DNA from: a virus | Virus record (IMG/VR): IMGVR_UViG_3300035670_000695 | Coordinates: 1-36,468 of that record | Direction: 5' to 3' (one strand) | DNA length: 36,468 nt | Shown here: one piece after another, positions 1 to 36,468 of the stretch | Position numbering within the stretch: position 1 is the first letter of the stretch | How the letters are laid out: each line of letters opens with the position of its first letter | Made by a program: the position numbers and the translations under genes | Notes under the pieces: model-generated | Databases searched by the model: none | What the model was told of the DNA's origin: nothing | The model's input: only the letters and a program-made list of their open reading frames with translations

Positions 1-1958
1 TACTTTACTGCAGCGCAACGACTCCCGGATGCTTAACAAAGGTGTTACCAACCGCGCCTAATTTAAAGGTTCCGGTAGCTTTTGTAATACGCGCAGGTAA
101 TAACGGTACACTATTTATCAGGCCTTCACACTTCCCTGACCTTAATCAAATAAACGATGTACAACTAACAAGCCCAACGACAGGCCAAACGCTAATTTAT
201 AATGCGAGTACTGGCGTTTGGTCAAATCAAACTCCAGCCGATCCAAGTAGTACCAACGAACTGCAAACACTATCCACCGGAACCAACACTTTAACTCTAT
301 CAAATGGAGGCGGCACTGTTACGGTTGATACAGATCCGGGATCAGATATAATCGGCAATGGGGTAGCAGGGTGGATGCCTCAATATACCGGAACAACAAC
401 AATAGATACTACTGGACTATTCTGGAATGCAACAACAGGCAGGCTTGGAGTTAGAGTTGCTATCCCAGTAACAACCGTAGATATATTAGGTGACTTTGAA
501 CTTCAGAATCCAGCATTAGGTTATGATGGTGGTGTTATTGGATCTGAATTGCTTACAACTGGATCCGGTGCCGGATGGACAGGTACTTCATTTATAACTG
601 GATACACTCACGCTACAGGCAATACAGCAAGCTTAGTGAGCGGCTTTAGTCCGGTAAACGGCTCAATTTACCAAATAATATACACTGTTACAAGCCGTAC
701 GACTGGAAGTTTTACATTTAGTTTTGGGGGCTTTACAAGTGCTGCAATTAGTTCTAACGTAACCAATGTAAATGTATCTCAAACAGCAACCTCAACGGGG
801 GCTTTAACAATAACACCAACTACAGATTTTAATGGAACTGTAGTTTTTCGTATAGCTTTAATAAGCCAAGGCAATGCCTTATTTATTACCAAAAACTTTG
901 CAGGAACTTCGGTATATGAATTAAGGGCGTCAGGATTAAATAGTAATTTATATCAAGGATTGAACGCTGGCGCATTTAATACAACAGGAGCATCAAATGT
1001 TGGAGTTGGAGCAAATGCAATGAGAAGCAATACTACTGGAGGTTCAAATTTAGCTTTTGGTGGCAGTGCTTTATTTAGTAATACTCGCGGCAATAGTAAT
1101 GTAGCGATTGGAGGTAGTTCCGTTTTTTCAAATACCATAGGTATTAACAATATAGGCATTGGCAACGAAGCACTATTTACTAATACAACCGGAAATACAA
1201 ATATTGGAATTGGAGTAAGAGCTTTATTTTTAAACTTGTCAGCCAGTAATAATATTGGTATAGGCAATAACGCATTATTAAACAATACAGTAGGCGCAGC
1301 AAATACAGCGCTTGGATTAAATGCCGCAAGTGACAATATTGCAGGCTCATCAAATGTATCAATTGGAGTAAATGCTCTTTTTTCAAATAGGCGGGGAAAT
1401 GATAATATTGCAATAGGGCGAGAAGCAGGGCAGCTTGTTGGCACTCTTAGCGATGCAGATACATTAATGTCAAGCTCTATATTGATTGGAAGGGGCGCAA
1501 GAAATTTAGCCACATCGCAAACAAATCAAATAGTTATTGGACATCAAGGCCGCGGACTTGGATCAAACACAGTAGTACTTGGTAATAGCTTAACTACACA
1601 AACCTGGCTTGGCGGCTCTCTTACATTAGGCACACAAGTAGCACCAGCAGCCCGACTTCATGTAGTCGGAGCCGGCTCCACATCCTCCACTTGGACAGCG
1701 CAATTCCATAACAACGCAACAGGTGGTAATAATGCCCTGATGGTTCGTAATGATGGGATAGTGTCAATAGGCACCGCAAGTCCTAACGGTTCTGGAGTAT
1801 TGGAGATTAGTAGCACCACACAAGGCGTTCTTTTTCCACGAATGACGACCGCACAACGCGATCTTATTGGAACGCCTGCCGATGGCCTTGTAATTTATAA
1901 CACCACAGCCAACAAACTGCAAGTGAGAGCGGCAGGCGCTTGGGTTGACCTTCACTAA
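1..1958 (+). CDS. Tail fibre / adhesin, C-terminal part (gene begins at 35946 and crosses the contig ends)
   Basis: The frame is open from base 3 with no good ATG near the edge; a GTG at 42 exists but would behead the protein. Joined to the open frame that starts at 35946, with the codon split 1+2 bases over the ends, it gives one protein of 826 residues. The middle (about 990-1440) has head-type repeats of the form NxxIGxxAL..NTTG. The C-terminus (LEISSTTQGVLFPRMT, then GLVIYNTTANKLQ and WVDL) is typical of Bacteroidota phage fibres and surface proteins. The likely role is host-receptor contact at the tail tip. It follows holin, BppU-like and collagen-like genes. The fibre call rests on repeat type, C-terminal motif and position; no receptor or enzyme motif is visible. 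Confidence 0.82.
   Translation, partial: LYCSATTPGCLTKVLPTAPNLKVPVAFVIRAGNNGTLFIRPSHFPDLNQINDVQLTSPTTGQTLIYNASTGVWSNQTPADPSSTNELQTLSTGTNTLTLSNGGGTVTVDTDPGSDIIGNGVAGWMPQYTGTTTIDTTGLFWNATTGRLGVRVAIPVTTVDILGDFELQNPALGYDGGVIGSELLTTGSGAGWTGTSFITGYTHATGNTASLVSGFSPVNGSIYQIIYTVTSRTTGSFTFSFGGFTSAAISSNVTNVNVSQTATSTGALTITPTTDFNGTVVFRIALISQGNALFITKNFAGTSVYELRASGLNSNLYQGLNAGAFNTTGASNVGVGANAMRSNTTGGSNLAFGGSALFSNTRGNSNVAIGGSSVFSNTIGINNIGIGNEALFTNTTGNTNIGIGVRALFLNLSASNNIGIGNNALLNNTVGAANTALGLNAASDNIAGSSNVSIGVNALFSNRRGNDNIAIGREAGQLVGTLSDADTLMSSSILIGRGARNLATSQTNQIVIGHQGRGLGSNTVVLGNSLTTQTWLGGSLTLGTQVAPAARLHVVGAGSTSSTWTAQFHNNATGGNNALMVRNDGIVSIGTASPNGSGVLEISSTTQGVLFPRMTTAQRDLIGTPADGLVIYNTTANKLQVRAAGAWVDLH
990..1440 (+). 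repeat. Coding repeats in the tail fibre (adhesin-head type)
   Basis: About seven imperfect copies of a 20-25-residue unit (N-x-x-I/V-G-x-x-A-L-x-x-N-T-x-G) follow one another, for example SNVGVGANAMRSNTTG, NNIGIGNEALFTNTTG and NTNIGIGVRALF. The Asn/Gly/Ile spacing resembles the left-handed beta-roll of YadA-type trimeric adhesin heads, which suggests a trimeric fibre shaft. The trimer is inference. Confidence 0.75.
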
Positions 1959-1974
1959 AAAAAACAGACATACA

Positions 1975-2589
1975 ATGAGAAATACACTAATATTTACCCT
2001 ACTCCTAACAGCGCTTTCAATGCAAGCGCAAACAATAATAACAGATACAACTTTCATTACGCCAACCGCGCAGGGGTTATACCTTACGCATTTGACGATT
2101 GACGATACCGGTAAGCGCACACAAACAGACGTACCCATAACGGACACAGTGCAGCAGGTGCAAGCGCTCAGGCAGTTGTCAAGTCAGGAAATAGGCAGGC
2201 GGGTAGCGGATATGCGAGTGGTTCAGAAATATCGAGCTGAGATAGGAGGGATGATCAGAGATGGCAACCAAATAGAGCAAGCTTATGGAGTAATTTTGTT
2301 TGATACCACAGGCCAAAAAGAACTAACGCTGCAAACGTGGGCGCTCAAAGGTTACACCCAGCAGACAACTATATTTTTTCGGGTTGTTAAAGTGCAGGGT
2401 TTAGACCGGTTACAATGGTCGTTTACAAAGGCAGCAGGCACTTGGAAGCGCGCCTATTATTCACCAGGCTACCTTCGTTTGACGGAATGGGATAGTGAAG
2501 GGTTTATTGAGTTTTTCCAAAATGGAGCTAACTGGTATTCACTTGGTACGGATTATGTGATTCGGCCCGCAACGGTGGTGAAGCGATGA
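1975..2589 (+). CDS. Exported protein of unknown function next to the tail fibre
   Basis: The ATG at 1975 is chosen over the upstream in-frame codon at 1945, because it starts a clean Sec signal peptide (MRNTLIFTLLLTALSMQAQ) with predicted cleavage after QAQ. The mature part is about 185 residues and is rich in Thr, Gln and aromatic residues (WSFTKAAGTWKRAYYSPGY), like a beta-rich domain. It follows the fibre stop by 16 nt and overlaps the next small gene by ATGA, so it is part of the late operon. It could be a fibre accessory, chaperone or surface-exclusion protein. I do not recognise the family. Confidence 0.72.
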   Translation: MRNTLIFTLLLTALSMQAQTIITDTTFITPTAQGLYLTHLTIDDTGKRTQTDVPITDTVQQVQALRQLSSQEIGRRVADMRVVQKYRAEIGGMIRDGNQIEQAYGVILFDTTGQKELTLQTWALKGYTQQTTIFFRVVKVQGLDRLQWSFTKAAGTWKRAYYSPGYLRLTEWDSEGFIEFFQNGANWYSLGTDYVIRPATVVKR

Positions 2590-2714
2590 TAGTGGTACTA
2601 GCAGTTGCAGCCGGTGTTGGAGTAGGCTCAGGTATCATTCTAGGCGCTTGGCTACTGCAATACCTGGATGAAGTTAGCCTACGCTGGCAACAAAAGTGGA
2701 TCAAAAAGAAATAA
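2586..2714 (+). CDS. Small membrane protein, 42 residues
   Basis: An ATG overlaps the stop of the exported-protein gene (ATGA), which suggests translational coupling. The product begins MIVVLAVAAGVGVGSG, has one Gly/Ala-rich transmembrane segment (about residues 2-25) and a basic tail ending QQKWIKKK, so the C-terminus is probably cytoplasmic. It is the last gene before a terminator at 2758-2790. A lysis accessory or membrane regulator is possible; no function can be assigned. Confidence 0.55.
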   Translation: MIVVLAVAAGVGVGSGIILGAWLLQYLDEVSLRWQQKWIKKK

Positions 2715-2720
2715 TACACA

Positions 2721-2728
2721 TATCTTTG
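2721..2728 (+). promoter_or_regulatory. Possible -7 element TATCTTTG
   Basis: An exact TAnnTTTG match lies just after the small membrane gene and about 30 nt before a terminator hairpin. No TTTG is found 19-21 nt upstream, so support is weak. If active it would make only a transcript of about 55 nt. Confidence 0.3.
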
Positions 2729-2757
2729 CAGCAGTTTTAAGTGTTGAAGAATGTGTT

Positions 2758-2790
2758 AGCGCGTGGGGGTGATAGCCTGCGCGCTTTTTT
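2758..2790 (+). terminator. Rho-independent terminator after the tail-fibre operon
   Basis: The arms AGCGCG (2758-2763) and CGCGCT (2780-2785) pair perfectly, with further inner pairs TGGG/CCTG (two wobbles), and are followed by six T (2785-2790). It separates the late operon from the early promoter at 2823. Confidence 0.7.
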
Positions 2791-2822
2791 ATTACCTACT
2801 TTTAAAAATAGTTTTAAAAATG

Positions 2823-2854
2823 TTTTTAAAATAAAGTGCTGTACCTTATCTTTG
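2823..2854 (+). promoter_or_regulatory. Bacteroidota-type promoter (phage promoter family)
   Basis: TTTT at 2823-2826, a 20-nt spacer and TATCTTTG at 2847-2854 fit the -33/-7 pattern of Bacteroidota sigma-ABfr. Upstream T/A runs and the downstream ACATTCAACAAC are shared with other promoters in the window (8624 and 26083 upstream; 26967 downstream). It drives the genes from 2882. Confidence 0.72.
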
Positions 2855-2881
2855 CCCTACATTCAACAACATTTATTCATT

Positions 2882-3154
2882 ATGTCACACAAAAAAAAGC
2901 TTTTAAACGAGCTGCAATATGTGTTTGCGGATAACCCGCGCGCGTTGCAGCTGCTTGCTGAGGCAAGCGAAGGCCGAAAAACAGTCTGCCCAGTACAGGC
3001 AGCCGTAAAAGGCACATTCTACTGGGTTGTGGAGCGCTGCTGGTGGGCGCTGTTTCAAGGGGAAGAACGGCAACAAATAGCAGTTCAGTACCTAAGAAGG
3101 CAGCGTTACAAGCGGGGCGATCAATACCCGCCCAAACCTTTACTTAAAAAATAG
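2882..3154 (+). CDS. Hypothetical protein, 90 residues
   Basis: Start at ATG 2882, because the promoter -7 element ends at 2854 and the longer frame from 2741 would begin upstream of the transcript. The product is basic, starts MSHKKKLLNELQYVFADNP, has an aromatic centre (FYWVVERCWWALF) and a basic end (RRQRYKRGDQ). No known domain is recognised. It is first in the early operon, 26 nt before the SSB-like gene. First-position basic genes in phages are often host-takeover factors, but that is only positional inference. Confidence 0.65.
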   Translation: MSHKKKLLNELQYVFADNPRALQLLAEASEGRKTVCPVQAAVKGTFYWVVERCWWALFQGEERQQIAVQYLRRQRYKRGDQYPPKPLLKK

Positions 3155-3180
3155 TTTAACCTTTTAAATTTTTTACGATT

Positions 3181-4134
3181 ATGTTTGAACAACCAAGCGA
3201 GCAGCCAAAAAGCGCTGCATCATTAAGCCCAATTAAATATTGGGGCGATTACAGGCCCGGTAAAATACCTGGGCAGTTTTTGAAAAACAGCGATCCTGCA
3301 ACCGATGACAAGATCGGGTTCAGCTACTACGACAAAGAGGTAAAGCAGCGCATTAAGCTGCACGCCTTCACCGGATGGTTTGTCGGCTTGTACTCGCAGG
3401 TATCTGGAGCCGTACAGGTAGGCTCTTCCTTTTACAACTTCACGACTAACTTGGTAGCTGATACCCGCACAGACATAATGTCGCTCAAAGACGTTGCTAA
3501 GGGCCGAGAGATGGTGCGAGGTACGTATGCCGAGGTAAAGATGTGGCTAAACGCCAACCCTGATATGGCCGGTGTTCGTTACACTAAAGTAGTTCTGCTT
3601 TATGTGGATGAACTGGAGGCGGTGATAGCTTTTAATGTAAGCCAAAAGTTAGAGCAGGGGTTGAGAGAAGCCGTAGCAGTTGCCAGCAAAACCAAACCGG
3701 AAAAAATAAACCTTTTCAATTTAGGCAGCTTGACTTCTGAAATATGGGGCTTTAGGTTTGATGGTAAGTACAAAGCAGTTGACCGGGAAGGGCAGCCCTT
3801 TGCAGGCAAAGGCGAGTTTAGCTATGTACCTGAGCTAACCTCAGGTGTCATCAAGATCAACGGAGCAAATGCGGAAAAGTTCGCCATGCTGTCAGACCTT
3901 ACCAGCATGGCCACACTCTACGTAGAAGGCGCTCAGGCGCACTTACAGTCGTCAAGCATACAAAGACAGGAGCAAGGTGCTGCGATGCAGTACGCGGGCA
4001 ATGTAGAGCCACAGGCGCCAGCTAGTGTACCGTTCGAGCAACCGCAGCAGAAGAGCAGCCCGCAGATGCAGGCAGCTAAAGAGATGCTGGAGCAGCGGGG
4101 ATGGAATGCAACGGCAGATGACCTGCCTTTTTAG
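3181..4134 (+). CDS. Probable single-stranded-DNA-binding protein, 317 residues
   Basis: The folded part (about residues 18-265) is not a textbook OB-fold by eye. It is followed by a Gln/Pro/Ser-rich linker (QRQEQGAAMQ, then QPQQKSSPQ) and ends TADDLPF. A flexible Gln-rich linker and an acidic D-D-L/I-P-F tip are the hallmark of bacterial and phage SSB proteins, where the tip recruits replication and repair partners. Position in the early operon before a helix-turn-helix gene fits. It might instead be a single-strand annealing protein partnering the RecE-like exonuclease at 27212. The SSB tip is seen; the ssDNA role is inferred. Confidence 0.6.
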   Translation: MFEQPSEQPKSAASLSPIKYWGDYRPGKIPGQFLKNSDPATDDKIGFSYYDKEVKQRIKLHAFTGWFVGLYSQVSGAVQVGSSFYNFTTNLVADTRTDIMSLKDVAKGREMVRGTYAEVKMWLNANPDMAGVRYTKVVLLYVDELEAVIAFNVSQKLEQGLREAVAVASKTKPEKINLFNLGSLTSEIWGFRFDGKYKAVDREGQPFAGKGEFSYVPELTSGVIKINGANAEKFAMLSDLTSMATLYVEGAQAHLQSSSIQRQEQGAAMQYAGNVEPQAPASVPFEQPQQKSSPQMQAAKEMLEQRGWNATADDLPF

Positions 4135-4172
4135 GAAGTTTTAGTGATTGATTGATTGATAATTTTAACCAG

Positions 4173-4199
4173 GCCGGGCAGCTGCAACAGTCGCCCGGC
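4173..4199 (+). other. Hairpin element, copy 1 of a four-member family
   Basis: GCCGGGC (4173-4179) pairs with GCCCGGC (4193-4199), and an inner CTG-CAA-CAG closes a three-base loop. It lies between the SSB-like gene and the HTH gene. The hairpin plus the next 13 nt recur almost unchanged at 12347. It has no T-run, so it is not a plain terminator. Confidence 0.7.
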
Positions 4200-4217
4200 T
4201 TACAAAAGCAAATAGTA

Positions 4218-4424
4218 ATGAAACTACAAACAAAAATTGAATTAATTAAGGCTGGTATTTCTCAGAGGGAAATTGCAAAGGAGGCAGGTGTATCAAACAC
4301 AAGTGTTAGTTGCTACCTGACAGGCAGCGTCGATCTATCAGAGCGTATGCAGGGCAGGATTGAGGCAGCTATTACAAAGCTCCTGAACCGCGAGAACCAG
4401 CCGGTAAAACAACGTACAACATGA
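4218..4424 (+). CDS. Small helix-turn-helix DNA-binding protein, 68 residues
   Basis: ATG 4218 is preferred to the in-frame ATG at 4152, which would translate the hairpin 4173-4199 and a GATT repeat. Residues 11-38 (SQREIAKEAGVSNTSVSCYLTG) form a classical Cro/LacI-like helix-turn-helix. The protein is only the DNA-binding domain plus a helical tail, like Cro-type phage regulators. Candidate operators are TGTC-n3/4-GACA motifs at 5771 and 12739, although no link is shown. It overlaps the next tiny gene by ATGA. Confidence 0.72.
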   Translation: MKLQTKIELIKAGISQREIAKEAGVSNTSVSCYLTGSVDLSERMQGRIEAAITKLLNRENQPVKQRTT

Positions 4425-4525
4425 CAAAGCAAGAGCAAAGAACAAGCGACACAGCAGCCGTTATAATTGTATTTATTGCCGTTTTGGTAGCTGCTTTTAT
4501 CAAGCATTTTAACATTCATTTTTAA
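4421..4525 (+). CDS. Tiny membrane protein, 34 residues
   Basis: ATG overlaps the stop of the HTH gene (ATGA). The product begins MTKQEQRTSDTAA and has one transmembrane helix (VIIVFIAVLVAAFI, about residues 14-27) and a short His/Phe tail. The stop at 4523-4525 is followed 12 nt later by the exported-protein gene. Coupled start, hydrophobic span and tight packing support it; function unknown. Confidence 0.5.
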   Translation: MTKQEQRTSDTAAVIIVFIAVLVAAFIKHFNIHF

Positions 4526-4537
4526 ACATTCAACAAC

Positions 4538-4930
4538 ATGAAGCAACACATTAAAACATTACTACTGGTACTAGCTGCCAGCACCATTCAAGCACAAACC
4601 ACAGACAGTTGGGAAAAGCTAATGAAGTCGTACCCTGTAGGGTCACAGCATGAAGCCAAGCTACTAAAAGTAGAGTACGGTGAAAGGGAGATGTTTATTA
4701 AAGATTTTCACATTAAGCGAGCTACAGCAGTAGAAACACTAACAACTGCCTGGGCGGTTATCGCAGCCGACACAATTCCGATCTTTATAGATACCCGCAT
4801 CGCTCAGCACCTGCAGAAAGGGCAGATTATCTATCTAAAGTCATTTTTGGTAGCAGACCGAGCTGAGTATGAAGGAATACCAGCTTTAATTTTCACAGGT
4901 TTAAAAGTACACAAATACGGAGATGAATAA
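4538..4930 (+). CDS. Exported protein, 130 residues, unknown function
   Basis: A clear Sec signal peptide (MKQHIKTLLLVLAASTIQAQ) is followed by a mature domain of about 110 residues with alternating hydrophobic strands (EAKLLKVEYG, IIYLKSFLVADR, LIFTGLKVHKYG), suggestive of a small beta-barrel. The leader ACATTCAACAAC directly before the ATG matches leaders after phage promoters at 2861 and 27003. An exported early phage protein would act in the periplasm, for instance against superinfection; that is inference. It overlaps the next gene by 8 nt. Confidence 0.68.
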   Translation: MKQHIKTLLLVLAASTIQAQTTDSWEKLMKSYPVGSQHEAKLLKVEYGEREMFIKDFHIKRATAVETLTTAWAVIAADTIPIFIDTRIAQHLQKGQIIYLKSFLVADRAEYEGIPALIFTGLKVHKYGDE

Positions 4931-5258
4931 TAAAGAGTCAAACGCAAAGGAGCTGTACTTCGGTGCAGCTCTTAACCTCATAGCGCCAGCAGCTAAAACA
5001 GAGCCTTGGTTCCTGACTATTGACAATAGCTTAAGCTTTCCGATTTTAGGTAGCCAGGGTATAGGCCGGGAGGAAGTTATTACACTTTTAAGCTCAGCTA
5101 TACAGATGCTTGGTATTGCAGACCGCTTTGCAAATGAAGCCTGTAAAAATGGAGAGCCGGCAGGAGAAATGAAGCCTATTTGCAATAGCTACTACGGATT
5201 GATCGCCAAAGTGGCTGAGCGCATAGAAATTTTGAAAAGCAAACCTTCTGATAATTGA
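4923..5258 (+). CDS. Hypothetical protein, 111 residues
   Basis: A soluble, mostly helical protein starting MNNKESNAKELYFGAALN. It has Cys at about residues 79 and 92 and no recognised domain. It overlaps the exported-protein gene by 8 nt and is followed at 3 nt by a membrane-protein gene. Family not recognised. Confidence 0.62.
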   Translation: MNNKESNAKELYFGAALNLIAPAAKTEPWFLTIDNSLSFPILGSQGIGREEVITLLSSAIQMLGIADRFANEACKNGEPAGEMKPICNSYYGLIAKVAERIEILKSKPSDN

Positions 5259-5261
5259 ACT

Positions 5262-5540
5262 ATGAAAAAATCTAATGTACTGCCAGCTTTGGCCTTTATA
5301 ATTTCCTTTGCTTTGCCTTTTCTTGTTATTTGCTACAAGATAGACTATATGCCTTTTGTGTGGGCCGGAGCAAGTATTTGTTTATTTGTAGTATCTTTTG
5401 CACTCTATCAGACTGCTTCAGAGATATGGGTGATTAAAGACGATGGGTATATTGGGCTTTTTATTGCCGCGATGCTTATGGCTTCTGCTGCTGCTTTTAC
5501 TTTTTCGGTAACACTTAAAAGCTTTTATGATTCACTTTAG
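5262..5540 (+). CDS. Membrane protein with three predicted helices, 92 residues
   Basis: Hydrophobic spans fall at about residues 5-25, 30-50 and 64-86 (LPALAFIISFALPFLVI; FVWAGASICLFVVSFAL; GLFIAAMLMASAAAFTF). There is no signal peptidase site or charged active residue. It sits among early genes, so it is unlikely to be the lysis holin (a better holin is at 34838). Function unknown. Confidence 0.62.
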   Translation: MKKSNVLPALAFIISFALPFLVICYKIDYMPFVWAGASICLFVVSFALYQTASEIWVIKDDGYIGLFIAAMLMASAAAFTFSVTLKSFYDSL

Positions 5541-5546
5541 TAGACG

Positions 5547-5756
5547 ATGAAAAAGCTAAGTAAAGCGGACATACCGAAGGGCTATAAATACGCAGCGGTG
5601 AACCTTGACGGCAAGGCTTATGCCTACAAAACCAAACCAATATCGTGTTTTGGTTACTCTTGGCGACCGATCAATGATGATGAAGAGTTTAAGCGAATTA
5701 AGGGCAATTTTGATTGGGAAGACTGGCAAAATTCCCTTGTTAGTGTCGAAGATTAA
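5547..5756 (+). CDS. Single-copy IPxGYxYAAV...DWQNSL domain protein, 69 residues
   Basis: The whole protein is one copy of a domain present twice in the gene at 9936: IPKGYKYAAV, DGKAYAYKTKP, a Trp-rich centre and a DWQNSL end. The fold is probably a small beta-sheet unit with conserved Asp, Trp and Tyr. Similar short proteins occur in many phages next to nucleotide-metabolism genes, as I recall the family; no enzymatic role is known to me. It is the last gene before the promoter at 5737, whose -33 element lies inside this gene. Confidence 0.68.
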   Translation: MKKLSKADIPKGYKYAAVNLDGKAYAYKTKPISCFGYSWRPINDDEEFKRIKGNFDWEDWQNSLVSVED

Positions 5757-5767
5757 CCGTATTTTTG
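5737..5767 (+). promoter_or_regulatory. Promoter of the replication block, with overlapping operator-like site
   Basis: TTG (5737-5739), a 20-nt spacer and TATTTTTG (5760-5767) match the Bacteroidota pattern. The expected start is near 5773. The start is overlapped by TGTCgtagGACA (5771-5782), part of a 10-nt match to the perfect palindrome at 12739-12766, also placed behind a TATTTTTG promoter. Confidence 0.68.
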
Positions 5768-5772
5768 CAATG

Positions 5773-5907
5773 TCGTAGGACACAGCCGGCAAGCTGTTTA
5801 ATAGGTTTTTAAATATGCCTTCGGGCGCTGTGGAGTGGTTTACCTATACACTCTTTATTGTATGCCTTTGCCGGGGCCTGCAAGCAGCGACCGAAGGCAT
5901 TTTTTTT
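5773..5907 (+). ncRNA. Structured leader or small RNA ending in a strong terminator
   Basis: About 135 nt between a promoter and the winged-helix gene. Elements seen: a 5' hairpin ACAGC/GCTGT (5782-5797); a long closing stem ATGCCTTCGG (5815-5824) with CCGAAGGCAT (5891-5900), extended inside by CGCTG/CAGCG (5826-5830 with 5885-5889); an internal GAGTG/CACTC stem; and eight T (5900-5907). A second ATGCCTT at 5862-5868 can also pair with AAGGCAT (5894-5900), making two exclusive folds. This may be an independent small RNA or an attenuator for the replication operon. Structure is seen; regulation is inferred. Confidence 0.65.
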
Positions 5908-5917
5908 ATGTATTTTT

Positions 5918-6235
5918 ATGTTTTTTTTAGAACCAAGAACGCTCTATAAGTTAGACGCAAAAGAGTATTTTTTACTTTCGCACATTTTAATGCACTTCAA
6001 CGAAACAGGGTCTTGGCCTGATCCTGAAACTTGTGCTGACCACACAAACGCAACTCTTCCGATGATGTATAGAGTTAGAAAATCACTTTTAAATTCTGGT
6101 GTACTTGAACTTATATGGAGGATAAACGAAGAAGGATTACCGGTTAAAATATACCGCATAAAAAAAGAGTATGTAATTTTTATTGACATGCAGCAATTAT
6201 TAACCGAAAACGCAGAAAGCAATGAAACAGAGTAA
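5918..6235 (+). CDS. Winged-helix-like protein, 105 residues
   Basis: ATG 5918 is taken because the longer frame from 5858 would run through the terminator stem and T-run. The product has helix-turn-helix character (AKEYFLLSHILMHF, then NATLPMMYRVRKSLLNSGVLELIW) and a short strand pair (LPVKIYRIKKEYVIFID), the usual winged-helix arrangement. It overlaps the initiator gene by 14 nt and probably assists it or regulates the operon. No named family is recognised. Confidence 0.66.
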   Translation: MFFLEPRTLYKLDAKEYFLLSHILMHFNETGSWPDPETCADHTNATLPMMYRVRKSLLNSGVLELIWRINEEGLPVKIYRIKKEYVIFIDMQQLLTENAESNETE

Positions 6236-7178
6236 TCCAGGATTTTACGCCATTATTCCTTCTAAAGTAAGATATGACAATTCTCTTACTTATGGAGCGC
6301 GCATAATTTATGCCGAAATTTCGGCTTTATGCAGTGAGAAAGGTTATTGCTGGGCCAATAATCAATACTTTGCTGAAAGGTTTCAAAACAGCAAAGACAC
6401 AATTTCTCGCTGGGTTTCCGACCTTGAAAAAGCAGGATATATAAAGAGCGAAATAGATCAGCATAGTGGAAACAATAGAAGGATTTATCTAGTGAATGCA
6501 AAGCTAGATTACAAGGAGCTAGAAAACGACTATCGGCAAAAATACGGTGAGGTATCCGTAAAAATACCTAAAGGGTATCCGCAAGAATGCCAAGAGGGTA
6601 TAGGCAAAAATGCCGAACATAGTAATACAGTTAATAATACACTTAATAATACAGATAATAGTAATAGCGCTAACGCGCATTTTTTTTCTCTTCAAAATGA
6701 GGCTCAAGAAAATTTAACGACTCAAAAAGCTGAGCCAACTACTCCTAAAGGAAGAAAAAAGAACGAGGATGTACACCGAGCCGACGTATTACAAAAAAAC
6801 GTAATACAATTAAAGGAAGAGTTTATGGCCGAGCTTCAGCGCAAAGGCATAGCCCAGTACTACGAGCCTTTCAAGGAAGTTTGGCAGGAGTGGATACGCT
6901 ACAAAAAGGAAATACGCACCAGCTACAAGTCTGCACAAAGTGCCGCTACCGGTTTTAAAAGCTTACTAGAAAAAAGCAACTACAACGCAGAAAAAGCGCT
7001 GCGGTTAGTAGAGAACACAGTGGCAAATGGCTGGAAGGGCATACAGGATGAAAAAGGAAAGCCAACCTACTCCAGCAAACCCAAAGTGCACCAGCAACAC
7101 GATGAAACAATAGAGTATTTAAACGAATCACGTCAACGCTTAATTTCTCAATTTGGACTTACTAATGAATACAAATAA
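6222..7178 (+). CDS. Replication initiator / replisome organiser, 318 residues
   Basis: The N-terminus (residues 1-95) is a winged helix of the phage replication-protein type (PSKVRYDNSLTYGARIIYAE, NQYFAERFQNSKDTISRWVSDLEKAGYI). An Asn-rich linker (about 132-150) follows. The C-terminal part (about 205-280) has the FKEVWQEWIRYKKE ... NGWKGI pattern of DnaD-like or lambda-O-like C-terminal domains that bring in the host helicase. The linker DNA carries 12-nt iteron-like repeats, so the origin may lie inside the gene as in lambda O. No phage helicase or polymerase is present, so host replication machinery must be used. Confidence 0.75.
   Translation: MKQSNPGFYAIIPSKVRYDNSLTYGARIIYAEISALCSEKGYCWANNQYFAERFQNSKDTISRWVSDLEKAGYIKSEIDQHSGNNRRIYLVNAKLDYKELENDYRQKYGEVSVKIPKGYPQECQEGIGKNAEHSNTVNNTLNNTDNSNSANAHFFSLQNEAQENLTTQKAEPTTPKGRKKNEDVHRADVLQKNVIQLKEEFMAELQRKGIAQYYEPFKEVWQEWIRYKKEIRTSYKSAQSAATGFKSLLEKSNYNAEKALRLVENTVANGWKGIQDEKGKPTYSSKPKVHQQHDETIEYLNESRQRLISQFGLTNEYK
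6621..6667 (+). repeat. Iteron-like 12-nt direct repeats, candidate origin
   Basis: AGTAATACAG (6621), TTAATAATACAC (6631), TTAATAATACAG (6643) and ATAATAGTAATAG (6655) are spaced about 12 nt apart in a very A/T-rich stretch, followed by AGCGCTAACGCGC and an eight-T run. They encode the initiator's Asn-rich linker. Origin function is inferred from the lambda-O arrangement. Confidence 0.5.
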
Positions 7179-7854
7179 GCCATTAAACATAACAGGCTAT
7201 AAAGATAAGCACGTCTATCAAAGTGCTGGCGGTATCACCTCAACCGTTTACCTGATGGACTGCATAGACTTTTTGCAGCAGGTGCCAGAAAAGTATTTTG
7301 ATCTAGCGGTTGTTGATCCGCCTTACGGGATTGGAGTTAATCATTCAATGGGAAGGAGAAAGGGTGATAAAAAATCTGAATACAAAAAAGCTGACTGGGA
7401 TTTTCAGCCACCTACAAAAAAGTATTTTGATCAGCTTTTTCATGGTTGCATCAATGCAATAATTTGGGGTGCAAATCATTTTATTAGCCGCATGCCTAAA
7501 GACAGTGCTTGCTGGCTTATGTGGGATAAAAAATTTAGTGAAGATGTTTCCTTTGCACAGTTTGAGTTAGCCTGGACTTCGTTAAACGGAACTTGTAAAA
7601 AATTTGATATGCACCCTTTCCAAAAAGATAGATTTCACCCGACACAAAAACCTGTACCGCTTTACGACTGGATTTACCAAAACTATGCAAAGCCTGGGCA
7701 GTTGATTTTAGACACGCATTTAGGCTCAGGGTCCAACCGCATAGCAGCACACAAAAATAATTTAGAGTTTGTTGGTGTTGAGCTAGACCCTGAGTATTTT
7801 TATGCTTCAGTAAAACGCTTTGAGCAATACACTTCACAACTAACACTTTTTTAA
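7165..7854 (+). CDS. DNA N6-adenine or N4-cytosine methyltransferase, 229 residues
   Basis: The catalytic motif DPPYG is at residues 51-55 and the SAM motif I ILDTHLGSGS at 181-190. The order catalytic-then-SAM marks a beta-class enzyme; HPTQKP (158-163) is typical. ATG 7165 is preferred to TTG 7153. It overlaps the initiator gene by 14 nt. No restriction endonuclease gene is adjacent, so it is an orphan, probably protecting phage DNA or marking the origin region. The short space between motifs suggests a small target-recognition region; specificity cannot be read. Confidence 0.9.
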   Translation: MNTNKPLNITGYKDKHVYQSAGGITSTVYLMDCIDFLQQVPEKYFDLAVVDPPYGIGVNHSMGRRKGDKKSEYKKADWDFQPPTKKYFDQLFHGCINAIIWGANHFISRMPKDSACWLMWDKKFSEDVSFAQFELAWTSLNGTCKKFDMHPFQKDRFHPTQKPVPLYDWIYQNYAKPGQLILDTHLGSGSNRIAAHKNNLEFVGVELDPEYFYASVKRFEQYTSQLTLF

Positions 7855-7855
7855 C

Positions 7856-8596
7856 ATGAATAAACTACAAATCTATCAAAAGCTTCCAGCGGAAACGCTA
7901 CAGCGCTGGGAGCAAATCCAGGCAGTAACACCTGCCAAGTGGAACCAGCAAACCGCACTAAGCTGCATGGATGCCTTAACGGTTTGGCCTCAGCTCAGGG
8001 TGACAACGTACGATGATGCGATAGAAGCGCAAACGCCTACGCTTGGCGCTGTCAGTTTCTATTTAGGTGAAGTACATGCTATACAGCTAATAAGCGACAT
8101 GATCGCAGCTGCCAGTCTTTTGCTAAACGCAGGTAAGAGTCTGCGCAAAGAGCAGTTTTTCCCGATTGCCGAGCTTCTCTACTCAGAGTTTAAACTGCTA
8201 ACGGTAGCAGACTTCCGCGCCTGCTTCCGGATGGCAGCGCTTGGCAAATTCGGCCAGGTATATGATCGCCTAGATGCTGAGGTAATAGCTGGATGGTGTA
8301 CACAGTATCGCGATGGCAAGTTAGCACACTGCGAGCAGGTGAACGCCCGGAAGCATGCGAACGCAGGCAAAGAACAAAACGCACAGAATGGCTCCACAAT
8401 GCCCGAATTTTTTAAGGAGTATATAAGACAGCGCGAAGTGGGTAAAATGCGCACACAGGCCGAATGGCAGCCTGATGCAGCTATTATACAGCTATGGCAG
8501 CAGGAGTATGAGCGCATACCGGAGGAGAACCGCCCGGACTGGTCTGTTTTCGTCAAGTATCAAACTGCTAAAACGCAGTCTAGGCTAAAAAAGTAG
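7856..8596 (+). CDS. Hypothetical protein of a Bacteroidota replication-associated type, 246 residues
   Basis: A mostly helical protein. The stretch YSEFKLLTVADFRACFRMA followed by GKFGQVYDRLDAEVI resembles a conserved family (DUF6633-like, from memory) seen next to replication genes in Bacteroidota mobile elements. It follows the methyltransferase by 1 nt and ends the replication operon. A helicase-loader-like role is possible, but no Walker motif is present. The C-terminus is basic (KTQSRLKK). Confidence 0.6.
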   Translation: MNKLQIYQKLPAETLQRWEQIQAVTPAKWNQQTALSCMDALTVWPQLRVTTYDDAIEAQTPTLGAVSFYLGEVHAIQLISDMIAAASLLLNAGKSLRKEQFFPIAELLYSEFKLLTVADFRACFRMAALGKFGQVYDRLDAEVIAGWCTQYRDGKLAHCEQVNARKHANAGKEQNAQNGSTMPEFFKEYIRQREVGKMRTQAEWQPDAAIIQLWQQEYERIPEENRPDWSVFVKYQTAKTQSRLKK

Positions 8597-8623
8597 GCTC
8601 TTTAAAATTATTTTTAAAAAATG

Positions 8624-8656
8624 TTTGCAAATATGCAAGGCACTGCTTTATCTTTG
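8624..8656 (+). promoter_or_regulatory. Strong Bacteroidota-type promoter
   Basis: TTTG (8624-8627), a 21-nt spacer and TATCTTTG (8649-8656). This is the best consensus match in the window. The upstream block (TTAAAATTATTTTTAAAAA) and the bases around the -7 element (GGCA, then TATCTTTGCC) match the promoter at 26083 closely. Confidence 0.8.
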
Positions 8657-8685
8657 CCAAACATTCACACTTAAAAAACTTTACC

Positions 8686-8988
8686 ATGAGTAAGAAAAAC
8701 GAGCTTTACCTGTACAAATTCATTTTTCAGTACGACGGCAAACAGGTAACAAACGCGCATATTATACGCGAAGAGCCGTACCATCCAGACGATCTTTTAA
8801 CAACAGACAGGGAGTTTTTGGTAGCTCATAGGGTAATTACTGAGCCTGGTGTTATAGATCTTTATTTTGACTTAATGGAAGATGCAAACCTGTATTTTGG
8901 TTTTGTTGCCTCTCCTAACTGGAGCCTTGCAAAAGAGTTTGTTAAAGATTGGCAGCTTGAGTGCAGCTACACACCACTATCGCTATGA
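8686..8988 (+). CDS. Hypothetical protein, 100 residues
   Basis: First gene after the strong promoter at 8624. It is acidic, with strands YLYKFIFQYDGKQVTNAHIIRE and a helix ending SLAKEFVKDWQLE. No known domain is recognised. It ends with an ATGA overlap with the next gene. An early host-modifying role is only a guess from position. Confidence 0.65.
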   Translation: MSKKNELYLYKFIFQYDGKQVTNAHIIREEPYHPDDLLTTDREFLVAHRVITEPGVIDLYFDLMEDANLYFGFVASPNWSLAKEFVKDWQLECSYTPLSL

Positions 8989-9230
8989 GCCAGGCTTTCA
9001 CCGACCAATTAAAGCAGGTTGTGTCCGAGTTTGAAACGCTCGGGTACAACCATACCAAGAAAGCAGCAGAGCAGGTGCGCATAGTTTGTGAGTTGCATAA
9101 CTGGAGCAAGAGAAACCTGCAAACATTGCAAAACGACTTGGTTATTTGGCGCGCCTGGTGCAGTCTGCATAAGGAAAAAGCCCTGATGATAAAGATTGAC
9201 AAACTACTAAACGAGCATTTTGACAACTAA
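8985..9230 (+). CDS. Hypothetical helical protein, 81 residues
   Basis: ATG 8985 overlaps the upstream stop (ATGA) and is preferred to the in-frame GTG at 8961. It is an all-helical protein with basic and aromatic residues (SQAFTDQLKQVVSEFETLGY, VIWRAWCSLHKEKALM). Family unknown. The next gene (VRR-NUC) overlaps its last 11 nt, so the two are co-translated. Confidence 0.6.
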   Translation: MSQAFTDQLKQVVSEFETLGYNHTKKAAEQVRIVCELHNWSKRNLQTLQNDLVIWRAWCSLHKEKALMIKIDKLLNEHFDN

Positions 9231-9570
9231 ACCCGAAACAGCCAACCGGATCACCGCAAATATCTTGCGGATAGTAAACCTTCAGCCTTCGTGCTGCGCA
9301 GCTCGCATTAATACTGTAGGCGTGTGGGATGCTGCCAAAGGTGTACACCGTAAACGTGGTAGCACAAAAGGTGTGGAGGATATTATCTGCATCGTGATGG
9401 GCCGGTATGTCGGTATCGAGGTCAAGGCCGGCAAAGACCGGCAAAGTGAAGACCAAAAGAAACGACAGTTTGAGGTGGAGCGGGCCGGTGGCACTTACTT
9501 ACTGGTACGCTCTACTGATGACTTTATTGAACAATTTAACCAATTAATTTCTCAACGCTTTAAAAAATAA
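9220..9570 (+). CDS. VRR-NUC domain nuclease (Holliday-junction-resolvase-like), 116 residues
   Basis: The core of the VRR-NUC family is visible: GVEDIICIVMGRYVGIEVKAG, then the Gln helix SEDQKKRQ. The pattern D(54)-II, E(67)-V-K(69) and Gln(78) is the PD-(D/E)XK site. Such stand-alone phage enzymes cut branched DNA before packaging. No ATG lies in a suitable position; TTG 9220, overlapping the previous gene, is the best start and implies translational coupling. Confidence 0.82.
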   Translation: MTTKPETANRITANILRIVNLQPSCCAARINTVGVWDAAKGVHRKRGSTKGVEDIICIVMGRYVGIEVKAGKDRQSEDQKKRQFEVERAGGTYLLVRSTDDFIEQFNQLISQRFKK

Positions 9571-9573
9571 ATT

Positions 9574-9930
9574 ATGATACCTGTAAACATAGACTGTAAA
9601 AAGAAAAACAAACAATGGCACTTATCTGAAGATCCATACTCTAGCCCTGATATATATAATGCAGCAACCGAGCAGCTAAATATTGAGTTTACCTTAAGAA
9701 TATCAGCCGGAACCACTGAATATGGAATGGCAAAAAGCCCTAATTTAATAAAAGCACTACTTGGGCTTGACAAAGAATTTATAGGTAAACGATTTTCTAG
9801 TTCCAGGACCTACACAAATGAGCATGTAATGGATTTAGATGATGCGCAACTAGGGCTGTTGGTTAGGATGGTTTATAGCGATTTAACCGCTCAGATAGAA
9901 GAATGGGCAAAAGAAAATAGAAAAATTTAA
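9574..9930 (+). CDS. Hypothetical protein, 118 residues
   Basis: A soluble, charged protein starting MIPVNIDCKKKNKQWHLSED, with a helical C-terminal half (DDAQLGLLVRMVYSDLTAQIEEWA). No recognised domain. It is tightly packed, 3 nt after the nuclease and 5 nt before the two-repeat gene. Confidence 0.6.
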   Translation: MIPVNIDCKKKNKQWHLSEDPYSSPDIYNAATEQLNIEFTLRISAGTTEYGMAKSPNLIKALLGLDKEFIGKRFSSSRTYTNEHVMDLDDAQLGLLVRMVYSDLTAQIEEWAKENRKI

Positions 9931-9935
9931 AAGCT

Positions 9936-10718
9936 ATGAAAAAATTAACGATAGATTATATACCGGACGGTTTTGTTTACGCAGCTGTTGATAGTGATGG
10001 ATACGCATACGCATACACTTTAAAACCTCATAAGAGCGATACTTTTTGGGTAGCAGGTCCTGGAAGATCAGTAATTCTTGGTAATCGCTTTGATGCAAGT
10101 GACTGGCAAAACAGTTTAATTTTTTTTATTAATAATACTGAAGCATTTACAGGAAGTATTAATATAAACATTATACCAGATGGGTATTATTATGCCGCAG
10201 TTGATGCGGATGGTCATGCTTATGCTTTTAAAAGCAAACCAGTAATAAAAAATGGATTTGATTTTTGGAGAAAAAGCAAAGGTGATAATACATCAGCGGT
10301 ATGGTTAGGTAAGGGCTTTGACGCAAGCGACTGGCAGAATAGTTTAATATCTATTGATGGCGAAGCTAAAGCAGTTAGTAAGTTGCCCGATTATAAATAT
10401 ACACCACCACCACCACCAGAGCCCACAAAAGCCGAAAAAGATCAAGCCAACAAACCCAGCTTCGCTGAGATAGATCCGGAGTTTTTGCTCTCAATGGCTG
10501 AGCGCATGACAAATAATAAAGGAAAGTATGAGCCGTTTAACTGGCAGAAACCATGCGACATTAGCCTGCTACTAGATGCAGGCCAGCGGCATTTGCTTGC
10601 CTTGCGTATGCCTCAGCAGGAAGGAGCAGAAGAAACGCATTTAGACCATGCGGTTGCACTAGCCTTAAATGCAATGATTATTCACTACCAACTACGTCAC
10701 AATGAGCGCACACCCTAA
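9936..10718 (+). CDS. Two DWQNSL-type repeats fused to a dATP/dGTP diphosphohydrolase-like domain, 260 residues
   Basis: Residues 1-64 and 76-139 are two copies of the domain IPDGxxYAAVDxDGxAYAY/F...GxxFDASDWQNSLI, also found alone at 5547. A Pro-rich linker (YTPPPPPEP) follows. The C-terminus (about 170-255: EIDPEFLLSMAERMTNNKGKY, NWQKP, LLLDAGQRHLLAL, HLDHAVALALNAM) matches the dATP/dGTP diphosphohydrolase N-terminal family (DUF5664 type, from memory). That family trims purine dNTPs. With the MazG-like gene at 11096 it suggests control of the nucleotide pool. The repeat function is unknown. Confidence 0.72.
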   Translation: MKKLTIDYIPDGFVYAAVDSDGYAYAYTLKPHKSDTFWVAGPGRSVILGNRFDASDWQNSLIFFINNTEAFTGSININIIPDGYYYAAVDADGHAYAFKSKPVIKNGFDFWRKSKGDNTSAVWLGKGFDASDWQNSLISIDGEAKAVSKLPDYKYTPPPPPEPTKAEKDQANKPSFAEIDPEFLLSMAERMTNNKGKYEPFNWQKPCDISLLLDAGQRHLLALRMPQQEGAEETHLDHAVALALNAMIIHYQLRHNERTP

Positions 10719-11091
10719 CAGCCTAGAGGCATTAGCGTTTAACGAGCAGCATCGGCCAACGCAGCTAGTACAACTGCTACAGCTGCTTACCGAGCAGGAG
10801 TTGACAGCACATGAACTGGCAGCGCTGACAGGCATACAAAAAAGCATTGTACATGCTCGGATTTGCGACCTGTATAAAGGCTTCTTCTATCAAGGCGTTA
10901 TGTATAAAGTACAACAGTCAGGAGTTACGGTAGTGGATGGGCGTAAAGTTAGCTTGTTTACAGCCGTTCAAGGGGCTGAGAGCCTGAAAGACTGGAACCG
11001 GAGGGCAAGGAAGCTGCAAAGCAGGATTAAACGCCAGCAGAACGAATTAGAATATTTACTTAACCTAATAAAGGCCCACGAGGCAAAATAG
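10702..11091 (+). CDS. Helix-turn-helix protein, 129 residues
   Basis: Residues 19-60 (QLVQLLQLLTEQELTAHELA, ALTGIQKSIVHARICDLYK) form a winged helix of the type used to sense or regulate; a predicted wing and a basic coiled-coil end (RRARKLQSRIKRQQNELEYL) follow. It overlaps the fused gene by 17 nt. It could control the nucleotide-metabolism and lysis genes or assist replication. No specific family is assigned. Confidence 0.66.
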   Translation: MSAHPNSLEALAFNEQHRPTQLVQLLQLLTEQELTAHELAALTGIQKSIVHARICDLYKGFFYQGVMYKVQQSGVTVVDGRKVSLFTAVQGAESLKDWNRRARKLQSRIKRQQNELEYLLNLIKAHEAK

Positions 11092-11095
11092 TATC

Positions 11096-11680
11096 ATGAA
11101 ATACATTTTTGACAAAGTAAAAGAGTTTAACGAAGCCTTTGGAATTGACATAAAGGCGCAAAGTAAGGAGCTTCGGTATGATCTGTTTAAGGAAGAGGCA
11201 GACGAGTACCTAAACGCCTTAAACGACGTGGACCGGGCAGATGCTATAGCAGATATGCTTTATATTTGGGCGGGTACGGTGCTGAAGCATGGGTTAGAAA
11301 ATGAATTTACTACCTATGATTTGTCAATTGACATAAGCTGCCATGAAGCATGGACTATTTATAAAATACATAATTTTTTAACAGCTGAAAATCAAAGCTA
11401 TTTACTTTTTGATGACAAAGAAAATATATTTCAAGAGCTTGATGAATTATATTGCACAATAGCGGTAGCAATTTACATGCTTAACCTGCAAGACAAAATA
11501 ATTGCCATTTTCGACGCAGTACACGAGAGCAACATGGCGAAGCTGGGCCCGGATGGCAAACCTATCATCAACGGACAGAACGGAGTACTATACCCTGGCA
11601 AGCCCTTAAACAAAGTGATGAAACCTGAAGGTTGGAAAGATCCTAAAGAAAAGATTTTTAAAATTCTTTCGGAAAATTAG
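11096..11680 (+). CDS. MazG-like / all-alpha NTP pyrophosphohydrolase, 194 residues
   Basis: The metal site of the family is visible: EEADEYLNAL (about residues 33-42), then DRADAIADMLYIW (46-58). An inserted Phe/Tyr-rich stretch (about 75-125) follows, then the typical end FDAVHESNMAKLGPDGKP and PEGWKDP. Such enzymes hydrolyse (d)NTPs or PRPP-linked substrates and are common in phages that degrade or bias the host pool. It follows the HTH gene by 4 nt. Confidence 0.82.
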   Translation: MKYIFDKVKEFNEAFGIDIKAQSKELRYDLFKEEADEYLNALNDVDRADAIADMLYIWAGTVLKHGLENEFTTYDLSIDISCHEAWTIYKIHNFLTAENQSYLLFDDKENIFQELDELYCTIAVAIYMLNLQDKIIAIFDAVHESNMAKLGPDGKPIINGQNGVLYPGKPLNKVMKPEGWKDPKEKIFKILSEN

Positions 11681-11683
11681 TAT

Positions 11684-11691
11684 TACATTTG
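11684..11691 (+). promoter_or_regulatory. Possible promoter for the endolysin, leaderless transcript
   Basis: TACATTTG (11684-11691) fits the -7 consensus and lies just 4 nt before the ATG at 11696, so transcription would begin at or next to the start codon. The -33 region is only T-rich, so confidence is limited. Confidence 0.4.
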
Positions 11692-11695
11692 CAGT

Positions 11696-12148
11696 ATGAA
11701 ACTGAGTAAGTACTTTACCTTAGACGAGATGACACGCAGCCGAACGGCTGAGTTACGGAACATTCTAAATGTACCGAATGACGAGCAGATAGAAAACCTG
11801 ACAGATCTATGTATTTATGTACTAGATCCTATCAGGGATGCCGTTAACCGGCCTGTAGAAGTTACCAGCGGTTATCGTTCTAACCTGCTTAATAAAGCGG
11901 TTGGAGGCAGTCGTACCAGCCAGCATCCTGAAGGAAAAGCAGCCGATATACAGGTTAAGGGCATAAAAACTGAGCAGCTATTCAGGTTTATATTGGCTCT
12001 TGGCATAGAGTTTGACCAATGTATTCAAGAGTTTGATACCTGGATACATATTAGCTTTAATAAAGGCAACAACCGTAAGCAGGCGCTAAGAGCGATAAAG
12101 CGCAACGGTCAAACAGTATTTATACCTGTACGGCATGGAAACAAGTAA
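11696..12148 (+). CDS. Endolysin, M15-family D-Ala-D-Ala carboxypeptidase type, 150 residues
   Basis: The zinc-peptidase motifs are intact: SGYRSNLLNKAVGG (58-71), SQHPEG with His77, KAADIQ with Asp84, and WIHIS with His118. The length equals single-domain M15_3 phage endolysins. There is no signal peptide, so it needs the holin (34838) to reach peptidoglycan. It sits 20 kb from the holin on the linear map. It overlaps the small gene at 12135 by 14 nt. Confidence 0.9.
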   Translation: MKLSKYFTLDEMTRSRTAELRNILNVPNDEQIENLTDLCIYVLDPIRDAVNRPVEVTSGYRSNLLNKAVGGSRTSQHPEGKAADIQVKGIKTEQLFRFILALGIEFDQCIQEFDTWIHISFNKGNNRKQALRAIKRNGQTVFIPVRHGNK

Positions 12149-12326
12149 GCGGTTTACAAGAACGGAGTTTTGCCGCAGGTGGGTAGCTGAGAACAGCACA
12201 GCAAAAGAGCGGAAGACAATGGTGCAGGCTGAGCAGCATTTTTGCAAGCTGGTAGAGCAGGGAGGGATAGAAGAGGTAGGACCGATTGGTATAGCACAGC
12301 AAGTAGTGATGTATAGACAACGTTAA
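12135..12326 (+). CDS. Small basic protein, 63 residues
   Basis: The N-terminal METSKRFTRTEFCRRWVAEN resembles the first helices of a DNA-binding or regulatory domain. The rest is helical (KTMVQAEQHFCKLVEQGGIEEVG). The overlap with the endolysin gene suggests co-translation. It is the last gene before the 482-nt non-coding region. Function unknown. Confidence 0.55.
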   Translation: METSKRFTRTEFCRRWVAENSTAKERKTMVQAEQHFCKLVEQGGIEEVGPIGIAQQVVMYRQR

Positions 12327-12346
12327 AAGTGGTAAAGTGGTTATCA

Positions 12347-12373
12347 GCCGGGCTGCTGCAACAGTCGCCCGGC
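12347..12373 (+). other. Hairpin element, copy 2
   Basis: GCCGGGC (12347-12353) pairs with GCCCGGC (12367-12373), with inner CTG-CAA-CAG. Including the 13 nt after it (ending ACAAAAGCA), only two of 40 positions differ from copy 1 at 4173. There is no T-run. Confidence 0.7.
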
Positions 12374-12450
12374 TCACAAAAGCAGCACACACACAAAGCA
12401 GCGCAAAAGAGCGCTGGAACAATAACCGATACATGTGAAATGGGTTTTTT

Positions 12451-12482
12451 CTAGGTAGCTGCAATAGTTGCCTAGTTTTTTT
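12451..12482 (+). terminator. Terminator, copy 3 of the hairpin family
   Basis: CTAGG (12451-12455) with CCTAG (12471-12475) and the same inner design CTG-CAA-TAG give an 11-bp stem with wobble pairs, followed by seven T (12476-12482). The stem bases differ from copies 1 and 2 on both arms, while the core around CTGCAA stays. Confidence 0.72.
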
Positions 12483-12486
12483 AAAA

Positions 12487-12568
12487 TCGGGGTAACGGTT
12501 CAGCGGTTTATCTCTCACAACTGAGAAGTATTTTTCTCCCGCTGGCGGGTTCGATTCCCGCGCCTCAG
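12487..12568 (+). ncRNA. tRNA-like RNA, copy 1 (T-arm and acceptor but no D-arm)
   Basis: T-arm: GCGGG-TTCGATT-CCCGC (12545-12561), with a perfect 5-bp stem and a loop that fits the GTTCRANYC rule. Acceptor: TCGGGGT (12487-12493) with GCCTCAG (12562-12568), six of seven pairs counting wobbles. Where D and anticodon arms should be there is one 6-bp helix CAGCGG/CCGCTG (12501-12506 with 12539-12544), enclosing the hairpin TCTCA-CAAC-TGAGA. No valid seven-base anticodon loop is found, so it is not an ordinary tRNA; the plan recalls a D-armless tRNA or the tRNA-like end of tmRNA. A T7 tract follows at 12573. Confidence 0.55.
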
Positions 12569-12583
12569 CTAGTTTTTTTAAAA

Positions 12584-12665
12584 TCGGGGTAACGGTTCAG
12601 CGGTTTATCTCTCACAACTGAGAAGTATTTTTCTCCCGCTGGCGGGTTCGATTCCCGCGCCTCAG
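12584..12665 (+). ncRNA. tRNA-like RNA, copy 2
   Basis: The base-for-base duplicate of the element at 12487-12568, shifted by 97 bp, with the same T-arm, acceptor and central helix. It is followed by CTAG and five T. No CCA is encoded after either copy. Confidence 0.55.
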
Positions 12666-12687
12666 CTAGTTTTTCGGAGTTCGTCTA

Positions 12688-12721
12688 TTGGGCGCAGTCG
12701 TAATGATAGCGCCTATTTTTG
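12688..12721 (+). promoter_or_regulatory. Promoter overlapping a terminator
   Basis: TTG (12688-12690), a 23-nt spacer and TATTTTTG (12714-12721), identical in its -7 element to the promoter at 5760. The same bases form the T-run of the hairpin at 12689. Its transcript would start near 12728, just before the palindrome at 12739, and lead to the gene at 12809. Confidence 0.5.
12689..12720 (+). terminator. Terminator after the tRNA-like units
   Basis: TGGGCGC (12689-12695) pairs with GCGCCTA (12709-12715), seven pairs with one wobble, followed by five T. It would stop any transcript that passes both tRNA-like units. Confidence 0.6.
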
Positions 12722-12738
12722 AAAGGATTATTAGTCAG

Positions 12739-12766
12739 ATGTCTACGACATTAATGTCGTAGACAT
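12739..12766 (+). promoter_or_regulatory. Perfect 28-bp palindrome, candidate operator
   Basis: The half ATGTCTACGACAT, the central TA, and the reverse-complement half pair over all 28 positions. Each half is itself an inverted repeat TGTC-n3-GACA. It lies 18 nt behind the -7 element at 12714-12721. The 10-mer AATGTCGTAG recurs at 5769-5778, just behind the promoter at 5760. A repressor operator is the simplest reading; a cruciform or an RNA hairpin in the leader are alternatives. Confidence 0.75.
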
Positions 12767-12808
12767 AGTATAAAACATTCACTATCACGCATTTAAAACT
12801 ATCACACA

Positions 12809-13099
12809 ATGAAAAAATTTCTAATTTGGGTACACAACAACCAAGTCAAAACCATTTCTGTTTGGTTGGGTGTACTCCGGATGATTTACCTTGCACTTGA
12901 AAACTCTAACAGAAAGGATTTATTTCCGCTTTACTTTGCCGGTGTTATCGTTTTTAGTATTGCCCTATTTACGTCTGCCTGGTTTGAGTTTGATGCAGCG
13001 CAGAGTAGGCCGGCACCGGAAGACCAGTTATTAAAGAAAATGACACAGCACCTTTGGGAGTTAAAAAATGGCATCGCAAAGGCAGAACACAAGAAATAA
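12809..13099 (+). CDS. Small membrane protein, 96 residues
   Basis: Two hydrophobic spans (about residues 16-31, ISVWLGVLRMIYLAL, and 38-59, LFPLYFAGVIVFSIALFTSAWF), then a soluble tail of charged residues (LLKKMTQHLWELKNGIAKAEHKK). The length and topology would also suit a small holin or a pinholin-like partner of the true holin at 34838. It stands alone between the palindrome and a terminator, so it is probably separately controlled. Function unknown. Confidence 0.65.
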   Translation: MKKFLIWVHNNQVKTISVWLGVLRMIYLALENSNRKDLFPLYFAGVIVFSIALFTSAWFEFDAAQSRPAPEDQLLKKMTQHLWELKNGIAKAEHKK

Positions 13100-13126
13100 A
13101 AGAACCTAATATGAGATGTTTGTCGC

Positions 13127-13159
13127 AGGGTCAGCCGTTGTAAAATCGCTACCCTTTTT
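13127..13159 (+). terminator. Terminator between the membrane gene and the ParB-like gene
   Basis: AGGGT (13127-13131) pairs with ACCCT (13151-13155), with AGC/GCT stacked inside across a one-base bulge, followed by five T (13155-13159). It is 16 nt before the next ATG, so it could also act as an attenuator. Confidence 0.55.
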
Positions 13160-13174
13160 AAAAAGTACTAAACT

Positions 13175-13801
13175 ATGCAACTGAAGCTAAACAAAATAAA
13201 ACCTAACCCGGCCAACCCGCGCATCATCAGGGATGAGCAATTCAAGAAACTAAAAGCTAGCCTTATCGAGTTTCCTCAAATGCTAGAAAAGCGCCCTATT
13301 GCAGTGACACGCGATGGCGATGGATACGTTGCTCTTGGTGGCAACCAGCGCCTCCGGGCCATGCTTGACATACAGTCGGAAATAGGTGATGCAGACTTTG
13401 AGAAGAGGCACAAAGTGCAGGCGGCTGAGATGGAAACATTGCTAGGCTACTTTGCAAAGGGTGTGCCTGTCGTAGACTGCACTGAGCTTACGCCGGCTCA
13501 GCAAAAGCGCTTTATTATAGCAGATAATATTCCTTTCGGAGAATGGGATTGGGAAGCGCTGGCAAACGAGTGGGATGTAGAGGAACTCCAGGACTGGGGG
13601 ATGGCTGTACCGAACTTGGCTTTTGACAACCAGGAGCCAAGTATGGAAGACTTGCTAGGTGAAGAAAAAAACAAACCAGCTTCTATTAAAATTACCTTTG
13701 AAAAGGTGGAAGATATAGAGCAGGCGCAAAAAGACATAGATGAGCTAATAAAAGAGAAGTATCCATCAGCGTACTACTCAGTAAGTACAGGAGAAATATG
13801 A
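13175..13801 (+). CDS. ParB-like nuclease-domain protein, 208 residues
   Basis: The N-terminal ParB/Srx fold is clear: LNKIKPNPANPRII (5-18), EQFKKLKASL (21-30), and the phosphate-binding GGNQRLRAM (55-63). It lacks a ParB centromere-binding HTH and ends in an acidic, helical domain (about 125-208). Stand-alone ParB-like proteins in phages often sit beside DNA-modifying enzymes. Here the Mom-like gene starts 4 nt before this stop, so the pair is translationally coupled. Likely roles are nicking, nucleotide hydrolysis or a helper of modification. Confidence 0.85.
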   Translation: MQLKLNKIKPNPANPRIIRDEQFKKLKASLIEFPQMLEKRPIAVTRDGDGYVALGGNQRLRAMLDIQSEIGDADFEKRHKVQAAEMETLLGYFAKGVPVVDCTELTPAQQKRFIIADNIPFGEWDWEALANEWDVEELQDWGMAVPNLAFDNQEPSMEDLLGEEKNKPASIKITFEKVEDIEQAQKDIDELIKEKYPSAYYSVSTGEI

Positions 13802-14415
13802 AATTAGAACTTGCATCAGCTAAGGCTGTAAGGTATGCCTGTTTGAATTTTCATTATGCAAAAGCAGTACCAACTGTTAGCCTTTCATTTAATGTCTTTA
13901 ACTCAAAGAATGAATGGTGTGGTGTAATATGCTATGGTAAAGGCGCTAATACCAATATATCAAAACCTTATGGTTTGATGCAAGGTGAAGTTATTGAGCT
14001 TTTGAGAATGGCATTAAATGGGAAACAGGAAAGCACAACAAAAGCAATGTCAATAAGTTTAAAACTTATAAAAAAATACGCACCTCTTGTGAAGCTGGTT
14101 GTTTCTTATGCTGACTATGAGCAGGGTCATATAGGTACAATTTATCAAGCTACCAACTGGTATTATACTGGATACAGTACTGGCACAGACGTAATAGTGA
14201 ATGGCAAAAGGCAGCATAAAAAAACAATAGCGTCTAAATTTAATACCAATTCTATAGAAAGTTTAAAAAGCAAAGGCTTAGATATAAAAACTCAAAAATC
14301 AAAACCTAAATGGAGGTATATATATCCAATAGACAAAAGAATGATAGAGATTTGCAAAAAGCTGCAAAAACCATACCCTAAAAAAGAAAATATAGCAGTA
14401 ACTTTGAATACTTAA
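13798..14415 (+). CDS. Mom-like DNA base-modification protein, 205 residues
   Basis: It resembles the phage Mu Mom family, which alters adenine in DNA to block restriction: NFHYAKAV (17-24), VICYGKGAN (43-51), EVIELLRMAL (64-73), SISLKLIKK (85-93), VVSYADYEQGHIG (101-113) and IYQATNWYYTG (115-125). These follow the Mom GNAT-type order of conserved blocks. The basic C-terminus (KPKWRYIYP) is also Mom-like. The stop lies 5 nt before a tRNA-like gene. The family match is by pattern; the actual modified base is unknown. Confidence 0.78.
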   Translation: MKLELASAKAVRYACLNFHYAKAVPTVSLSFNVFNSKNEWCGVICYGKGANTNISKPYGLMQGEVIELLRMALNGKQESTTKAMSISLKLIKKYAPLVKLVVSYADYEQGHIGTIYQATNWYYTGYSTGTDVIVNGKRQHKKTIASKFNTNSIESLKSKGLDIKTQKSKPKWRYIYPIDKRMIEICKKLQKPYPKKENIAVTLNT

Positions 14416-14420
14416 TACAT

Positions 14421-14492
14421 GCGCTGTAAGCATTTATGGATGATGCGATAGGTTTCCAACCTGGATAAGGCGTTCAATTCGACCACAGCGCT
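14421..14492 (+). tRNA. tRNA-Gly(UCC)-like gene
   Basis: A cloverleaf can be drawn. Acceptor GCGCTGT/ACAGCGC (14421-14427 with 14485-14491) is perfect. D-stem GCAT/ATGC has a GG in its loop. The anticodon loop TTTCCAA (14453-14459) gives UCC. The T-loop GTTCAATTC fits the consensus. Weak points are A instead of U at position 8, a T-stem with three of five pairs, one mismatch in the anticodon stem, and no encoded CCA. It may be functional, degenerate or a decoy. Confidence 0.6.
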
Positions 14493-14519
14493 CTAATTAA
14501 ATTACCACTAAAAAAAACT

Positions 14520-14708
14520 ATGCCTTTCCCAAAGATTAACCCAGGCGAAAGCCAAGACGAATTTGTACAACGCTGCATGGCAGACGATACAATGACACAG
14601 GAATACCCGAACGAGCAGCAGCGCCTAGCTATTTGCTACTTGCAAGGCAAAAACGGTAAAAAAACAGGAACAAAACAGGAATGCCCAGAAAAGCACCGGA
14701 ACACATAA
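14520..14708 (+). CDS. Small packaging-associated protein, 62 residues
   Basis: The sequence MPFPKINPGESQDEFVQRCM, a Met-Thr-Gln stretch, then NEQQRLAICY is a module I recognise as the C-terminal piece of many prohead protease or portal-associated phage proteins (PxPxxGES...EFIxRCM...Q-RxAICY). Here it stands alone, ahead of and overlapping the small terminase by 28 nt. The Cys pair (C19, C39) is usual for the module. Exact role unknown. Confidence 0.7.
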   Translation: MPFPKINPGESQDEFVQRCMADDTMTQEYPNEQQRLAICYLQGKNGKKTGTKQECPEKHRNT

Positions 14709-15058
14709 AAAAAACGCAGTTTAAGCCCGGCCAAAGCGGCAACCCGAACGGCAGACCGCGCAAATTGCCGCACCTTGATGAGATACTGGCCAATGTTTTA
14801 GGCCAAGAAAAAGAGGTGAACGGTGAGCAGATCACCGCTGCCGAAGCGATTATCCGCAGCCTACTGGCTCAGGCAGCTAAAGGCAATATACAAGCGGCAA
14901 AGCTGCTGCTGGAGCGCGGGTACGGCCTAAGCAAACAAACGATAGATTTAAAAGGCGACTTGCAAACAGGGCCAAAAATGGACACCTCAAAACTAAACGC
15001 TGAAGAAAAGCGGCAACTATTAGAACTATACCGTAAAGCTATACCGGATGCGGAGTAA
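14681..15058 (+). CDS. terS: Small terminase subunit-like protein (DUF5681 type), 125 residues
   Basis: The signature FKPGQSGNPNGRPRKLP (13-29) is the DUF5681 motif of terminase small subunits and related proteins. A helical domain with repeated Ala-rich helices (AAEAIIRSLLAQAAKGNIQAA) follows. It lies directly before the large subunit, at 6 nt. It should bind the packaging site and start DNA packaging. It has no separate HTH visible beyond the helical core. Confidence 0.82.
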   Translation: MPRKAPEHIKKTQFKPGQSGNPNGRPRKLPHLDEILANVLGQEKEVNGEQITAAEAIIRSLLAQAAKGNIQAAKLLLERGYGLSKQTIDLKGDLQTGPKMDTSKLNAEEKRQLLELYRKAIPDAE

Positions 15059-15064
15059 TGAGGC

Positions 15065-16456
15065 ATGATAACAGCGGAGCAATACAAACAGCTAAGGCAG
15101 GAACTTTGCCGGGAAAGCTTTTACGACTTTATACGTGAACTAGCGCCCGGCTACCAGTTCAACTTTCACCACCTTCTACTTATACAAGCGCTGCAACAGC
15201 TAGCGGATGGGCAAATAAAGCAGCTGCTTGTAATGATGCCACCGCGACATGGTAAGTCGGAACTTGTTTCTAGGCTTTTCCCGGCCTGGATGTTAGCCCG
15301 CAACCCAACCGAACAAATAATAGCTGCTAGCTACTCAGCAGACCTGGCCGGGGCGATGTCGCGCGACTGTCAGCGTGTTATGTCAAGCGAAGCCTACAAA
15401 GATGTATTTCCAAAAACAAAGCTAGCAGAGGCAAAGGATGCAGGAGCGATAAGGACCAGCAAGCGGTTTGATATTGTGGGCGGTAAAGGCTACTACCTGA
15501 GTGCAGGTGTTGGTGGAGGTATTACAGGTGCAGGTTGTACCGTTGCTATCATTGACGATCCGGTAAAAAATGCAGAAGAAGCGGATTCAGCTACTTACAG
15601 AAACCGTGCATGGGAATGGTACACCACCACTTTTAAAACGCGCTTTGAGCCGGGATGCGTTGAGGTTATTTGCCAAACGCGATGGCATGAAGACGACCTA
15701 ACCGGTAGAGTACTGCAAACGGATGTACTCGGTAGGGTGGTGCTAAGTATGCCGGCTCTAGCTGAAGCAGAAGACCAGTACAGGCAGACAGGTGAGGCAC
15801 TATGGGAGGCGAAGTACAACAGGCAGCAGCTTTTAACGATACAAAAAACGATTGGCACCCGAGCTTGGAACGCACTGTACCAGCAGCGGCCAGCAGCGCA
15901 GGAAGGCGACATATTAAAGCGCTCCTGGTTTGAGCAGTACGACCAACGCGCACTGCAACTGGATGGGGTGGTAAACTTCTACTTTGATACAGCTTATACA
16001 GACAGTGAGAAAAACGATCCTACAGCGGGCATTGCTTACATGATGCGGGGCAATGACTATTACATACTTGAATGCTCAGCCGAGTACCTAGACTTTAACG
16101 CAGCGGTCCGATGGATACAAGCCTTTGCCAAGCGCAACGGCTACACTAGGCAGTCAGTAATAAGAGTGGAGCCTAAAGCGTCGGGTAAGTCACTCGTTCA
16201 GGTGTTGAAGGCAAATACAGATCTAAATATCAGGGAGGCGCCTGTACCTAAAGGCGACAAAGTAGCGCGGGTGAATAGTGTATCTGCCATTATCGAAGCA
16301 GGCCGAGTTTTTGTTCCCTCCGGTATGGTTTGGGTAAATGACTTCCTTGAAGAGGTGGCGACGTTCCCGAATGGGGCGCATGATGACCGGGTAGATTGCC
16401 TCTCCGGGATGTTAATAAGCGAGGCAAAGCGGGGCGGTGTTATCGCAACAGGATAA
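15065..16456 (+). CDS. terL: Terminase large subunit, 463 residues
   Basis: ATPase: Walker A PPRHGKSE (59-66) and Walker B VAIIDDP (160-166). Nuclease: NFYFDTAY (D308), RVEPKASG (Glu) and HDDRVD near the end, the RNase-H-like triad of Terminase_6C type. The length is usual for HK97-type phages. It powers genome packaging into the prohead and cuts concatemers. The portal is 16 kb away on the linear map, an unusual separation. A clear terminator follows at 16485. Confidence 0.96.
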   Translation: MITAEQYKQLRQELCRESFYDFIRELAPGYQFNFHHLLLIQALQQLADGQIKQLLVMMPPRHGKSELVSRLFPAWMLARNPTEQIIAASYSADLAGAMSRDCQRVMSSEAYKDVFPKTKLAEAKDAGAIRTSKRFDIVGGKGYYLSAGVGGGITGAGCTVAIIDDPVKNAEEADSATYRNRAWEWYTTTFKTRFEPGCVEVICQTRWHEDDLTGRVLQTDVLGRVVLSMPALAEAEDQYRQTGEALWEAKYNRQQLLTIQKTIGTRAWNALYQQRPAAQEGDILKRSWFEQYDQRALQLDGVVNFYFDTAYTDSEKNDPTAGIAYMMRGNDYYILECSAEYLDFNAAVRWIQAFAKRNGYTRQSVIRVEPKASGKSLVQVLKANTDLNIREAPVPKGDKVARVNSVSAIIEAGRVFVPSGMVWVNDFLEEVATFPNGAHDDRVDCLSGMLISEAKRGGVIATG

Positions 16457-16484
16457 GATTGTAGATTGGTTTTTCATAGCTTTT

Positions 16485-16517
16485 AGGCGTTGCGTTGTAA
16501 TAATGCAGCGCCTTTTT
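16485..16517 (+). terminator. Rho-independent terminator after the terminase
   Basis: AGGCGTTGC (16485-16493) pairs with GCAGCGCCT (16505-16513), nine pairs with one G-T wobble, then TTTTT (16513-16517). It separates packaging from the tail operon. Confidence 0.82.
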
Positions 16518-16585
16518 GCCGCCTGTTTCACCTATAAAACCGATATTTGGCAGGTAATTTGTAGTAATTAAATAAAAATATCTAT

Positions 16586-17032
16586 ATGACTAAGAACTAT
16601 CAAGAGCGCACAGACGCAGTATTTCAACAGCTTGACCAGCTCAGGCAGGAAGTAAACCAAATTATCGGGGATGCCCGAAAAGAAGGAGCCTACATTGTAG
16701 GGTACAGGAAGTTAAGCACTGTAAAAGCCTTTTTAAGTCGTATGTCCGGTAACGTTACACAGCAGCGGCCCGCATCGGATGCAGCAGCACCCAACCTATT
16801 TAAGCGCTCAGGCAGTGCAGCCAACGAGCCACGAAAGAACCCACCAGCACCGGACTTTTTTTCAAAGTACAGGCTAACAGATGCGACACAACAAGCTGAA
16901 ACGCTGGACTTTTATGAAGTTCAAGCAACGGACACGGCTGCGCAAACAAAAAGAAGCAGGAGCCGTAAGAAAAGTACAGAAAATCAGGTCGTACTAGCTA
17001 CGAACGCAACACAAACAGAGGAGGAGGATTAA
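16586..17032 (+). CDS. Hypothetical protein at the head of the tail operon, 148 residues
   Basis: It has an N-terminal coiled-coil-like helix (FQQLDQLRQEVNQII, 13-27), a low-complexity Pro/Ala/Asn middle, and a basic segment KRSRSRKKSTENQ near the end. It overlaps the chaperone gene by TAATG. The shape suits a linker or scaffold protein rather than an enzyme. It could be a tail accessory, but no family is recognised. Confidence 0.62.
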   Translation: MTKNYQERTDAVFQQLDQLRQEVNQIIGDARKEGAYIVGYRKLSTVKAFLSRMSGNVTQQRPASDAAAPNLFKRSGSAANEPRKNPPAPDFFSKYRLTDATQQAETLDFYEVQATDTAAQTKRSRSRKKSTENQVVLATNATQTEEED

Positions 17033-17763
17033 TGGCAGCTATCATAAACATAAACGGTACTAGGTACCGGCTGCCTTTGGAGATTGCAGACATTACCCTA
17101 CGCAGGCACCTGGCTATTGTGGAAGCAGAAGCAACCGCGCCAAAAGCGTACCTGGACCTATTTAACGAACAAGATCCGATTCGCTCAGCCGAAAACATAG
17201 GGCTGATTACTGAGAAGGTGTACATAGGCAAGCTAATACCCTATTTCGCGCGGGTGATCGAGGCAGCCACAGATATACCGGCCGAACTTCTGCTTGGTAA
17301 AGGAAAGTATGAAGGCGCACCGCCTGCAATGATAGAAAGCTGGTACCATCGTATTCAGCAAAACTACCTAGATTATCAGGAGATAAAGGATGACTACGTT
17401 AGTGAGTGGGAAATAGATGGACAAATATGGGCGCTACCTGAAAAGCACATGTCAAAAGCAACGTTTGGTGAGTATGCAGAGGCAGCGCAGTACGAAGAAA
17501 GTGTGAATGATCTTAAGCAAGGCAAGTGGGCCGCGATGCCTTACGTTATGGCGGTACTACTCAGGCCTAAGGGTGAAAAATTTGATCCTGATACGTTTGA
17601 TGCGATAGTTGAAGAACGGAAAGAGTTTATGTTGGAGCTGGGTATGGATGTAGTCTTGCAGACCGCTTTTTTTTTGCAGAGGCTCAACGACAGATCCGCT
17701 CCCGATTTGCTAATCTATACAACGGCTCGGGAGGTGGTTCGTCAAAGGCAGCGAATGAACTAA
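17032..17763 (+). CDS. Tail-assembly chaperone, zero-frame product, 243 residues
   Basis: An acidic, helical, soluble protein (IININGTRYRLPLEIADITL, ESWYHRIQQNYLDYQEIKDD). The T9 run at 17667-17675 and the second frame that continues across its last 29 codons are the pattern of lambda G/GT chaperones, which coat the tape measure during tail assembly. The zero-frame end (about 31 residues after the slip) looks like ordinary spill-over sequence. No similarity to lambda G is visible; the call rests on organisation. Confidence 0.68.
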   Translation: MAAIININGTRYRLPLEIADITLRRHLAIVEAEATAPKAYLDLFNEQDPIRSAENIGLITEKVYIGKLIPYFARVIEAATDIPAELLLGKGKYEGAPPAMIESWYHRIQQNYLDYQEIKDDYVSEWEIDGQIWALPEKHMSKATFGEYAEAAQYEESVNDLKQGKWAAMPYVMAVLLRPKGEKFDPDTFDAIVEERKEFMLELGMDVVLQTAFFLQRLNDRSAPDLLIYTTAREVVRQRQRMN

Positions 17764-17951
17764 AGCCCTTTGGATGGTATCTAACGTTAAAACAGCTGGC
17801 TGAAAGCGGGGTGTTCAACCTGACAGGCTACACACCGCTCCAAAGCGCACAACGAGCAAACTTATATGAAGCATTTTTTTACCTCAGCGCTAAAAAGGCT
17901 GAGGCCAAGTACCTGGAAAAATTACAAAAGGAACAACTTAAAAAACAGTAA
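17032..17951 (+). CDS. Chaperone -1 frameshift product (GT-like), about 306 residues
   Basis: Shifting back one base at T9 joins zero-frame residues 1-214 to AEAQRQIRSRFANLYNGSGG, then KPFGWYLTLKQLAESGVFNL and a helical end YLEKLQKEQLKKQ, with a stop at 17949-17951. The extension fills 17764-17951, otherwise a coding gap with no start codon of its own, and ends 1 nt before the next ATG. Lambda-like GT proteins link the tape measure to the tail-tube subunit. Slippage could occur on the ribosome or in transcription. Confidence 0.74.
17667..17675 (+). other. Slippery T9 tract
   Basis: Zero-frame codons are GCT TTT TTT TTG. A -1 slip of T TTT TTT opens the extension frame. A nine-base homopolymer is long enough for both ribosomal and RNA-polymerase slippage. 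Confidence 0.75.
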
Positions 17952-17952
17952 T

Positions 17953-18315
17953 ATGCAAGAAGAGCAAAAGTACGGAGTAAAAGAAACGCGAGAAGCAGTA
18001 GACTTCTTCGCTACCCTTATCACCTCAGTAGTCGACACCGTTGGTGATGGCAAGGTAAACTGGTATGAGTTTGCTAAGTTCACAGAAGCAGCCCGCAAAC
18101 TGCCTGCAGCGGTTGGTAATTACAAAGCGATTCCTGCGGAGATTGACGACCTAGACGACGCAGAGGTTCAGGAGCTTATTAAGACATTTAGCGAGGCACT
18201 TAAGCTTGAGGATATTCAGTTAGAGCTGTTTGCTGAGCGCGGTGTATCTATTGCGATTGCCATCACTGCATTTATTGCAGATATTGTGCAGTATCGACGT
18301 TCTAAAGAAGGCTAA
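17953..18315 (+). CDS. Hypothetical tail-operon protein, 120 residues
   Basis: ATG 17953 is chosen because the longer frame from 17866 overlaps the shifted chaperone in another frame. The product is acidic and helical (ETREAVDFFATLITSVVD, DDLDDAEVQELIKTFSEAL). It contains a DGKVNWYEFAKF stretch that looks EF-hand-like but is probably just a helix-turn, and a hydrophobic helix near the end (VSIAIAITAFIADIV, about 102-116). Family not recognised. Confidence 0.6.
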   Translation: MQEEQKYGVKETREAVDFFATLITSVVDTVGDGKVNWYEFAKFTEAARKLPAAVGNYKAIPAEIDDLDDAEVQELIKTFSEALKLEDIQLELFAERGVSIAIAITAFIADIVQYRRSKEG

Positions 18316-18358
18316 ACAGTAGCGTGTACATAAGGTTTCTTTTCATGATGCAACAGGA

Positions 18359-18391
18359 TTGTCCCGCTTGGCGTAAGAGCTGAGCGGGCAA
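18359..18391 (+). other. Hairpin before the tail-completion gene
   Basis: CCCGCT (18363-18368) pairs with AGCGGG (18383-18388) and TTG with CAA outside a one-base bulge. It is followed by TTTAG only, so it may reduce read-through or act in mRNA stability. Confidence 0.45.
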
Positions 18392-18410
18392 TTTAGTAAA
18401 AGATAAAGCG

Positions 18411-18962
18411 ATGCAATTAACAAAGATTAGTAACTTATTCTGCCGACTGGCCGAGCAAAGTACGTTCTTTAAGAACTACCATTTCGGCTACCATTCGGAC
18501 ATAAATACGAACATTATAAATAAGTTCAACCCGGATGGGGCGGTTGGTACGCTGTTTCCACTGGTGTTATGGGCTGCTCCGGTAGAGGGTAACCTGTCAG
18601 CACTGAACGGCCAACGAGGTACGAATAATGTACAGGTATCGCTATACTTTTACGACCTGCAAGGCAGAGATGAGCAAGGGAATACGGTACATGAAAGCCT
18701 ACTAACGGTTTGGGACCGGCTGCATACCCATGCGATAGAGTTTTTTAATGCAGCGGTAAATAGTAAAGTCTATACCGTACAAAACAAAACCCTGAATTGG
18801 TTTGTAGATGCCAACACCCATAATGACCGTTTAGTTTGTGTGGGCTTGGACTTTACAGTAGAGCTGCCTTATGCCTGTGAAGACTACCAACTGGAGAACC
18901 TACAGTCGGTGGAAGGATGCGAGTTGCCTACACTTGACATAGAACAAACGTTTAATTCCTAA
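18411..18962 (+). CDS. Probable tail completion / terminator-like protein, 183 residues
   Basis: A soluble protein with alternating strands (NNVQVSLYFYDLQGRDEQGN, VCVGLDFTVELPYACED). Size and position between the chaperone and a gp10-like gene fit tail terminator or completion proteins, although the order is unusual. It overlaps the next gene by one base (TAATG). No diagnostic motif. Confidence 0.55.
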   Translation: MQLTKISNLFCRLAEQSTFFKNYHFGYHSDINTNIINKFNPDGAVGTLFPLVLWAAPVEGNLSALNGQRGTNNVQVSLYFYDLQGRDEQGNTVHESLLTVWDRLHTHAIEFFNAAVNSKVYTVQNKTLNWFVDANTHNDRLVCVGLDFTVELPYACEDYQLENLQSVEGCELPTLDIEQTFNS

Positions 18963-19480
18963 TGATTAGTGAGAAAGCAGGTAGATCGATAGGCAACTGG
19001 TTAAAGGTGCGGTTGGCTCAGGAACTAAAAGATCAAGGACACAACTTGACAGGCTCTTTAATTAGCAGCCTTGAAGAGAAGGTCAGCATAACCGGAGGCC
19101 GAATGATAATTGAAATGCTCGGCAATGACTATGGTGATCCTTTAAATACTGGCGTACCTGCAAGTAGGATACCATACACGCCTGGGCAAAGTCGTGCTGC
19201 TACTTCTAAGTATATCGAGGGTTTGATCCGCTTCGCTGAACGTAGGTTTGGCCTGCGGGGTAAAAAGGCAACCTCAGCCGCCTTTGCCATTGCCCGCAAG
19301 CATAAGAGGGAAGGTATGCCTACTCAGGGCAGCTATCGGTATAGCTCGAACGGTGGGCGAACCGGCTGGATAGATGTAATACTGGCAGACAATGACCAGG
19401 AACTAACGAACTACGTGGAGGAGTGGGTAGGGCAGGAAGTCACGATATTAATAACTAACTTTAGTAAAGCAAGGATATAA
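18962..19480 (+). CDS. HK97 gp10-like tail or connector protein, 172 residues
   Basis: It starts with a helix (GNWLKVRLAQELKDQGHNLT), then the phrase TGSLISSLEEKVS, then a basic loop (GLRGKKATSAAFAIARKHKREG), as in gp10-type head-tail or tail proteins. It starts and ends with TAATG overlaps, so it is in a tight translational chain. The family call is by size and general pattern. Confidence 0.5.
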   Translation: MISEKAGRSIGNWLKVRLAQELKDQGHNLTGSLISSLEEKVSITGGRMIIEMLGNDYGDPLNTGVPASRIPYTPGQSRAATSKYIEGLIRFAERRFGLRGKKATSAAFAIARKHKREGMPTQGSYRYSSNGGRTGWIDVILADNDQELTNYVEEWVGQEVTILITNFSKARI

Positions 19481-20763
19481 TGGCAACAGTAAACAGTGCG
19501 CCCACCATAGCTGTATCGGCATACGAACCAGCAAAATATATTGTAACCTCTATTAGTACAGCTTCTCAGATTGAAAAAATAGTTGTCAATGTGCGCTCGG
19601 CTGCAAGCGGTGGCGGTGTTTTGCTGGGTACGCTATATAAAGACTGGCGGCGAAAGGTATTTGTTTCCGGAAGCTCCTACACCTATGAGTTTGAGGTAGA
19701 TATTAGTGGTCTACTTCAGTCACTTTTAGCACCTGCAAGCAATGCGAGAAGCAGGCAGTTTCTTCTGCCAGCGACGCAAAATATAGACTGTAATACTTCG
19801 TATTTGCAGTACTTTATGGAGTTTAGGTTCTTGTTTCGTGATCCTGCCACGAACACACTTAGCGATCTGGGTGACCTAGAGCGTATAAATACAGGCGTAA
19901 CAGCCTTTAATGTAATACGTCCTAATAAGTCTATTTTACAGGTGTTTAAGGATAGCCTTTATAGGATATATGGCATTCCTCCTTCATATCAAAAGTTATA
20001 CAACTATAACACAGGTGCTCAGATACCTATTAAATTTAGCGATCATTACCAGGTTGTTTTTAACGCTAATACGCTTTGGTTTGTCGAAATAGTGGAAACG
20101 CTAGCTAATGGCACAACTCATTCAAGTTATTACAATTTAGGAGCAACCATAAGAGTCACGTCAACAAAGATGTACTCAGTCAATGTTGGACCTAATTATT
20201 TAAAAGCTTTAGCTTCCTCAAACTATGATGGAGCTATAAAGCCTTTATTCACAACGACTGTAAGTTATACTATCTGCTTGACAGGTTCAGGGAAAAATCA
20301 GCTATCGGAAAAGCTTACTTTTCAAATAATGCCCGAATGTCAAAGCGGCCTTCGCCTTGCTTGGCTTAACCAGTTGGCTGGTGTAGATATGTACACCTTT
20401 GATGCAAGGGTAGTGACAGGTGTGGAAGGTAAAAGCGAAATAGGCATCCGGCCTAACGTTTGGGCAAGCGCTACTGAAGTGGCACTGCCTGACAGCAGGG
20501 GCAGCTTCAAACCGTTCACGCAGCGGGATGAATACTACGAAGTAGAAACGCGAATTGCGCGGGCTGAGCTAGCCGAGTTCTTAAGCCAGATACTTACCAG
20601 CTCGGAAGTGTATATTTACGACACAAATATATCTAGTACTAACCCTTACCAGTCGGTCGTCATAGTAGATGGAAGCCTAGAGGTGTCGGACACAGAAGAG
20701 ATAGGATTGATACTAAAGTTCAAGGTTTACCCAGCCAACCAAACACCAACCCACGTACAATAG
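19480..20763 (+). CDS. Minor tail protein, 427 residues
   Basis: A beta-rich protein with strands throughout (VVNVRSAASGGG, YTYEFEVDISGLLQ, FMEFRFLFRDP). The phrase LRLAWLNQLAGVDMYTFDAR (about residues 294-313) recurs, as I remember, in Bacteroidota phage tail proteins encoded beside the tape measure. It starts on the stop of the previous gene. It is probably a distal tail or baseplate component. Confidence 0.6.
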   Translation: MATVNSAPTIAVSAYEPAKYIVTSISTASQIEKIVVNVRSAASGGGVLLGTLYKDWRRKVFVSGSSYTYEFEVDISGLLQSLLAPASNARSRQFLLPATQNIDCNTSYLQYFMEFRFLFRDPATNTLSDLGDLERINTGVTAFNVIRPNKSILQVFKDSLYRIYGIPPSYQKLYNYNTGAQIPIKFSDHYQVVFNANTLWFVEIVETLANGTTHSSYYNLGATIRVTSTKMYSVNVGPNYLKALASSNYDGAIKPLFTTTVSYTICLTGSGKNQLSEKLTFQIMPECQSGLRLAWLNQLAGVDMYTFDARVVTGVEGKSEIGIRPNVWASATEVALPDSRGSFKPFTQRDEYYEVETRIARAELAEFLSQILTSSEVYIYDTNISSTNPYQSVVIVDGSLEVSDTEEIGLILKFKVYPANQTPTHVQ

Positions 20764-20764
20764 G

Positions 20765-22861
20765 ATGCCTAGAACGGAAATATACATAGATAATCAGTTG
20801 ATAAATCAGGTAGAAGGAGCGCAGCCAATGGCGCTCACCCTTCGCCTAGATGCTCAGGAAGCACCCGGACAAATATCGGGCTACTTCGCCAAGCGGCCTA
20901 TCACGATACCAGCAGACAAACAAACTCTGGCGGTATTTGGTGACTGGATAGATGGTGATCCAAACCTTGCAGTACTAAACCGCAAGCCCTGCCGCATTGA
21001 CGTGGATGGGGTTTCCGTTTTTAGAGGTGTCGCTCAGTTAGACAGTGTTTTTACTGGCAATGGCTCCCATCGTAGGAACGCCCGCAGGATGGAGGCGGTG
21101 CTTACGGCAAATAATGCCGCATGGTTTGGGCAGATGAAAACCATACTTGTAAAGGATATTGTCAGCACGTACATAGCAGCTGGCACGATCTGGAACGATA
21201 CGTTTGTAGCTGCCAATGACAACAAAGCGCCTTCATCTAGTGCTTGGTGTTTATTTTTAGGCAAGGTTAAAGACTGGAGCAACGCAGATACGATTGAGTA
21301 CACAGACTTAACTTTTGGCGTGTTTCTGACGCAGCTAATTACAAAGGCGTTTAACCTTTGCGGCTATGCAGTAGATAGCACCTTTTTCAGCCATGATGAA
21401 ATACAACGGTACATACTTCCGCTGCCATCTAGGCCATTCCCGGTTGAGTTTGGGGCTGGTTATGAGTTGCGGGTAAAGGATGCAGCTAATACACAGACGT
21501 TTGCTTCTTTGTACCCTACCTACGAAAAGGTTATAATGGCAGCCGATCAAGAATACTTTGATCCTGGCACGCTTTTCGACTTAGGTAATAGTGAATATGA
21601 TGTGCCTTTTACTGGAGAGTATGAAATTACCTACGGAGGGAAAGCAGATGGAAACGACTTCTTTAGAGTAGCCAATATTGCAAACACAGTCTTTACACCT
21701 GCACTTGTTGCGGCTGGTACTAATGACTATATAGAGGCGACTGAAACTATATTTTTGTACAAAGGCGATAAAATGTCGCTATACTTTGCAACAGATGATG
21801 GCATAACGAAAACACCTGGCATTTTTACTTTTTTAATACGCCCAGTTTTTGTTTTTAAGGCAGGGTACGAAATAAACTTAGGTTTGCTCGCTCCTGATAC
21901 CTGGAACATGGCCGATCTGCTTTTAGGCTTTACCCGCGCTTTCAACCTGCAACTAAGCACGAACCTAGACACAGGCCGCGTTCGGATAGAGCCTCAGGAT
22001 GGCTACTACATGGGCGGTACTTATTATGAAGGTTTTTACCAGGATAGCACGCGGGTAGATTTCACTACTAAAATAGACCTGAGTAAGGAAGCAGAACACA
22101 AAGCAAACAACGAGCAAGCGCTTAAGCTCCGCTTGCAATGGGCAACAGACAGCGGTGATGCTAATGCGGAGCAGGTGGACCGTAATAGCTTGCTACCTTC
22201 GTTCTCGGCTGCATACAACTACCCAACGGACAGGTTTGAGGATGGAGAAAACGTGGTAACTATACCGTTTTTCTCAAAATCAATAATGTACAACGCCAAC
22301 GAGATAAGGCACCCTGTTTTCGGGGGCGCTAAGACTCCGCTACTCCCTATACTGCAACTCACGCTACTAGATACCGATTCAGTCACAGAAGGCGAGGACG
22401 CCGGACCGCGAATCCTGTACTACGCTGGCAGAAGGGCCGGTCTAGATGGTTACGTTGCGCGCGGGCTTGGTTCACCCTACGACTACCCGGCTGCATGGTT
22501 CTTTAATTATAATGATGCAGCAGGCAGCAGTCCTTCTTTGAGTTTTTCAGATGAAACGCCAAACGCGTACGGCTCAGCCACGCTTGGACTGGCTTCGCGG
22601 TACTGGCTGCAACGCATAGCGCGCACTGAATGGGGCGAAACAGTTAAAGAATGGATCTTCTGGAAGACAACCGACATTCTAAACCTTGACTTTCGCAAAA
22701 AGCTGCTTATTGATGGGCGTATTTACCTGCTAAAAGAGATTGATGGATACTTACCTGGCTACACAGGCAGCCGTAAAACCATACTCGAGGCAGATTATAT
22801 ACTGCCTGCAAGCAGGGTGAGCGCACTTGAAAACACTAACATACAAGGACTATTTAGGTAA
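20765..22861 (+). CDS. Large minor tail / baseplate protein, 698 residues
   Basis: The N-terminus (TEIYIDNQLINQVEGAQPM, then KRPITIPADKQT) and an internal hub-like region (NAAWFGQMKTILVKDIVSTY) suggest a baseplate hub or tail-tip protein. It is rich in aromatic residues and long loops (YYMGGTYYEGFYQD). It ends in a TAATG overlap with the tape-measure gene. No carbohydrate-cleaving motif is seen. Position upstream of the tape measure is unusual. Confidence 0.6.
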   Translation: MPRTEIYIDNQLINQVEGAQPMALTLRLDAQEAPGQISGYFAKRPITIPADKQTLAVFGDWIDGDPNLAVLNRKPCRIDVDGVSVFRGVAQLDSVFTGNGSHRRNARRMEAVLTANNAAWFGQMKTILVKDIVSTYIAAGTIWNDTFVAANDNKAPSSSAWCLFLGKVKDWSNADTIEYTDLTFGVFLTQLITKAFNLCGYAVDSTFFSHDEIQRYILPLPSRPFPVEFGAGYELRVKDAANTQTFASLYPTYEKVIMAADQEYFDPGTLFDLGNSEYDVPFTGEYEITYGGKADGNDFFRVANIANTVFTPALVAAGTNDYIEATETIFLYKGDKMSLYFATDDGITKTPGIFTFLIRPVFVFKAGYEINLGLLAPDTWNMADLLLGFTRAFNLQLSTNLDTGRVRIEPQDGYYMGGTYYEGFYQDSTRVDFTTKIDLSKEAEHKANNEQALKLRLQWATDSGDANAEQVDRNSLLPSFSAAYNYPTDRFEDGENVVTIPFFSKSIMYNANEIRHPVFGGAKTPLLPILQLTLLDTDSVTEGEDAGPRILYYAGRRAGLDGYVARGLGSPYDYPAAWFFNYNDAAGSSPSLSFSDETPNAYGSATLGLASRYWLQRIARTEWGETVKEWIFWKTTDILNLDFRKKLLIDGRIYLLKEIDGYLPGYTGSRKTILEADYILPASRVSALENTNIQGLFR

Positions 22862-25800
22862 TGGCAACTAAAAAGATATTATTCCAGGTCGAAATAGAAG
22901 GATCTGAGCAAATTATAAGAACGCAAAAGCAGCTAGCCGAAGCGATCAAGGCTACCAATGAGCAACTAAAGCAAACGGAGCTAGGTACGGAGGAGTACAG
23001 AAAACTGGAGGCTGAGCTTGGAAAGCTAAAAAACGCTCAGAAGGATGTAGCCGACAGCCAAAAAGCGGTGCAGCGCGAACTGGAAGTACAGGCATCAGGT
23101 GGCGCACGTACCTACCGCGCACTTAATGCAGAGTTGGTAAACCTTCGCAGCCTTTACAAGGAGCTGACAGAAGTTGAGCGTAATTCTCAAATAGGCGTTG
23201 AAATGCGAAAGCAGATACAGCTACTAGATGCAGAATTAAAGGATATTGACGCAAGCATAGGGCAGTTTCAGCGAAACGTGGGTAACTACTCCCAAGCCTT
23301 TGAACCTTTAAAGGGCCTGTTATCCTCTTCCGTTCCTGGCTTCTCCCAGTTAGCAGGCGCAGCAGATGCGGCCCGTACAGGTATTGGTCAGGTGGGGCAG
23401 GCTGCCACGCTGAGCGGTAAGGCTATAACTAGTATGTTCGTTGGTTTCCAGGCTATTAGCTTAATACTGGAAGGGGTGCAGGCTATTAGGGAGTTTGCAG
23501 CAGAAACTAACAAGCTACGCGGGGAAATACAGCGGCTTGGTAATGAAACAACCGAGCAAGCAGCAGCGGCCACGAGCAAGATCATAGCGCTGGGTAATAC
23601 TTTCAAGGCAGACCAAGAGGAGCTACTAAAGGCCACGAACGCAGTCGCTCAAAACTTTGGTATCAGCTACGAAGAGGCACTAAAGAAAATTGAAACAGGC
23701 TACCTAGCTGGAGCTGATGCCAACGGTAAATTTTTGGATGCGCTGACAGAGTTTGCACCGAAGGCGAAAGGAGCCGGTGCGAGTGCGGATCAGTTGTTTG
23801 TTTCCCTTACTCAGGCAGGGCAGGCAGGATTAGAAGAGGAAGAAGTACTAGAGAAAATCATTCAAAAGTCTGACCAACTTACTACTAGCTTGGAAAGTTT
23901 AGTAGATCAAAACGATGAACTAACCAAAAAGCAAAGTGAGCAGTTAAAGGTAGAGGAAGAAATAGCGGCTAATAAAGTAGCGCTGTCCGAAAATATTACA
24001 AAGCTATTTGGAACGCAGTCTGGCTTTTTGTCTTACCTACAAAACACAGGGCTTAAAATCCTAAATAGTTGGCTCGGGTTTGTTCAAAAGGTGTTTGGGG
24101 CTTATAATGGCCTATATGAAGCCGGCAAACTGCTTTTAGGCGGTGAATTTTCCATCACGAAGCTGACCGAAGCGTTTAACAAAGGCGTAGCGGACAGTTT
24201 GGCATCCGGTGAAAAAGCATTGGAGCAGCAAAAGGAAGCAGCCGAAAACCAAGCACTACTTGAGGCGCAACGCCTAGCAGCGGAAGCAAAGCAGGAAGAA
24301 CTAGACCGAAAAGCAGGCGAACGACTGAAAGCAGGCGAAGCAGCAAAGAAAGCGCAGGAAGCACAAGCGAAACTAAACGAGGAAGCCATAAAGGCTCAGG
24401 AAACCTACGGTGAGCAGCGCATCCAGCTACTCAATGAACTGACAAAAAAGCTGGCAGATGTAACCATCGAGGGCATACAAAATGAAACAGCTAAAGAAAT
24501 AGCGGAGGAGCAGCAGCGGTTTGAGCTGGTAAAGGCTGAGTTAGCGAAGCAAGAAACAGAGTTAGTAAAAGCTCAGGAAGAAGCGAGGCAGGCAATTATA
24601 GAAGCTAAAGGTAAAACATCTGACGAAGTCAAGGTATTTGACCGCCAAGCAGATGCAGATGTAGAAGCGCAAAGAAAGCAAACAAACGCTATCTTAGAGC
24701 AGGAAGAACAGCAGCACCAACTACGCCTACAGCAGATCAGGAACGACGCAAGGAAGCAGGAAGCAACGGACCGCCTCCAGGCGATTAGTGCAAATATTAA
24801 AGCAGTTCAGGAAGGGTACAAACAGCAGGCAACAGCAGCAGCGATTGAACTAAATCAGGCAATAACCGAAGCGCTACAAAGCGGGGAGGATGCAGGCACG
24901 CTAACAGTACAAATTAAAGCGGAGTATGATAAGGCAGCAGCGCAGCGCGCTATCCAGGAAGCCGAGCAGCAAATAGCAACGATACAGGCAGCGCTTACCC
25001 GCTTGGCTGAGGATGACACGATAACAAATGCAAGCATTGAAGAATATCAGCTTTTAACCTCCCAGCTCGATGCTTACCAGCTAGCGCGCACCGAAGCGGA
25101 GAAGCAGTACACGCAGATCGTAACGACTGAGGAAAAGAAAAGGGAAGACGAACGCAAAAAGGGGCTTGAGTTTGCATTAGAAACTTTAGGCACAGTGGCT
25201 TCTGTATTTGATCAATTCCAAGCAGCAGCATCACAAAGGGAGCAGAACGCACTAGATGAACGAGCGCAGCAGCAGGCAGAACGCATTGAAAATATAGAAA
25301 AGCAGCTGGAAACGGCTAGCGGTGCGCAAAAGAAACGATTGGAGGCGCAACTAAAATCAGAAATAGCGGCTGCCGAACGGCTGGACAAAGAGAAAGAGCA
25401 ACTGGAGAAGGAGGAAGCGCGCAGGGCAAAGGCATTTGCAATAGTACAGGCAATTATAAACACCGCCTTAGCTGTTACACGCGCTCTTGCTACCTCCGGT
25501 CCGGTCGGTGCGGTGCTTGCTGCTGCTTTAGGCGCTGCCCAGATTGCTACCATCACAGCGCAACCGGCTGCCGAAGGAGGCCTGATGGGCGCAGATGTAC
25601 CGCAAATGAAGGATGGGCTGGTAGTTACTAAACAGAATATACCAACGATGCGCAACGGTGACAACGTCTTAGCAACCGTAAAGCGCGGGGAAGTAGTACT
25701 TAATAAAAGGCAGCAGGCAGCGTTAGGCGGCCCGGCTACGTTTAGGAAAATTGGTGTGCCTGGCTTTGCTGATGGCGGTTTGGTAGGGGGAGCGCCTCGC

Positions 25801-25977
25801 ATAGCAGATGTAACCAGCGAAACGCTGACAAAGCTAGAGCAAGGCCAAGCGCTACTGGCACAGTATATACAGGCAACAAACCAGCGGATTGATCGGATAC
25901 AGACGTACGTCGTGACCGAGGACATAGTTACAGAGGTGAACACTGGTAATAGAGTCCGGACCGCTGCCATACTTTAG
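22861..25977 (+). CDS. Tape measure protein, 1,038 residues
   Basis: Long coiled coils (residues about 8-125 and 440-720, repeated AEAKQEELDRK-type heptads rich in Ala, Glu, Gln), a hydrophobic segment near 185-205 (VGFQAISLILEGVQ) and one near 860-895 (AFAIVQAIINTALAVTRALA, then AVLAAALGAAQ). The C-terminal GLMGADVPQMKDGLVV, GEVVLNKRQQAALGG and FADGGLVGG are standard for tape measures. The length predicts a tail of about 150 nm by the usual 0.15 nm per residue rule. It fixes the siphovirus assignment. Confidence 0.93.
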   Translation: MATKKILFQVEIEGSEQIIRTQKQLAEAIKATNEQLKQTELGTEEYRKLEAELGKLKNAQKDVADSQKAVQRELEVQASGGARTYRALNAELVNLRSLYKELTEVERNSQIGVEMRKQIQLLDAELKDIDASIGQFQRNVGNYSQAFEPLKGLLSSSVPGFSQLAGAADAARTGIGQVGQAATLSGKAITSMFVGFQAISLILEGVQAIREFAAETNKLRGEIQRLGNETTEQAAAATSKIIALGNTFKADQEELLKATNAVAQNFGISYEEALKKIETGYLAGADANGKFLDALTEFAPKAKGAGASADQLFVSLTQAGQAGLEEEEVLEKIIQKSDQLTTSLESLVDQNDELTKKQSEQLKVEEEIAANKVALSENITKLFGTQSGFLSYLQNTGLKILNSWLGFVQKVFGAYNGLYEAGKLLLGGEFSITKLTEAFNKGVADSLASGEKALEQQKEAAENQALLEAQRLAAEAKQEELDRKAGERLKAGEAAKKAQEAQAKLNEEAIKAQETYGEQRIQLLNELTKKLADVTIEGIQNETAKEIAEEQQRFELVKAELAKQETELVKAQEEARQAIIEAKGKTSDEVKVFDRQADADVEAQRKQTNAILEQEEQQHQLRLQQIRNDARKQEATDRLQAISANIKAVQEGYKQQATAAAIELNQAITEALQSGEDAGTLTVQIKAEYDKAAAQRAIQEAEQQIATIQAALTRLAEDDTITNASIEEYQLLTSQLDAYQLARTEAEKQYTQIVTTEEKKREDERKKGLEFALETLGTVASVFDQFQAAASQREQNALDERAQQQAERIENIEKQLETASGAQKKRLEAQLKSEIAAAERLDKEKEQLEKEEARRAKAFAIVQAIINTALAVTRALATSGPVGAVLAAALGAAQIATITAQPAAEGGLMGADVPQMKDGLVVTKQNIPTMRNGDNVLATVKRGEVVLNKRQQAALGGPATFRKIGVPGFADGGLVGGAPRIADVTSETLTKLEQGQALLAQYIQATNQRIDRIQTYVVTEDIVTEVNTGNRVRTAAIL

Positions 25978-26009
25978 GCGAAGATTTTAGGATGATAAGA
26001 GGTCAATTT

Positions 26010-26042
26010 AGCCCGCAGCCGTAATGGTTCGCGGGCTTTTTT
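26010..26042 (+). terminator. Rho-independent terminator after the tail operon
   Basis: AGCCCGC (26010-26016) with GCGGGCT (26031-26037) is perfect, with AGCC/GGTT stacked inside, and six T follow. It is the strongest terminator in the window. Confidence 0.9.
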
Positions 26043-26082
26043 GTTCTTTTTTCAGTTCTTTAAAATTATTTTTAAAAATAGT

Positions 26083-26114
26083 TTTGAAATATAGAAGGCA
26101 GTGTATTATCTTTG
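26083..26114 (+). promoter_or_regulatory. Strong Bacteroidota-type promoter
   Basis: TTTG (26083-26086), a 20-nt spacer and TATCTTTG (26107-26114). The preceding AAATTATTTTTAAAAA block and the following TTTGCC match the promoter at 8624, showing duplicated promoter cassettes. Confidence 0.8.
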
Positions 26115-26163
26115 CCTAACAATTAACGAACAACACATTTTTAACTTCTAAATTTTTAAAAAC

Positions 26164-26697
26164 ATGACACACGCAATTCATTCACTTAAGGCAGCTACAA
26201 CTGAGTACGTAAGCCAGTACGGTATTAATCAATTCATTTCTGGTCAAATGACAGCTAATGACTTAGCGACGATGTACAATCAAGTAGATGAGCTTAACGG
26301 CTTAACTATTGACGAGGCCGAGCAAATCATCCTAGGTAAGCTAGATGAGTTTATCTCTTCTATTGAAGACGAAAACGAAGTAGCAGAGTTTTGGGAAAAT
26401 GTTTCTGAGCATGCAGAATACAGCGACGATTCAGCACTAGCAACTGTGTCTATTTATTTGTCAGGAAAAACAATAAACACAGATTTTTTCATCAAGAATT
26501 ATGTCACAAAAAGCGCATTCGGAAGACTTACTGGTCTTGATACTTGGCGGCTTTTATTGTCACGAGCAAAAAGAATTGATGTAAGGCATTCTGACTTTGA
26601 CGCATACGAAGAACATATAACTGTTTGCGGAACTACGTTCAAGGTCGTAACAACCTGTAGCCCTAACGGCAATGAGGTGTCTGTAAACGAAATTTAA
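26164..26697 (+). CDS. Hypothetical acidic protein, 177 residues
   Basis: First gene after a strong promoter. It is acidic (DEAEQIILGKLDEFISSIED, ENEVAEFWENVSEHAEY) with a C-terminal beta segment (EHITVCGTTFKVVTTC). Acidic early phage proteins may mimic DNA or bind host factors, but nothing here is diagnostic. It ends 7 nt before a hairpin of the repeated family. Confidence 0.66.
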   Translation: MTHAIHSLKAATTEYVSQYGINQFISGQMTANDLATMYNQVDELNGLTIDEAEQIILGKLDEFISSIEDENEVAEFWENVSEHAEYSDDSALATVSIYLSGKTINTDFFIKNYVTKSAFGRLTGLDTWRLLLSRAKRIDVRHSDFDAYEEHITVCGTTFKVVTTCSPNGNEVSVNEI

Positions 26698-26704
26698 TTC
26701 CAAC

Positions 26705-26731
26705 GCCCTGTCAGCTAACAACTGGCAGGGC
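26705..26731 (+). other. Hairpin element, copy 4 (divergent)
   Basis: GCCCTG (26705-26710) with CAGGGC (26726-26731), then T-G, C-G, A-T, G-C pairs inside, and a three-base loop. It has the same 27-nt length and layout as copies 1 and 2, but a different stem and core. TAAACTTTT follows, so weak termination is possible. Confidence 0.6.
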
Positions 26732-26745
26732 TAAACTTTTATACC

Positions 26746-26973
26746 ATGCAAGCTTTACCAAAACGCGACATAGCAACAGTGCCAGCCGGCAACGGCATGT
26801 ACTATATTACCATCAAAGAAACCAGAGCGCGGTTAAACTTTAACCACATGATGGATGCAACGCTAACAGCTAACAAGTACCGGGATCTACTAGGCCAGGA
26901 TGTCACAGTACTTATGCACGTCACACCAATAGACGTTCCACTTTTTTATCTACTTGTACAAAAAAGTTTTTAA
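26746..26973 (+). CDS. Hypothetical protein, 75 residues
   Basis: A beta-rich protein (GMYYITIKETRARLNF, DVTVLMHVTPIDVPLFYLLV). No known domain. Its 3' end carries the -33 region of the next promoter (26967). It lies between the hairpin at 26705 and the exported-protein gene. Confidence 0.55.
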   Translation: MQALPKRDIATVPAGNGMYYITIKETRARLNFNHMMDATLTANKYRDLLGQDVTVLMHVTPIDVPLFYLLVQKSF

Positions 26974-26998
26974 AAATCATTTGAGAATATTACCTTTG
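26967..26998 (+). promoter_or_regulatory. Promoter for the exonuclease block
   Basis: A T-run (26967-26971), a 19-nt spacer and TACCTTTG (26991-26998). ACATTCAACAAC follows in the leader, as after the promoter at 2823 and before the gene at 4538. Confidence 0.62.
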
Positions 26999-27024
26999 CT
27001 AGACATTCAACAACTCTTTATAAC

Positions 27025-27234
27025 ATGAAACTTTTAATTATTGCTTTCGCGCTGCTTCCTGCCTTTGGTATAGCTCAGACACAGCAGCCAACAACAAAAA
27101 AGCCGCCCACCATTGCGGCTCCAGTACGCCCAACTGAGGCACAATGTGCACAAATGCCGGTAGCTAAGCCGGTTATTAATGACACCACTTTAACTATTCA
27201 ACCGATTTACAATGACCGCACAAGACGCAATTAA
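27025..27234 (+). CDS. Small exported protein, 69 residues
   Basis: A signal peptide (MKLLIIAFALLPAFGIAQ) is followed by a short Pro/Thr-rich mature chain (QQPTTKKPPTIAAPVRPTE) with one Cys. The mature part is probably unstructured in the periplasm. It overlaps the exonuclease gene by 23 nt. It could be a peptide leader or an exclusion factor; function unknown. Confidence 0.6.
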   Translation: MKLLIIAFALLPAFGIAQTQQPTTKKPPTIAAPVRPTEAQCAQMPVAKPVINDTTLTIQPIYNDRTRRN

Positions 27235-28045
27235 CCAATTACTGCAAGAGCAGAAACTCAGTTTTAGCGCCCTAAACGCTTTCGCGACTTCACCGCGTGC
27301 ACTACTCCAATACAAAATGGCGGCCTTCGAGCCTTCGGAGTCTATGGTAGTAGGCCAGATGGTGCATACCTACACGCTGGAGCCTAACGAGGTAAACAGC
27401 CGTTATTTAATACTCCCTGACATGAACGGAGCCACAAAGGAAGGAAAGCAAGCCTGGTACAACCTGTACTGTCACTATGTAGAGCAGGTACCGGAGGATG
27501 GATTCAAGATGAAAATAGATGACACTAAAGCGTCTATCTTAAGCAGTACCGGCCTTCAGCCAGTGAGCGCTAAAATGGTGGAAGCTGCTAAATATATGTC
27601 CGATGCACTCAAAACCAACTCCCAAAGCAGTATTTTTCTTAAAGATGGTGTACCTGAGTTAGCTTTTGCAACCTTTATCGAAGACGTGCAGTTCTCTGGC
27701 CGCGTTGATCTACTGAACAAGCCAGGCAATTATATTGCAGACATTAAGACGATGGCAGATGCAAGCCGCAACGCAGCAGCGCGGGACATTATAAAAAAGC
27801 GCTACCACTGGCAGGCTGCTATATACATGCAAGCGTTTGACGTGGAAGACTTTTACTTTCTTTGCGTTGATAGCAAAGGCGAAGTGTCTGTACATTCTAT
27901 TAGCGAGGCGCTACGCCAACAGGCTATGAGCGAAATAAAAAGCTATGTACAGCGCTTTAAGGAGTGCCTACAGGAACCCGAACTTTTCACCCAGTCGCAG
28001 GAGTTTTACTGTGGCGTAAATGTTCTAGACGTTTATGTTAAATGA
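27212..28045 (+). CDS. RecE-like 5'-3' exonuclease (PD-(D/E)XK family), 277 residues
   Basis: Motifs of the exonuclease VIII family: LSFSALNAFATSPRALLQYK (16-35), GQMVH (48-52, His52), GRVDLLNK with Asp166, ADIKT with Asp177 and Lys179, and the Gln helix HWQAAIYMQ (Gln201). It would make 3' single strands for annealing-type recombination or concatemer formation. No recognisable RecT or Beta partner is adjacent; the SSB-like protein at 3181 may fill that role. It overlaps both neighbours. Confidence 0.87.
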   Translation: MTAQDAINQLLQEQKLSFSALNAFATSPRALLQYKMAAFEPSESMVVGQMVHTYTLEPNEVNSRYLILPDMNGATKEGKQAWYNLYCHYVEQVPEDGFKMKIDDTKASILSSTGLQPVSAKMVEAAKYMSDALKTNSQSSIFLKDGVPELAFATFIEDVQFSGRVDLLNKPGNYIADIKTMADASRNAAARDIIKKRYHWQAAIYMQAFDVEDFYFLCVDSKGEVSVHSISEALRQQAMSEIKSYVQRFKECLQEPELFTQSQEFYCGVNVLDVYVK

Positions 28046-28286
28046 TGGATTATACCAAGTGAGCGGTGACAAGAAAGCCGCATACATTAAAAAGAAAGGC
28101 GCTACGGTGCTGATTATGGAGAAGGAAGGCCAACTGGCTAACCGAGATAAAATAGTACCTGGCAGCTTAAACGACGTTGACGAAAGCGCAGGCTTCAGGG
28201 TGTATCCTTCCAAGTACAGCCCAAATGACACAATAATAGAAGCCTTCTCGGCTTTCGAGCAAAAGCGGAAACCGAGATGGAAGTAA
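28035..28286 (+). CDS. Hypothetical protein, 83 residues
   Basis: A small protein with strands YQVSGDKKAAYIKKKGATVLI and FRVYPSKYSPND. It overlaps the exonuclease gene by 11 nt and the SPOR gene by 10 nt. No recognised domain; it could be a recombination accessory by position. Confidence 0.58.
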   Translation: MLNDGLYQVSGDKKAAYIKKKGATVLIMEKEGQLANRDKIVPGSLNDVDESAGFRVYPSKYSPNDTIIEAFSAFEQKRKPRWK

Positions 28287-28633
28287 AGTTTAAGTGGGCG
28301 CTGGTGCTGCTATCCAGCGCCCTGTTTTTGAAATTCGGCTATCTAAAGCACTGCCAACACCAAGAGCAGCCTGAGCCAGCGCAATACTACGACATTGGAG
28401 AAGTGCCGGGTAATTTTGTAGTAATAGCAGGCAACTTTGAAAGTGTTGAAAACGCTACTCCTTCAGTGCTTCGCCTTCGCTCACTTGGTTACAAATACGC
28501 ATGTGCTATGAAGTATGGCGAAAGGTACAGAGTAGTGGCGAGCCGGCATGAAACCATAGAAGAGGCACACACAGTAGAGGCCGAGTTAGAACAATACAGC
28601 ATTGATTCATTCACAACAACAGTAAAACAATAA
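28277..28633 (+). CDS. Membrane-anchored SPOR-domain protein, 118 residues
   Basis: An N-terminal anchor (WALVLLSSALFLKFGYL, about residues 7-23) is followed by a short Gln/Pro linker and a domain matching SPOR: NFVVIAGNFESVENATPSVL (about 47-66), LRSLGYKYA, YRVVASRHETIEEAHTVEAE and a closing strand SFTTTV. SPOR domains bind denuded glycan strands at the division septum. A phage copy could bring the host wall machinery or lysis proteins to the septum, or disturb division. It overlaps neighbours at both ends. Confidence 0.72.
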   Translation: MEVKFKWALVLLSSALFLKFGYLKHCQHQEQPEPAQYYDIGEVPGNFVVIAGNFESVENATPSVLRLRSLGYKYACAMKYGERYRVVASRHETIEEAHTVEAELEQYSIDSFTTTVKQ

Positions 28634-28911
28634 TGAAGAAAGAAATAACATTGCCCAAGTTTAAAAAAACAGAACGCACCATCGGGCAGATTCGCGAGGA
28701 CTCAAAGAATAGGAATAGGGCTAATAACTCAGCCTTCAATGAGCGCAAATACTCAAATATGTCCCTATGGCGTGAGGATGAGGATGGAACTGTTTACTAT
28801 AACAGCGATACGTTCCTGAACCCAATTGTCGGTTTGTACATTAAAGAAAATACGATCAATACGCGAAAACCATGCACACTCCCAATAAGAGTACCATCCC
28901 GGACCAGGTAA
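28633..28911 (+). CDS. Hypothetical basic protein, 92 residues
   Basis: Starts on the stop of the SPOR gene (TAATG). It is basic at the N-terminus (MKKEITLPKFKKTERTIGQI, then SKNRNRANN) with an aromatic middle (YSNMSLWREDEDGTVYYNS). No known domain. It overlaps the next gene by 40 nt, which is long, so the true end of one of them is less certain. Confidence 0.52.
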   Translation: MKKEITLPKFKKTERTIGQIREDSKNRNRANNSAFNERKYSNMSLWREDEDGTVYYNSDTFLNPIVGLYIKENTINTRKPCTLPIRVPSRTR

Positions 28912-29090
28912 AAGAGGTAGTAATACGTACCATGCGGCAGGCCGACTTCACCTGGCCCGACCTGCAGGTAATGTTTGACTACTGGAACACCAACTACCCA
29001 AACGACAGGCAGGACATTAACTGCCGAGGCTGCCGTACAAGGGTGGTCAGCAAACTAAGATACTATGTACAGCAAGAAGGAGGTAAGTAA
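28872..29090 (+). CDS. Small Cys-containing protein, 72 residues
   Basis: Helical N-half (DQVKEVVIRTMRQADFTWPD), then NCRGCRTRVVSKLRYYVQQ with a CxxC that might bind a metal. Short CxxC proteins of this shape recur in Bacteroidota phages, from memory. It overlaps neighbours at both ends. Confidence 0.55.
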   Translation: MHTPNKSTIPDQVKEVVIRTMRQADFTWPDLQVMFDYWNTNYPNDRQDINCRGCRTRVVSKLRYYVQQEGGK

Positions 29091-29397
29091 TGCCCACCAG
29101 CGTTTTGCTGCCCTAATTGTGCAGCGCTATCAAATGAAGTGCAGCAGACAGGAGAAAGAGCCGACAATGGAAGGCCTGGTACTTTATTTGATCGGCCAGT
29201 ACTGCATACGGTGGCCAAACCTTATACAATACATGGTGATAGAGCTTTTCCCGGAATACTTGTACCGGTGTGACGGGGAAAAAACAAAAGCCGTAAAGGT
29301 GATGGAAGCCGAACTGCCTGTAACGGATCGCACCATTTGGTCCACACTTAACAAGATAGGCCGAACCAGGTTGATGCGCAAAAAACACCCTTACTAG
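29065..29397 (+). CDS. Hypothetical helical protein, 110 residues
   Basis: Starts inside the end of the previous gene; a second possible start is the Met before KCSRQEKEP (about residue 24). It is helical and basic at the end (TLNKIGRTRLMRKKHPY), with some DNA-binding flavour (VTDRTIWSTLNKIGRTR could be a recognition helix). It is the last gene before the hairpin at 29435 and the head module. A late-gene regulator is one possibility. Confidence 0.58.
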   Translation: MYSKKEVSNAHQRFAALIVQRYQMKCSRQEKEPTMEGLVLYLIGQYCIRWPNLIQYMVIELFPEYLYRCDGEKTKAVKVMEAELPVTDRTIWSTLNKIGRTRLMRKKHPY

Positions 29398-29434
29398 GGT
29401 GCATTATCAGCAAAAAAAGGCCGAAATTTTCAGC

Positions 29435-29459
29435 GGTGCGCCTATGTAATGGGCGCACC
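29435..29459 (+). other. Perfect hairpin before the head operon
   Basis: GGTGCGCC (29435-29442) pairs with GGCGCACC (29452-29459), eight pairs, followed by TTTG. The T-run is too short for certain termination. It lies 11 nt before the protease gene, so it may protect or control the head mRNA. Confidence 0.55.
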
Positions 29460-29470
29460 TTTGTACGTAT

Positions 29471-30601
29471 ATGGATGCACGAACTATATTAGCACGCAAA
29501 GCAGATCACTATTCCTTCCAGGCTCAGGCAGCCGGGGAGCGGGTAGTGGAGATATTTAATGAAATTAGCAACTGGTGGGGGTACGGCCTTTCTTTACTAA
29601 AGGAAGATCTAGGAGGCTACAAAGGTCCGGTTCGTGTGAGGGTAAACAGTGTGGGTGGTGACTACCTGGAAGGCGTCGCAATTATGAACTACCTAAAGGA
29701 GTTTGCACCAACTGTAGAGGTGATCGGCCTAGCAGCAAGCAGCGCCACGATAATCGCATCCGCTGGGCGCTGGGTGCAGATCCACGAAGGAGCCTTTTAC
29801 ATGATACACAACCCAATGACGAACTGGGGCGGTAACGCTAACGAGCTGGAAGCTGATCTGTCTATACTTCGCAAGATGGAGGCAGACATGAGGTCAGTTT
29901 ACGCAGCCGGCATCCGCAGGCGGGGCAAAATGGAGCAGTTGACAGATGCAGAACTAGACGCAAAAGTAAAAGAGTGGATGGATGCGGAAACATGGTTCAC
30001 CGCAGCCGAGGCGGTGGAATATGGTTTTGCAGACGAGCTACTAAAAAGTGAAACAGGCCGCAAGAATGTAGAGGCAGCGGCTAAGACAAGGTATTTTGCG
30101 CAGGCAAACTTTAAGAACGCGCCAGCGCTTGACATAAACAAAAAAACAGACATGAGTAAAAACACATTAACAGGCTTCCTTGATGGGCTTAAAAACCTTA
30201 TCAGCCAAACGGAAGTAGAACTGCCAGCAGCCGAAACGGCAACAGCAGCGGAAGAAACGCCCGCGCAGGTGGATGCGGCAACAGAGGCAGAAATCGCAGC
30301 GGCTATTCAATTACTCACCGACTTGGGTTATTCAGTAGAAGCACCCGAGGAGGAGGTAGTAGTAGAACCAGCGCCAATGCCTGCTGAAGAGGCAAAAAAA
30401 GACAAAGAGCCTACAATGACAGTCGCTGAAGTAGAAGCGTTAGTAACTGCGCGTGTAGAAGCTGCAATGAAGGCAGCTCAGGCAGCGAAGGCGGTTACAA
30501 AAACAGCAACAGCACCAGCCAAAGCGGTAACAAAGCGCGAAGAGTTGGCAGCAGAGGCAGCAAAGGCCCTAAATTCCTTAACCAAAAAAATGACGAAGTA
30601 A
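29471..30601 (+). CDS. Head maturation protease (ClpP type) with C-terminal scaffold, 376 residues
   Basis: ClpP-like core: NSVGGDYLEGVAIMNYL (59-75), the nucleophile region GLAASSATIIASAG (86-99, Ser90), FYMIHNP (109-115, His113), and an acidic helix that should supply the Asp. From about residue 200 it becomes Ala/Glu-rich and coiled (ETATAAEETPAQVD, VEAAMKAAQAAKAV), like fused scaffolds. It would process the prohead and its own scaffold. It starts the head operon. Confidence 0.88.
   Translation: MDARTILARKADHYSFQAQAAGERVVEIFNEISNWWGYGLSLLKEDLGGYKGPVRVRVNSVGGDYLEGVAIMNYLKEFAPTVEVIGLAASSATIIASAGRWVQIHEGAFYMIHNPMTNWGGNANELEADLSILRKMEADMRSVYAAGIRRRGKMEQLTDAELDAKVKEWMDAETWFTAAEAVEYGFADELLKSETGRKNVEAAAKTRYFAQANFKNAPALDINKKTDMSKNTLTGFLDGLKNLISQTEVELPAAETATAAEETPAQVDAATEAEIAAAIQLLTDLGYSVEAPEEEVVVEPAPMPAEEAKKDKEPTMTVAEVEALVTARVEAAMKAAQAAKAVTKTATAPAKAVTKREELAAEAAKALNSLTKKMTK
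30152..30601 (+). CDS. Possible nested scaffold protein, 149 residues
   Basis: ATG 30152 (MSKNTLTGFLDGLKNLI) lies in frame at residue 228 of the protease gene, right where the protease domain gives way to the helical tail. A run of seven A precedes it at 30140-30146. Lambda C/Nu3 and related phages make the scaffold from such an internal start. No separate scaffold gene is present. The start itself is inferred. Confidence 0.5.
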   Translation: MSKNTLTGFLDGLKNLISQTEVELPAAETATAAEETPAQVDAATEAEIAAAIQLLTDLGYSVEAPEEEVVVEPAPMPAEEAKKDKEPTMTVAEVEALVTARVEAAMKAAQAAKAVTKTATAPAKAVTKREELAAEAAKALNSLTKKMTK

Positions 30602-30605
30602 AAAA

Positions 30606-31043
30606 ATGGCATTAGATCCAATGACCGACGGCCTGAGCCGAACCAACCCAAACGCGCACCAACCCGAGAACGCTATCCAATTGTATGGCGTTAAGAAGTT
30701 AGGCTGCTGCGATTATGCAGGTACATTTACCTGGGAAGTAACAGGAACGCTTGCCGAGCCTGAAATTACATTCACTCCAACCGCAGGCGCTACGGTAACC
30801 GGCCTACGCTGCTTTAAGTGGAAAGTAATGGACCAAAGCGGAAATGTTGCCTACGGTGCTACCGTTCCACCTGCAACTACTCCTGTAGTAGTAGGCGTTG
30901 AAAACTTGAACCTTCTTGATCCACTACGCATCGAGTTTTACGCAGAGGTAAACACCAACGGCAATATTTGCAGCGACTCTTACTGGATTGCAGTACCAGC
31001 GGGCTACGTAAATGGCGTACTTTCTCCGGAGCCTGCTATCTAA
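30606..31043 (+). CDS. Probable head decoration protein, 145 residues
   Basis: Beta-rich, with TFTWEVTGTLAEPEITFTP and GLRCFKWKVMDQSGNVAYGA, like an Ig-type domain. It has several Cys residues (LGCCDYAG) and lies between protease and capsid, where decoration or stabilisation proteins sit (lambda D position). No direct sequence match. Confidence 0.62.
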   Translation: MALDPMTDGLSRTNPNAHQPENAIQLYGVKKLGCCDYAGTFTWEVTGTLAEPEITFTPTAGATVTGLRCFKWKVMDQSGNVAYGATVPPATTPVVVGVENLNLLDPLRIEFYAEVNTNGNICSDSYWIAVPAGYVNGVLSPEPAI

Positions 31044-31071
31044 ACCTTAACCAAATAACAACTACGCAACA

Positions 31072-32052
31072 ATGACAGTTGAACAGCAATTAAATATAAA
31101 CTTTACAGGTATCGAGGCAAACACCTTGTTTTTCGAGCCTATCTACCAGGATCCTGACGTAAGGGCAGATTTTCGTATCATTTCCAATGTAACGAGCAAG
31201 CGCAAACTTGCATTTGTGCAGGAGTTGGAAAAAGTAGTACGTCAGTATAGCGGCTGCGGCTTTGTTCCTGCCGGTAACGCTAAGATCTATGAGCGTACTT
31301 TGCAGGTTGACAAAGTAAAGGTAAACCTTGAATGGTGCTGGGAAGAATTTAAGGACACCGTTTACGAAGAAGCATTGAACAAAGGTATCAGCCTTCCGGA
31401 TATTTCCGGTACTTTGATCTTTGATATTCTTCAGACATTGGCACAGTCTGCCATTAAGAAGGACAACACGCGCTTGGCTTTCTTTGGTGATCGCGCTAGC
31501 TTGAACGCTGACTACGATTCTACAGATGGCTTATGGACAGTGTACATTCCTCAGTTCGTTGCTGCTAACCAGTGCGCCTACACGAATACCGCATCCGGCG
31601 CGCCTTTGGCGGCTGGTGATGGCATTGGTTACTTGCGCGACGTTTACAACGCAGCAGACGTACGCTTGAAAGGTTTGCCTAATAACATGAAAAAGTTTTA
31701 TGTAAGTGGTAGCGTGTTTGAGCAGTACCGGGAGGATATTGAGAACGGTGGTGGTGGTGATGCAGGTATTACAGTATTGCAGAACGGTCAGGAAGTGTAC
31801 AGCTTCAGAGGTATCGAGGTAAAGCCAATGTGGCTTTGGGATGAAATTATGACTGGTGACTTTGCTAGCCCTAATACGCACTACATTCTGTATACTACTC
31901 CTCAGAACTTGGTGTTCGGTACTGACTTGTTGGATGCTGAAAACCAGTTCAAGGTTTGGTATAATGATGACAGCGAGGTGATCCGCTTGAAGGCCCTTTA
32001 CAAAATGGGCTTTAATGTAGTACACCCTTCTTTGTTGTCTGTAGGTTATTAA
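31072..32052 (+). CDS. Major capsid protein (HK97 fold), 326 residues
   Basis: Size, position after protease and decoration protein, and the end pattern (NTHYILYTTPQNLVFGTDLL, FKVWYNDDSEVIRLKALYKMG) fit HK97-type capsids of Bacteroidota phages. TTG is used for Leu far more than in neighbouring genes, as expected for a highly expressed gene with its own codon bias. There is no long delta domain; the scaffold is supplied by the protease tail. Confidence 0.86.
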   Translation: MTVEQQLNINFTGIEANTLFFEPIYQDPDVRADFRIISNVTSKRKLAFVQELEKVVRQYSGCGFVPAGNAKIYERTLQVDKVKVNLEWCWEEFKDTVYEEALNKGISLPDISGTLIFDILQTLAQSAIKKDNTRLAFFGDRASLNADYDSTDGLWTVYIPQFVAANQCAYTNTASGAPLAAGDGIGYLRDVYNAADVRLKGLPNNMKKFYVSGSVFEQYREDIENGGGGDAGITVLQNGQEVYSFRGIEVKPMWLWDEIMTGDFASPNTHYILYTTPQNLVFGTDLLDAENQFKVWYNDDSEVIRLKALYKMGFNVVHPSLLSVGY

Positions 32053-32076
32053 TTCACAAAAAAACGATTGAAATAA

Positions 32077-32616
32077 ATGGCTTTAACAGCAGGTTATACA
32101 CAAGCCTGTTCACCCAACGCAGGTGGGGTACGTCGTGTGGCTTTAGCGAGTCGCGCTGACGTTTCTACCTGGGTGGTGGATGTAAACGGGCAGGTGACTG
32201 GTATTACAATGGTCGCCACAAAAAAGTTCTATGAGTTTGAAGCTGAGCTTGAAACAGTAGAATTTACTGAAAACGGCAGCTTTGCAAACAAAACAACCCT
32301 TTTTGAGCAGTCTATTAATATGACTTGGTTGCCTTATGGCAGCACAGCTCGTAAAGCATTGCTTGAACTTTACAATGAAAGCCCTTGCGGCATGGTTTGC
32401 ATTCACTTAGAAGAAACCGGAGTTGCATATATCTGGGGTATCCTTCCAAGCGATACGGCTGAAGATAAAAAGTTTGTAGTTCGTATGAATACAAGCACCC
32501 GCACGACTGGTCGAGCCTTAAATGACTCTGCACAGGTAGAGTTGGTGTTGAGCGCTCGTAACATTGTGCCAGCAGCGGTATTTACTCCAGGCTGGGCCGG
32601 TGTTCCATTAACCTAA
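32077..32616 (+). CDS. Probable major tail (tube) protein, 179 residues
   Basis: A compact beta protein (GVRRVALASRADVSTWVVD, FYEFEAELETVEFTENGSF, VVRMNTSTRTTGRALNDSAQ), with size and strand pattern of tail-tube subunits. It shares the capsid gene's codon style, as a second abundant virion protein would. It is odd that it lies in the head block, 15 kb from the chaperone. It could instead be a second head protein. Confidence 0.6.
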   Translation: MALTAGYTQACSPNAGGVRRVALASRADVSTWVVDVNGQVTGITMVATKKFYEFEAELETVEFTENGSFANKTTLFEQSINMTWLPYGSTARKALLELYNESPCGMVCIHLEETGVAYIWGILPSDTAEDKKFVVRMNTSTRTTGRALNDSAQVELVLSARNIVPAAVFTPGWAGVPLT

Positions 32617-32628
32617 ACTTAAGTATTT

Positions 32629-32835
32629 ATGTACGAAATTAAAGATGAGTATAAAGAATACAGGTGGATGGGTACGCTTGGTGGTAAGTTTGTTGTCAAA
32701 GAGTTGGGGCAGCTCACCCAAGACGAGCTGGCAGAAATGTATAAATATCCTGTACAACATAAGTACTATAAGCCAAGGAGCGGCAACGCTGATAAAAAAG
32801 CGGAGGCAAAAGAAGCTCCTAAAAGCGATTCATGA
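32629..32835 (+). CDS. Small protein before the portal, 68 residues
   Basis: A basic/aromatic start (YEIKDEYKEYRWMGTLGGKF) and a charged end (KKAEAKEAPKSDS). It overlaps the portal ATG by 4 nt. The shape (short fold, then a Lys/Glu/Ala tail) resembles small head accessory proteins. No family recognised. Confidence 0.58.
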   Translation: MYEIKDEYKEYRWMGTLGGKFVVKELGQLTQDELAEMYKYPVQHKYYKPRSGNADKKAEAKEAPKSDS

Positions 32836-34199
32836 TGCAGAGCAGCAACAGCAAACCAAATAAAAAGACAAGCCCGGCTGGAAATACCCGGCCGGGCGGT
32901 CTTATTTCAAGTGAGATGGTGGCGCGGGCAAACCCGGTCCTTCCAAAGGATATTATACAGGAAACGGTTATACTTGATCCTCGTATTTATATCGCTAACG
33001 ACTTCGTTCGGTTTTTCTCGGATGGGGATGACATGCTGCACACCATTATTTCAGTAGTGAATAACAGCCCAACTTGCGCAGCGATCATTCAACAGAAGGT
33101 GGCCCTAATAGTTGGTGATGGTTTTACAGCCATGTCAGGCAGGGCTAACAGCGTACTGCGCAGCGCACAAAGTGCCAACCAGCCGGTTACGGATGAAGCT
33201 CAGCTTGAGTTTTTGGATGAAAAATTACGTGTAGTAAATGGGAACGGTGAAAGCATCACTGAGGTATTGGAGAAAGCAGCCCGCGATTACGCGACCTTTG
33301 GTAATTGCTATGTTACAATGGCACGTACTGACGATGGTCAGATATTTTGCAACCATGAGCCGTTTCAGGGTGGTCGCCTAAAGCGCAGGAACCAAGAGGG
33401 AGATATAACGCATGTGGGCTTTGTAGAAGACTGGAAAAACTGGAACTACATTAACGCTAAAACCGTACCGCTTTACCCTACCTGGGAGGCAGACGAGAAC
33501 GGTATTGAGCGCACCTGCATACATATTGCCAACTATACACCAGGATTCGACTATTATGGTATTCCCGACTGGATTAGTGCCTTATTTTTTAGCTCCTTGG
33601 AGTATATGGCAGGCCGGTGGAACCAGTCAAAAATCGAAAACGGCTACACGCCTTCAGGGGTGCTTCAGTTTTTTGGTGCTGTATCTGAGGAGCAAGCGAA
33701 CAAGATAGTAAAAGATGCAAAGGATCGCCTAACCGGCTTGGGCAACAACAGCGGGCTACTTATCCAAGTACTTTCAGATGAAAGCATGAAGGCGACCTTT
33801 ACGAGCATGGAGAAGGAAGGCCGGGATGGTGAGTTTTTAGAACTTGCAACCGTTGCAGCTCAGGAGATTATCACAGCGCACCGCTGGACAGCAGCCCTTG
33901 CAGGGGTTGCGATTGCAGGCAAACTAGGCACTAACCAAACCGTTCTTCAGGAGTTTCAAATGGTGCAGAACACTGTTATTAAACCGATACAAAACAAACT
34001 TTTGGCGAAGTTCGTGAACGTATTTGTAGAGCATTCCGTTGGCGTCAACAATATGATGTACCTGCAAATTATGAACCTTACTCCAGTGAGCTTCTTTGGT
34101 GCCATTAACATAGATGCAGCGCTTACAGTTGACGAGAAACGGAAGGAGTTAGGTTTTGAGCCTTTGGAGCAGCAGCAGCCAACACAAACGCAGATTTAA
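32832..34199 (+). CDS. Portal protein, 455 residues
   Basis: Portal features are visible: FVRFFSDGDDMLHTIISVVN, the stem-like region VLEKAARDYATFGNCYVTMA (the FGN element is common), GIPDWISALFF, and a C-terminal helical part (VAIAGKLGTNQTVLQEFQMV). It forms the dodecameric ring for DNA entry and joining of the tail. It comes after the capsid gene, opposite to the usual portal-protease-capsid order. ATG 32832 overlaps the stop before it; ATG 32835 is an equal alternative. Confidence 0.85.
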   Translation: MMQSSNSKPNKKTSPAGNTRPGGLISSEMVARANPVLPKDIIQETVILDPRIYIANDFVRFFSDGDDMLHTIISVVNNSPTCAAIIQQKVALIVGDGFTAMSGRANSVLRSAQSANQPVTDEAQLEFLDEKLRVVNGNGESITEVLEKAARDYATFGNCYVTMARTDDGQIFCNHEPFQGGRLKRRNQEGDITHVGFVEDWKNWNYINAKTVPLYPTWEADENGIERTCIHIANYTPGFDYYGIPDWISALFFSSLEYMAGRWNQSKIENGYTPSGVLQFFGAVSEEQANKIVKDAKDRLTGLGNNSGLLIQVLSDESMKATFTSMEKEGRDGEFLELATVAAQEIITAHRWTAALAGVAIAGKLGTNQTVLQEFQMVQNTVIKPIQNKLLAKFVNVFVEHSVGVNNMMYLQIMNLTPVSFFGAINIDAALTVDEKRKELGFEPLEQQQPTQTQI

Positions 34200-34213
34200 G
34201 TAGATAAAAGGTA

Positions 34214-34837
34214 ATGAATATACAAACACCAACACTAATACAAGCGCAGGAGGTGTGGAACGGTGGTGTAATTAAGTCAACACCAATGAACACCAGGTTT
34301 GACAGCTCGCTACTTAATCCTCATATAATGGATGCGGAGGCTGGCCACGTTATACCCTTATTGGGTGCCTTGCTTTATGAAACAATGATAAGTAAGAAGG
34401 CGGGTACGGTTTCAAACTATAACATGGTACTGGGGCCTATCCAAAAAGCATTCACAGAGGTAGCGGATGCAGCCTACGAAGCACTTTGGTACAGACACCT
34501 GAACACCTATATAGCTTGGTGTGTGTATTATGAGGCGTTGCCGTTCCTCACTATCCAAACAGGGGTAAATGGTACGTTTATTACACAGACTGAGTATAGC
34601 CAAAATCCTGGTGTTGCTGCTGCCAAATACCTACAGGATAATGTAAAGCGTCGCTTGGTAATTATGCGTGAAACCATCGAGGCGTATCTTTGCGCCAATG
34701 CAGCGGATCTACCTGAGTATGATACCAGCAAATGCCCGCAGCCCGGCACAGGGTGTAGCAAGGAAGACAAGACCAACGGCAAAAGTATGAGCCAGTTTGG
34801 GCTTTATTACGTAAACAACAACAACAATTTAGACTAA
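34214..34837 (+). CDS. Head-tail adaptor-like protein (DUF6712 type), 207 residues
   Basis: Mostly helical (AEAGHVIPLLGALLYETMIS, EVADAAYEALWYRHLNTYIA), with a Pro/Cys-rich end (CPQPGTGCSKEDKTNG). It follows the portal by 14 nt. The position is that of gp6-type adaptors, and this form resembles a Bacteroidota phage family I know as DUF6712. Assignment by position and pattern. Confidence 0.65.
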   Translation: MNIQTPTLIQAQEVWNGGVIKSTPMNTRFDSSLLNPHIMDAEAGHVIPLLGALLYETMISKKAGTVSNYNMVLGPIQKAFTEVADAAYEALWYRHLNTYIAWCVYYEALPFLTIQTGVNGTFITQTEYSQNPGVAAAKYLQDNVKRRLVIMRETIEAYLCANAADLPEYDTSKCPQPGTGCSKEDKTNGKSMSQFGLYYVNNNNNLD

Positions 34838-35263
34838 ATGGAGAGCCTAGAGGGTTTGTATTTTATCAAAGGTATCATAGCAGCAGCGCTTGCAGGGGTA
34901 CTTAACTATTTTATGCCAGTGCAGCACTTTGTCGCAATTACTTTCTGCCTAATTTTTGCCGACCTAGTCACAGGACTACAGGCCGCGAAAAAGCGCGGTG
35001 AGCAGATACATTCAAAGGGCTTGCGTCGTAGCTCGCAAAAATTCATGATGTACTGCTTTGCCTTGCTCAGCGCACATGGTATACAGGCAATTTATTTCGG
35101 TGATTTTCCGCTAGCCTATACCGTTTCAGCTTATATTTCAATAACCGAATTTTGGTCAGTATTGGAAAACGTAGGTGTTGTAACAGGCACAAACGTACTG
35201 GATGCGGTCAGGGAAAAGCTAACTGAAGTACTAAAAAACAAACCTAAACAGGATGGACTTTAG
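34838..35263 (+). CDS. Phage holin, Phage_holin_4 / toxin-secretion type, 141 residues
   Basis: Four hydrophobic spans with the family phrases FCLIFADLVTGLQAAKKRGE (45-64), SKGLRRSSQKFMMY and SITEFWSVLENVG (108-120). Such holins make membrane lesions that let the endolysin out. It begins on the base after the adaptor stop and overlaps the next gene by 11 nt. The endolysin is far away on the map, so lysis genes are split. Confidence 0.85.
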   Translation: MESLEGLYFIKGIIAAALAGVLNYFMPVQHFVAITFCLIFADLVTGLQAAKKRGEQIHSKGLRRSSQKFMMYCFALLSAHGIQAIYFGDFPLAYTVSAYISITEFWSVLENVGVVTGTNVLDAVREKLTEVLKNKPKQDGL

Positions 35264-35624
35264 TAGAGTTACAAATAACATACAGTTTGTGCAGGGCGAT
35301 GACATTGTGTTCTCGCTTGTGTTCGAGGACTGCGATCTAGGCACGCCTATTGATATTAGCGCTTGGGTGTTCAGTTGCCAGGTACGCAAGCTTCAGGATG
35401 GCAGCCTATTAAAGCAGCTAACTGTAGGCTCAGGTATTGTGTTATCTGCCAGCGTTCCGCTTGGTGTGGTTGACACCGCTACCCTAACCTTTGATAAAGC
35501 AGATACAGCGCTACTTGCTTGGGATGGCGCTCAGTACGAGCTACAGGCAGTAGACAACAATGGTTACAAGCGCACGTGGCTAGGCGGCTCACTTAAGATG
35601 CAGCGGCAAATAAATACGGTATAG
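35253..35624 (+). CDS. BppU-like beta-domain tail protein, 123 residues
   Basis: Begins FVQGDDIVFSLVFEDC, then IDISAWVFSCQVRKLQDG, and ends with KTWLGG-type strands (YKRTWLGGSLKMQ). This matches the N-terminal Ig-like domain of baseplate upper proteins and tail-fibre adaptors. It precedes a collagen-like gene and the tail fibre, so it probably forms the attachment ring for them. Confidence 0.62.
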   Translation: MDFSRVTNNIQFVQGDDIVFSLVFEDCDLGTPIDISAWVFSCQVRKLQDGSLLKQLTVGSGIVLSASVPLGVVDTATLTFDKADTALLAWDGAQYELQAVDNNGYKRTWLGGSLKMQRQINTV

Positions 35625-35627
35625 ACT

Positions 35628-35942
35628 ATGAGCGCAAACATAACTTTCAGAATTAGCACCGCACCGCAGGTAAAGTTAAAACTACCGGTTGGTGTCACAG
35701 GCCCTCAAGGATCTACCGGTCCACAGGGCCCAGTTGGTCCACAAGGTCCAATTGGTCCAGTTGGCCCACCAGGCCCTCCAGGCCCACCGGGTGACGTGGT
35801 AGGTTGGCTGAACGCACTACCTGCCTACAGCTCAGACGATGCAGCCAGCACAGGCGGCATTATAGTAGGCGATTGGTATCTACTCAGCGATCCAAACGAC
35901 TACGGAATACCGGGCGGTTTTCCTAAAAAAAGACTCTTTTAA
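35628..35942 (+). CDS. Collagen-like tail protein, 104 residues
   Basis: Residues 25-57 are about eleven Gly-X-Y triplets ([12 protein letters not shown], ending GPP GPP GPP), which form a trimeric collagen-type helix in phage fibres. A short beta-rich N-terminus ([16 protein letters not shown]) links to the baseplate and the C-terminus ([14 protein letters not shown]) resembles tail-fibre tip modules. It is separated by 3 nt from the fibre gene. Confidence 0.75.
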
Positions 35943-35945
35943 TAT

Positions 35946-36468
35946 ATGAAAAAATTACTTTATCTACTCTTTCTGCTTGGAGCCTTTACACAGGCTAAAG
36001 GGCAGAATAATACCGTTTATGGCGCCGGCATCAGCTACACTAATGGCGCGCCTTCATTCACGCCTCCCGCCCGCACTTCGCGAGTAGCGATTGACACCGT
36101 AACAGGCAAATGGTACCACTACAACACGCCCGGAGGTTGGCAGTTACTTGGCAACACTATTGAAGAAATTGCAGGATGCAGCACACCGGCCTACACGCCC
36201 ACGAAGGGCGATAGTAAGGTCGTTATTAATAACTGCACAAGTCCGGAGTTGTACTATTGGACCGGCTCCGCTTGGGTTTGGATAAACGAAGGGACAACTT
36301 ATTATGCGGGCGAAGGTATCCGGATTCAAAATGACAGCATTATTCTTGACAGCCTTTATACGCTAAGATTTCGCACAGGCAGCGCCACCGATGGCGAAGC
36401 AGGCCGACTCACGTGGGATGCAAATGAAGGCACTATTGATGTTGTCCTAAATGCTGGCAGCGTGACCG
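35946..36468 (+). CDS. Tail fibre / adhesin, N-terminal part (continues at base 1)
   Basis: ATG 35946 starts a Sec-type signal peptide (MKKLLYLLFLLGAFTQAKG) and 174 codons remain open to the edge, with one base of the next codon left. Two bases at 1-2 complete it (GTA, Val). Residues 40-174 are beta-rich with Trp/Gly phrases (TGKWYHYNTPGGWQLLG, YYWTGSAWVW) and a GEAGRLTWDANEGTIDV segment, the latter usual in Bacteroidota tail fibres. A signal peptide on a virion fibre is not expected for cytoplasmic assembly and is treated as a finding. Confidence 0.85.
   Translation, partial: MKKLLYLLFLLGAFTQAKGQNNTVYGAGISYTNGAPSFTPPARTSRVAIDTVTGKWYHYNTPGGWQLLGNTIEEIAGCSTPAYTPTKGDSKVVINNCTSPELYYWTGSAWVWINEGTTYYAGEGIRIQNDSIILDSLYTLRFRTGSATDGEAGRLTWDANEGTIDVVLNAGSVT

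Follow-up and report, generated by a model that had tools for sequence, protein, structure and literature searches.

What stands between the promoter and the replication genes of a phage, and does it govern how these genes are read? The question is raised by a virus record of 36,468 bases (IMG/VR IMGVR_UViG_3300035670_000695), analysed over its whole length and called the window here, in which a preliminary description had singled out a 135-nt stretch as a new switch-like structured RNA ahead of the replication genes. The promoter type, the best family matches and the gene content all point to the window being a phage of Bacteroidota. An upstream gene ends at 5756, just ahead of the element, and the replication module behind it opens with a small winged-helix gene, followed by rep and then by a DNA methyltransferase gene (Pfam, PHROGs). 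The replication initiator gene itself contains about 2.7 copies of a 23-nt unit, GGTATCCGCAAAAATACCAAAAG, which resembles the iterons of replication origins (Table 1); a 12-nt repeat comes after them at 6623-6660. Elsewhere in the window, positions 13798-14415 encode a Mom-like DNA modification protein (PHROG 1384, E = 1.2e-46), which a ParB-like gene adjoins.

Promoter and fold of the RNA

The promoter, the 5' hairpin, the T8 run and the start codon of the winged-helix gene just after that run, all of which had been claimed before, are indeed found in the window as listed in Table 1. The promoter follows the consensus of Bacteroidota, which has TAnnTTTG at -7 and TTTG at -33 (PMC7366714), and a sigma-70 scan found nothing at the site of the element, as expected for a promoter of another type. 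Since three TTG-N20-TAnnTTTG sites occur in the window against 1.0 expected, the pattern alone is weak evidence; what makes the call convincing is that the copies L155 and L160 of the RNA (described below), with flanks otherwise unrelated, keep the identical element at the identical spacing ahead of it. In fact, all complete copies carry a promoter of this type. Judging from the distance to the promoter, transcription would start near 5772, and the conserved lead of the transcript may possibly form a 3-bp GUC/GAC hairpin.

Table 1. Features of the element and of the replication module behind it, in positions of the window
Feature	Position	Strand	Evidence
Promoter of the Bacteroidota sigma type: TTG (5737-5739), N20, TATTTTTG (5760-5767)	5737..5767	+	exact match to TTG-N20-TAnnTTTG
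Presumed transcript 5' end, GUCGUAGGAC	5772..5781	+	kept as GUCKUAGGAC in 6/6 distinct homologues
5' hairpin P1, ACAGC - CGGCAA - GCUGU	5782..5797	+	double-sided change in 3/5 pairs; 100% of cells paired
Loop L1, 5' strand of KL1 (kissing loop)	5787..5792	+	partner 5868-5873 (P4 loop); 6/6 complementary in 6 distinct homologues
5' strand of PK2 in the linker, AUAGGU	5801..5806	+	partner ACCUAU 5842-5847 (P3 loop); double-sided change in 6/6 pairs
Terminal stem P2, 5' arm, AUGCCUUCGGGCGCUG	5815..5830	+	pairs with 5885-5900; 15/15 base pairs invariant
Inner hairpin P3	5832..5854	+	100% of cells paired; one double-sided and two one-sided changes
Inner hairpin P4, 10 bp with 6-nt loop UUGCCG (5868-5873)	5858..5883	+	double-sided change in 6/10 pairs; 96.7% of cells paired
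Terminal stem P2, 3' arm, CAGCGACCGAAGGCAU	5885..5900	+	invariant except A or G at the single mismatch
T8 run, predicted tail of an intrinsic terminator	5900..5907	+	every homologue has U4 or more behind the stem
U-rich spacer, end of P2 to start codon	5901..5917	+	17 nt; 14/17 bases T
First replication-module gene, for a small DnaD_N-like winged-helix protein	5918..6235	+	Pfam DnaD_N, E = 4.1e-6
Replication initiation protein (Rep), HTH_36	6222..7178	+	Pfam and PHROGs
Iteron-like 23-nt repeats inside rep, candidate origin	6551-6611		about 2.7 copies of the unit

The 135-nt sequence folds with a minimum free energy of -49.5 kcal/mol (z = -3.4), and one of 200 shuffles was equally stable. The long compound stem proposed before stands as P2, which has 10 + 5 bp around one mismatch; the single internal hairpin that had been placed in it does not, as the stem encloses two hairpins, P3 and P4. 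This layout is common to the copies, namely the lead GUCKUAGGAC, P1 with a 6-nt loop, a linker, P2, P3, P4 and the U-run, and P4 has 10 bp and a 6-nt loop in every homologue. By sequence, all homologues bear the form of an intrinsic terminator, in which the GC-rich 15-bp stem leads directly into U4-U8. Moreover the 5' arm of P2 by itself can fold into a GCC-UUCG-GGC tetraloop hairpin of -3.6 kcal/mol.

Homologues and covarying tertiary pairings

Beyond the window, six more complete copies and one cut copy of the element were found in IMG/VR phage records. The portal protein led to relatives, among them the record G005, which starts exactly inside the element with AGCAGCGACCGAAGGCATTTTTT, followed by a start codon; this sequence and a two-arm pattern, used as queries, then led to L026, L155, L159, L160, L170 and L173. 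There are thus seven complete copies including the window, six of them distinct in sequence (the RNA of L026 is identical to that of the window), together with the cut copy in G005. The contig of the latter begins (L139, position 1) within the 3' arm of P2, possibly because the hairpin or shared sequence broke the assembly there. A covariance model scores all copies at 124-154 bits, a figure that is not independent because the model was built from the same copies. Among the six records holding copies, some of which are fragments, only G008 (with L026) has a terminase like that of the window, and the element therefore occurs in phages with different packaging genes.

Two tertiary helices, KL1 and PK2, had been overlooked before. 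For KL1, the loop pairs across the copies read CGGCAA/UUGCCG, GUGCAA/UUGCAC and CGGGAA/UUCCCG, perfectly complementary in each, and three of the six pairs covary; for PK2, in which all six covary and which is likewise fully complementary in each copy, the strands read AUAGGU/ACCUAU, ACAGAU/AUCUGU, ACGAGA/UCUCGU, CAUAGU/GCUAUG and CAUACU/GGUAUG, of which the last two each contain one G-U pair. When the loops were shuffled sequence by sequence, the chance level was 0.5-4% per helix per sequence. Pairing is complete between each loop and its own partner and, barring wobble near-misses, poorer when the partner is taken from another lineage. The check for covariation in related phages, which the preliminary description had proposed, gave a double-sided change in 19 of the 48 pairs over the whole element, counts that come from four or five lineages and are not independent events. 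In the alignment, which was cut by hand into structural elements around these helices and so favours structure, KL1 and PK2 included, 99.3% of the cells are paired against 40-45% in slid controls, and none of 500 shuffles reached any of the five observed measures. Taken together, the homologues and the covariation strongly support a new conserved structured RNA ahead of the replication genes, as had been suggested.

As P2 never varies, it has no covariation support of its own. Something else must account for its constancy, for instance a partner that binds it or a double role, of which the UUCG hairpin is one visible instance. An invariant stem of this kind suggests a partner that is common to the hosts.

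The searches outside these records covered hosts, viruses and known RNA families. The exact two-arm core pattern was scanned in one genome each from 84,980 bacterial and archaeal species and gave 52 matches, none of them convincing, the best reaching 18.2 bits (E 0.13) with the model; L208, a pattern match in a host genome, was rejected on inspection. A model search of 395 genomes of one phylum, with eight candidates scored per genome and without a positive control, was empty. With the host-genome matches so weak or empty, the element seems to be phage-borne as far as the scanned genome sets tell. The winged-helix protein as query found no homologues in viral contigs or phages; Rep as query found distant phages only, whose upstream regions, checked by eye, are without the element (L002 is negative with the model too). 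The pattern of the 5' hairpin alone gave more than 100 matches, mostly by chance, with only L026 recognised among them, and the pattern TTTGCAANGTCNTAGGAC gave no further homologue, including none in the 395 genomes. The viral scan with the protein neighbouring L155 and L160 brought nothing new, and blastn against plasmids and phages brought no usable match. The Rfam search that had also been proposed (Rfam 15) returned no family at the gathering score, and a relaxed threshold for the window, L170 and L160 likewise gave nothing significant. In fact the best sub-threshold matches, the Bacteroid-trp leader RF01692 and JA04 RF02732, resemble the element in having a stem with a U-run or A-run composition, but they reach 25 and 23.4 bits where the gathering scores are 49 and 81, and Bacteroid-trp lies on the wrong strand. 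Nor was a description of the element found in the part of the literature that was covered. We rate the RNA as a new family that belongs to no named one, and which would resemble leader attenuators in its action if the reading favoured below is right.

Downstream genes and the question of a switch

The next plausible start codon follows the end of the stem after 17, 17, 16, 16, 16, 14, 15 and 14 nt, that is, within 14-17 nt at all eight loci; an earlier ATG in the window and L026 opens just 13 and 8 codons, respectively. The spacer is conserved in its U-richness and not otherwise, and the T content of the window spacer is the highest among the 40 window genes compared. As to the genes behind it, those of the window and L026 match DnaD_N or HTH_36 above the cut-off, while L170, L173, L160 and L139 (G005) show weak winged-helix or replication matches; the gene of L159 has no Pfam match, though L159 and L173 have a homologous gene in common. 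In L155 the frame after the RNA (from 1666) is open for 37 codons only, against 96 in the related L160, and the gene looks interrupted. A comparison of the window (from 5918) with L026 (from 3316) is especially clear: the terminases are 97% identical and the RNAs identical, but the genes right after the RNA are unrelated, so that the homology ends at the start codon in a sharp module boundary. The downstream proteins differ between phages, though they are usually small and of a winged-helix replication type; the RNA thus remains in place while the gene next to it is swapped.

The invariant AUG with which P2 begins opens a stop-free frame through the RNA in all seven complete copies (5815-5948 in the window), which ends near the next start codon or fuses with the gene. 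A coding function or a leader peptide was nevertheless rejected, because nine of the ten codons that differ between the window and L170 are changed non-synonymously, the homologues between them use all three frames for the 3' arm, the openness is near chance and the peptide is not conserved.

The switch itself had been proposed on the ground that AAGGCAT (5894-5900) may pair with either of two ATGCCTT copies (5815-5821 and 5862-5868) to give exclusive folds, with conservation of these arms named as a check. All three motifs are present in the window. However, the second ATGCCTT is not kept in the homologues: it is missing from L170, L173, L155 and L160, and the site of 5862-5868 reads ATCCTTT or unrelated letters, so that this switch was rejected. 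The full-length fold contains the complete terminator stem in every homologue. Stepwise folds of growing transcripts, in a calculation that ignores pseudoknots and kinetics, passed through various transient pairings but revealed no conserved antiterminator common to all homologues and only the weak UUCG hairpin in some steps; the stem could thus be a constitutive terminator.

Proposed regulatory role and rival explanations

The explanation we favour, though we give it no better than an even chance, is that the RNA makes up the entire 5' leader of the replication operon, phage-borne and acting in cis as a transcription attenuator. In the fold that sequence and comparison show, the 5' domain bridges both arms of a three-way junction, the P1 loop to the P4 loop by KL1 and the linker to the P3 loop by PK2, and the junction is closed by the invariant 15-bp stem, followed by the U-run. 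Transcripts begun at the promoter near 5772 would mostly stop at about 5907, and read-through would yield the mRNA for the winged-helix protein and Rep and would also pass the candidate origin inside rep, a possible parallel to lambda. The bridged fold would fix both arms in position and assist the zipping of the terminal stem, with off as the default state; candidates for relief are a factor or ligand at the junction or the invariant stem, a modification of RNA polymerase, or a translating ribosome. This reading is drawn from the covarying pairs, the promoter and 5' end conserved along with the RNA, the start codon at 14-17 nt, the winged-helix type of the genes, and the U-run with a full stem. 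The element probably decides, if we go by these features, how much of the replication genes gets read. A wider proposal is more tentative, and we would sooner expect it to need revision than to hold in full: a new class of phage RNA, in which the 5' domain uses a kissing loop and a pseudoknot to staple both arms of a three-way junction, the closing stem is the terminator, and the tertiary fold would directly set the expression of the replication module and the transcription through the origin, the cassette being exchanged between phages together with its promoter.

Against the attenuator count the missing antiterminator fold common to all homologues, the L159 gene without a Pfam match, the 37 codons of L155, the limitation to four or five lineages, and the fact that its own promoter and strong predicted terminator also fit a stand-alone small RNA, which would have a host or phage target in trans and owe its location to modular exchange. 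Such a small RNA, the other option in the preliminary description and the main rival, is unlikely in our judgement, yet to be taken seriously: P2 is invariant in all 15 pairs as though it were read by a trans partner, and the RNA persists through exchanges of the genes that follow it; on the other hand, a near-fixed distance to the start codon at eight of eight loci is unexpected for an independent RNA gene, and the scan of the window found no candidate TTG-N20-TAnnTTTG site between the RNA and the gene. The near-constant distance and the unusually U-rich spacer would also suit a structured 5' UTR for translation control, with the spacer as a ribosome landing site exposed or blocked by the fold and the U-run not mainly a terminator, and the U-run is in fact interrupted in some homologues (L155 UUUUAUUUUG, L160 UUUUUAUUUUG). 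We consider this improbable, though still a real rival, as a 15-bp GC-rich stem running directly into U4-U8 is a textbook intrinsic terminator and the spacer is not conserved beyond its U-richness.

Two further explanations appear to us very improbable. One is that the RNA acts on RNA polymerase as a put-like cis antiterminator, or on its own copies through a loop-loop dimer that senses transcript number. It sits at the start of an early operon leading to replication genes, just like the phage RNA elements HK022 put and the lambda nutR/tR1 region, and its complementary 6-nt loops co-vary and could pair between molecules also; but the HK022 put RNA suppresses downstream termination and is not described as ending in a terminator of its own (PMC9378689), whereas the element ends in its own predicted one, and KL1 and PK2 are near each other and can readily form within a single molecule. 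The other, to which we give equally little credit, is that the element has no function as RNA, being either a common terminator for the upstream operon or a site at the DNA level (origin, recombination). The upstream gene ends just before the element, and the stop of window/L026 homology at the start codon resembles a module boundary, though a plain terminator leaves unexplained the promoter inside the unit, the 5' hairpin outside the stem and the two covarying tertiary helices.

If the attenuator reading holds, the element would be like known attenuators and riboswitches with an intrinsic terminator in having a structured 5' leader, its own promoter, and a stem with U-run just before the first gene; unlike them, it is without leader-peptide logic or a common antiterminator fold, and its terminator stem is the closing stem of the folded domain. 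The purine riboswitch is a three-way junction closed by one stem, in which two arms are held together via their loops. The element is likewise a three-way junction closed by one stem, but here a separate 5' domain (hairpin loop and linker) joins the arms, which do not hold each other, and the element has no Rfam match. With the kissing-loop control RNAs of plasmids, such as ColE1 RNA I/II and CopA/CopT, it has in common fast-changing complementary loops on conserved stems beside replication functions; its two loops are however on the same strand of one RNA, and an antisense gene is neither needed nor seen. The regulation of Bacteroidota phages is little known. The element offers a defined and testable control point for phage replication; compact and uncatalogued, it recurs behind the promoter and ahead of the replication genes in phages that differ in their other modules. 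It would also suit structural work, as a small natural RNA that has a three-way junction and two loop-loop contacts around it.

The promoter type may also occur at other places. Two more intergenic promoter-like sites of the Bacteroidota type are located at 8625 and 26084 of the window (TTG, 20-21 nt, TATCTTTG), before the genes at 8686 and 26164. In a large phage with a record of 327,676 bases, a tRNA operon shares the promoter and lead of the RNA, TATGTTTGCAAAGTCTTAGGAC, at its start but not the rest of it (L242 6781-6798 and L244 11394-11411).

Follow-up and report, generated by a model that had tools for sequence, protein, structure and literature searches.

A staphylococcal non-proteogenic tRNA-Gly serves cell-wall peptides, and phage T4 encodes two small stable RNAs, C and D, whose job is unknown and which are tied to tRNA-type processing. 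Mom-type modification puts a glycinamide-like group on adenine. The donor in this reaction has been described as an acyl-CoA such as glycyl-CoA (PMC7824862). We analyzed a 36,468-base phage record from IMG/VR (its full length is referred to as the window), in which terminase, portal, tape-measure, replication-initiation and lysis genes are recognizable. Besides two tandem tRNA-like units, the window encodes a tRNA-Gly-like RNA adjoining a mom gene, 1.8 kb downstream of the units (Table 1). This mom-linked RNA, of which an earlier note on the same DNA made no mention, is the most valuable lead in the window and has the strongest evidence, rather than the tandem units.

The window mom is placed between a ParB-like gene and the terminase genes. 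Its product matched the solved phage Mu Mom (8bv8) by profile (E 3.7e-28), and 8bv8 was also the top fold match (Foldseek E 2.7e-11) of its AlphaFold2 model (pLDDT 92.9); judged by sequence and predicted fold, the gene is a Mom enzyme. The RNA begins 6 nt past the mom stop codon, has a T-stem of the form GG-CG/CG-A-CC with a bulged A, and reaches 24.7 bits against the Rfam tRNA model, which is under the cut-off. Defining features of the mom-linked group were a GCG..CGC acceptor with U73, an anticodon loop containing CC, a T-stem with a bulged A and a location beside mom, all of which are found in the window RNA. None of these features is found in the tandem units, and the phages L002–L005, relatives described below, have such units but no mom; the two RNA classes are therefore separate. 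In L004 and L005, what reads as a glycosyltransferase-like gene (5484–6332 in L004) fills mom’s place after the ParB-like gene, which suggests that DNA-modification modules have been swapped.

The comparison across phages comprised 93 mom loci (80 from an IMG/VR scan, 12 from isolates and earlier scans, and the window), which are partly non-independent, the 80 being the best-matching relatives of the window Mom. A tRNA-Gly-like RNA was located at the end of mom or at most 40 nt from it in 36 of the 93, including 11 on the opposite strand. With a strict descriptor, 35 RNAs were recovered near mom in these loci, versus 2 elsewhere in 1.4 Mb (one in 543 kb of mom loci and one in 940 kb of other loci). 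When 34 RNAs were examined singly, G1–C72, C2–G71 and G3–C70 together with CC in the anticodon loop were present in every one and U73 in 32; this combination is the bacterial glycine identity set. The bulged A in the 3′ strand of the T-stem occurred in 31/31 aligned RNAs, the search having permitted any base or none and the alignment omitting three RNAs without the bulge. Position 33 was not U in 14 of the aligned RNAs, and the anticodon loop was 6 nt long in 13. RNAalifold revealed two-sided changes at 13 of 18 pairs, including pairs of the D-stem, which had no role in selection.

The RNA is concentrated in the part of the family closest to the window Mom and is missing at several other mom loci, e.g., those of Listeria phage A511 and Enterococcus phage phiEf11. 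Among isolated phages, it is present in Salinibacter phage B2_17, where it is annotated as tRNA-Gly; Microbacterium phage Appa has a canonical tRNA-Gly on the other strand, with the bulge absent, and the RNA of Arthrobacter phage BarretLemon (L106), also without the bulge, is unannotated and overlaps the mom coding end. A tRNA-Gly-like RNA adjoins mom in the window (13798–14492 for the pair), L008 (7425–7496), L105 (2106–2178), L106 (2095–2165) and L110–L150, and in L114 it lies inside the mom ORF. L058 carries two divergent mom genes in tandem (6564–7262 and 7306–7965), with a Gly RNA after the second (loop CAACCAG, A33). An anticodon-less match between these two genes (7236–7296) was considered as a bridge between the RNA classes and rejected as probable chance because of its low score and its overlap with mom coding sequence and a ribosome-binding site.

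The linkage of a glycine-identity tRNA to mom, combined with features expected to impair decoding and with a T-stem bulge expected to hinder EF-Tu binding, suggests that glycyl-tRNA is Mom’s donor. The RNA thus bears on the open question of the glycinamide donor in Mom-type DNA modification, and from its sequence it looks like a glycine supply for that modification rather than for protein synthesis. The staphylococcal tRNA-Gly is its closest analogue, with Gly identity retained and translation features weakened; unlike it, the mom-linked RNA is phage-encoded, tied to a DNA-modifying enzyme and marked by the bulged A. If true, an aminoacyl-tRNA would donate a DNA base modification, and phages would bring a private tRNA for that job. 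No earlier report of a Mom–tRNA linkage was found in the open literature, with few subscription papers or preprints covered. We see an even chance that this lineage has two non-translational tRNA surrogates, namely anticodon-less three-way-junction mimics and a bulged-T-stem tRNA-Gly delivering glycine to Mom; the tandem units may have a related trans-acting role.

Table 1. Positions in the window of the mom locus, the tandem tRNA-like units and the neighboring elements.
Feature	Position	Strand	Remarks
Hairpin, conserved apex G-Y-Y-(GYAAY)-R-R-U	12346..12374	+	near-identical copy at 4173–4199
Terminator-like hairpin	12451..12475	+	GCAAU pentaloop, then T7; directly upstream of unit 1
Perfect tandem array	12472..12674	+	97-bp period, 2.1 copies, 100% match (Tandem Repeats Finder)
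tRNA-like unit 1	12489..12566	+	no anticodon arm
Unit 1 acceptor strands	5′ 12489–12493; 3′ 12562–12566	+	
Unit 1 central helix	12501–12506/12539–12544	+	
Unit 1 inner hairpin	12513–12517/12522–12526	+	
Unit 1 T-arm	stem 12545–12549/12557–12561; loop 12550–12556	+	
tRNA-like unit 2	12586..12663	+	same sequence as unit 1
GYAAY-loop hairpin	12690..12714	+	downstream of unit 2, with a T-run after it
28-bp perfect DNA palindrome ATGTCTACGACATTAATGTCGTAGACAT	12739..12766	+	upstream of gene 12809; folds as a long hairpin
ParB-like gene	13175..13801	+	kept beside the tRNA-like locus in 5/5 phages
mom	13798..14415	+	Mom DNA-hypermodification family, GNAT fold; PF25680 E 1.8e-38
mom-linked tRNA-Gly-like RNA	14421..14492	+	acceptor GCGCTGT/ACAGCGC, U73, anticodon loop TTTCCAA

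The earlier note had described two identical 97-bp units within a non-coding hub, and both the setting and the repeat were borne out, the latter by Tandem Repeats Finder. The array is edged by three CTAGTTTTT repeats, at its start, middle and end (about 12472, 12569 and 12666). Unconstrained minimum free energy (MFE) folding also returned the T-arm, the acceptor and the one 6-bp helix with an inner hairpin that the note had proposed: the acceptor GGGGU/GCCUC forms 5 bp, the central helix CAGCGG/CCGCUG surrounds a UCUCA/UGAGA hairpin, and the T-arm is canonical (GCGGG-UUCGAUU-CCCGC). Extended to 7 bp, the acceptor includes a C x A mismatch and ends in a U.G pair. The MFE z-scores were modest, from -1.7 to -2.4 versus shuffles. 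The suggestion of refolding helices in the same note proved weak and unsupported, as the window’s GAGAA/UUCUC alternative is broken in L002 and L003, where the three-way junction is retained.

Close relatives were obtained by a TerL scan, which identified L002 and L003 (97–98% amino-acid identity) and L004 and L005 (81%). In each of the five phages with at least 81% terminase identity, among them the window, one or two tRNA-like RNAs occupy the same locus, with an M15-peptidase/small gene on one side and the ParB-like gene on the other. L002 and L003 encode RNA1, a homologue of the window unit (about 91%), and then a distinct RNA2; L004 encodes RNAa and RNAb, and L005, in which one RNA was lost, RNAa alone. 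The RNAs of L004 and L005 have no sequence kinship with RNA1 or RNA2. By unconstrained MFE, the window unit, RNA1, RNA2 and RNAa all fold into an acceptor, one central helix and a T-arm. Across the group, this architecture with the anticodon arm missing recurs in four sequence-unrelated versions. Acceptor sequences and discriminator bases (A, C or G73) differ between the versions, and RNAa of L004 has a mismatch near the acceptor. RNAb of L004 scores 44.7 bits against the Rfam tRNA model (cut-off 29) and has an anticodon arm cut to 11 nt, and the more distant relative L011 encodes a 132-nt tRNA-like RNA (1642–1773; 37.2 bits to the same model) with a T-arm and a long structured insert that replaces the anticodon arm; the D-arms of both are of class II (Leu-like). 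Scans of IMG/VR with the exact T-arm pattern and a D-region pattern yielded nothing past L002 and L003, and isolated phages gave no match when searched at the nucleotide level with the hub of the window and the RNAs of the relatives as queries.

Base pairing in this group is largely maintained. RNA1 retains 21/21 pairs in three phages, with two two-sided changes, and the central helix and T-stem of RNAa retain 14/14, their changes being two-sided in two cases and one-sided in three; in RNA2, three one-sided changes keep pairing and one pair is broken. Over all versions, nearly all stem changes preserve pairing, four of them being two-sided. When L002 and L003 are compared, the linker joining RNA1 to RNA2 cannot be aligned and has a different length in each, whereas the RNAs themselves align at about 90% or better. 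Variation falls in the inner loops and linkers and not in the T-arm, whose retention in relatives the earlier note had made a touchstone of its proposal. The relatives within reach amounted to five phages, and independent events are few because L002/L003 and L004/L005 are sister pairs; shuffle controls for pair maintenance were weak on such tiny alignments, 10–25% of the shuffles at least equaling what was observed. Of the two-sided changes in RNA1, one in the T-stem arrived with an RNA1/RNA2 chimera, not by point mutation; the T-stem covariation of RNA1 versus L003 is accounted for in part by this chimera and not wholly by independent compensation. A three-way-junction descriptor applied to 2.07 Mb gave 10 distinct matches (six at the locus in the phage group, two real tRNAs and two probable chance hits), and three matches overall on shuffled sequence. 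The tandem units are a three-way-junction RNA and not a chance fold; the pair maintenance is good evidence of function of the tRNA-like RNAs, not final because the alignments are tiny and the sister pairs non-independent.

That the units are not ordinary tRNAs, as the earlier note had it, was upheld. ARAGORN and Rfam at gathering thresholds made no call at the units, the top sub-threshold match being tRNA-Sec (15.3 bits), and an anticodon arm with a 7-nt loop is absent, the hairpin loop measuring just 4 nt (window and L003) or 3 nt (L002). The unit resembles canonical tRNA (RF00005) in having an acceptor stacked by a perfect T-arm, with a 5-bp T-stem and the loop TTCGATT conforming to TTCRANY; unlike canonical tRNA, it has no anticodon arm or D-stem, its acceptor pairs over 5 bp, or over 7 bp if one mismatch is allowed, and it falls below threshold on every tRNA model. 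It is not a decoding tRNA. Membership in tmRNA is likewise not supported: ARAGORN and Rfam find no tmRNA at the units, and their sole tmRNA-family match is a 17-nt stretch of the T-arm. An acceptor, a T-arm and one helix replacing the anticodon arm are shared with the tRNA-like domain of tmRNA, and the GG-bearing stretch of RNA1 and RNA2, by our reading, sits where tmRNA has a stemless D-loop; unlike tmRNA, the units, at about 85 nt, contain no tag reading frame, pseudoknots or G3.U70. The T4 RNAs C and D, compared by description, are also small and phage-encoded; unlike the tandem units, they sit in a tRNA cluster.

The best reading of the tandem unit, judging from sequence and predicted fold, is a real non-decoding tRNA mimic. 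As an explanation of the whole, we tentatively prefer non-decoding tRNA-mimic genes that were recombined and duplicated and whose host-matured products act as a trans-acting decoy, and we rate this account at slightly less than an even chance. The unit RNA would be matured via the host tRNA 3′-end pathway (RNase P/Z, CCA addition, elbow-binding enzymes) and would act in trans on a host factor that reads the tRNA end or elbow, not the anticodon, e.g., a defence enzyme whose targets are tRNA 3′ ends. Serving as a decoy would be the likeliest job for the units and is the least certain step; it is favored because the versions have their shape in common and not a synthetase identity. A single amino-acid identity is unlikely, since neither acceptor sequence nor discriminator base is shared. 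The label of an undescribed system, applied to this RNA class, is plausible. If the units are expressed, they would represent a compact non-decoding tRNA-mimic class overlooked by standard tRNA finders and open a way to study how phages make use of host tRNA-end enzymes or fend them off.

The units could instead serve a phage enzyme as dedicated aminoacyl-RNA donors, relying on a synthetase that ignores the anticodon (Ser, Leu, Ala or His type). The same phage has a clear candidate donor RNA beside mom, the hub adjoins ParB-like and DNA-modification genes, and the Leu-like RNAs of L004 and L011 match the Rfam tRNA model; yet acceptors and discriminators vary among the RNAs, the units have neither G3.U70 nor the Gly signature, mom is missing from L002–L005, and no further tRNA-dependent transferase was recognized, so that we regard a donor role as unlikely. 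Similarly doubtful is a reading of the units as phage tRNA genes in decay that no longer have a function, duplicated by a neutral accident. The missing anticodon arm, the imperfect window acceptor, the loss of one RNA from L005 and the chimeric window copy would fit such decay, but pairing survives stem changes while the linker has diverged past alignment, the T-arm stays constant as inner loops and linkers change, and the three-way junction recurs in four unrelated sequences. A position between gene blocks, with T-run hairpins on the flanks, would suit a cis element, i.e., a site of RNase P/Z cleavage or an mRNA-end shield between the lysis-side and the ParB/terminase-side transcripts; with one to two copies of variable sequence, and an array already preceded by a strong terminator-like hairpin, this is improbable to a greater degree. 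An attP remnant, derived from a host tRNA 3′ part gained by integration, is hardly credible, even though a T-arm and acceptor 3′ half make up the classical attachment core. No PF00589 (tyrosine integrase) or PF00239 (resolvase) match was obtained in the window record or its four relatives, all five possibly fragments, with working positive controls, so the absence of an integrase claimed in the earlier note stands for these five records and an attachment-site origin is unlikely; moreover, a TerL scan of 84,980 bacterial genomes found no prophage relative, and the relatives hold pairs of different RNAs instead of one core.

As for the origin of the array, the window unit corresponds to the 5′ half of RNA1 joined to the T-arm/acceptor 3′ half of RNA2 of L002 and L003, its last 25 bases being those of L002 RNA2, and the window copy has the look of a chimera between two neighboring RNAs. 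The 5-bp acceptor opens with G-C in the window and with A-U in RNA1 of L002 and L003; therefore, both strands have changed. Recombination of RNA1 with RNA2 would have produced the unit, which would then have been duplicated through the CTAGTTTTT repeats, for which unequal recombination offers a ready path. It is also possible that the perfect 97-bp duplication is an assembly artefact of the metagenome contig.

Several further elements were noted around these loci. The palindrome in the hub, missing from L002 and L003, is a possible operator. In three related phages, a tRNA-Gly(CCC)-like RNA or fragment (L010, 3850–3922; L098, about 11934; L093, about 6392) is found where a gene that reads as a DNA methyltransferase ends; ARAGORN missed these RNAs in the scanned loci. 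The hairpin with the G-Y-Y-(GYAAY)-R-R-U apex recurs between genes, at the four window sites given in Table 1 and at 16486–16512, as well as in L002–L005. Its apex lies on the coding strand and a T-run follows many of the copies; stems vary, with the apex and the third-pair G.U constant. It looks like a phage-specific terminator or protein-binding hairpin. An IMG/VR scan for its core beyond the phage group returned mostly chance 15-mers without a stem, and these were set aside. In L011, a terminator whose loop is GTAAT comes after the tRNA-like RNA.
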